Assembly (NCBI GenBank): GCA_015488735.1
Contig: WFNG01000261.1
Location: forward strand, 1 to 39,883
Direction of reading: 5' to 3'
Origin: Bacteroidales bacterium
GTDB taxonomy: Bacteria > Bacteroidota > Bacteroidia > Bacteroidales > F082
DNA length: 39,883 nucleotides
Each line of letters begins with the position of its first letter. Positions within the stretch are counted from its first letter, which is position 1. The notes beneath the pieces are model-generated. The model did no database searches, was not told the origin of the DNA, and worked only from the letters and a program-made list of their open reading frames with translations. The translations under genes were made by a program, and so were the position numbers. Positions 1 through 39,883 of the stretch are shown here, piece by piece.

Positions 1-343
1 AATTACTTTTATATATCTTTAACAGAGGAGCAGAGCCTGTTTCTGCCTTTGATTCTTACTGATAATGAGTACGATATTGAGAGCAAAACATAAAATAAAT
101 TAAAATATTTGAGGAAATTCAACAGGTAAGTTTTCTTTTTTTTTTGACGAGAATGCAATATATTGTTTCAGGAACTGCAATAAACAACAACTTCTCTGAT
201 GTTAAAACAACAGAAAACAGGGGGATCTTGTGCGCAGATTAAAAAATGTTAAAAATTATTAAGATTCTTTTTTTCAAAATCCGTTTCAGGTGTTCATCCC
301 CGGGAACTTCTCAATCTATTTCGGGAACAGTATATTCCAATGA
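1..343. other. Left-edge stretch without a convincing complete gene
   Basis: Two plus-strand frames are open from the window edge. One runs 30 codons from base 1 to a TAA at 91-93, the other ends at a TGA at 60-62. Either could be the 3' end of a gene lying left of the window, but the pieces are too short to identify. The rest, 94-343, is AT-rich with homopolymer runs and holds no ORF I trust and no clear hairpin terminator. It forms the downstream region of the minus-strand flavin reductase-rubredoxin gene. Confidence 0.3.
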
Positions 344-1066
344 CTATCCATTGTATGGTTCAAAATCAGCTTTTTCAGCTCCGCATACCGGGCAAACCCA
401 ATTGTCGGGCAATGCTTCAAAGGGTGTTCCTGGAGCGACACCGGCTTCGGGGTCACCTTCGGCAGGATCGTAAATGTGGTCGCATACGAGACAAATCCAC
501 TTTTGACCTGAGGTCGTTTCCGGCTTTTGTTCTCGTGGCTCCGAAACCTTTTCATCTGACGGTTTGATGTATGTTGGGGCGTTTTTCGGCGATTTGCCAT
601 GCCGTGCTTTGCGGTAATAATCGTAGGTGAGCGGTATTTTCTTTTCATCAATAAAATTGCCATCCAGTACTTCACCAATAAAAAGGAGATGTGTTCCCAC
701 ATCCACGGTTTTTACCACTTTGCAGGAAAACCAGGCGACGCAATCTTCGGTTACAACCGGAATGCCTTCCGGAGTTTCAAAGTGCTGTGTATTTTCGAAT
801 TTATCAATATCATTTCCGCTTTTATAGCCGAACCGGCCGATAATTTCTTTGGAGGCATCCTGGTTAAGAACCGATACACTGAAAAATCCGCTTTCAGCAA
901 TAACTTTGGCACTCAGGTTGTCTTTGTTGCAGCTGACGGCCAGCTGCGATGGTTCTGCCGTAACCTGAAAAGCCGTATTGGCTACATAGCCGTTTTTCTT
1001 CTTTTTGATTTGGGCGCTAATAATGTACAGTCCGTAGGAGAGCGTATAAAAAGTTGTTAAGTTCAT
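344..1066 (-). CDS. Flavin reductase-rubredoxin fusion protein (high-molecular-weight rubredoxin type)
   Basis: A 240-residue two-domain cytoplasmic redox protein. Residues 1-150 look like the FMN-binding split-barrel flavin reductase family (start [14 protein letters not shown], then a GFFSVSVLN stretch). A charged, Pro-rich linker follows (about 155-187). Residues 188-240 are a complete rubredoxin with the iron ligands C192-x2-C195 and C225-x2-C228 and the usual DPAEGDPE and [11 protein letters not shown] segments. Fusions of this architecture (Hrb of acetogens) pass electrons from NAD(P)H via FMN to the rubredoxin iron and on to flavodiiron O2/NO reductases; here that role is inferred from the family. 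No flavodiiron partner lies in the window. The gene stands alone, facing away from ileS, with a TAACTTTG box 39 nt upstream. Domain assignment is firm; the physiological partner is unknown. Confidence 0.9.
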
Positions 1067-1104
1067 AAATAGGTTCCTTTCATTTTTCTAAAATATATGC
1101 TGGA

Positions 1105-1112
1105 CAAAGTTA
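1105..1112 (-). promoter_or_regulatory. Bacteroidota -7 promoter box (TAACTTTG) for the flavin reductase-rubredoxin gene
   Basis: Read on the minus strand this is an exact TAnnTTTG match, 39 bases upstream of the ATG. No good TTTG -33 box is seen at the expected distance. Confidence 0.5.
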
Positions 1113-1190
1113 ATAAAGAATACGGAATAGGAATTAGCCTCAATCAAAAAATTAAGAAAGAGATGATGTATAAGGTGCGGTGAAATTTTC

Positions 1191-1198
1191 TAATTTTG
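1191..1198 (+). promoter_or_regulatory. Bacteroidota -7 promoter box (TAATTTTG) for ileS
   Basis: Exact TAnnTTTG match, 40 bases before the ATG at 1238. It sits in the divergent gap between the rubredoxin fusion gene and ileS. No convincing -33 TTTG is seen. Confidence 0.5.
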
Positions 1199-1237
1199 CA
1201 GCCAATTTTTTAAAGAGTGAGAAAAACGCTGATCCAC

Positions 1238-4200
1238 ATGGGGAAGAAATATCAGGAATACAAGCAATTAAGTCTGACGCAAATTGGAGATGAAATAGGG
1301 GAGTTTTGGCGCAAAAACCAAATCTTTGAGAAGAGCCTGGAAATCCGCGAAGGCAACACACCATTCGTGTTTTACGAAGGTCCGCCATCGGCCAATGGCA
1401 AACCCGGCATCCATCACGTCATGGCGCGTACCATCAAAGATTTGTTCTGCCGTTACCAGACACAAAAAGGTAAATATGTTCAACGCAAAGCCGGCTGGGA
1501 TACCCACGGCCTTCCGGTGGAAATCAGTGTGGAGACAACGCTCGGTATTACCAAAGAAGATATTGGTAAGAAAATCAGCGTGGAAGATTACAACAAAGCC
1601 TGCCGCAAAGAGGTGCTGAAATACAAAGATATGTGGGACAACCTGACCGAAAAAATCGGCTACTGGGTTGACCTCGACCATCCGTACATCACCTTTGATA
1701 ACAAATACATGGAGTCGGTATGGTATTTGCTGAAACAGCTTTACGAAAAAGGGCTGCTCTACAAAGGCTACTCCATACAACCCTACTCCCCGGCAGCCGG
1801 AACCGGCCTGAGTACCCACGAGTTAAATCAGCCCGGATGCTACCGCGATGTGTCGGATACCACCGCCGTGGCACAGTTTATGGTTATCAGAAATGAAAAT
1901 TCTGAATTTTTGTTTGAAGGCACAGATACTGACGTCTGGTTTATCGCCTGGACGACAACTCCCTGGACACTACCTTCCAACACTGCTCTAGCCGTGGGAC
2001 GTAAAATTAATTATCTCAAGGTAAAGACGTTCAATCCCTATACGGGAATTCCCGAAGTGGTTATCCTTGCCGAAGACAGGCTGGATGCCTATTTCAATCC
2101 CAAAGACAAGGCTCTGGCATTTGAGGATTACAAACCCGGTGACAAACATATTCCGTTTGAAGTACTGGCAAAATACAGTGGCGAAGAGCTTACCGGTATT
2201 GCTTACGAGCAGCTGTTTCCGTGGGTTAAACCCATGGGGAAAGCCTTTGAGGTTATTACCGGAGACTTTGTTACCACCGAAGATGGAACCGGCATTGTCC
2301 ACATTGCGCCCACGTTTGGTGCCGATGACGACCGTGTTGCCAAAGAAGCCGGCATTGCCCCGTTGATTTTGCTGGATAAAAACGGTGAAAAACGCCCTAT
2401 GGTCGATTTGAAAGGTCGTTTTTTCTCCATTGATAAGCTGGATGAACAATTTGTAAAAGAATATGTTAACGTGGACTTGTATGGCGAATATGCCAACCGC
2501 TACGTGAAAAATGCCTACGATGAAACACTAAATGACAAAGAGGGAAGCCTCGATATTGACCTTTCGGTGGCATTGAAAAAAGAGAATAAAGTTTTCCGAA
2601 TCGAAAAACATGTGCACAACTATCCGCATTGCTGGCGTACGGACAAACCTATTTTGTACTATCCGCTGGATTCGTGGTTTGTGAAAACGACGGCACTGAA
2701 AGAGCGGATGATTGCACTCAACAAAACCATAAAATGGAAACCAAAAGCCACGGGTGAAGGTCGTTTTGGCAATTGGCTGGAGAATCTCGTGGACTGGAAT
2801 CTGTCCCGCTCCCGTTTCTGGGGCGTTCCGTTGCCCATTTGGGTTACCGGAGACCGTACCGAACAGAAATGCCTCGGCTCCGCTGCCGAATTGAAAGCCG
2901 AAGTGGAAAAGGCAGTGGCTGCCGGTGTTATGACCGAAAATCCCATGAAAGATTTTGAACCGGGAGACATGCGTGCCGAAAACTACCGTACTTTTGATTT
3001 CCATCGTCCTTATGTGGATAAGATTGTTTTGGTCTCCGAAAGCGGCCAAAAAATGTTCCGCGAACCTTCCCTGATTGATGTGTGGTTTGACTCGGGTTCC
3101 ATGCCCTATGCCCAGATGCACTATCCTTTTGAAAACAAAGAGTCTTTCTCGAAAAATTATCCTGCCGATTTCATTGCCGAGGGCGTTGATCAGACCCGCG
3201 GATGGTTCTTCACGCTTCACGCCATTGCCTCCATGCTTTTCGATTCTGTAGCTTATAAAACAGTGGTCTCTAACGGATTGGTTCTGGATAAAAACGGAAA
3301 TAAAATGTCAAAACGGCTGGGAAATGCCGTGGATCCTTTTGAAACGCTCAAAAAATTTGGTCCCGATGCTACCCGCTGGTACATGATTACCAATGCACAA
3401 CCCTGGGATAACCTGCGTTTTGACCTTGCCGGGATTGATGAGGTACGCCGGAAATTTTTCGGAACCCTGCACAACACCTATGCTTTCTTTGCTTTGTATG
3501 CCAACATTGACGGTTTTACTTACAGCGAAAAAGAAATTCCCGTGGAACGACGGTCGGAGTTGGATCGCTGGATTCTTTCCGAACTGAATTCACTCATCAA
3601 AACGGTAGATCAGGCTTATGCCGATTACGAACCGACACGTGCCGGCCGCGCTGTTCAATATTTTGTGAATGAGCATCTCAGCAACTGGTTTGTACGGCTG
3701 TCGCGCCGGAGATTCTGGAAAGGCAGTTACTCGGAAGACAAAATCCAGGCTTATCAGACGTTGTACCGCTGTCTCGAAGTAGTTTCGCAGCTTATGGCAC
3801 CCATTGCCCCCTTTTATGCCGAGCGCTTGTTTAAAGATTTGAATGATGTGAGTGGAAAAATGAAAGCCGTTTCCGTTCATCTCACCGATTTTCCCGTGGT
3901 TGATGAGAAACAGATAGACAAACCGCTGGAAGAACGCATGGAACTGGCGCAGAAGATTTCGTCCATGATTCTTTCGTTGCGGAAAAAGACCAACATAAGA
4001 GTACGTCAGCCACTGAACAAAGTGATGATTCCTGTTCCGGATGCCTATTTTCAAAAACAGGTTCAGGCCGTTGAAGATTTGATTCTTTCGGAAACAAACA
4101 TCAAAAAAGTGGAATACCTCACTGGAGATTCGGATGTGCTGGTGAAAAAGATAAAACCCGATTTCAAAAAGCTGGGGCCAAAATACGGAAAGATAATGAA

Positions 4201-4675
4201 ACAGCTGGCCGGCATAATTGCCCGGCTGGAACAGGATGATATCCGTAAACTGGAAAGTGGCGAAAACCTCACTCTAAAGGTAAACGGAAAACCGGTAGAA
4301 ATTACCCGTGAAGATGTGCAAATTTCTACACAGGACATCCCGGGATGGAGTGTGGCAAGCATGGATAATCTGACCGTGGCGCTCGATATCACCATCACCG
4401 ATGCATTGCGAAACGAAGGCCTTGCCCGTGAGTTGGTCAACCGCATCCAGAACATGCGCAAAGACATGGGCCTGGAAGTTACCGACCGAATTTCGCTCCA
4501 AATTGTAAAAGCGGAACAAACATTTGAGGCTTTTCAATTGTTTAAAGATTATATTTGCACCGAAACTTTAGCAGATGTTGTCCTTACTGATACGCTAAGT
4601 AATGGTTTTGAGGAAGTTGAACTGATTGATGGGATTCCGGCTAAAATTAAGATTGAGAGAAAAGCTATAGTTTGA
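1238..4675 (+). CDS. ileS: Isoleucyl-tRNA synthetase, IleRS2 type with GXHH signature
   Basis: Charges tRNA-Ile with isoleucine in the cytoplasm and edits mischarged valine; 1145 residues from the ATG at 1238. An upstream GTG (1217) in frame would add seven residues, but MGKKYQEY matches the expected IleRS start better. Class I core: the first signature is PPSANGKPGIHH, with G57-I58-H59-H60 where IleRS1 has HxGH. The second signature is KMSKR (689-693). The connective editing domain lies between them, with WTTTPWTLPSNTALAV near its start and GTDTDVWF just before. The C-terminal region has no Cys-rich zinc-binding tail, as expected for the eukaryote-like IleRS2 class that is associated with mupirocin tolerance. 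First gene of the run ileS - traR-like - lspA. Identification is certain; drug tolerance is inferred from the class. Confidence 0.97.
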   Translation: MGKKYQEYKQLSLTQIGDEIGEFWRKNQIFEKSLEIREGNTPFVFYEGPPSANGKPGIHHVMARTIKDLFCRYQTQKGKYVQRKAGWDTHGLPVEISVETTLGITKEDIGKKISVEDYNKACRKEVLKYKDMWDNLTEKIGYWVDLDHPYITFDNKYMESVWYLLKQLYEKGLLYKGYSIQPYSPAAGTGLSTHELNQPGCYRDVSDTTAVAQFMVIRNENSEFLFEGTDTDVWFIAWTTTPWTLPSNTALAVGRKINYLKVKTFNPYTGIPEVVILAEDRLDAYFNPKDKALAFEDYKPGDKHIPFEVLAKYSGEELTGIAYEQLFPWVKPMGKAFEVITGDFVTTEDGTGIVHIAPTFGADDDRVAKEAGIAPLILLDKNGEKRPMVDLKGRFFSIDKLDEQFVKEYVNVDLYGEYANRYVKNAYDETLNDKEGSLDIDLSVALKKENKVFRIEKHVHNYPHCWRTDKPILYYPLDSWFVKTTALKERMIALNKTIKWKPKATGEGRFGNWLENLVDWNLSRSRFWGVPLPIWVTGDRTEQKCLGSAAELKAEVEKAVAAGVMTENPMKDFEPGDMRAENYRTFDFHRPYVDKIVLVSESGQKMFREPSLIDVWFDSGSMPYAQMHYPFENKESFSKNYPADFIAEGVDQTRGWFFTLHAIASMLFDSVAYKTVVSNGLVLDKNGNKMSKRLGNAVDPFETLKKFGPDATRWYMITNAQPWDNLRFDLAGIDEVRRKFFGTLHNTYAFFALYANIDGFTYSEKEIPVERRSELDRWILSELNSLIKTVDQAYADYEPTRAGRAVQYFVNEHLSNWFVRLSRRRFWKGSYSEDKIQAYQTLYRCLEVVSQLMAPIAPFYAERLFKDLNDVSGKMKAVSVHLTDFPVVDEKQIDKPLEERMELAQKISSMILSLRKKTNIRVRQPLNKVMIPVPDAYFQKQVQAVEDLILSETNIKKVEYLTGDSDVLVKKIKPDFKKLGPKYGKIMKQLAGIIARLEQDDIRKLESGENLTLKVNGKPVEITREDVQISTQDIPGWSVASMDNLTVALDITITDALRNEGLARELVNRIQNMRKDMGLEVTDRISLQIVKAEQTFEAFQLFKDYICTETLADVVLTDTLSNGFEEVELIDGIPAKIKIERKAIV

Positions 4676-4737
4676 GAAAAATTTTGTATTTTTTGAGAGG
4701 TATAAATTGAGAATGACTAACACTAAATAATAAGGCC

Positions 4738-5151
4738 ATGAACGAAGAGAAGAAGACAGAAGAAAAGTTAAGATATTCTACAGAAGAACTGGAGGAGTTC
4801 AGACAGATTATCATGGAAAAACTGGAGAAAGCACGTGCCGATCTTCAATTGCTTACTGAAGCTTACACGAACAGCAGTGGAGCAGATACCAACGATACCT
4901 CACCTACTTTTAAGGTATTGGAAGAGGGTCAACAGGTAATGTCAAAAGAAGAAAACAGCCGGATGGCTGCCCGCCAGCAACGTTTTATCAATAACCTGGA
5001 AAATGCATTGGTTCGCATCGAAAACGGAACCTATGGTATTTGCCGCGAAACGGGAAAACTGATTTCCAAAGAACGTTTGCGTGCTGTTCCGCATGCCACA
5101 TTGAGTATAGATGCCAAAACGAATCAAAGGAAAAACAACATTAATAAGTAG
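4738..5151 (+). CDS. TraR/DksA-family protein with degenerate zinc finger
   Basis: A 137-residue protein of the DksA/TraR family, whose members bind in the RNA polymerase secondary channel and modulate transcription initiation. The N-terminal half (about 14-95) is predicted helical hairpin/coiled coil. The C-terminal segment YGICRETGKLISKERL followed by VPHATLSI matches the family's zinc-finger region, but only one Cys (C102) remains of the four ligands, with the second pair replaced by PHAT. This single-Cys form is, to my knowledge, usual in Bacteroidota. It lies 62 nt after ileS and 27 nt before lspA, all on one strand, so the three are probably cotranscribed. No separate promoter box was found in the 62-nt gap. 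Target promoters cannot be told from sequence. Confidence 0.88.
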   Translation: MNEEKKTEEKLRYSTEELEEFRQIIMEKLEKARADLQLLTEAYTNSSGADTNDTSPTFKVLEEGQQVMSKEENSRMAARQQRFINNLENALVRIENGTYGICRETGKLISKERLRAVPHATLSIDAKTNQRKNNINK

Positions 5152-5178
5152 GTTGTTGGTTTCTCATAAAACAATGTT

Positions 5179-5793
5179 TTGAAAAAATCTGCTTTGGTTA
5201 TCATCCTGGTTTTGTTGCTTGACCAGGCGTTAAAGTTTTACATTAAACTTACCCTGCCCCTTGGGGGAAATATTCCGGTTTTTGATCATTGGTTTTATCT
5301 TTATTTTACCGAAAATAACGGGATGGCATTTGGTATGCAGCTTGCCGGCAGCTGGGGAAAACTGGCATTGAGTGTTTTCAGAATTGTTGCTATTGCCGGT
5401 ATTGCTGTTTTGTTGGTTTACCTTATTCGTAGAAAAAGCAGTACAGGGCTGGTTATCAGTATGTCACTTATTTTTGCCGGAGCCGTCGGAAATATGATTG
5501 ACAGCGCTTTTTACGGACTTATTTTTTCTCAAAGCACTTTTCATTCGGTGGCCACCCTGGTACCTTTCGGACATGGTTATGCTGGTTTCTTACACGGGAA
5601 AGTGGTGGATATGCTCTATTTCCCGCTGATTGATATAGCTCGGTCAGGTGCACCTTCCTGGATTCCCGGTTTCCTCTTTGGCCCGGATGGTCATTTGGTT
5701 TTTTTCAGGCCTATTTTTAACCTCTCCGATACTGCTATCACCGTTGGTGTTTTCTGGCTTTTGTTGTTTCACAGGAGAAGTCTTAAGTTTTAA
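5179..5793 (+). CDS. lspA: Lipoprotein signal peptidase (signal peptidase II)
   Basis: Inner-membrane aspartyl protease that removes signal peptides from prolipoproteins after lipid attachment; 204 residues. Four hydrophobic segments are seen (about 5-23, 62-82, 91-108, 185-199). The catalytic aspartates are D144 in the GKVVDMLYF block and D184 in FNLSDTAI; the upstream GNMID motif (105-108) is also present. A longer loop than in Escherichia coli separates GNMID from VVD and VVD from NLSD, a pattern I associate with Bacteroidota. The start is TTG at 5179: an in-frame TAA at 5167-5169 rules out anything longer, and the nearby ATG at 5174 is out of frame and hits TGA after two codons. Several lipoproteins in this window (19976, 20587, 38640) are predicted substrates. 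Confidence 0.93.
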   Translation: MKKSALVIILVLLLDQALKFYIKLTLPLGGNIPVFDHWFYLYFTENNGMAFGMQLAGSWGKLALSVFRIVAIAGIAVLLVYLIRRKSSTGLVISMSLIFAGAVGNMIDSAFYGLIFSQSTFHSVATLVPFGHGYAGFLHGKVVDMLYFPLIDIARSGAPSWIPGFLFGPDGHLVFFRPIFNLSDTAITVGVFWLLLFHRRSLKF

Positions 5794-5808
5794 AGTAAGT
5801 GTTTAAAA

Positions 5809-5856
5809 GGCGTTCGTATTAAAAAAAACCTTTCATAAAAATACTTTTTAAACGCC
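5809..5856 (+). terminator. Weak imperfect stem-loop between lspA and atpD
   Basis: GGCGTT (5809-5814) pairs with AACGCC (5851-5856), and inside it GTATT (5816-5820) pairs with AATAC (5840-5844). No T run follows, so a terminator function is doubtful. It separates the lspA end from the atpD promoter box. Confidence 0.25.
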
Positions 5857-5873
5857 CAATAAATAGTATATAA

Positions 5874-7427
<1,554 letters not shown>

Positions 7428-7447
7428 TTCACTAAAAAACAGCAGAA

Positions 7448-7681
7448 ATGAATCTTGAAATTATAACACCTGACAAAACCATTTTTAAAGGAGAAACCGA
7501 TTTGGTTCAGCTTCCTGGTATCGATGGTTCTTTTGAAATATTAAACAACCATGCAGCTCTGATTTCTGCTTTGTCAAAAGGAGTTGTCAAAATAATGAAA
7601 GGGAAAACTGAAGATTATTTTGAGATTAATGGCGGGGTTATTGAAGTGTTAAACAATAAAGTATTGATTTTGGCAGAGTAG
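7448..7681 (+). CDS. atpC: F-type ATP synthase subunit epsilon, beta-sandwich domain only
   Basis: A 77-residue protein. It matches only the N-terminal beta-sandwich of epsilon (start MNLEIITPDK, core LPGIDGSFEILNNHAALISAL, end NNKVLILAE). The C-terminal two-helix domain, which inhibits ATP hydrolysis in Escherichia coli and Bacillus, is absent; the usual bacterial length is about 130-140. The reading frame ends cleanly with TAG and is followed by a strong terminator, so this is not a frameshift product. A short form is, to my knowledge, normal in Bacteroidota. It should still couple gamma to the c-ring but cannot give helix-based autoinhibition. Confidence 0.93.
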   Translation: MNLEIITPDKTIFKGETDLVQLPGIDGSFEILNNHAALISALSKGVVKIMKGKTEDYFEINGGVIEVLNNKVLILAE

Positions 7682-7704
7682 TTTTTCCTGTCAACACAGG
7701 TATA

Positions 7705-7741
7705 AAAAAGCGGAACTTTTTAAAAGCTCCGCTTTTTTTTT
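7705..7741. terminator. Bidirectional terminator between atpC and the H+-ATPase gene
   Basis: AAAAAGCGGA (7705-7714) pairs with TCCGCTTTTT (7728-7737). A T run follows on the plus strand and, from the other arm, also on the minus strand. It serves the convergent ends of atpDC and the minus-strand ATPase operon. Confidence 0.85.
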
Positions 7742-7770
7742 ATTCAGGAAGAGAATTTCTCTTCCTGAAT
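7742..7770. repeat. Perfect 14-bp inverted repeat next to the bidirectional terminator
   Basis: The arms 7742-7755 and 7757-7770 are exact reverse complements around one base (core GGAAGAGAA and its complement). No T run follows the stem on either strand, so it is not itself a canonical terminator. It could protect 3' ends or block read-through. Confidence 0.6.
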
Positions 7771-7797
7771 AAAAAGATATACGCTCAAAAGAGTTTA

Positions 7798-10320
7798 TCA
7801 ATGGTGACCACCTCCATACACGTGGTGATGTTTATGGGTAGGATGTTTAATGGTAGAGATAAACTTTTCATGCGATCTTCTGATTCCTTTGTGTTCCAGA
7901 TGTCTGTACATGGCCATTTTTGCCAGGTCTTCAATAAAAATCCACAAAATACAATAGCCCCAGATAAGCGCAACATTAGTCCAGCTGATAGGGGTTATCA
8001 ACCCCATCGGGTAAACAACGAACAACGTAGCCAGCACTTTGGTTGCCACTGCAGACCATAACAAAACAGGAGCCGGGTAGGGTTTCTTGTAGAATGGTCC
8101 TTTTGTTCTGGTTACAAACAGCGTAAGGTGCCCTGCCACTGCAAGTTTGAGGAAAATAAAAGTTTGAATATGCGCCAGGTCAAGATGCAGGTATTCTTTT
8201 GCAATTATCAGAATACCAAATGTTTCCACTACTCCTATGAGACCTAATACAGTAGAAATACTCAACACTCTCGTCATATCCCATTTTACCGGATTTTTAT
8301 TCAGGAATGTATTGTCGTAGGCAATGGTCATAATAGGCACATCGTTGAAAAAGGCGAGCAGGATAATTAACAGGGCCGTAATGGGATAAAAGTTAAAGAC
8401 CAGCATAGCTGCAACCACGAAAAACATAATACGGATGGTTTCGATAATACGGTACATCGCATAACTGTTCATCCTTTCAAAGATTTTTCTTGCTTCTGCG
8501 ACAGCATTAATAATAACAGATAGTCCAGGCAGGGTAAGAATAATATCGGCAGCAGCTCTGGCGGCATCCGTTGCCCCGCTTACTGCAATACCAAAATCAG
8601 CTTGTTTTAGTGCAGGGGCATCATTTACTCCATCACCGGTCATTCCGGTAATGTGGTTGCCAGCCTGTAGTGCTTTTACAATCCCGTATTTGTGTTCCGG
8701 GAATACTTCTGCAAAACCATCAGCCGCTTCAATTTGCTGTTCAATTTTTCGGTTAGGATGCTGAATATCCGAATCTTCTTTAAAAATGGCATCCACGCGT
8801 TGGATGTTTTTGCCCAACCCTAACTGACCGGAAATCTGACGGGCTATGGCAACATTGTCGCCGGTAACCATTTTGACAGAAATACCGTTTTCATTGGCTT
8901 TGGCAATGGTAGAGGCAGAATCTTCACGTGGCGGATCAAACAGCGTTAAGATGCCAAGAAATTGCCAGTTGCCGTTGGCTTCTTTTTTCGCTACACCCAA
9001 TGTTTTGTATCCTTTGGCGGCAAAATTTTCAACCTCTTCATTGGCTTTTTCCAGATCTTTGCCCTTTACCTTACAAAGGTCCATGATAACCTGGGTTGCT
9101 CCTTTGGTGGTGTTAAATTCTTTACCGTTGGTATCGGTCAATATGGCTTCTGTTCGTTTGCGAACCGGATCGAACGGAATATATTTTTTGAGAGAGTAGG
9201 AAGACAATACCTTTTTGTCTTTTAAACCGGATACTACCGTTAAGTCAATAGAATCATGGGTATCTGTTTCCGAAGAAAGGGAAGCATTTAGAATAAGTTC
9301 CTGCTCATCTTTTGCAGTAAATAACACAGAATCTCCCAGTGTTAATTTATTTTGTGTTAAAGTACCTGTTTTGTCAGAACATAATATTTCCAATCCTGCG
9401 GCTTCTTCTATGGCTTCCAGCCTGGATACAATTACCTTTTTCTTGGACAGCAGCAATGCTCCAACAGCCATAGTTACCGATAAAACGGCAGGCATGGCCA
9501 CCGGAATAGAGGCAACCGTTAAAATTAATGCAAACTGAATCAGGCTAATGAGATTATCTCCTCTTAACAGCTGCACAATAAATAAGATGGTAACTAAGCC
9601 TAAACTGAGAAAGATCAGGTAATCGCCAATATGAATAACGGCTTTTTGAAAATGGGAAGTAGCACCGGCATTAGAGACAAGGCCGGCTGTTTTGCCGAAA
9701 TAGGTATTGGCTCCGGTGGCGGCAACAACGCCTGTCATTTGTCCTTGTTTAACAATGGTACCGGAATAGCAAATATCGCCCGGTTTTTTATTGACAGGCA
9801 AAGATTCGCCGGTCAGTGCTGCCTGATCCACACTTACATAATCGCCGTCAAGCAATTTTAAATCGGCAGGAATAATATCGCCGATTTTTATTCGAACCAC
9901 ATCGCCCGGAACAATTTCACTGGCTTCAATTTCCTCCCATTTTCCATCGCGGAGAATCTTGGCTTTTAAAGCCAGCTGTGCTTTTAAAGCATCTAACGCG
10001 TTACTGGCTTTTAGTTCCTGCCAGAACCCGATGCCGGCATTAAACAGCAGCAATGCAAAAATTACATAGAAGTCGGTCCAGTGTTTTACCACAAGTGATA
10101 AAATAGCTGCAATTTCAATCATCCAGGGAATGGGACCCCAGAAATAACCCAAAAATTTGAGTATTATACTTTTGTGTTTTTCAGGCAATGCGTTGGGTCC
10201 AAACTCTTCCATGCGCTTTTTCGCCTCGTTAGAGGACAGCCCTTTGGCAGAAGTGTCTAGTTTCCGGAATACATCTTCCTTACCTAGTTTCTCTGCGTCT
10301 TTTATTGAAACTTGTTCCAT
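7798..10320 (-). CDS. P-type H+-ATPase (P3A class)
   Basis: An 840-residue plasma-membrane-type ATP-driven proton pump. The TGES actuator motif is at 170-173, PVAMP of helix M4 at 273-277, the phosphorylated D316 in CSDKTGTLT, and the hinge MTGDGVNDAPALKQADFGIA is complete. In M5-M6 the residues equivalent to the plant pump's proton-pathway Arg and Asp are present: R630 in TIRI and D660 in FFNDVPIMTI. The N-terminal cation-ATPase domain (1-70) is present; the long plant/fungal C-terminal autoinhibitory domain is not. Instead the tail ends in a His-rich stretch (HKHHHVYGGGHH). It lies 44 nt downstream of a 158-residue unknown gene, likely one operon. Proton specificity is inferred from class motifs; direction is export. 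Confidence 0.93.
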   Translation of the reverse strand: MEQVSIKDAEKLGKEDVFRKLDTSAKGLSSNEAKKRMEEFGPNALPEKHKSIILKFLGYFWGPIPWMIEIAAILSLVVKHWTDFYVIFALLLFNAGIGFWQELKASNALDALKAQLALKAKILRDGKWEEIEASEIVPGDVVRIKIGDIIPADLKLLDGDYVSVDQAALTGESLPVNKKPGDICYSGTIVKQGQMTGVVAATGANTYFGKTAGLVSNAGATSHFQKAVIHIGDYLIFLSLGLVTILFIVQLLRGDNLISLIQFALILTVASIPVAMPAVLSVTMAVGALLLSKKKVIVSRLEAIEEAAGLEILCSDKTGTLTQNKLTLGDSVLFTAKDEQELILNASLSSETDTHDSIDLTVVSGLKDKKVLSSYSLKKYIPFDPVRKRTEAILTDTNGKEFNTTKGATQVIMDLCKVKGKDLEKANEEVENFAAKGYKTLGVAKKEANGNWQFLGILTLFDPPREDSASTIAKANENGISVKMVTGDNVAIARQISGQLGLGKNIQRVDAIFKEDSDIQHPNRKIEQQIEAADGFAEVFPEHKYGIVKALQAGNHITGMTGDGVNDAPALKQADFGIAVSGATDAARAAADIILTLPGLSVIINAVAEARKIFERMNSYAMYRIIETIRIMFFVVAAMLVFNFYPITALLIILLAFFNDVPIMTIAYDNTFLNKNPVKWDMTRVLSISTVLGLIGVVETFGILIIAKEYLHLDLAHIQTFIFLKLAVAGHLTLFVTRTKGPFYKKPYPAPVLLWSAVATKVLATLFVVYPMGLITPISWTNVALIWGYCILWIFIEDLAKMAMYRHLEHKGIRRSHEKFISTIKHPTHKHHHVYGGGHH

Positions 10321-10364
10321 TTTTCTTTATTTTGGTTAATATTGGTTTTGTTATATTCGTGTTT

Positions 10365-10841
10365 TTATCCTAAAATTCTACGTAGTCGTTTATCTTCAAT
10401 CCTTCTAAGTTCATCCGAAACAAAAGGAAAAACAACGCCTTCCAGTGTGTCCTGTCTGTAATCTCGTGCGTGCGACACAAAGCCGAGTAACGCATCTTTA
10501 AACAGGATGCCTGTCGGATCGGGTATTTGATAAAGGAATGTTTTAACGGGTTTTAACAGCTGCTCAATTTTTTCTTTTCTTTTGTCAGAATCTTTGGGAA
10601 GCTCTTTATCCAGCATCTCAATATCGTTGATAAAAGATTCTTTAACCTTAATAAAATAATCTTTTAATGATTCATTGGCCTGATTACACAAGATGGAAAG
10701 ATATATCCTGGCTGACTTTTCTTCTGCGGGTACCAAATGGCCTTCTGCTACCTGACTGGCTACATACAAGGTAATCAAAGCGGGTACCTTGTAGATAATT
10801 TTTTGTAATTCTTCATTTTGCTTTTGAATAATTTCAATCAT
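10365..10841 (-). CDS. Unknown predominantly helical protein, cotranscribed with the H+-ATPase
   Basis: 158 residues, rich in Glu, Lys, Leu and Ile. It looks soluble: no signal peptide and no convincing membrane helix, with one mildly hydrophobic patch at about 19-31 (PALITLYVASQVA). The predicted structure is mostly alpha-helical, with a charged helix in the middle (about 80-97) and an Arg-rich C-terminus. I do not recognise the family. It sits 44 nt upstream of the P3A ATPase gene on the same strand behind a TATATTTG box, so it is the first gene of a two-gene operon; a role in controlling or assembling the pump is a guess from context only. Confidence 0.75.
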   Translation of the reverse strand: MIEIIQKQNEELQKIIYKVPALITLYVASQVAEGHLVPAEEKSARIYLSILCNQANESLKDYFIKVKESFINDIEMLDKELPKDSDKRKEKIEQLLKPVKTFLYQIPDPTGILFKDALLGFVSHARDYRQDTLEGVVFPFVSDELRRIEDKRLRRILG

Positions 10842-10893
10842 CTTTTATTTCTTTTAATTGTTGAATTTATCTTTATCACTTTTAGCTGCAATT

Positions 10894-10901
10894 CAAATAT
10901 A
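10894..10901 (-). promoter_or_regulatory. Bacteroidota -7 promoter box (TATATTTG) for the H+-ATPase operon
   Basis: Exact TAnnTTTG on the minus strand, 53 nt upstream of the 158-residue gene. No -33 TTTG was found at the normal distance. Confidence 0.55.
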
Positions 10902-11023
10902 TGTAAACTTCATAGCCTTGCTGCCTGTTTAATTAAAAATACCAATAGCTATCTTGTTGTGACAGTTAAGTTAAAACAAAAGTAAAGTTTTTTTTTATCT
11001 GTTTTATATAGCGAAATATAAAA

Positions 11024-11039
11024 TATCATAAATATGATA
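11024..11039. promoter_or_regulatory. Palindrome, candidate operator between divergent genes
   Basis: TATCATA and TATGATA are exact inverted copies separated by AA. It lies between the H+-ATPase operon and the FAD oxidoreductase gene. The symmetry fits a dimeric regulator, but the region is AT-rich and chance is possible. Confidence 0.35.
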
Positions 11040-11161
11040 GGGCATTCAGGTTAGATAAACAGAATACCGCATAGAAAAATTATTAAAACAGTTCCATACT
11101 TTTCTTTGTGGGGACTAATTAAAAAGATAACATTATCTTTACAGGACTAAAAGAATAAATC

Positions 11162-12688
11162 ATGAACTACGACAGCATTATTATCGGAGCCGGGCTGGGT
11201 GGATTGACTGCTGCAGCCAAACTGGCAAAAACCGGACAAAAGGTATTGGTTCTTGAGCAACACGATCTTCCCGGAGGATGTGCTACTACTTTTCAACGTA
11301 AAAAATTTACTATGGAAGTTGGTCTTCACGAAATGGATGGTTTTGGCGAAAATAGTTTTAAAAAGAAAATATTTGATGAGTTGGAAGTTTTCGATAATGT
11401 TGAATTTGTGAGACTTCCTGAGTTTTACCGTACAGTCTGGAAGGATATCGACTTTGTATTTCCCGAAAATTTCGAAGAGGCGAAAGCCAGGCTGAAAGAT
11501 ATGTTTCCCGAAGAGGCTGTTGCTATTGAGAAATATTTTCGTTTTATTTTGGGATTGGGATTAGAGATCGAAAACCTTCCCCGCACAAAAATGCAAAAAC
11601 GCATAAAAAAGTCACTGTTTCCACTCTTTTATCCAAAACTGGTACGCAGCACGCTTAATACAGCTGGTGGTTTTATGGATAAACTTTTTCATGATGAGCG
11701 GCTGAAAATGATTTTGTTGAGCAATTCTTCGTATTACCATGATAATCCTTACGATTTGTCTCTTTTTTATTTTGCTGCCGGGCAAAACGGTTATTATTCC
11801 AATGGAGGATACTTTATTAAGGGGGGATCACAAAAGCTTTCCAATTATCTGATGAATTATATTCGTCAGCAGGGAGGGGAAGTGCTTTTACGCAAAGAGG
11901 TTGTTTCGATTATTACGGAAAATGGCCGGGCTGTCGGGGTAAACTATCGTGAAGGTAAGACCATGAATTCGGCTGAGATACAAGCCTATGCCGGACAGGT
12001 TATTGCAAATGCTGCCATTCCGCTTGTTGCAAAAAAGCTGCTACATGGCGATGCGGGTATTCGCTTGCAGCAACAAACAGCCCAAATGAGGACAGGTCCT
12101 TCTGTTTTAACGGTTTATCTCGGATTTAAAAAGCCTCCTAAGGCAATTGGGAACAGGATTTACTCCACTTTTGTTATTGATGACAGCATCAGTAGTGCAA
12201 AAGACATTCTTTCAAATGCGCATGCAGGTTTCGATAAACGTTCTTTTGTTTTTGTAGATTATGGTATGATCGATTCCGGGCTGGCTCCCGAAGGGAAAGC
12301 TACAGGGGTTATTTGTACCATGGATTACGCATCGGACTGGAAAGATCTTGATAAAAAAACATATCGCTTAAAGAAAGCTGAAGTCGCTGAAAATCTCATT
12401 TCCCGGCTTGAAAAGATTCTTCCTGGCATAAAAAAAATTATTGAATACCAGGAAGTTGGTACACCGTTAACCATCGAACGTTATACATTTAACCCCGATG
12501 GAACGCCCTATGGCTATGCACAAAATCTTCATCAGTCTGCCCGCAAGCGGTTATCCAACAAAAGTATTGTTCCGGGGCTTTATTTTGCTTCTGCCTGGAG
12601 TTCTCCAGGGGGTGGTTTTACGGGTGCAATTCTTGCCGGCTATACCTGTGCTCTTAAGGTGCTGGAGGATACACGGGAAAAAGAATGA
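11162..12688 (+). CDS. FAD-dependent oxidoreductase, phytoene desaturase/carotenoid isomerase/retinol saturase superfamily
   Basis: 508 residues. The N-terminal dinucleotide-binding fold has GAGLGG (9-14) and the following acidic strand end VLVLEQ, then PGGCATTF, the pattern of the CrtI/CrtISO/RetSat group. The C-terminal FAD block is GLYFASAWSSPGGGFTGAI. There is no signal peptide and no strong membrane span; such enzymes are usually peripheral on the membrane and saturate, desaturate or isomerise polyene lipids. No crtB, crtE or other carotenoid gene is nearby, so the substrate is open. It is transcribed toward the TrkH gene with only 3 nt between their stop codons. Superfamily assignment is firm, specific reaction unknown. 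Confidence 0.85.
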   Translation: MNYDSIIIGAGLGGLTAAAKLAKTGQKVLVLEQHDLPGGCATTFQRKKFTMEVGLHEMDGFGENSFKKKIFDELEVFDNVEFVRLPEFYRTVWKDIDFVFPENFEEAKARLKDMFPEEAVAIEKYFRFILGLGLEIENLPRTKMQKRIKKSLFPLFYPKLVRSTLNTAGGFMDKLFHDERLKMILLSNSSYYHDNPYDLSLFYFAAGQNGYYSNGGYFIKGGSQKLSNYLMNYIRQQGGEVLLRKEVVSIITENGRAVGVNYREGKTMNSAEIQAYAGQVIANAAIPLVAKKLLHGDAGIRLQQQTAQMRTGPSVLTVYLGFKKPPKAIGNRIYSTFVIDDSISSAKDILSNAHAGFDKRSFVFVDYGMIDSGLAPEGKATGVICTMDYASDWKDLDKKTYRLKKAEVAENLISRLEKILPGIKKIIEYQEVGTPLTIERYTFNPDGTPYGYAQNLHQSARKRLSNKSIVPGLYFASAWSSPGGGFTGAILAGYTCALKVLEDTREKE

Positions 12689-12691
12689 TTT

Positions 12692-14488
12692 TTATCCAAC
12701 CATTACCGACGTTTCTGCATAACGGTATTTGGTGGAAATGACCCGTGTACTCAGTGCCATGGCTAAAGTAAGTGTACCAATCCTGCCCACAAACATGGAG
12801 AAAATAATAATGGCTTTCCCGGCTGCCGTTAAGGATGCTGTTATTCCCATGGAAAGCCCCACTGTGCCAAAAGCTGAGAATTCTTCAAAAAGTAATTTAA
12901 GCAGACTCACGCCAGGTTCTGTAATGGACAGGAAAAAGGTTGAGATAAAGATCATGGAAATGGAAAACAAAGCAATGGAATAGGCTTTGTCAATGGTAGT
13001 GAATGGCAGTGTTCTTTTAAAAAAGATAACGTTTTTTTCACCTTTAATAGTGGCGATAGCGGATTTTATAATGACGGCAAACGTGGTTACTTTAATTCCT
13101 CCTCCCGTTGACCCTGGGCCGGCACCCACAAACATCAGAAAAATGAAAAATATTAATACCGGTGTGGCCAGATGACCTATATTTACTGTATTAAAACCCG
13201 CTGTTCTGGTGGTAACAGATTGAAATATAGAAGTTACTGCCATCTGATACCAAGGTTCGCCCGACATACTGTTTCTTTCAAGAAAATAAAAAACAAGTGC
13301 CCCGACAGTAATGAGCGTTAGTGACATGTATAAAGTTATTTTTGTCCCGGTATTCAGTCTTCGCCAGGGTGTTTTTATCCTTTGGCGGATGCTTTTTATA
13401 CTAAAGGTATCCCGCATAGCCACAAATCCGAATCCTCCAAAAAAGATAAGGAATATAATAACTATCTGAAGTCCATACAGATTACGGATTCCGTTTTGAG
13501 CAAGGTTGTTTGAAAAAGTGGAAAATCCTGCATTGTTAAATGCCGAAATAGCATGAAAGACAGAATTAAATAACTGAGATTTCCAATTGGCAAAATGAAC
13601 ATCGCCCCATGAAAAATAGAGTAAAGCAGTTCCAATGATTTCCATTAATAAACTAAACTCAATAATACTGCGTAAAACGCTTTTTGAATCGGAAAGCCGG
13701 TCGGTACTCAGGAACTCTTTCATCATGGACTGGTACTTGATACTTCCTGATGTTTTTGAGAAGGTGGCAAAAAAAGTTGCAAATGAAATAATATTGATTC
13801 CGCCAAGTTGTATCAGAAGCATGATGATGAGCTTTCCTTTTAATGTGAAAAAAGTGGCGGTGTCCACCACGATGAGTCCGGTAACACAACTGGCACTGGT
13901 GGCTGTAAATAACGAGTTGATAAAATCAAAGTGATGGCCCACGGTCATCTCCGGTAGCATGAGCAATCCGGTTCCCACACTGATAAGTAATACGAACGAA
14001 AGAATGAGTAATGTGGCCGGTTTTAGGTTTAAAGCCGTAATTTTAGATCCAGATTTTCCAAGTTCAATGCCAACTATGGCAACAAAATAAAGCTGGAGCA
14101 GCAATAACGAATGGTTATTGATAAGGTCGTCAAATAAATCCCTAAAGATAAGCTTGTTAAATAATGTGGGGAAGATAATATAGAGAATAAAAAAAAGTAA
14201 AACCCCTCCTTCAAACCGGTGTTGTTTTATAAATTTCAGAGGATGAAAGTCATAAAAAACGAAAATGACATAACGAACAGAAAAGAAAATAAGGCTCAGC
14301 TCCATTATGCCTTCAATTAACCGATCGGAATGGGCATTTTTAGGAAATCCATAATAATAGATACCTGCACCGATTACCGAAGAAAGAACCAAAAAGCTAA
14401 GCACATGAAATGCTTTTTCAACAAACCCTTTGCTGTTGAAAATCCGGAGATTAATTTTTTCTCTTATTTTAAAAAGCCTGGAAGGCAT
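12692..14488 (-). CDS. TrkH/KtrB-family K+ uptake channel subunit
   Basis: A 598-residue integral membrane protein, longer than typical KtrB (about 450), with extra N-terminal hydrophobic segments before the conserved core. The four pore-loop signatures of the SKT superfamily can be read in order: SASCVTGL, AFNNAGFS, TRTAGFNT and FGTVGLSMG, each with the filter Gly. It takes up K+, probably with Na+ or proton coupling, and is gated by the RCK protein encoded just upstream (14494-15192, 5-nt gap). This pairing with a single-RCK partner resembles Ktr. It converges on the FAD oxidoreductase with a 3-nt gap and no room for a terminator. Confidence 0.93.
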   Translation of the reverse strand: MPSRLFKIREKINLRIFNSKGFVEKAFHVLSFLVLSSVIGAGIYYYGFPKNAHSDRLIEGIMELSLIFFSVRYVIFVFYDFHPLKFIKQHRFEGGVLLFFILYIIFPTLFNKLIFRDLFDDLINNHSLLLLQLYFVAIVGIELGKSGSKITALNLKPATLLILSFVLLISVGTGLLMLPEMTVGHHFDFINSLFTATSASCVTGLIVVDTATFFTLKGKLIIMLLIQLGGINIISFATFFATFSKTSGSIKYQSMMKEFLSTDRLSDSKSVLRSIIEFSLLMEIIGTALLYFSWGDVHFANWKSQLFNSVFHAISAFNNAGFSTFSNNLAQNGIRNLYGLQIVIIFLIFFGGFGFVAMRDTFSIKSIRQRIKTPWRRLNTGTKITLYMSLTLITVGALVFYFLERNSMSGEPWYQMAVTSIFQSVTTRTAGFNTVNIGHLATPVLIFFIFLMFVGAGPGSTGGGIKVTTFAVIIKSAIATIKGEKNVIFFKRTLPFTTIDKAYSIALFSISMIFISTFFLSITEPGVSLLKLLFEEFSAFGTVGLSMGITASLTAAGKAIIIFSMFVGRIGTLTLAMALSTRVISTKYRYAETSVMVG

Positions 14489-14493
14489 ACCGG

Positions 14494-15192
14494 CTAATCG
14501 TTTATGTCAATAAATTTCTGAATATCACGGGAACTGCCAAAAACAACAAGAAAATCATTTTCATCGATAATGGTGTTGTGGCGGGGAACCCCTTTGATAT
14601 GTTGTTTTACAACCAACTTGTTTCCCTCTTTTTCTTTCACTTCATTTTTAATAGTGACAAGGTTGATGTTGTAAGATTCGCGTAGCTGAATAGACTGAAG
14701 TGTTTGTCCAATAACAGATTTGGGTGCCTTTAATTCGGTAATTACGTAGCCATCGGGCAGATCCAGGAAATTAACAATACTTGGATTCAGCAGTCGTTCT
14801 GCAACCACGGCACCTACTGCATGCTCCGGTGAGAATATTTCTTTTAATCCCAGCTTTTCCAGGATTAACCGGTTTACCTTGCCTTTTGCCCTTACAATTA
14901 TCCTTTTGATATCCAGTTCGATAAGGTTAACTGCTGTGAGCAGCAGTTCTTCAAAATCTTCACCAATGGCAATAACTACGGCATCATAATTTTGGATATT
15001 TTGCGAAAGCAGTGCTTTTTTATCTGTCGAATCCAAAGCAACGGCATAAGCCACTTCGTTGGCAATATAATCCACTTTTTCCTGATTCTTGTCAATGGCC
15101 AGCACTTCAGCACCTTTCTCAGAGAGTGTACGCGCGATAGCTTCACCGAATTGGCCTATTCCAATGACAACAAACTGACTATTAGACATCAT
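14494..15192 (-). CDS. TrkA/KtrA-type RCK regulatory protein of K+ uptake
   Basis: 232 residues: one RCK_N Rossmann domain (VVIGIGQFG at the start, acidic D at the end of strand 2 in VLAIDKN) and one RCK_C domain (about 145-230). It forms the cytoplasmic gating ring of the K+ channel subunit encoded 5 nt downstream, sensing nucleotides (ATP/ADP or NAD(H)) by family analogy. The size (single RCK, about 220-230) matches KtrA rather than the duplicated TrkA of Escherichia coli. The start codon is doubled (Met-Met). A TACATTTG promoter box lies 20 nt upstream. Confidence 0.92.
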   Translation of the reverse strand: MMSNSQFVVIGIGQFGEAIARTLSEKGAEVLAIDKNQEKVDYIANEVAYAVALDSTDKKALLSQNIQNYDAVVIAIGEDFEELLLTAVNLIELDIKRIIVRAKGKVNRLILEKLGLKEIFSPEHAVGAVVAERLLNPSIVNFLDLPDGYVITELKAPKSVIGQTLQSIQLRESYNINLVTIKNEVKEKEGNKLVVKQHIKGVPRHNTIIDENDFLVVFGSSRDIQKFIDIND

Positions 15193-15211
15193 TTGGTTTT
15201 ATTTTATGAGG

Positions 15212-15219
15212 CAAATGTA
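15212..15219 (-). promoter_or_regulatory. Bacteroidota -7 promoter box (TACATTTG) for the K+ uptake operon
   Basis: Exact TAnnTTTG on the minus strand, 20 nt before the RCK gene, implying a very short leader. Confidence 0.5.
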
Positions 15220-15257
15220 AAGAAAATAAAGTGTTCCTGACAGGTACTTTTTCAGTA

Positions 15258-17492
15258 TCAGGTTATTTCCAGTAAATCATGTGCATTTACAAACAAAATA
15301 TCACCCACGCCATCGTAACCTTCAAAATGTTTTTGTCCTTTTTGCTTAAGCTGGTCGTTATAAAATCCGACAACAGTTAATGCTGCTTCAGAAGAATATT
15401 GTGCCACGAGCGTTCTGAAATTTACATCCGGATCCTGTTCAATTACAGTGATGTTGTTTCTTGAAACAGGGAGCCTTCCTTCCTGAACAAATTGAGCAAT
15501 GTTTACGCGGGTTTCTTCTATTTTGTTACGGGGAGAAAGTGTGAACAGGCTTATGGTAGCCTTTTTCCAGGCCGGATGCCCCAGAATAACGTAGCTCAGC
15601 AGAATCATCAGCCGCTCATTATCTCTGTTTAAGTCACGAATCCAGATATGAATACCATTATCGTATTTGATATTTCGCATGGAACTACCGAGAATACAAA
15701 TATCAAAGTCACCAGCCTGAACCATGCGCAGGTTTTCAATAATATGAGGAAGTTGGTCCGGCTCATGTTTGTCATACTCAAATATGATAATGTTGTTCTC
15801 AACACCTGATATTCCGGGTGTTTGAATTATCTGGGCAATGGCAGAAGTATAGGATGGAGAGATAATGGCACTGACTATCATGTTTCCTTCTGTTTTATTT
15901 GCCTTTGTAAGCAGGCGGTCCATAACTTTTTTTGCCTCGAGGTGTGTTTCGCGTGAATAATATCCCTGAATATAATGCATATAAGTGCCAAAGCCATGGG
16001 AATAGGATATCCAGTTAAGTAAATCAAAAATTTTATCCCGTTCAAAAGTGTCAGACGAAATACAAATAGCGGAAGGGCGCCAGGTTCTTTCTTTCAACGT
16101 GCCGCTTTGTAAAAAAACGGTTAGCTTACGACTAATCTGAAACATAACACCATGAAAAATGTTTTCGAGTCCTTTCCTGTCCTGATGAATATGTTTCATC
16201 CAAAAATAGAGCAGAAAAATGGTGACCACTGATATAAAAGCATACAGCGGATTCATTAAGAACATTAATGTGGTGGCAAAAATAAACCCTGCGAGAGAAA
16301 AATACCATTTTGACTGAAAAGTAGGCCGGTAGGAGGGGTCCGAACCAAAATGGTTCAGAAAAGAAATCAGGTTCATGGAGGCATAAGTAATCATGAAAAA
16401 CATGGAAATTATTTTTGCAACAGCATCAACACTTCCAAGAACAACAAATACCAATGCCAGCAAAAGGGTAAAAAAGGTGGCGCTTTGTGGTTCGTTGGTT
16501 TTTCCTTTTCCTTTGGCCAGCAATGTGTTCATTTTTTCTGATGGAAAAGATTGGTCTGCAGCAATAGCCTGTAATGTTCGCGGGGCAACCAGAAAAGAGC
16601 CAATGGCACTGGAAATTGTTGCCGCGGCAAGTCCGAGGGGAATAATTATCCAGCCAAACAGTGCAATCTTGCTCATAATCAAAGGCTGTGTCATAAGATC
16701 CTGTGGCGTGGCTGAGGCATTTAGCTTGATAACTACAAAGACATAAATAATCATTCCTGAAAGGGTTGCCCACAATGTTCCACGCGGGATAGATTTTTGC
16801 GGACTTTTCAAGTCGCCTGACAATCCCACGCCCGCATCCATTCCGGTAAAAGCCGGAAATATAATAGCAAGTATGATAAACAACTGATTCGTATTACGTA
16901 GCGGTTCAGCAATTTCCTGTGTAGTAGTAACATCGGCAACCGGATGGCCAAGAAAAAAAGCTGTTAATGCCAGCAGCAGGATTGTGACCACCACATACAA
17001 CATTTTTATTCCAAGGTTAGCTCCTTTTCTCCAAATAAGAATACCCAGAATAATTAAAGCCGGGATGCTAATCGCCTGACTGGGAATGATTAGATTATAT
17101 TGCTCTTGTATATAGTGAAGCAACGGTGTAAAGGCTTCAGTAAAAGCGATAATATAAAAAGCAACACTAATAGCTTGCGACAGATAAAGCGAGATACCAA
17201 TGGTGGCGCCAATATTTAATCCGAATGAGCGGGAAATCATGTAATACTCGCCGCCTCCTTCCACTTTTTGGTTTGTTGCAATTTCTGAAATAGCCATGGA
17301 GGTGGGAAGCGTTACCATGTGCCCTATGACAATAATGATAAGTACACCCGCTAATCCAACAGTGCCTACTGCTACGCCGAAACGTAAAAACAATATGGCA
17401 CCCAGAATTGTTGATATTGCCGTAAAATAAACAGGGGCTGTTCCCATCGTTCTTTCTGTAAACGGGGAAGTGGTTTTTTTCATAGTCATCAA
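15258..17492 (-). CDS. SLC12-like cation-chloride cotransporter / APC-superfamily permease
   Basis: 744 residues: about 12 membrane segments in the first ~440 residues, then a ~300-residue cytoplasmic domain. The N-terminal core has the APC first-helix signature (GTAPVYFTAISTILGAILFLRFG) and GGGEYYMISRSFG, which closely resembles eukaryotic SLC12 (NKCC/KCC) helix 2-3 rather than ordinary amino acid permeases. The C-terminal domain contains the SLC12-like stretch with IHIWIRDL and LSYVILGHPAW. It may therefore couple Cl- to Na+ or K+, although an amino acid substrate cannot be excluded. It lies 65 nt upstream of the RCK/TrkH pair and 41 nt downstream of the transglutaminase-like gene, all on the minus strand. 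No promoter box is seen directly before it, so cotranscription with the latter is likely. Confidence 0.85.
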   Translation of the reverse strand: MMTMKKTTSPFTERTMGTAPVYFTAISTILGAILFLRFGVAVGTVGLAGVLIIIVIGHMVTLPTSMAISEIATNQKVEGGGEYYMISRSFGLNIGATIGISLYLSQAISVAFYIIAFTEAFTPLLHYIQEQYNLIIPSQAISIPALIILGILIWRKGANLGIKMLYVVVTILLLALTAFFLGHPVADVTTTQEIAEPLRNTNQLFIILAIIFPAFTGMDAGVGLSGDLKSPQKSIPRGTLWATLSGMIIYVFVVIKLNASATPQDLMTQPLIMSKIALFGWIIIPLGLAAATISSAIGSFLVAPRTLQAIAADQSFPSEKMNTLLAKGKGKTNEPQSATFFTLLLALVFVVLGSVDAVAKIISMFFMITYASMNLISFLNHFGSDPSYRPTFQSKWYFSLAGFIFATTLMFLMNPLYAFISVVTIFLLYFWMKHIHQDRKGLENIFHGVMFQISRKLTVFLQSGTLKERTWRPSAICISSDTFERDKIFDLLNWISYSHGFGTYMHYIQGYYSRETHLEAKKVMDRLLTKANKTEGNMIVSAIISPSYTSAIAQIIQTPGISGVENNIIIFEYDKHEPDQLPHIIENLRMVQAGDFDICILGSSMRNIKYDNGIHIWIRDLNRDNERLMILLSYVILGHPAWKKATISLFTLSPRNKIEETRVNIAQFVQEGRLPVSRNNITVIEQDPDVNFRTLVAQYSSEAALTVVGFYNDQLKQKGQKHFEGYDGVGDILFVNAHDLLEIT

Positions 17493-17533
17493 TTCTTATC
17501 CTTGATAATCATTTACTTTTTACCTGGCACTGG

Positions 17534-18214
17534 TTATTGTTCTTCTTTAAGCCGTTGTAGTTCGCGTATTTTCTTTTTTTCAGCGGCATTTTCTGCCAAA
17601 AGTATTTTTAATACATCTTCCTTATATTCCTGCTTGTACGTATTATAAATCTTTTCCAGTGGTAAATCATCAAAAATGCCGCGATCTTTCAAATACTCCA
17701 TATGAGGCTTGCCATGACGGTCATAAAAATGGAAAGTGGCATCGTTTTCACCATCGAACTCTATGGGGATAATCCCATGTCGTTTACAAAGAACTAAATC
17801 AAATGCCGGAGTAGCTTTTATCCATTTCCCATTCAGATAAAGCAGGCTGTAACCATGCCAATAATAAATATTGGTTCTCAGGACTTTGGTTACCTCCTCC
17901 GGACTTTGATGGTTGCGTACATCGGTAAAACCCAGTTTTGCGGGGATTCCTGCAGCCCGGCAAACCGCCGAAAGGAGAACTGCTTTTCCCACACACCAGG
18001 AGGAACCTTTTTGGAGGGTTGTACTCGCCCGCATCCCCTCGATGGTTAAATCGATATGATACGGATTATAACGAATGCCGTTTCTTACGGCATAAAAAAG
18101 TTTTATGGCTTTTTCGCGGGGATGTGTGATTCCCTTTATAGTTTCCTGTGTGAAAGCTTTTACTTCCGGATGGTCAAAATCCAGAAATGGAGTGGGCTGT
18201 AAAAAATTGTCCAT
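17534..18214 (-). CDS. Transglutaminase-like cysteine protease-fold protein
   Basis: 226 residues from the ATG at 18214. The transglutaminase core has C74 in GSSWCVGKAVLLSA, H120 in YYWHGYSLLYLNGKW and D139 in TPAFD, a complete Cys-His-Asp triad in the expected order. No signal peptide, so cytoplasmic; such proteins act as proteases or amide-modifying enzymes, and the substrate is unknown. The C-terminus is a charged, probably coiled helix (about 200-226). An in-frame extension upstream to 18349 would run through the enolase terminator hairpin and the promoter box at 18232-18239, so the shorter start is chosen. Likely cotranscribed with the SLC12-like gene 41 nt downstream. Confidence 0.85.
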   Translation of the reverse strand: MDNFLQPTPFLDFDHPEVKAFTQETIKGITHPREKAIKLFYAVRNGIRYNPYHIDLTIEGMRASTTLQKGSSWCVGKAVLLSAVCRAAGIPAKLGFTDVRNHQSPEEVTKVLRTNIYYWHGYSLLYLNGKWIKATPAFDLVLCKRHGIIPIEFDGENDATFHFYDRHGKPHMEYLKDRGIFDDLPLEKIYNTYKQEYKEDVLKILLAENAAEKKKIRELQRLKEEQ

Positions 18215-18231
18215 GTGATGATTTTTGCTTC

Positions 18232-18239
18232 CAAAGATA
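18232..18239 (-). promoter_or_regulatory. Bacteroidota -7 promoter box (TATCTTTG) for the transglutaminase-like gene
   Basis: Exact TAnnTTTG on the minus strand, 17 nt before the ATG at 18214. It implies that the coding frame upstream of it is not translated as part of this gene. Confidence 0.55.
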
Positions 18240-18289
18240 AACTTTTTAGAATATTTTGAATACTGTGTGTACCCGGAGAAAGGGAAACC

Positions 18290-18321
18290 AAAAAGGCTGC
18301 TCCCGGAGGAACAGCCTTTTT
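18290..18321 (-). terminator. Rho-independent terminator of eno
   Basis: AAAAAGGCTG (18290-18299) and CAGCCTTTTT (18312-18321) form a 10-bp stem. On the minus strand it lies about 18 nt after the eno stop codon and ends in a T run. Confidence 0.85.
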
Positions 18322-18339
18322 GATAAAATATTGAGAAAT

Positions 18340-19617
18340 TTATTTCCAATAATAGAGTGCAGTATCACCCAGTTCCTGTTCGATTTCCATCAAGCGGTTG
18401 TACTTGACCAGACGTTCGCTGCGGCTGGCAGAACCTGTTTTCAGGTGGCCACCATCCATGGCTACGGCAAAGTCGGCCAGGAATGCATCGGAAGTTTCTC
18501 CCGAACGGTGCGAGATGAAATAACGCCAACCAGCATCGCGGCACATACGTACAGCTTCGATAGTTTCACTTACCGTACCTATCTGGTTCAGCTTGATTAA
18601 CGCGGAGTTAGCTGTTCCTTCTTTGATACCACGTGTGATGTATTCCGTATTCGTAACAAAAATATCATCGCCAACCACTTCAATTTTATCGCCAAGACGG
18701 GCTGTAAAGTCTTTGAACCCTTTCCAGTCGTTTTCTCCCAACGGGTCTTCCCATAACACGATAGGATATTTTGAAATCCACTCTTCTGACATTTTTATCA
18801 GACCATTGCTGTCCATTTTACCAGCTCCCGACCATTTGAGGTCATAGTGATCTTTGTTATCAGTGCAGAATGAGCTTGCTGCATTGTCAATGGCAATGGC
18901 AATATCTTTTCCGGGTTTGTAACCGGCTTTTTCTATGGCCTGTATGATGGTTTCAATCACATCTTCGTTGCTGTCGAGATTGGGGGCAAAACCACCTTCA
19001 TCGCCCACACCTGTGGAGAGACCGCGTGCTTTCAGAATACCTTTTAATGTATGGAAAGTTTCGGCTACATAACGCAGGCCTTCACGGAAATTAGGTGCAC
19101 CAAGTGGTACGGCCATGAATTCCTGAATGTCCACACTGTTGTCGGCATGGGCTCCGCCGTTGAGGATATTCATACAGGGAACAGGGATACGACGTGCACC
19201 GGCACCACCGAGATACTGGTACAAAGGGAGACGGGCAGAGTTGGCAGCAGCACGGGCCACAGCCATAGAAACGCCCAAAATAGCATTGGCACCAAGTTTC
19301 GATTTGTTTTTAGTGCCATCCATTTCAATCATTTTGCGGTCGATAATAGATTGCTCATGTGCATGCATTCCCAACAGGGCAGGGGCAAGCACTTTGTTCA
19401 CATTTTCAACGGCTTTCAGAACGCCTTTTCCACCATAGCGTTTTTTGTCGCCATCACGTAATTCGACGGCTTCATTCTCACCGGTACTAGCTCCTGAAGG
19501 AACCGATGCAACAGCTTGTGTTCCATCACTGAGTTCCACATATACCCTGACGGTCGGGTTTCCTCTCGAATCGAGAATTTCCATGGCACGTATGCCACTT
19601 ATTTTGTTGTTTAACAT
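18340..19617 (-). CDS. eno: Enolase (phosphopyruvate hydratase)
   Basis: 425 residues; interconverts 2-phosphoglycerate and phosphoenolpyruvate in glycolysis and gluconeogenesis. Family landmarks are all present: [13 protein letters not shown] at the N-terminus, [17 protein letters not shown], the lid His in [16 protein letters not shown], the Mg ligands in [16 protein letters not shown] and [10 protein letters not shown], and the catalytic Lys in [12 protein letters not shown] followed by SHRSGETSD. It ends YYWK. It has its own terminator (18290-18321), a strong Shine-Dalgarno and a probable promoter, so it is monocistronic. Identification is certain. Confidence 0.98.
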
Positions 19618-19622
19618 TTTAA

Positions 19623-19629
19623 CCTCCTT
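19623..19629 (-). promoter_or_regulatory. Strong Shine-Dalgarno (AAGGAGG) of eno
   Basis: Perfect AAGGAGG five bases upstream of the eno ATG. This is unusual in Bacteroidota, where strong Shine-Dalgarno sequences are rare, and suggests very high translation. Confidence 0.6.
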
Positions 19630-19663
19630 ATTTTGATAGATTTAAATTTCATTTTTCTGCTTG

Positions 19664-19695
19664 CAAAATTCATCATTTTTCAGCTAAGAAACAAA
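19664..19695 (-). promoter_or_regulatory. Probable eno promoter (TTTG - 20 nt - GAATTTTG)
   Basis: On the minus strand TTTG (19692-19695) is followed after exactly 20 nt by GAATTTTG (19664-19671), which differs from TAnnTTTG only in its first base. Confidence 0.4.
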
Positions 19696-19933
19696 TAAAA
19701 TGAAGAGCTTCTTATTTTATTCCTGTTTCATAAACAGACATTACCTGAGGTATACCGTTTATAACGTTTGCGGATATAATTACATCGCGTTTTCATAGTA
19801 TTTCCAAAGAGACACTTCGTTTTGCCCCTAATTTTTAAATATACAACATAGCGTTATTTTTCAGAAAAAGTTATCAAACTGTTTGTTACAGATATATTTT
19901 GCATTAAAATTGTCATGGCAATAGTTTTTATCT

Positions 19934-19941
19934 TATCTTTG
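19934..19941 (+). promoter_or_regulatory. Bacteroidota -7 promoter box (TATCTTTG) for the lipoprotein gene
   Basis: Exact TAnnTTTG, 34 nt before the ATG at 19976. A partial -33 box (ATTG, 19909-19912) lies 21 nt upstream. Confidence 0.55.
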
Positions 19942-19975
19942 TACTTCATTATAAACCCCCTTAAATCATAAAACT

Positions 19976-20530
19976 ATGAAAATGAAAATGCTATTTGCCA
20001 CTATCCTTTTATCCGGACTTATGTTAAATACAGGATGTCAAAAAGTTAAATCTTTACTGGATGTAAAGTTTAATGCTAATTATACTGTCAATCTCAACAT
20101 GACAGTGCCCCCTGCTTCGGGTTCTGTGAAAAATGCATTGAGTGCTTTTTCAGGAAGCGCATCCATTGACCCGACTTCCAATTCGGAAGTTTCCAAATAT
20201 TTGCATCTGATTAAATCATGGACTGTTAATAGTATCACCGGAACATTTAATAATGTTACCAAAGAGGCTGTTCTGCAAAACGGAACCCTTACTTTCTCTA
20301 ACGATGCAGGCACTGCTACCTGGACATTTACTAATGTGCAGATTAAAAATGGCGGAACTGTCACCATTGATAATAAGAATGGACAGCTGGATAAACTGAG
20401 TACGATATTGAGCTCTAAAAAGCCTTTTACGGTTAAGCTTGCAGGAACAACAAATAAGGATGGTTTTTCTTTTACCCTTTCGCTTGAAATAAATTCAACC
20501 GTTATAGCCAATCCGCTGGGTGCTAAATAA
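19976..20530 (+). CDS. Predicted lipoprotein of unknown function
   Basis: 184 residues. The N-terminus (MKMKM, a hydrophobic core and the lipobox LNTGC with C21) is a clear signal-peptidase-II signal, so the mature protein should be lipid-anchored. The rest is rich in Thr, Asn, Ser and Val with alternating beta-strand character (for example GTLTFSNDAGTATWTFTNVQI), suggesting a small beta-sandwich or barrel on the membrane surface or in the periplasm. I do not recognise a family. It has its own promoter box and a terminator, so it is monocistronic. Confidence 0.8.
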   Translation: MKMKMLFATILLSGLMLNTGCQKVKSLLDVKFNANYTVNLNMTVPPASGSVKNALSAFSGSASIDPTSNSEVSKYLHLIKSWTVNSITGTFNNVTKEAVLQNGTLTFSNDAGTATWTFTNVQIKNGGTVTIDNKNGQLDKLSTILSSKKPFTVKLAGTTNKDGFSFTLSLEINSTVIANPLGAK

Positions 20531-20552
20531 TTCAGGCTGTTCAGATTCAAAC

Positions 20553-20579
20553 AAAAAAGCCGGAATTCCGGCTTTTTTT
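20553..20579. terminator. Bidirectional terminator between the two lipoprotein genes
   Basis: AAAAAAGCCGGAATTCCGGCTTTTTT is a near-perfect palindrome (described here by its arms AAAAAAGCCGG and CCGGCTTTTTT). It has a T run on both strands and lies between convergent genes. Confidence 0.88.
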
Positions 20580-20586
20580 GTAATGT

Positions 20587-21090
20587 TTATTTGCCTGCCG
20601 TTAAATTAACGTGCCCGGGAATAGACAAATGACCCTGGACAATCTTCCAGCCATCTTTCCGCTTTTCTAAAACTCCGGTAAACCGCAACCCCTCAAAACT
20701 CCGTGCTTTTCCTTTGTACACAAAATTATAGTTGAGGATTTCGGCGAACCAGGCGGTTTTCTGGTCTGGACCGATTTTGATATACTGGCTTGTCGGTGAA
20801 ATGTAGGTCTCGCTGATAGCCGCAAATTGTCCCTCAATAGCTTTTTTGATGTTATTCCATCCCATGAGCTTTTCTTCTGAATTTGTACCAAACAAGATGA
20901 TATCGCTGTCTGGTGCCCATATTTGTTCTATCATGGAGAGATCCTGATTTTCATTAGCAATGACATACTTTTCCAGCACATTGGCAACAGCTTTTTTGCT
21001 GTTCTGGTGATTTACCTTTTGCGTTTTTGGGGCATTGCAGGCTGAGGCAATCAGCAGAAACCCAATGAATATTACGGCAACTTTTTTCAT
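20587..21090 (-). CDS. Predicted lipoprotein with SnoaL/NTF2-like domain
   Basis: 167 residues. The signal peptide ends in the lipobox IASAC with C18. Residues about 33-160 have the pattern of an NTF2/SnoaL-like cone: an N-terminal helix (VANVLEKYVIANENQDLSMI), then WAPDSDIILFGTNSEEKLMGW, and strands ending RFTGVLEKRKDGWKIVQGHLS. Such domains bind small ligands or act as enzymes; with a lipid anchor it is probably periplasmic. The substrate is unknown. It is encoded convergently with the preceding lipoprotein, sharing a terminator, and diverges from atpB by 226 nt. Confidence 0.82.
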   Translation of the reverse strand: MKKVAVIFIGFLLIASACNAPKTQKVNHQNSKKAVANVLEKYVIANENQDLSMIEQIWAPDSDIILFGTNSEEKLMGWNNIKKAIEGQFAAISETYISPTSQYIKIGPDQKTAWFAEILNYNFVYKGKARSFEGLRFTGVLEKRKDGWKIVQGHLSIPGHVNLTAGK

Positions 21091-21274
21091 GATGAATAGA
21101 TTTAGTGAATGTTTTTTGGTGTGAATTTACAAAATATTTTATAACGAAGAAAAACCTGCCGGCTGAAAATTTAGAAGAAAAACGTAGCTTGTTGATAACC
21201 AGAGGATAAAGTATATTGGAAGCGCCTTGCCTAAAATAATTTTAAAAACCTTATATTATTTCAGCTTTTCTTCG

Positions 21275-21282
21275 TAAAATTG
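21275..21282 (+). promoter_or_regulatory. Possible -7 promoter box (TAAAATTG) for atpBEFHAG
   Basis: One mismatch from TAnnTTTG, 34 nt before the ATG at 21317. It is the best candidate in the 226-nt gap upstream of atpB; no -33 TTTG is seen. Confidence 0.35.
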
Positions 21283-21316
21283 CACGCAAGATAAAAAACG
21301 AATACCCTTGGATGTT

Positions 21317-22429
21317 ATGATAAGGAAGATAGCTGTAAATCAAATAATTACTATTTTTTTATTTTTTTCTTTTCTCATTCTTGTGCCATTAAATTCAATG
21401 GCGGCAAAAGAGACACCCCCTTCAGAGAAAGGAGCAAAGGCCGCGGAACAAGGACTTGATATTGGGGGTATGATTATGGAGCATGTTACAGATGCCTACG
21501 AATGGCATTTTTTTACTGTTGGCGAGCATAATATTTCTCTTTATCTACCTGTAATTCTTTATGATCAGGGACATTGGATTGTTTTTTCTTCTTCCCGGTT
21601 AAAACATGGCCACGCCTCATATAAAGGTTATTATTTGTGTGAGCATGGTTCGGATATAGGAAAACTAGTTCGTAAAAATGCCAGTGGAAAGGAAGTTTTA
21701 CCCCAATTGGATATTTCAATTACTAAAACGGTACTTGCTATTTTCATCAATGCATTTTTAGTAATTTTAATTTTTATCTCCATTGCCAGATCGTATCGTA
21801 AGAGAGAAGGGAAAGCGCCTAAAGGTATGCAGTCGTTGTTGGAGCCTCTTATTATTTTCATTCGCGATGATGTAGCTAAAGATTCTATAGGTGAAGAAAA
21901 ATACGAGCGCTATTTACCTTATTTAATGTCACTTTTCTTTTTTATTTTGTTCAGTAACCTTTTTGGCATTGTCCCTATTTTTCCGGGAGGTTCCAACGTT
22001 ACAGGCAATATTGCTGTTACCGGAGTGATGGCATTTTTCACCTTTGTTATTACCACGGTAAGCGGGAATAAACATTACTGGAAAGATATTTTTAATACTC
22101 CCGGTGTTCCGTGGTGGTTAAAATATCCGGTTCCGCTTATGCCGTTTGTTGAGCTTATGGGTATTTTCACCAAGCCATTTGTCCTGATGGTACGGCTTTT
22201 TGCCAATATGTTGTCCGGCCATATTGTTCTTGCCGGATTTATCAGTTTGATATTTATTTTTGGAACATTTGGTGTGGGCATGGGATATGGTGTTTCTGTC
22301 TTTTCCATAGCTTTCGCCATCTTTTTGGACTTACTGGAAGTGCTTGTTGCTTTCATTCAGGCCTACGTGTTTGTGTTACTTTCTGCTTTGTATTTTGGAA
22401 TGGCAACGGAGGTGCCCGAACATCATTAA
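21317..22429 (+). CDS. atpB: F-type ATP synthase subunit a, with N-terminal signal and periplasmic domain
   Basis: 370 residues from the ATG at 21317 (a TTG at 21308 is in frame, but the ATG is preferred). It forms the proton half-channels next to the c-ring. The essential Arg is R293 in MVRLFANMLSGH, followed by the conserved C-terminal helices. Before the usual five-helix core the protein carries a signal-peptide-like start (hydrophobic residues 10-27, Ala-rich end) and about 100 polar residues with His and Tyr-rich stretches (WHFFTVGEHNISLYLPVILY, HGHASYKGYYL). This tract should lie in the periplasm and is absent from Escherichia coli subunit a (271 residues). First gene of the second atp block. 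Confidence 0.95.
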   Translation: MIRKIAVNQIITIFLFFSFLILVPLNSMAAKETPPSEKGAKAAEQGLDIGGMIMEHVTDAYEWHFFTVGEHNISLYLPVILYDQGHWIVFSSSRLKHGHASYKGYYLCEHGSDIGKLVRKNASGKEVLPQLDISITKTVLAIFINAFLVILIFISIARSYRKREGKAPKGMQSLLEPLIIFIRDDVAKDSIGEEKYERYLPYLMSLFFFILFSNLFGIVPIFPGGSNVTGNIAVTGVMAFFTFVITTVSGNKHYWKDIFNTPGVPWWLKYPVPLMPFVELMGIFTKPFVLMVRLFANMLSGHIVLAGFISLIFIFGTFGVGMGYGVSVFSIAFAIFLDLLEVLVAFIQAYVFVLLSALYFGMATEVPEHH

Positions 22430-22726
<297 letters not shown>

Positions 22727-22753
22727 TCAGTTTTCAGGAAACGTAAATTTTTC

Positions 22754-22780
22754 AGCATCCCGGCGGTAGGCCGGGATGCT
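22754..22780 (+). promoter_or_regulatory. Strong intercistronic hairpin between atpE and atpF
   Basis: AGCATCCCGGC (22754-22764) pairs perfectly with GCCGGGATGCT (22770-22780) across a 5-nt loop. There is no T run after it, so it should not be a full terminator. It begins 27 nt after the atpE stop, in an 85-nt gap that is the longest within the operon, and could stabilise the 3' end of an atpE transcript or lower read-through. Confidence 0.65.
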
Positions 22781-22811
22781 TAAATCAGAAATCAAATAAA
22801 AAAGATAAATT

Positions 22812-23306
22812 ATGCAATTAATTAATCCCGGAATAGGTCTTATTTTTTGGATGACCCTGGCGTTTCTTATTGTTTTATTTATTCTTGGAAAGTTTGCCTG
22901 GCCGGCTATCCTGAAAGGATTGAAAGAACGTGAGCAAAGTATCCAGGAAGCGCTTGATGCCGCTAAAGAGGCACAGGAACAAATGAAACGGCTTAAAATG
23001 GACAATGATAAATTGCTCAAGGACGCCATGGAAGAACGCGATGCCATCCTCGCGGAAGCCCGTAAAATGAAAGAAAAAATTATTGGTGATGCAAAAGGAA
23101 AAGCAACCGATGAAGCTTCTGTTATCGTAGAGAGTGCAAAAGAAAAGATTAACAGTGAAAAACTGGCTGCTTTGCGTGAAATAAAATCTACTGTTGCCGC
23201 CTACTCCATAGAAATTGCTGAAAAAATTCTCAGAGAAGAATTGAAAGACAAGGCAAAACAGAAAAAATACATTGAGAAGCTTTTGAAAGAAACCAGTTTA
23301 AACTAA
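22812..23306 (+). CDS. atpF: F-type ATP synthase subunit b
   Basis: 164 residues; the peripheral stalk. One N-terminal membrane helix (about 9-30, GLIFWMTLAFLIVLFILGKF) is followed by WPAILKGLKEREQSI and then a long, highly charged helical coiled coil to the C-terminus, which docks onto delta and F1. The single b gene implies a homodimer. It follows the atpE-atpF hairpin and is 12 nt upstream of atpH. Confidence 0.95.
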   Translation: MQLINPGIGLIFWMTLAFLIVLFILGKFAWPAILKGLKEREQSIQEALDAAKEAQEQMKRLKMDNDKLLKDAMEERDAILAEARKMKEKIIGDAKGKATDEASVIVESAKEKINSEKLAALREIKSTVAAYSIEIAEKILREELKDKAKQKKYIEKLLKETSLN

Positions 23307-23318
23307 CAGTCCGTTATT

Positions 23319-23864
23319 ATGAGAGTGAATTTGCTGGCAAAAAGATATGCACAGGCCCTTTTCGACCTTTCGCTTGAAAATAAGCTGGAAGAAAAAGTTG
23401 CCGGAGATATGCGCCTGGTTGGCAGCGTACTTGCAGAAAACAGGGAACTCAGACGGGTAATGTCTAATCCTGTATTGGTTGGTCCCAAAAAAGTTAAAAT
23501 TCTCAATTCAATTTTTGAGAAAAAATTAACAGAACTGAGCCTCCGTTTCTTTAACCTGATTATTCGCAAGGGTCGCGAAACCTATTTAGAAAGTATTTGT
23601 CAGGCATTTGAAGATATTTATCAGGATTTTAAAAATGTAGTGGGTGCCCGGCTCATTACTGCTACTGGTTCTGATGAGAAAATAAGAAAGAATGTTGTGG
23701 AAAAACTCAGCGCCATTACAGATAAAGATATCGTGCTTGAAGATATAACAGATAAGGATATTATCGGGGGATTTGTGGCTCTCCTTGGCGATTACCAGTA
23801 CGATGCCAGCGTGGCCACACAGCTTAGAAGGCTGAAGAAAAATTATGCTGAAAAATTGAAATAA
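23319..23864 (+). CDS. atpH: F-type ATP synthase subunit delta
   Basis: 181 residues, normal length for the family. It links the b-dimer stalk to the top of F1. The helical N-terminal domain (LLAKRYAQALFDLSLE at the start) and the C-terminal segment DIIGGFVALLGDYQYDASV match OSCP/delta. It lies 12 nt after atpF and 43 nt before atpA. Confidence 0.95.
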   Translation: MRVNLLAKRYAQALFDLSLENKLEEKVAGDMRLVGSVLAENRELRRVMSNPVLVGPKKVKILNSIFEKKLTELSLRFFNLIIRKGRETYLESICQAFEDIYQDFKNVVGARLITATGSDEKIRKNVVEKLSAITDKDIVLEDITDKDIIGGFVALLGDYQYDASVATQLRRLKKNYAEKLK

Positions 23865-23907
23865 TTAACCAGGATTTTTAATTAGAAACAAAGATAAAAC
23901 AAAAATT

Positions 23908-25491
23908 ATGGCAGACATCAAACCGGCTGAAGTATCAGCCATACTGCGACAGGAACTGGCAGGCTTTGAATCGGAAGCCACACTCGAAGAAATAGGAACC
24001 GTCCTTATGATTGGTGACGGAATTGCCCGTGTTTACGGCCTTTCCAATGCAGAACAGGGTGAGTTGGTCGAATTTGAAAAAAACGGCCTCATGGGGCTGG
24101 TTCAAAACCTTGAGGAAGACAATGTGGGGATTGTGTTGCTTGGCGATGCCGAAGATGTTAACGAAGGTGATAAAGTTAAACGTACCGGAAGAATTGTCTC
24201 CATAAATGTGGGCGAAGGCCTCCTTGGCCGTGTTATCAATACCCTCGGTGAACCCATCGATGGAAAAGGGGCTGTTGAAGGTGATGTTTTTGAAATGCCT
24301 CTCGAACGTAAAGCACCGGGTGTAATTTACCGACAGCCGGTAAACGAACCATTACAAACCGGAATAAAAGCCATCGATGCCATGATTCCCATTGGCCGTG
24401 GCCAGCGTGAGCTGATTATTGGCGACCGCCAGACAGGAAAAACCGCTATTGCCATCGATACCATTATCAACCAAAAAGAATTTTACGAAAAAGGGGAACC
24501 TGTTTATTGTATCTATGTGGCTTCCGGACAAAAGGGCTCCACTGTTGCACAGATTCAGAAAACATTGGAAGAACATGGTGCCATGGCTTACACGGTCATT
24601 GTCTCTTCCACCGCGTCCGACCCGGCAGCTATGCAGTTTTATGCTCCTTTTGCAGGTGCCGCTATTGGCGAATTTTTCCGCGATACGGGCCGTCCGGCTT
24701 TAATTGTTTATGATGATCTCTCCAAACAGGCGGTGGCTTACCGCGAAGTTTCCCTGCTGTTGCGCCGTCCTCCGGGCCGTGAAGCTTATCCGGGCGATGT
24801 GTTTTATCTTCACTCCCGCTTACTGGAGCGTGCCGCCAAAATCATCAACTCTGATGAGATTGCAAAAAAAATGAACAACATCCCCGAAAGTATCAAACAC
24901 ATGGTAAAAGGAGGCGGCTCTCTTACCGCTTTGCCTATCATTGAAACGCAGGCCGGTGATGTCTCCGCTTATATTCCGACTAATGTGATTTCCATTACGG
25001 ATGGTCAGATTTTCCTTGAAACTACTTTGTTTAATGCCGGTATCCGTCCGGCTATCAACGTGGGGATTTCCGTTTCGCGTGTGGGTGGTGCGGCACAGAT
25101 AAAATCCATGAAAAAAGTGGCCGGAACATTGAAACTTGACCAGGCTCAGTTTCGTGAGTTGGAGGCCTTTTCCAAATTTGGCTCTGACCTTGATGCAGCT
25201 ACACTCAATGTGTTGGAAAAAGGTCGCCGGAATGTGGAAATTCTGAAACAACCACAGTATTCTCCCATGAAAGTGGAAAACCAGATTGCCATTCTTTTCT
25301 GTGGTACCAACAACCTTTTACTTGATGTTCCTACAGGAAAAATTCGTGACTTTCAGGAAAACTACCTGAGTATCATGGATGCTAAACATCAGGATGTGTT
25401 GGGGGAACTGAAACAAGGTAAGCTGACTGAAAAAAGTGTTGAAACCATGAAAAAAGTAGCTGCTGAGATTTCTGGCCGTTACAAAAAGTAA
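23908..25491 (+). CDS. atpA: F-type ATP synthase subunit alpha
   Basis: 527 residues; the regulatory nucleotide-binding subunit alternating with beta in F1. The P-loop is GDRQTGKT (172-179), the [15 protein letters not shown]-type block appears as [17 protein letters not shown], and the arginine-finger region [19 protein letters not shown] is intact. Length is close to the family norm of about 510, with a slightly longer C-terminal part. It is 20 nt upstream of atpG. Confidence 0.98.
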
Positions 25492-25511
25492 TCTTAACCT
25501 GACGAAGTATT

Positions 25512-26402
25512 ATGGCTAACTTAAAAGAAGTCCGGATCAGAATAGCTTCTGTGCAATCTACCATGCAGATTACCAGTGCCATGAAAATGGTGGCGGCTGC
25601 CAAACTGCGAAAAGCACAGAATGCAGTGACTACTATGCGTCCTTATGCAGCTAAATTACAAGAGATTATGCAGGATTTAAGTGCCAGCCTGGAAGATTCA
25701 AATGAAAATGTCTTTTCCACTGCCCGTGGATCTGAAAAAATACTTTTGATTGTGGTTACCTCCAACCGCGGATTGTGTGGCGCCTTCAATATGAATGTTG
25801 TAAAAGAAGCCATCAAACAAGCAGAGGAGCAATTTGCATCTCAACTAAAAAATGGGCATGTTGACTTTTATTGTGTGGGTAAGAAGGGCGCTGATGCCCT
25901 GAAATCCAAAGGTTATACTGTAAAAATGATTGAAAGTGACGTTTTCAACAATCTTAATTTTGAAAATGTGGCGCCGCTTGCCGAAAGTCTGATGCAACAA
26001 TTTGCTGAAGGTGACTATGACAAAATCTTGCTGTTCTATAACCAGTTTAAAAATGCAGCCGTGCAAATCCTGCAATCTGAACAGTTTTTGCCTATTATGC
26101 ACACTGCTCCTGACAAAGAAGTAAAAAAAGAACACAAACATGTGGATTACATCTTTGAGCCCGGCAAAAAGGAAATTGTCACCGCATTGATTCCTAAAAC
26201 ACTAAAAATACAGATTTATAAAGCACTGCTCGACAGTTTTGCCGCTGAGCATGGCGCCCGTATGACGGCTATGCATCAGGCCACCGATAATGCCACAGAG
26301 CTGTTGAAGAATCTGAAGCTGACATACAACAAAGCACGCCAGGCTGCCATCACCAACGAAATTCTGGAGATTGTCAGCGGTGCTGAAGCGTTGAAAGGCT
26401 AA
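25512..26402 (+). CDS. atpG: F-type ATP synthase subunit gamma
   Basis: 296 residues; the central rotor shaft. The N-terminal coiled-coil half begins with LKEVRIRIASVQSTMQITSAMKMVAA and the C-terminal helix with MTAMHQATDNATELL and RQAAITNEILEIVSGAEAL, both diagnostic. The middle Rossmann-like domain has SNRGLCGAFN. It is the last gene of the second atp block and completes the set of eight F1Fo subunits in this window together with atpDC. No strong terminator follows, only an 8-bp inverted repeat. Confidence 0.97.
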   Translation: MANLKEVRIRIASVQSTMQITSAMKMVAAAKLRKAQNAVTTMRPYAAKLQEIMQDLSASLEDSNENVFSTARGSEKILLIVVTSNRGLCGAFNMNVVKEAIKQAEEQFASQLKNGHVDFYCVGKKGADALKSKGYTVKMIESDVFNNLNFENVAPLAESLMQQFAEGDYDKILLFYNQFKNAAVQILQSEQFLPIMHTAPDKEVKKEHKHVDYIFEPGKKEIVTALIPKTLKIQIYKALLDSFAAEHGARMTAMHQATDNATELLKNLKLTYNKARQAAITNEILEIVSGAEALKG

Positions 26403-26441
26403 GAGATTCTGAAAAGAACAATAAAGAGCTTGTCCCCCAGG

Positions 26442-26463
26442 TGTTAAACCAAACAGTTTAACA
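26442..26463. repeat. 8-bp inverted repeat after atpG
   Basis: TGTTAAAC and GTTTAACA are exact inverted copies with a 6-nt spacer. No T run follows. It may be a weak terminator, or an operator upstream of the macroglobulin promoter at 26539-26570. Confidence 0.4.
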
Positions 26464-26538
26464 TTAAAGGCCTTATTGTGCGAAAACCAAGACGGGATGC
26501 ATCTAAACTGAAGAAGCAATTTCTCTGTATCTCGGCCT

Positions 26539-26570
26539 TTTGCATTTTTCACAGAACGGCACTATATTTG
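26539..26570 (+). promoter_or_regulatory. Bacteroidota promoter (TTTG - 20 nt - TATATTTG) of the macroglobulin gene
   Basis: TTTG (26539-26542) and an exact -7 box TATATTTG (26563-26570) at the expected spacing. It is the best promoter in the window. It lies 36 nt before ATG 26607 and shows that the in-frame extension from 26478 is not the real N-terminus. Confidence 0.75.
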
Positions 26571-26606
26571 CTGAAAATCAGGTATCAGAAAGAAACCCCC
26601 TCTTCT

Positions 26607-29600
26607 ATGAAAAAACTATGGATAAGTTTGCTGAGCATAAGTATGCTTTTACTGTTGCTGGTATCGTGGCAGGCAGACGTAAAACCGGATAATTATTCTC
26701 GCCTCTGGAAAAAAGTCAGGCAATACTCTCAAAAAGACCTTCCCAAATCAGCTTTGAAAACCGTGGCGTTAATCTACGCCAAAGCCAAAGCCGATGGCAA
26801 TGAAAGTCAGGTTATAAAAAGCCTGATTTATCGCATCAGCTTGCAAAGTACCTATCAGGAGAATTTTCGGTTGAAAAGTATTTATCTTTTTGAGAAAGAA
26901 TGGCAAACAGCGCCTCCGGTGGAAAAGCAGTTGCTCAGTTCCCTTCTTGGTCAATTATATCAGGGCTATTTTGACAGCCATCTTGAAAAAATACTAAGTC
27001 TGAAGACGTCGGCTGTTGCCGGCGATACTTCTTTGTTAACATGCAATGCGCGGCAATGGAATTTAAAAATACAAAGAGCCTACCTTGCTTCTGTTTCTCC
27101 TGCCGGGGTACTCGGCAAAGTCCATATGTCCGATTTTTCTGCGGTCTTGCAAAACGACAGCAGTGCTTATGCATTATGGCCTTCTCTTTATGATCTGCTG
27201 GCCAACCGTGCCATTAACTATTTTTCGTCAAACGATGCGCGGAGATGGCTTCCTGCAAACAAGCTTTTGCTAGATACCAGTTTGTTTGCTCCTGCCAGCA
27301 GTTTTATAAAAATGAATTTCAATGGTGATGATACCTCAAAAACGGACAATGTGCTCATACTGTTTCAGCATTTGCTGCGGTTGCATAAAAACCAAAATCA
27401 TCAGCCTGCTTTCGTGGATGTCGATTTAAAACGGCTGGACTTTGTAAAGTCTCAACTACCGGATAATTTTACCAATAATCTGGCTTTTTCTCATGCCTTG
27501 GAAAAGCTTTTGCAACAATTTAAAAACAAGCCGGTTTCTGTTCGTGTTGCCAGTCGGCTGGCGCAGGCTTATCTTGCACTTGACCCATACAGTAAGAATA
27601 AAGTAAACTACCTGATAAAAGCAGAAAAAACGTGTAAAAATGCATTGGCTTTATTCCCGGAAACACCTTTTTCCAACAATTGTAAAAACATTATTTCATC
27701 GATTAACCAACCTGTTTTCGGAATGAAAATACAAGAGGCATTGTTGCCGGACAAACCGTTTTTGGCCTTTATAAATGTCAAAAACAGTCCGGAACTTTGG
27801 TTTAAAGTGGTGAAGGTTCCGACCGGGGTAAAAGTTAGTAATGTCGGGAGGAATATCCGCACCGAAATGCAAAAATACCTGCGACAATCTGCGGTTAAAA
27901 AATGGAAGCAGGTCTTTCCTTTTACGCCGGACCACCGGAATCATACGGCAGAAATAGCCATGCCCAATCTCTCCACAGGTTCGTATGTGGTATTTGTCTC
28001 AGATAATGCGCAGTTTACCAATAAAAGTACGGTGCTCTATCAGCAGATTCAGGTTACACATCTTGCCCTGCTTTCGCAGAAGAACAATAGCGCACAGGCT
28101 TTGGACATTTATCTGTTGGACAGGTCGTCGGGAATGGCCGTGCCCGGGGCTGCTGTCAAAGTTTTTGCTCGTTCGTACAACTACCGTTTGCGGCAGCAAA
28201 GGCTTATTCCGCTTGGTACGTTTTCTTCTAATGAAGAGGGTTTCCTTCAGGTTCCAATGAAAAACGATAATCATTATAATGGATTTATCCTTGAAGCTGT
28301 TAAGGAAGGAGATACAACAAACGTAAATACTTTTGCACACTTTTACGGGACACTTTTCCAAAAAAAGCCATATCTGCGAACTTATTTCTTCACCGACCGG
28401 GCCATATACCGACCGGGACAAACCGTTTATTTTAAGGCGGTTGAATTGGCATTAAAGGGCAATAATGCACAGGTTAAAGCCGGGGCAAAGTTGGATGTTC
28501 AGCTGATGAGTGCACAGTATAAAAAGCTGAATGAGTTGCATCTTGTAACCGATGCTTCGGGCTCTGTGAGTGGTTCGTTTGTTTTGCCTGATGAAGCACT
28601 TAATGGCAGGTTTCTGCTGAAAACGAATACGGGCACGAAAGGCATCCTTATGGAGAATTACAAACGCCCCGCGTTTTATGTGCGTTTTAACCCGCCTGTC
28701 AAAGCTTTTGCCTTGAATGAAAATGTAACGCTTACAGGAAAAGTGGCGTATTATTTTGGAGGTAAGCCAGACAGCATTCCTGTAAAATATACGGTTAGAA
28801 GAGAGAGCTATTTTCCATTTCCATACTATGGAAGCTGGTATCCGGGACAATCTCAGGATACAAAAATTGCCGGCGGAACAATTCATACCAACCGTACGGG
28901 ACAATTTCAGATTTCTTTTAAAGCATTAGCTGACAAAAGTATTCCGGGTGATGCAAATCCTGTTTATCGCTTTGTTGTTCACGTGGAAGCCACCGATGCC
29001 AGCGGTGAATCACACGTGGCTACAAAAGAAATTCGATTGTCGAAACTTGCGGTTCTCTTGTCCTTTCGCATGCCTGAAAATGTTGTGCGTGAACAAGTGG
29101 AAAGAGTGGAAATGGAGACAAAAAATTTATCCGGAGAAAATGTCCCGGCAACGGTTCAGGTGAAATTATATAAACTAACAACTCCCGATCAATACCTGCT
29201 TCCCCGTTTGTGGCCAACGCCGGATACGGTGCTGATAAACAGAGCCGTTTTTCATAAAAATTTTCCCCATCATCCTCTGCCAAAAGAAAATGACAAAAAC
29301 CTGTGGGCGAAAACTTTGTTTGCAACCATTGACATGGAAATAAATGGTAACACAACAATTTTTTCCAAAAGGCTGCAATTACTAAAACCTGGTGAATATT
29401 TGGCGATTGCTACCGTTAAAGGTGAGCCTGCCGCCCCGGTGAAGAAATTTTTTACTGTTTCTTCAGAACGTTCTAAAAGACTTCCGGTGAAAACCATTTT
29501 CTGGCATATTCTCTCAAGGGAAAAGGCAGAACCGGGTGATGTTTTACAACTCAGTACGGGATCTGCCAGATCTGGGATGCACATGCTTTACGAAGTGCTC

Positions 29601-32591
29601 AACGGCAGGCGGGTAGTACAGCGGCAATGGATTACTACTGGAAAGAAACTCACAAAGATTAATATTCCTGTTGAAAAGGCTTTCCGTGGCAACTTCTTTA
29701 TCCGGCTAAGCTCTATTCGAGACAACCGGTTTTTCTCGTGGACCAAAGCGGTACAGGTTCCTTTTTCCAATAAAAAGCTGCAAGTCGGACTTAAAACAAA
29801 CCGCAATTACCTCAAACCCGGTGAAAAAGAACAGTGGACTGTTAATGTTAATTCCCTTTCGGGAAAGCCGCAACGTGCTTTTTTATTGGTTGGCATGTAC
29901 GATGCTTCCCTGGATGTGTACGCGGCAAATCACTGGAAAATGTTTCCTTATCATACCAAAACAATAGGGCCTTCCTGGCGAAGTTATTTGTTTAACGCGG
30001 GTTATAACCGTACTTTGTTTTTTCCGAAAAGAAAGCAGTTTCCGGTAACCAGACTCTCCTATCCTCGTGTCAACTGGTTTGGATACCCTGTATTTTCACA
30101 TAGAGAACAGCTCTTTTATGCTGTGGGCAGTTCTTTAAAAATACAGATGGCCCCGCAGAACGATGTTGCTTTGTCTGTGAAACCTTCTCCAAACAAAGAA
30201 AAACAGGCAACCGCATTATCTTCACCCTTGCCTCCCGAAAAGAAAAACCGGCCACAACCGCTACGGACCAATTTTAATGCCACTGCCTTTTTCTATCCCA
30301 ATCTTGTTGTGGACAGCACCGGAAGTGTACAGTTCAGTTTTACAACTCCCGATGCTTTGACTCAGTGGAAATTTATGGCACTGGCTTATACTAAAGATGT
30401 GAAGACAGGCAGTTTTGAGCAAAAATTTACAGCTCGTAAGGCACTCATGGTTATTCCGAATTTACCCCGTTTTGTACGCCAGGGTGACCGGTTGGTTTTT
30501 ACGGCACGCCTTTCCAATTTGTCGGATAAAACACTTCCTGTAAAGGTGAATATTGAATTCTTCAATCCTGAAAACGGAAAAAAACTGAATCTCTTTTTAA
30601 CCCGGAAAACAGTTGAACGCCATGTTACAATGCAGGCAGGGAAGAATGCTTTGGTTTCCTGGCTGATTCATATTCCGGGTAATATTAGCTTTCTTGGCTA
30701 TCGTATAAAGGCTGTTTCCGGTGAAAATTCGGATGGCGAGCAGCGAATGATTCCGGTATTGAGCAACCGCCAGCTGATTACCGAAAGTATGCCCATGTTT
30801 GTTAACGGAAAGCATCAAAATACATTTGTTTTTACCCATTTTCTGAAAGACACTTCCGCCAGCCGAAGAAATTTCCGTTATACGCTCACATTTACCTCGC
30901 ATCCGGCCTGGTATGCCGTACAGGCGTTGCCTTATTTGAGTAAACCGCAGTATGAAAGTGCGGAAAACATATTTTACCGGTTTTATGCACATACCCTTGC
31001 AGGAAAATTATTGAAATCTTTTCCGCGTATTCGACAGGTTTTTACACAGTGGAAGCAGCAGGCTCCGGATGCTTTTTTGTCGGCATTGCAAAAAGATAAA
31101 GATTTGAAAAATATCGTGTTACAGGCAACTCCGTGGACTCTGGAAGCACAAAATGAAACAGAACAAAAACGAAGGATCGCCCTGTTTTTTGATTTGAACC
31201 AAATGCAGCAGAAACAGCAATCTGCCTTGGCACGGTTACAGGCGGCACAGCTTCCTTCCGGGGCCTGGCCATGGTTTCCGGATATGCCTGCCGATTTCTT
31301 TACAACGCAGAATATTTTATCCGGATTTGCAGATCTTGTTCAAATGAAAGCCCTGGATCTGAAACAACAGCCTGCTTTGAAGTTGATGTTGAAAAAAGGA
31401 TTTCGCTATCTTGATAACCAAATGGTACAGAATTTCATCCGGTTGAAAAAACTATACCCAAAATCTCTATATCAAAATCATTTAACTTCGGCACAAATCC
31501 GGTATTGTTATTTGCGTTCGGAGTTTTTGGTTAGTATTCCTCTTGGTAAAGATGCGCAAAAGGCTTTTGATTATTTTAGCGTACAAATCAGAAATTACTG
31601 GCCAAAACTGAACAACAACCTGCAGGCTCTTTCAGCCATACTTCTGAACCGGATGGGATGGGGTAACCAGGCGGAAGCTGTTATCAGGGCATTGAATGAG
31701 AAGTCGCTGTTGAACAAGCAAAACGGAATGTATTGGCGAAACAACAGCCGATATTCCAATCAGTCAGCGGTTTCCACTGAAGTGAATATAATGAAAGCAT
31801 TTGTGGAAGTGATGAATGATACGCGTTCGGCCGATAAAATGAAAACCTGGTTGATTATGCAGAAACAGGCTAACCACTGGCCGGGAACCAAAGCCACAGC
31901 CGATGCCGTTTATGCCCTGCTTATGAATGGCAGTCCGTTGTTGTCAGAAACCAAACCTGTTGAGATAAGACTGGGAAATAGTAAAAGATTGCCGGTATCA
32001 GATTTGCGAGGTGAAGCAGGAAGTGAATATATTAAAAAGGTATGGATGCCGGATGAAATAACCCCCACATTGGGAAAAATAACCGTTATAAATCCCAACA
32101 AAGGATTGGCATACGGGGCTGCTTACTGGCAATATTTTGAAAATCTCAACAAGGTAAGCCGCCAATCGGCAAATGTCTCTGTTAAAAAAACGCTTTTTAA
32201 AGAAGTAATTACACCGTCTGGAAACCGGTGGTCTGCTGTTACTAAAGCCCAATCTTTGCAAATTGGCGACCGTGTTATGGTCCGTCTGGTTATTCATGCC
32301 AACCGTGCAGTTGACTTCGTCCATGTTCAGGACATGCGGGCAGCCACTTTTGAGCCTGAAACATTACTTTCATCTTACCAAAGAAAAGGAGGCCTGAGCT
32401 ATTACGAAGAAATAAAAGATGCGTCGACAAATTTCTTTATCCGTCATTTGCCCAAGGGAACTTTTATACTGGAGTATCCTTTGTTGGTAACCCAGAGAGG
32501 TATTTTTTCCAACGGAATTGCCCGGATTCAGAGTTTATACTTACCTTCGTTTGCCGCTCATTCATCGGGAGGTAAAATAAAAGTACGGTAA
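26607..32591 (+). CDS. Alpha-2-macroglobulin-like protein lacking the thioester
   Basis: A 1994-residue envelope protein. The N-terminus (MKKLWISLL then a Leu-rich core to about residue 22) is a signal peptide or single membrane anchor without a lipobox. Residues about 25-420 are helical/repetitive and unassigned. The MG2 domain starts near 590 with FFTDRAIYRPGQTVYFKA. The A2M-type domain is near 1220 with FYPNLVVDSTGSVQFSFTTPDALTQWKF. The helical thioester domain follows (about 1440-1750). In place of the thioester motif (CxEQ) the sequence is YESAEN, with S1451 and N1454 where Cys and Gln are needed, so no covalent trap can form. Bacterial macroglobulins protect against proteases, often beside the penicillin-binding protein gene pbpC; no pbpC is seen here. 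The start is set by the promoter at 26539-26570. Confidence 0.88.
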   Translation: MKKLWISLLSISMLLLLLVSWQADVKPDNYSRLWKKVRQYSQKDLPKSALKTVALIYAKAKADGNESQVIKSLIYRISLQSTYQENFRLKSIYLFEKEWQTAPPVEKQLLSSLLGQLYQGYFDSHLEKILSLKTSAVAGDTSLLTCNARQWNLKIQRAYLASVSPAGVLGKVHMSDFSAVLQNDSSAYALWPSLYDLLANRAINYFSSNDARRWLPANKLLLDTSLFAPASSFIKMNFNGDDTSKTDNVLILFQHLLRLHKNQNHQPAFVDVDLKRLDFVKSQLPDNFTNNLAFSHALEKLLQQFKNKPVSVRVASRLAQAYLALDPYSKNKVNYLIKAEKTCKNALALFPETPFSNNCKNIISSINQPVFGMKIQEALLPDKPFLAFINVKNSPELWFKVVKVPTGVKVSNVGRNIRTEMQKYLRQSAVKKWKQVFPFTPDHRNHTAEIAMPNLSTGSYVVFVSDNAQFTNKSTVLYQQIQVTHLALLSQKNNSAQALDIYLLDRSSGMAVPGAAVKVFARSYNYRLRQQRLIPLGTFSSNEEGFLQVPMKNDNHYNGFILEAVKEGDTTNVNTFAHFYGTLFQKKPYLRTYFFTDRAIYRPGQTVYFKAVELALKGNNAQVKAGAKLDVQLMSAQYKKLNELHLVTDASGSVSGSFVLPDEALNGRFLLKTNTGTKGILMENYKRPAFYVRFNPPVKAFALNENVTLTGKVAYYFGGKPDSIPVKYTVRRESYFPFPYYGSWYPGQSQDTKIAGGTIHTNRTGQFQISFKALADKSIPGDANPVYRFVVHVEATDASGESHVATKEIRLSKLAVLLSFRMPENVVREQVERVEMETKNLSGENVPATVQVKLYKLTTPDQYLLPRLWPTPDTVLINRAVFHKNFPHHPLPKENDKNLWAKTLFATIDMEINGNTTIFSKRLQLLKPGEYLAIATVKGEPAAPVKKFFTVSSERSKRLPVKTIFWHILSREKAEPGDVLQLSTGSARSGMHMLYEVLNGRRVVQRQWITTGKKLTKINIPVEKAFRGNFFIRLSSIRDNRFFSWTKAVQVPFSNKKLQVGLKTNRNYLKPGEKEQWTVNVNSLSGKPQRAFLLVGMYDASLDVYAANHWKMFPYHTKTIGPSWRSYLFNAGYNRTLFFPKRKQFPVTRLSYPRVNWFGYPVFSHREQLFYAVGSSLKIQMAPQNDVALSVKPSPNKEKQATALSSPLPPEKKNRPQPLRTNFNATAFFYPNLVVDSTGSVQFSFTTPDALTQWKFMALAYTKDVKTGSFEQKFTARKALMVIPNLPRFVRQGDRLVFTARLSNLSDKTLPVKVNIEFFNPENGKKLNLFLTRKTVERHVTMQAGKNALVSWLIHIPGNISFLGYRIKAVSGENSDGEQRMIPVLSNRQLITESMPMFVNGKHQNTFVFTHFLKDTSASRRNFRYTLTFTSHPAWYAVQALPYLSKPQYESAENIFYRFYAHTLAGKLLKSFPRIRQVFTQWKQQAPDAFLSALQKDKDLKNIVLQATPWTLEAQNETEQKRRIALFFDLNQMQQKQQSALARLQAAQLPSGAWPWFPDMPADFFTTQNILSGFADLVQMKALDLKQQPALKLMLKKGFRYLDNQMVQNFIRLKKLYPKSLYQNHLTSAQIRYCYLRSEFLVSIPLGKDAQKAFDYFSVQIRNYWPKLNNNLQALSAILLNRMGWGNQAEAVIRALNEKSLLNKQNGMYWRNNSRYSNQSAVSTEVNIMKAFVEVMNDTRSADKMKTWLIMQKQANHWPGTKATADAVYALLMNGSPLLSETKPVEIRLGNSKRLPVSDLRGEAGSEYIKKVWMPDEITPTLGKITVINPNKGLAYGAAYWQYFENLNKVSRQSANVSVKKTLFKEVITPSGNRWSAVTKAQSLQIGDRVMVRLVIHANRAVDFVHVQDMRAATFEPETLLSSYQRKGGLSYYEEIKDASTNFFIRHLPKGTFILEYPLLVTQRGIFSNGIARIQSLYLPSFAAHSSGGKIKVR

Positions 32592-32770
32592 AGAGCGTTA
32601 TTTTATTGGAAAAAGGAACTGTATCGCTGATTTTAATGATATCTTGATTTTATATGTACATGTATTTGGGCATGAAGCAAACCAAATGCCTTTATTATTG
32701 AGAATCGATAAAAAAGCGGGTCAACAAATTAAAAATGTGTATTTTCAGAATACTTTCATATATTTTGTAT

Positions 32771-32778
32771 TAGTTTTG
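32771..32778 (+). promoter_or_regulatory. Bacteroidota -7 promoter box (TAGTTTTG)
   Basis: Exact TAnnTTTG, 19 nt before the ATG of the coiled-coil membrane protein gene. Confidence 0.5.
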
Positions 32779-32797
32779 CAAAAAATAATTTTTTATC

Positions 32798-33721
32798 ATG
32801 GAAAATCAAAATCAAGCATTGAAAAGTAACAAAAAGAGGCCATCATCAGGAATGGTGGTATTAATTGTCATCCTTGCTGCTGTCATCGTAGGGTTGGCTA
32901 TCTGGGGTATTGGTACGCTGGATAAAGTTCACAAGGAAAAGCTCGAGAAAGCGGCACAACGTACGGAGTTTACGGCACAGCTGGATTCGCTTATGACTGT
33001 TCATAACAAAATTAAGGCCGAATATGGTCAGTTGTCTGATTCTCTTTCTATCAAAGACAGTGTTATTCAGGCAAACGCTTCTGAAATTAAGAAGTTAATG
33101 AACACACGTTGGCAGTATTACCAGATTAAAAAGAAACTTAGAAGCCTGCAGAAAATTGCCCAGGGTTATGTGCTTCAGATGGATTCTTTGTACAATGAAA
33201 ATCATGCTTTGACAAAAGAAAATCATCAGATAAAAGAAGTTCTCCAGCAGGAAAAGCAAAAAAATGCCCAATTGATAACAGAGAAAAAAGCCCTGAGTGG
33301 AAAAGTAAAACAGGCCAGTGTTTTACATACTTATAACTTTAAAGTTCAGGCTGTTCATGTTACCGGCATGGGACGTGAAAGAAAAACAGATAAAGTAAGA
33401 AGAGTTAGCCGGATCAAAGTTTGTTTTTCCATTGCTCAAAACAGTATTTCCAAAGCTGGTGTGCGTACCCTTTACGTGCGGATTGCCAGACCCGACAAAA
33501 AAATTCTTGTCGTAAGCAACAGCGAAAGATATTCGTTTATGTACAATGGGAAAAGACTCCAATATTCTGCTAAAAAAGATGTTAATTATCAAAATGAGTC
33601 TGTTGATGTTTGTATGGAATGGTCGCGTCGTTCTACACAGAAATTAAAACCTGGAATTTATAACGTGGATGTTTTTGAAGGACAACATTCAATAGGACAT
33701 GCCTCTCTGAAATTGCGTTAA
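32798..33721 (+). CDS. Membrane-anchored coiled-coil protein of unknown function
   Basis: 307 residues. A short basic N-terminus is followed by one membrane helix (about 19-41, GMVVLIVILAAVIVGLAIWGIG) and a long coiled-coil region (about 45-172, heptad-like with many Lys, Glu, Leu and Gln). A compact C-terminal beta-rich domain (about 175-307) ends in YNVDVFEGQHSIGHASLKLR. The topology suggests an N-in anchor with the coiled coil and beta domain in the periplasm. Similar proteins are, to my recollection, common in Bacteroidota and uncharacterised. It has its own promoter box and terminator. The upstream 206-nt gap holds no other gene. Confidence 0.8.
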   Translation: MENQNQALKSNKKRPSSGMVVLIVILAAVIVGLAIWGIGTLDKVHKEKLEKAAQRTEFTAQLDSLMTVHNKIKAEYGQLSDSLSIKDSVIQANASEIKKLMNTRWQYYQIKKKLRSLQKIAQGYVLQMDSLYNENHALTKENHQIKEVLQQEKQKNAQLITEKKALSGKVKQASVLHTYNFKVQAVHVTGMGRERKTDKVRRVSRIKVCFSIAQNSISKAGVRTLYVRIARPDKKILVVSNSERYSFMYNGKRLQYSAKKDVNYQNESVDVCMEWSRRSTQKLKPGIYNVDVFEGQHSIGHASLKLR

Positions 33722-33744
33722 TAAAATAAAAGTTTGACAGAATA

Positions 33745-33776
33745 AAAAAGCCTGCTAATAAAGCAGGCTTTTTTTG
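33745..33776. terminator. Bidirectional terminator between the coiled-coil gene and argF
   Basis: AAAAAGCCTGCT and AGCAGGCTTTTT form a 12-bp stem around AATA, with T runs on both strands. It lies between convergent genes. Confidence 0.88.
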
Positions 33777-33815
33777 TAATTGTATATTAACCAAAGTAAT
33801 ATTGGTTTCTAAATT

Positions 33816-34817
33816 TTATTCACCAAGAGTTGCCACCATAATGGCTTTAATGGTGTGCAACCGGTTTTCGGCTTCATCAAAAACAACCGAATGTTCCGAT
33901 TCAAAAACTTCATCGGTAACTTCCATGGCTTCCAGTCCGTATTTTTCATAAATTTCTTTCCCGATGACCGTTTCCGTGTTATGAAAGGAAGGAAGGCAGT
34001 GCAGGAATTTTACTTTCGGGTTACCTGTTTTTTTAATCATGGTCATATTCACCTGATAGGGAAGTAATAATTTGATACGTTCTTCCCATACTTCATCCGG
34101 CTCGCCCATGGATACCCATACATCGGTATAAAGAAAGTCAACGCCTTTAACACCATCATCCAGATTTTCGGTAAGGGTAATGTTAGCTCCCGTTTCTTTG
34201 GCAATGTTGCGACAGGTTTCTACCAGTTTTTCTTCAGGCCAGTAGGCTTTGGGGGCTACGGCACGGAAGTCCATGCCCATCATGGCAGCACCGACCATCA
34301 GCGAATTGCCCATGTTGTTGCGGGCATCACCACAGTAAGCAAATGCTACTTTGTGAAGGGGTTTGTCCACGTGCTCCATCATGGTGAGGAAATCGGCCAT
34401 AACCTGTGTGGGGTGAAATTCGGTGGTCAGGCCGTTCCAAACCGGAACGTTGGCATATTTTCCCAACTCTTCCACAATTTCCTGGCCAAATCCCCGGTAT
34501 TCTATACCATCATACATACGTCCCAGTACACGGGCAGTATCTTTCATGGTTTCTTTTTTGCCCATTTGCGAACCAGTGGGGCCAAGGTACGTAATGTGTG
34601 CGCCCTGGTCGTAAGCCGCTGTTTGAAAAGCACACCGGGTACGGGTAGAAGCTTTTTCAAAAATCAAAGCAATATTTTTTCCTTTGAGCTTTTGTTGTTC
34701 GGTACCGGCATACTTTGCCTTTTTCAGGTCGGCAGCCAGGTCCAGCATAAATTTCATCTCTTTGGGAGAAAAATCCAGCAACTTTAAAAAGTTCCGGTTT
34801 TTAATGTTAAACGCCAT
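33816..34817 (-). CDS. argF: Ornithine carbamoyltransferase
   Basis: 333 residues from the ATG at 34817; forms citrulline from ornithine and carbamoyl phosphate in arginine synthesis (or the reverse in catabolism). The carbamoyl-phosphate site STRTR is at 57-61, [15 protein letters not shown] is present, and the ornithine-binding loop HCLPSFH carries C274. These match full ornithine, not acetylornithine, transcarbamylases. An in-frame upstream extension of 27 residues (to 34898) crosses the promoter box, so the inner ATG is chosen. No other arg or arc genes flank it, so anabolic versus catabolic use cannot be settled. Confidence 0.94.
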
Positions 34818-34871
34818 AATATTTTGTTTTAAAGTGTTTTGTAAAATCATTACCGGCTCAGAAAGCCACCA

Positions 34872-34899
34872 CAAAAATACGGAAAAATTAGCGGCCAAA
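34872..34899 (-). promoter_or_regulatory. Probable argF promoter (TTTG - 16 nt - TATTTTTG)
   Basis: On the minus strand an exact -7 box TATTTTTG (34872-34879) lies 54 nt before the ATG. A TTTG (34896-34899) sits upstream, but with a shorter spacer than usual. Confidence 0.45.
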
Positions 34900-34936
34900 G
34901 GAAAATGGCCTGGCTAACTTTATGTGCTGACAGGAA

Positions 34937-34982
34937 GACTTGGATTTTTTTTATACATTGTTTAGACTTGGTTTTTTTTTAT
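34937..34982 (+). repeat. Two 18-bp direct repeats upstream of the TonB_C gene
   Basis: GACTTGG followed by a T-rich tract and AT occurs at 34937-34954 and 34965-34982, 28 nt apart, with one mismatch. They overlap the promoter at 34957-34987. They could be regulator sites or a recent local duplication. Confidence 0.4.
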
Positions 34983-34987
34983 TTTTG
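34957..34987 (+). promoter_or_regulatory. Bacteroidota promoter (ATTG - 19 nt - TATTTTTG) of the TonB_C gene
   Basis: An exact -7 box TATTTTTG (34980-34987), with ATTG (34957-34960) 19 nt upstream. It ends 34 nt before the ATG at 35022. Confidence 0.55.
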
Positions 34988-35021
34988 ACAAAGATTTTTT
35001 AAACTGAAATATTTTGTTTCG

Positions 35022-36197
35022 ATGAAGAAATTTATCTTTCTCTTTTTTTGTGTGCCAATGCTCTTTGGAGGAGTTTCTGCACAAAACCGGCCCACGGCTA
35101 ACACTAAGATTTATTATAACTTTGATAAAAAGCCCTCTTTTCCGGGAGGAAATCAGGCCCGGCTTACTTTTTTTGCCCGGCATATCCGTTATCCTCAGGA
35201 TGCTTTGAATAATAACATTTCAGGAAAAGTTTATGCCAGTTTTATTGTAGAGCCCGATAGTTCGATAACGCACATAAAGATTTTAAAAAGCCTGGGATAT
35301 GGTTGTGATGCAGAACTAAAAAGGCTTATTTTGCTGATGCCTAAATGGAATCCCGGCATTGTGGGAGGGAAGCCGGTAAGGTCATACGTTACACAGGTAG
35401 TGTCTTTTCAAATGAAAAACCCTTCAACTCAGAAGGGAAAAATTTACACGAAGGTTGACAGCCTTCCGGTATTAGCGGTGGGCAAAGCGGGTATTGAACA
35501 TTTTCTTATCAGCCACCTTTGGTATCCCAAGCGAACCGTAAAACGTCAGGTAACTGACACGGTGTTTGTAAGCTTTGTGGTGGAGCCTGACAGTAGTATT
35601 AAGCAACTGGAATTGATTCCGCCAAAAGCTAAAAAAAATGCTTACGATTATGAGGCTTTAAGGGTTGTTTCATTGTTGCCGGTGTTACGTCCTGCCATGT
35701 TGCATGGAAAACCTGTTCCGGTAAAATTATATGTTCCGGTTGTCTTTGATCATAAAAATGTGGACATGAAAGGCGGCCATTATAAAACAGAGGAATATAA
35801 TTTTATGGAATACAAGTATTTTGTCCCCAAAGGTCATTTACCTGTATTTTATGTTCCCGGAAAAGACATCACCGGACGGATTTATACTTATGAAACATTG
35901 GATAAGAAGCCACAGTTTCCAGGAGGCTTATCAGAGTTAATGCGTTATCTCATGGAGCATATAAAATATCCTGCAGCAGCCAGGGACAAAGGTTGTTCCG
36001 GTACAGTGGTTCTCCATTTTGTGGTGGAAGCGGATGGATCTATCTCAAATGTTAAAGTGTTAATGGGGGTTTGTCCCTCATTGAATACTGAGGCTGTAAA
36101 AGTTGTTTCCGGTATGCCCAAATGGATTCCCGGACGCTTAAAAGGGAAACCTGTCAGGGTATTGTTTAATCTTCCGGTAAGATTTAGCATGAGATAG
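35022..36197 (+). CDS. Periplasmic protein with three TonB C-terminal domain repeats
   Basis: 391 residues. An N-terminal signal peptide (about 1-20, MKKFIFLFFCVPMLFGGVSA) is followed by three tandem TonB_C-like units at about 34-131, 145-242 and 293-388. Each shows the same plan: KKPxFPGG (divergent in unit 2), IxYPxxA, a central VxxxFVVEPDSSI strand, and a final GKPVxxxxxxPVxF strand. Normal TonB has one such domain, an N-terminal membrane anchor and a Pro-rich spacer; this protein has neither anchor nor spacer, so it is probably not an energy-transducing TonB. It may instead bind envelope proteins. Regulation: own promoter with direct repeats upstream. A weak stem (AAACAGG/CCTGTTT, 36228-36250) lies just after the stop. 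Confidence 0.85.
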   Translation: MKKFIFLFFCVPMLFGGVSAQNRPTANTKIYYNFDKKPSFPGGNQARLTFFARHIRYPQDALNNNISGKVYASFIVEPDSSITHIKILKSLGYGCDAELKRLILLMPKWNPGIVGGKPVRSYVTQVVSFQMKNPSTQKGKIYTKVDSLPVLAVGKAGIEHFLISHLWYPKRTVKRQVTDTVFVSFVVEPDSSIKQLELIPPKAKKNAYDYEALRVVSLLPVLRPAMLHGKPVPVKLYVPVVFDHKNVDMKGGHYKTEEYNFMEYKYFVPKGHLPVFYVPGKDITGRIYTYETLDKKPQFPGGLSELMRYLMEHIKYPAAARDKGCSGTVVLHFVVEADGSISNVKVLMGVCPSLNTEAVKVVSGMPKWIPGRLKGKPVRVLFNLPVRFSMR

Positions 36198-36225
36198 CCT
36201 TTTTATCCCTGGCTTTTCTATTGTC

Positions 36226-37365
36226 TCAAACAGGTACTTTTTGCCTGTTTTGCATCGACTGTAAACTGTTTTTAAAGATATCATGGAGCCGGTTTCCTTC
36301 AAATTCAGCCTGCAGTGATTGAAAAACCTCTTTTACGGATTGTATTTTGGTTGCTTTAAAAGCATTGCTTCCGGCAAAAACAAACCCGTTTTTTAATTTT
36401 CCTTTGGCCGCGTTGATGAGTGCCAGCGAAATGCAGTAAGGCGCCTTTTTATAATCACAGGTTTTCAGGCATTGCCACGGGCAGCTGACAGGATGTTTTT
36501 TCCCGGAAGAAACATCTTTTAAAAACTGGTTGTTGATTGCCCTTCCCGGTAAGCCGACAGGACTGTCAATCAGGACAATATCCTCCGGTTTGCTGTTGAC
36601 GTAAGCCTCTTTGAATTCGCGGGAAGCATCACATTCATAAGTGGGTACTAACCGGGTAGCGATCTGTACGCCTTGTGCCCCCAGCTTCATTATCCTGAAA
36701 ATATCAGCGCCGGAATATATTCCTCCGGCTGCAATGACAGGGATATTTCTTCCGAATTTTTCTTCAAAAGGTTTTAAGGCTTCAATGACAGCAGGAATAG
36801 TGGTTTCCAGTGAATAAACCTGGTTTTCAATTTGTGTTTTTTTATATCCCAGATGTCCGCCGGCTTTGGGGCCTTCCACCACCACCGCATCGGGGATTAC
36901 ATTATAATGACTTTCCCAGTACCTGAAAATTAATCCCGCAGCTTTGGCGGAAGAAACTATGGGCAAAAACTTGGTTTTGTTCTTTTCTCTTTTGTCTTTA
37001 ATAAGAATATCCGGCATGCGCAGAGGAAGCCCGGCACCTGAAATAATTAAATCGGCTTTTTCTTCCACGGCAACTTTCATGTGGTCCTCATAATCGGTAA
37101 GGGCCACCATAATGTTCACCCCGATAATTCCTTTTGTTTTTTCCCTGGCTTTCCGTATTTCGTTGCGCAGGGCAAGTTTGTTGGCACTTCTGAAATCTTT
37201 GGCAAAATCGGGAATCAGCATACCTATTGCGGCAGATGAGATTATTCCTATTCCTCCTTCGTTGGCTACAGCCGAAGCCAGTCCTGATAATGAAATAGCG
37301 ACGCCCATTCCCCCTTGTATGATGGGAAGTCTTGCTTCAAGGTCACCTATTTTTAATGAATTCAT
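36226..37365 (-). CDS. Nitronate monooxygenase/FabK-like flavin oxidoreductase with four-Cys motif
   Basis: 379 residues from the ATG at 37365. TIM-barrel FMN enzyme of the 2-nitropropane dioxygenase family: IIQGGMGVAISLSGLASAVANEGGIGIISS at the N-terminus, KAGGHLG (phosphate/substrate loop) and PVIAAGGIYSG, then GAQGVQIATRLVPTYEC. Near the C-terminus lies C295-x3-C299-x3-C303-x7-C311 (CPWQCLKTCDYKKAPYC), which is not in the classic fungal or Pseudomonas enzymes and could hold metal or an Fe-S cluster. The substrate is unknown; trans-enoyl reductase (FabK-like) activity is an alternative. An in-frame extension to 37416 overlaps the promoter boxes and is not preferred. Confidence 0.87.
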   Translation of the reverse strand: MNSLKIGDLEARLPIIQGGMGVAISLSGLASAVANEGGIGIISSAAIGMLIPDFAKDFRSANKLALRNEIRKAREKTKGIIGVNIMVALTDYEDHMKVAVEEKADLIISGAGLPLRMPDILIKDKREKNKTKFLPIVSSAKAAGLIFRYWESHYNVIPDAVVVEGPKAGGHLGYKKTQIENQVYSLETTIPAVIEALKPFEEKFGRNIPVIAAGGIYSGADIFRIMKLGAQGVQIATRLVPTYECDASREFKEAYVNSKPEDIVLIDSPVGLPGRAINNQFLKDVSSGKKHPVSCPWQCLKTCDYKKAPYCISLALINAAKGKLKNGFVFAGSNAFKATKIQSVKEVFQSLQAEFEGNRLHDIFKNSLQSMQNRQKVPV

Positions 37366-37389
37366 AAAATAAATATTTTTGTTCTCCGG

Positions 37390-37421
37390 CAAATTTAAAG
37401 ACATAAATGCTGGCAAATTTA
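37390..37421 (-). promoter_or_regulatory. Two -7 promoter boxes (TAAATTTG) upstream of the flavin oxidoreductase gene
   Basis: On the minus strand exact TAAATTTG boxes occur at 37390-37397 and 37414-37421, 24 nt apart. The nearer lies 24 nt before the ATG. The tandem repeats at 37426-37507 start just upstream of the distal box. Confidence 0.5.
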
Positions 37422-37425
37422 TTTT

Positions 37426-37507
37426 AGGGATTGGGCAAAACAGAATAGGGACAAACGGGCAGTTTAGGGACGAACGGACAAAATACAGGGACGAAACGAC
37501 AAGGCCT
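37426..37507. repeat. Four imperfect ~20-bp tandem repeats, candidate LytTR operator
   Basis: Units begin AGGGAT or AGGGAC at 37426, 37447, 37466 and 37487 (spacings 21, 19 and 21 nt). The best unit reads AGGGACGAACGGACAAAA. They lie just upstream of the flavin oxidoreductase promoter boxes and downstream of the LytTR regulator gene. Spacing of about two helical turns fits side-by-side binding by a LytTR-type protein, which recognises tandem direct repeats; this link is inference. Confidence 0.5.
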
Positions 37508-37530
37508 TTTAGGAGAAAAGGGAAAAAGGA

Positions 37531-38385
37531 TCACGATTTGTAGAATAATTCTTTAAATGCAGGGATATATTTTCGGGAAACAGACACCTTGTGCTGATCT
37601 TCGCCAACATAAAGTACGTATCCCTGAGAGTTCCCCTCCAAGTGTCTTATTTGATGGATGTTGACCAAAAAAGCACGATGACATTTGAAAATATACGGGT
37701 AAATGCTGCTGGCTTCTTCTGCGCACTTCAATGTACATCTCACCATTTGAGAGTGGATTCCTTTTCTGTCCTGCCAGAAAACTTCGATATAATTATTGGC
37801 AGAACGGATATATAAAAGTTCATCTGCTTCCACGGATAAATCATCTTTATCATAATCTGACCGAAGATGAATTATCTTTGGCAAAGGATTGGCTTTTTCA
37901 TTTAAATGCCGGTTCAGCTCCAGAGCAGATTGTAAATGAAGCCTTAACAAACGGTTCCTGTTATATGGAATCAGGATGCTAACCGGGATGGCACTCAAAA
38001 TCAGCACTTTTACTAAAATATAAAAACTAAAGCTAAAATGTCCGATAATTTTGAAATAGATAAAATATCCGGTGGCAATGGTGAAAATAATCCAGATATT
38101 CCATAAAATTTCTTTCAGGACAGTCCATTTTCTAAACAAATGCATGTTGGACAGAAACGCCGGTATCAACAACAGATTAATACTTAATCCAAGAAATATA
38201 ACCACAATAAGCCCGCCAATCAGGAAAAACTTTTCCTGTGAATCGAGCATATTTATGTCGAATGGCCGGAAAATAAAAAAGAGGACAAACAGAATCAGGC
38301 TAATCGCAAAAATTATCCGGGTATTCTGTTTAAAATCATCGTTAAATGGATAAGACTCTTTTAATATTTCAGACCATTTTGCCAT
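37531..38385 (-). CDS. Membrane-bound LytTR-family transcription regulator
   Basis: 284 residues. Four predicted membrane helices lie in the first half (about 24-41, 54-76, 90-111, 117-141), then a linker and a C-terminal LytTR DNA-binding domain (about 180-280). The domain has the family landmarks LLYIRSANNYIEVFW, FKCHRAFLVNIHQIRHLEG and VSVSRKYIPAFKELF. There is no receiver or kinase domain, so it is a one-component membrane regulator that probably senses a membrane or envelope signal. It ends 24 nt before the last tandem repeat and about 166 nt before the flavin oxidoreductase start codon. Autoregulation or control of that gene is plausible but not shown. Confidence 0.9.
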   Translation of the reverse strand: MAKWSEILKESYPFNDDFKQNTRIIFAISLILFVLFFIFRPFDINMLDSQEKFFLIGGLIVVIFLGLSINLLLIPAFLSNMHLFRKWTVLKEILWNIWIIFTIATGYFIYFKIIGHFSFSFYILVKVLILSAIPVSILIPYNRNRLLRLHLQSALELNRHLNEKANPLPKIIHLRSDYDKDDLSVEADELLYIRSANNYIEVFWQDRKGIHSQMVRCTLKCAEEASSIYPYIFKCHRAFLVNIHQIRHLEGNSQGYVLYVGEDQHKVSVSRKYIPAFKELFYKS

Positions 38386-38414
38386 AATTTCTCAATTTCG
38401 TATTGAAAGCAAAC

Positions 38415-38422
38415 CAAAGGTA
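38415..38422 (-). promoter_or_regulatory. Bacteroidota -7 promoter box (TACCTTTG) of the LytTR gene
   Basis: Exact TAnnTTTG on the minus strand, 30 nt before the ATG. The same octamer is used on the other side of this divergent gap. Confidence 0.5.
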
Positions 38423-38587
38423 TAATTTTTTAACCCGGATTTTTAGATTAAAATATGTGTTTCCTGTTCCGGTGACAAAATTACAACATTAAAGTCCACA
38501 ATGTATGTACCTGATGACAGGGCGGATTATTTTTCCTGCAGGATGAAAACCTTTTCTCAGCTTACCAGAGATTTCTTAGGAATATTA

Positions 38588-38595
38588 TACCTTTG
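38588..38595 (+). promoter_or_regulatory. Bacteroidota -7 promoter box (TACCTTTG) of the acid phosphatase gene
   Basis: Exact TAnnTTTG, 44 nt before the ATG at 38640; no clear -33 box. Confidence 0.5.
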
Positions 38596-38639
38596 CCTGT
38601 GTTTTGAAATTGAAAAATAATCTTCAAATTTTTTAAAAT

Positions 38640-39437
38640 ATGAAAATAAAAAGCTTTATTCTGGTAATCCTTTCCGTGGCGCTTTTCTCATGTACCAATG
38701 TTGAACAAAAAAAACCGGTCTATAAACCAGCAGATAATGCTTTGGTTATGGCTACATTGTACAATTATTATGCTGCCGAATATCAGGCATTGTGTTATCA
38801 GGCATACAATGTTGCCAAAGAGCGTGTAACACAAATCAGAAAAGAATTTCCCAAAAAGAAAAATATGGCTGTTGTGGTAGACATTGACGAAACTGTTCTG
38901 AATAACAGTCCTTACCAGGCACTCACCATAGAAAAAGACAGTCATTTCCCCAAATGCTGGGATGCATGGTGCCAACAGGCAGCTGCCAAACCTGTTCCCG
39001 GTGCTGTTTCTTTTTTGAAATATGCTGATTCACTGGGGTTCCAGGTTTTTTATGTTACCAACCGCAGCGTGAAACTGAAAGCTGCTACCATGAAAAACCT
39101 TCGTAAATTTGGCTTTCCGCAAGTTGACAATGCACACATGTATTTAAAAACTACTACCGGAAACAAAGAACCACGCAGGCAAGCTATCTCTAAAAAATAC
39201 GATATTGTATTACTTGCCGGTGACAACCTGGGCGATTTGTACGAAGCTACCGGAAAATATCCCCAACGCAACCAAAAAGTAAAAGCTTTGCGGAATGATT
39301 TTGGTGTAAAATATATTGTATTACCTAATCCCATGTATGGAACATGGCCTGCCGGATTGGGACTTTACCACAAAGACGCTCCCGTAGATTCGTTGTTGAA
39401 AGTTATGACAAAAAGTTTCGGCAAAGCCTGCCGGTAA
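38640..39437 (+). CDS. Lipoprotein e(P4)-family acid phosphatase / 5'-nucleotidase
   Basis: 265 residues. A signal peptide ends in the lipobox LFSC with C18, so it is lipid-anchored, facing the periplasm or surface. HAD-superfamily class C (DDDD) motifs: VVDIDETVLNN with D81 and D83, VFYVTNRS (motif II), and GDNLGDLY (motif IV acidic pair). These are the hallmarks of e(P4), which dephosphorylates nucleotides such as NMN in NAD scavenging in Haemophilus; here the substrate is inferred. The preserved aromatic-rich N-terminal segment (LYNYYAAEYQALCYQAY) is also typical. It diverges from the LytTR gene by 254 nt; structured repeats follow it. Confidence 0.92.
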   Translation: MKIKSFILVILSVALFSCTNVEQKKPVYKPADNALVMATLYNYYAAEYQALCYQAYNVAKERVTQIRKEFPKKKNMAVVVDIDETVLNNSPYQALTIEKDSHFPKCWDAWCQQAAAKPVPGAVSFLKYADSLGFQVFYVTNRSVKLKAATMKNLRKFGFPQVDNAHMYLKTTTGNKEPRRQAISKKYDIVLLAGDNLGDLYEATGKYPQRNQKVKALRNDFGVKYIVLPNPMYGTWPAGLGLYHKDAPVDSLLKVMTKSFGKACR

Positions 39438-39493
39438 GTTTGTATTGCTATTGACTAACCACTAAGGAATACCAGAGATATTCACCAAGGTTT

Positions 39494-39573
39494 CACCAAG
39501 GTTTTTTTGCCAACGAATTACACGAATTGCACGAATTTTTGTTTTTGTCCCGCCTGCGGCCCGGCAAAAATCC
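39494..39573 (+). repeat. Structured intergenic repeat, copy A
   Basis: CACCAAGG, a T run, then CCAACGAATTACACGAATT and an extra GCACGAATT, followed by a hairpin with outer arms TTTTTG/CAAAAA and core GCC-TGC-GGC. An extra CACCAAGG stands just before it (39483-39490). Copy B is at 39753-39822. Confidence 0.6.
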
Positions 39574-39585
39574 TTTACTCACGCT

Positions 39586-39627
39586 CATTCGGGTTCCTGT
39601 CTGCCTTTGGCTGATGCAACCCGAATG
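39586..39627. repeat. 10-bp inverted repeat
   Basis: CATTCGGGTT (39586-39595) and AACCCGAATG (39618-39627) are exact inverted copies with a 22-nt loop. Further outer pairing of TTTA with TAAA is possible across a bulge. Confidence 0.55.
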
Positions 39628-39669
39628 TAAAAGGCCCGGGATTTCCAATCCGGTTTTTTAGTCGTTTAG

Positions 39670-39718
39670 CCCTGAGGCAATGAACGCAGGCCTTTGTGGG
39701 CAGCCATTGCCGTGAGGG
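39670..39718. repeat. Interrupted long hairpin
   Basis: GGCAATG (39676-39682) pairs with CATTGCC (39705-39711); an outer CCCT (39670-39673) pairs with AGGG (39715-39718) across a small internal loop. Confidence 0.5.
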
Positions 39719-39752
39719 TCTGCATAATTGGAAACGGAAAACCACCAAATCC

Positions 39753-39822
39753 CACCAAGGTTTTTTCCCCAACGAATTACACGAATTTTTGTTTTCCCCA
39801 GCCTGCGGCTGGGCAAAAACCC
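39753..39822 (+). repeat. Structured intergenic repeat, copy B
   Basis: Same order as copy A: CACCAAGG, T run, CCAACGAATTACACGAATT, then a hairpin whose core CCCAGCC-TGC-GGCTGGG (39797-39813) is perfectly paired, flanked by TTTT and AAAA arms. It lacks the extra GCACGAATT. Confidence 0.6.
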
Positions 39823-39883
39823 ATTTTCAGCCTTCTTTTCTCCGGTGTGTTCCCATAGTTTTTCTTTTTGCCGGAGGCGAAAA

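Follow-up and report, generated by a model that had tools for sequence, protein, structure and literature searches.

The window that we analyzed, a stretch of 39,883 nucleotides from a Bacteroidales bacterium, carries a short array of direct repeats between a gene for a LytTR regulator with four predicted transmembrane (TM) helices and a gene for an NMO/FabK-like flavin oxidoreductase, all on the minus strand. The regulator gene (37531 to 38385, minus strand) encodes a predicted membrane one-component protein of 284 amino acids, in which the four TM helices are followed by a helical stalk and a LytTR domain at about residues 168 to 284. LytTR (PF04397) is the only Pfam family matched by this protein (49.3 bits, compared to a cut-off of 22.6), and the hydropathy peaks fall at residues 24 to 42, 56 to 74, approximately 93 to 115, and 121 to 139. 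An AF2 model (pLDDT of 86) has four long helices, the last of which continues as the stalk into the LytTR fold. When this model was compared to known structures with Foldseek and VIA-align, the top matches to the beta fold of the LytTR domain were 3d6w, ComE, and AgrA (Z of 12.9 to 14.4). AgrA, which has been solved with promoter DNA, matches the predicted fold with a Z of 13.4 and an rmsd of 1.9. The fold search with the TM half gave no convincing match (best Z of 5.8).

One study describes FhRhHRS as the hallmark motif of LytTR domains and implicates it in the DNA contact of AgrA (PMC4227749). The protein in the window carries IFKCHRA at residues 232 to 238, which keeps the H and the R and has I, K, and A in place of F, R, and S. 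Among 51 relatives, the majority motif is IFKCHRS, with H236 invariant and R237 conserved in at least 90%. A search of the regulator for the MHYT family gave no match at E ≤ 0.001, and its four TM helices compare to seven in proteins of the CoxC type.

The flavin oxidoreductase gene (36226 to 37365, minus strand) encodes 379 amino acids when read from the ATG at 37365 and matches Pfam NMO with 176.9 bits. A longer frame with a TTG start, reaching 37416, would open ahead of the conserved −7 box described below. The score against NCBIfam FabK (TIGR03151) is 137 bits, far below the cut-off of 453, and the predicted product can be safely named only as an NMO-family flavin oxidoreductase.

An earlier note on this DNA had reported four units beginning AGGGAC/T at 37426, 37447, 37466, and 37487, in steps of 21, 19, and 21 nucleotides, and this description is accurate. 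On the coding (minus) strand, the array consensus is TTYRYCCCTRA, and the boxes follow one another in the order TTCGTCCCTGT, TTCGTCCCTAA, TTTGTCCCTAT, and CCAATCCCTAA. Box 1 occupies 37485 to 37495 (CCCT from 37490), with conservation evident in the columns of our alignment A1, and box 2 occupies 37464 to 37474 (CCCT from 37469). Box 3 lies at 37445 to 37455 (CCCT from 37450). The promoter-proximal box 4 (37424 to 37434, CCCT from 37429), which corresponds to the unit at 37426, is a weaker copy with a degenerate 5′ half. If the units are read as 9-bp TTYRYCCCT elements, they are separated by gaps of 12, 10, and 12 bp. Tandem Repeats Finder, run with a minimum score of 30, does not include the array in its output. 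Elsewhere in the window, the non-coding contig end (39471 to 39800) holds short repeats (ACGAATTAC and CACCAAGGT) together with GC-rich, palindrome-like stretches.

The array is far beyond what chance would produce. Using a matrix built from 31 loci that all lie outside the LytTR clade of the window, it scores 48.4 bits. With this matrix, the best four-box chain on the plus strand of the 39.9-kb window reaches 0.4, and the top six chains on the minus strand all fall inside the array (37411 to 37450). With a matrix that includes the window, the observed score of 52.8 was reached by 0 of 2,000 dinucleotide shuffles of the spacer, the best of which scored 25.8. Furthermore, we built a sequence-only model (R1) from 36 training rows, all of them spacers between LytTR and NMO genes and the window among them, and at E ≤ 10 it picks out a single site in the window, the array itself (E of 6.1e-18). 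Autoregulation of the LytTR gene through a second upstream array was considered and dismissed, since nothing in the window other than the array is matched at this threshold.

Three elements have a bearing on how the array is placed relative to transcription of the flavin oxidoreductase gene. First, a Bacteroidota −7 element, TAAATTTG (TAnnTTTG), lies at 37390 to 37397 on the minus strand, 32 nucleotides from the CCCT of box 4. Among the 43 loci with a LytTR–NMO spacer that are described below, TAnnTTTG starts at +32 from the first C of this CCCT in 36 cases, and 2 others have it at +33. Second, another copy of TAAATTTG is found at 37414 to 37421 (minus strand), and TAnnTTTG occurs at this +8 position in the window alone of the 43 loci; it is probably a chance occurrence. 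The earlier note had proposed both as promoter boxes, and only the first is at a position conserved in relatives. Third, no conserved −33 box is apparent, as only 7 of 34 loci have a TTG at 15 to 23 nucleotides ahead of the −7 box. A sigma-70 promoter scan also returned nothing, which is unsurprising in Bacteroidota. Between box 4 and the point where the NMO match starts there are 61 to 156 nucleotides, a variation of about 95 nucleotides, in the 41 loci with a four-box chain (the value for L067 marks merely the end of the cropped stretch).

A published analysis places −7 elements of the TAnnTTTG type at −12 to −5 (PMC9723704). Transcription would thus start near 37385. Given a −7 box at −12 to −5, box 4 of the window falls at about −49 to −39, with boxes 3, 2, and 1 each about 20 nucleotides farther upstream. 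This layout would suit an activator site at a promoter that is missing one of its own elements.

The array follows the stop codon of the LytTR gene on the same strand, so it could be transcribed from upstream, and the repeat might act as RNA (a leader, attenuator, or terminator) in read-through from that gene. We rejected an RNA element on the grounds that RNAalifold predicts 0 pairs for an alignment of 36 sequences and that positions 36900 to 38000 contain no Rfam match at E ≤ 1. Likewise, no terminator-like site is present in 37300 to 37600, and the spacing of the array is locked to the downstream promoter element. We therefore regard a role as RNA as highly improbable.

Relatives of the LytTR protein were found at 39 loci in public genomes and also in 36 of 60 related genomes, and the close relatives typically have an NMO homologue as the next gene downstream. 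An array is present in all 43 of the LytTR–NMO spacers examined. The loci include L072, from the cultured relative Breznakibacter xylanolyticus DSM 6779, which has both the gene pair and the array. Four-box chains with scores of at least 29 account for 41 of these, and R1 recovers the arrays of L083 (55.7 bits) and L094 (32.2 bits), which are hidden from the chain scan by a cropped spacer. This set of 43 excludes duplicates from the same contig (L061 to L064 and L073) and a locus with a stray NMO fragment (L060), and it includes L067, whose contig ends early. Both alignment A1 and R1 were made from 36 of the 43 loci (without L043 to L046, L048, L083, and L094). In the 36 aligned loci, the distance from box 1 to box 4 is 60 to 62 nucleotides, and information peaks in the boxes, at up to 2.3 bits per column, and is low between them (mostly below 0.5). 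The CCC of box 2 is kept in 36 of 36 rows for relatives, and the CCCT of box 3 is often replaced by ACCT or AACT.

We then asked which of the two flanking genes the array accompanies. NMO homologues occur at 27 places in 25 of the 60 genomes. At 13 of these places a LytTR relative is in the locus, and 12 have an array (E ≤ 1e-3); the remaining pair, L161, has a weak array match (E of 0.047). The other 14 places have no LytTR relative in the locus, and a preceding array was found at none of them, or at 0 of the 13 with usable upstream sequence. This sequence extends for 1.5 kb at 11 places, 193 nucleotides at L150, and 273 nucleotides at L155, where in both cases a LytTR gene might exist past the contig end, and the 3 nucleotides at L142 permit no test. 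At L162, a partial match (E of 0.002) lies on the far side of the NMO gene. In two of the 14 cases (G035 and G007), an array is located farther up, before a radical SAM or acyl-CoA dehydrogenase gene, and that gene separates the NMO gene from a LytTR gene. R1 also finds arrays (35.7 to 44.9 bits) behind LytTR relatives that are not next to an NMO gene at L038, L039, L040, and L041. The first gene after the array encodes a fatty acid desaturase at L038, a radical SAM protein at L040, and an acyl-CoA dehydrogenase at L041, and none is listed at L039. By these comparisons, it is the LytTR gene, rather than the NMO gene, that the array accompanies.

A genome-wide search for the unit near other LytTR genes had been proposed in the earlier note as a check of the operator reading, and its outcome agrees. 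In the 60 genomes, a LytTR relative is present no more than 1 kb from 17 of 21 strong R1 matches (E ≤ 1e-3), or from 10 of 14 when the 7 training rows are removed. The LytTR list for this count holds 39 protein matches plus one PF04397 gene among the matches listed, and the PF04397 genes outside it are mostly of response-regulator length. Proximity drops as the matches weaken, to 4 of 9 at E values between 1e-3 and 1e-2 and to 3 of 66 between 1e-2 and 0.1. Widespread occurrence of the repeat with no link to LytTR genes, which the earlier note had named as the outcome that would count against an operator, is thus not what we observe: strong matches are mostly LytTR-linked, and the link fades among weak ones. 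A phylum-wide R1 search gave matches at E ≤ 0.001 in 6 of 395 genomes, including that of the window, and it says little about the spread of the array because 9 candidates per genome were scored.

The four strong rows that lie away from LytTR genes comprise two rows for one place in G024, one in G038, and a weak one in the genome of the window (G000:C42). The G024 place (L131:2505-2687, on G024:C11) consists of two adjoining array matches, with at least about seven boxes by eye, before a gene for a FadD-like acyl-CoA ligase. No LytTR relative is present in the 5.5 kb examined. This strong array is the main point in favor of the view that a different regulator occupies the boxes, for instance a global Bacteroidota regulator of lipids or stress, and that the LytTR gene is simply a conserved neighbor. 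The G024 genome has LytTR relatives elsewhere, however, so a membrane LytTR protein encoded at a distance could have this site among its targets. In addition, NMO genes without a LytTR relative lack the array, and the arrays behind LytTR relatives precede differing target genes. We thus judge binding by another regulator to be improbable and retain the adjacent LytTR protein as the probable ligand.

The G038 match (L133:2245-2320, on G038:C35) comprises GC-rich direct repeats (TTCGCCCCTACA) near a contig end and beside a frame that resembles a transposase by eye. The match looks like a REP-type repeat imitating the array. This case, and the fact that the array consists of direct repeats in an intergenic region, would be in keeping with a selfish or structural repeat (REP-like or mobile). 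Several observations stand against this origin for the array of the window. The short unit, searched with up to 2 mismatches on both strands, has 31 matches in the window's genome compared to 62 for a reversed control, and thus is not over-represented. Its two exact genomic copies are both within the array, and this genome yields two R1 matches, a strong one and a marginal one. There is also no plasmid match, and the position relative to promoter and gene is fixed across genera. We give a selfish or structural origin next to no credence. The additional genomic match, G000:C42 (E of 9.2e-4), precedes a gene for a D-Ala-D-Ala-ligase-like protein (named by eye). The site was sought at the same gene in 11 congeners and was not found. 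It is the sole extra match that would indicate a wider regulon in the window's genome, and we set it aside as chance or private to this genome.

The association weakens in more distant parts of the LytTR family. Among 69 of 70 further LytTR loci with enough flanking sequence, the downstream flank scores higher than its own reverse complement in 67 and higher than all 100 shuffles in 52, and it fails the latter comparison in 17; this set includes copies of training loci. An R1 match at E ≤ 0.01 was found in 9 of the 18 loci that either failed or had too little flank. After removal of six more duplicates, there are 124 distinct LytTR loci. In 44 of the 81 distinct loci that are outside the training set and have enough flank, the array score exceeds 15. 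The more distant subfamilies of LytTR have weak arrays or none, with variants such as TTCATCCCA and TTCGTCACA.

Several individual loci depart from the common arrangement. The close LytTR relative at L182 has neither an array nor an identified downstream gene, and repeated short frames (MGIRIIAAYLALCVGDRNII...) are found behind the LytTR gene (L182:101-1296), perhaps through an insertion or rearrangement. At L159 (G017:C200), the LytTR match before the NMO gene looks broken, with four stops (two TGA and two TAA), and the array persists. At L132 (G056:C8), L138 (G057:C114), and G024:C9:79742-79837, the array match instead lies upstream of the LytTR relative, on its divergent side. In some lineages, the array may thus act on the divergent neighbor or on the regulator's own gene.

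The genes that follow the LytTR relatives were then tallied. Of the 124 distinct loci, 65 have an NMO-like gene in first place downstream, 14 a radical SAM-B12-DUF4070-like gene, and 6 a methyltransferase gene. Acyltransferase, desaturase, acyl-CoA dehydrogenase, and other genes are present in smaller numbers, 15 are unnamed, and 12 loci have none listed. The dominance of NMO in these counts arises in part because the seed protein was a LytTR of the NMO type. A radical SAM or methyltransferase gene followed by a fatty acid desaturase gene is found at eight loci (L215, L219, L222, L225 to L228, and L237), and the array is unclear in some of the desaturase loci (scores of 11 for L215 and −12 for L225). 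The desaturase of L038 is nearest to NCBIfam Delta(5) DesA, with 397 bits compared to a cut-off of 500. In the non-NMO loci, a gene of lipid type is among the first three in 15 of 59 distinct loci. This tally used queries that had themselves been taken from downstream genes; they left 15 of the 124 first genes unmatched, and the gap limit excluded L038. As a control, Pfam families were counted for the loci outside the NMO group, irrespective of whether an array is present. FA_desaturase matches 10 of the 70 genes that lie downstream. Among the 50 upstream genes it accounts for at most 1, as it is not among the best 25 of 60 families. Among the families listed for upstream genes, none is common to more than 3. 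Judging from these gene contents, the lipid theme downstream of LytTR relatives is real as a tendency.

Two further observations concern these downstream genes. At L197, the first gene after the LytTR gene and array (503 to 1354) passes the NCBIfam cut-off for GlsA, a lyso-glycine-lipid acyltransferase, and an NMO gene comes next. A family of genes of approximately 605 amino acids, without a Pfam or NCBIfam match, is first after LytTR relatives at L218:1993-3810, L235:1923-3737, and L052:2455-3801 (an incomplete copy), and is once followed by an acyl-CoA dehydrogenase gene.

Known LytTR systems provide a basis for comparison. The broad consensus for LytTR sites is [TA][AC][CA]GTTN[AG][TG]. By eye, box 2 matches this consensus at 9 of 9 positions (TCCGTTCGT) and box 3 at 8 of 9, boxes 1 and 4 match poorly, and the G of the consensus is not conserved in the boxes of relatives. 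AgrA and ComE, which share the LytTR fold according to the fold search, belong to the response regulators; they carry a receiver domain and lack a TM part. At its promoters, AgrA acts as an activator from a pair of upstream direct repeats (PMC4227749), compared to the four sites found here. More generally, the sites described in PMC11347149 are pairs of 9-bp direct repeats separated by 10 to 13 bp, mostly activating and upstream of the −35 element. The array agrees with this pattern both in its repeats of about 9 bp, spaced 10 to 13 bp apart, and in the promoter-adjacent location typical of LytTR operators, given the fixed spacing of 32 nucleotides between box 4 and the −7 element (36 of 43 loci). 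In the LRS of Streptococcus mutans (HdrRM and BrsRM), 9-bp direct repeats that are mostly 12 bp apart lie just upstream of the promoter (PMC6193735). LytTR control is tied to the membrane in both cases. However, the LRS as described there have a separate regulator and membrane inhibitor and repeats that drive their own operon, whereas the protein studied here combines TM and LytTR parts in 284 amino acids and its array lies downstream of the LytTR gene, before the next gene.

The closest parallels are RcoM and CoxC of CO-oxidising Proteobacteria, which use three direct repeats of 8 bp (spaced by 12 to 13 bp for RcoM), according to PMC11347149. CoxC is described there as a membrane-bound MHYT-LytTR repressor whose sites overlap the −35 box (PMC11347149). 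Like RcoM and CoxC, the regulator of the window is a one-component LytTR protein, and like CoxC it is predicted to be bound to the membrane. In contrast to those systems, there are four boxes with the core TTYRYCCCTRA rather than TTCNNGCA, four TM helices without an MHYT match, and boxes upstream of the promoter core, as well as a different phylum and different target genes.

CoxC also illustrates how an operator for the same LytTR protein could be repressive, with bound domains that block or trap the promoter until a signal releases them, and sequence linkage cannot separate an activator from a repressor. Three features of the locus argue for activation instead. The last box ends at about −39, with the −7 box fixed 32 nucleotides on, rather than overlapping a −35 element as for CoxC; the relation of boxes to promoter is the usual one for LytTR activators; and the lack of a conserved −33 box suits a promoter that needs help. 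Repression therefore seems rather unlikely to us, although it is the strongest of the alternatives.

Taken as a whole, the four-box array works like a LytTR operator and very probably is one. The earlier note had suggested that the adjacent membrane LytTR regulator could use the repeats as its operator, and comparative genomics supports this suggestion. In its full form, as an activator operator for a dedicated, membrane-bound LytTR one-component regulator encoded just upstream, we consider the proposal highly likely. The regulator would be anchored in the inner membrane by its four helices, and its LytTR domains, held near the membrane, would contact the boxes. With a period of about two helical turns, the boxes would lie on approximately one face of the DNA. 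The bound domains would extend to about −39, adjacent to RNA polymerase. With a good −7 element and no conserved −33 box, the promoter is one from which the NMO/FabK-like gene would most likely be activated. Binding itself, activation rather than repression, and a cooperative filling of the four sites are each what we would expect from this arrangement.

Because several related regulators sit before genes for lipid enzymes, we speculate that the state of membrane lipids could be the signal. A broader proposal is that a widespread Bacteroidota family of four-TM LytTR proteins senses membrane lipids and directly activates genes for lipid remodelling through tandem arrays, each with about four boxes, whose distance from the promoter is fixed. 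The targets would include NMO/FabK-like reductases, desaturases, acyltransferases, acyl-CoA enzymes, and B12-radical SAM enzymes. We offer this proposal tentatively, as a possibility that falls somewhat short of even. In the DesK–DesR system of Bacillus, a kinase and a response regulator form a two-component system for membrane fluidity, in which a membrane sensor controls a desaturase gene. A desaturase gene also follows the array in L038, but the likeness is an analogy only, and no homology is claimed.

Membrane-anchored regulators are common in Bacteroidota (PMC10269533). Our literature search, mainly of openly accessible papers, found no description of a four-box operator or of a LytTR–NMO pair of regulator and target, and it gave no operator for membrane-anchored LytTR regulators of this phylum. 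The motif, together with its fixed promoter geometry and gene link, is usable for calling targets in many genomes. If the broader proposal is true, these proteins would be a one-protein Bacteroidota counterpart of the two-component systems that sense fluidity, and the link to lipids would hint at how Bacteroidota might adjust their membranes by means of a single membrane-bound protein.
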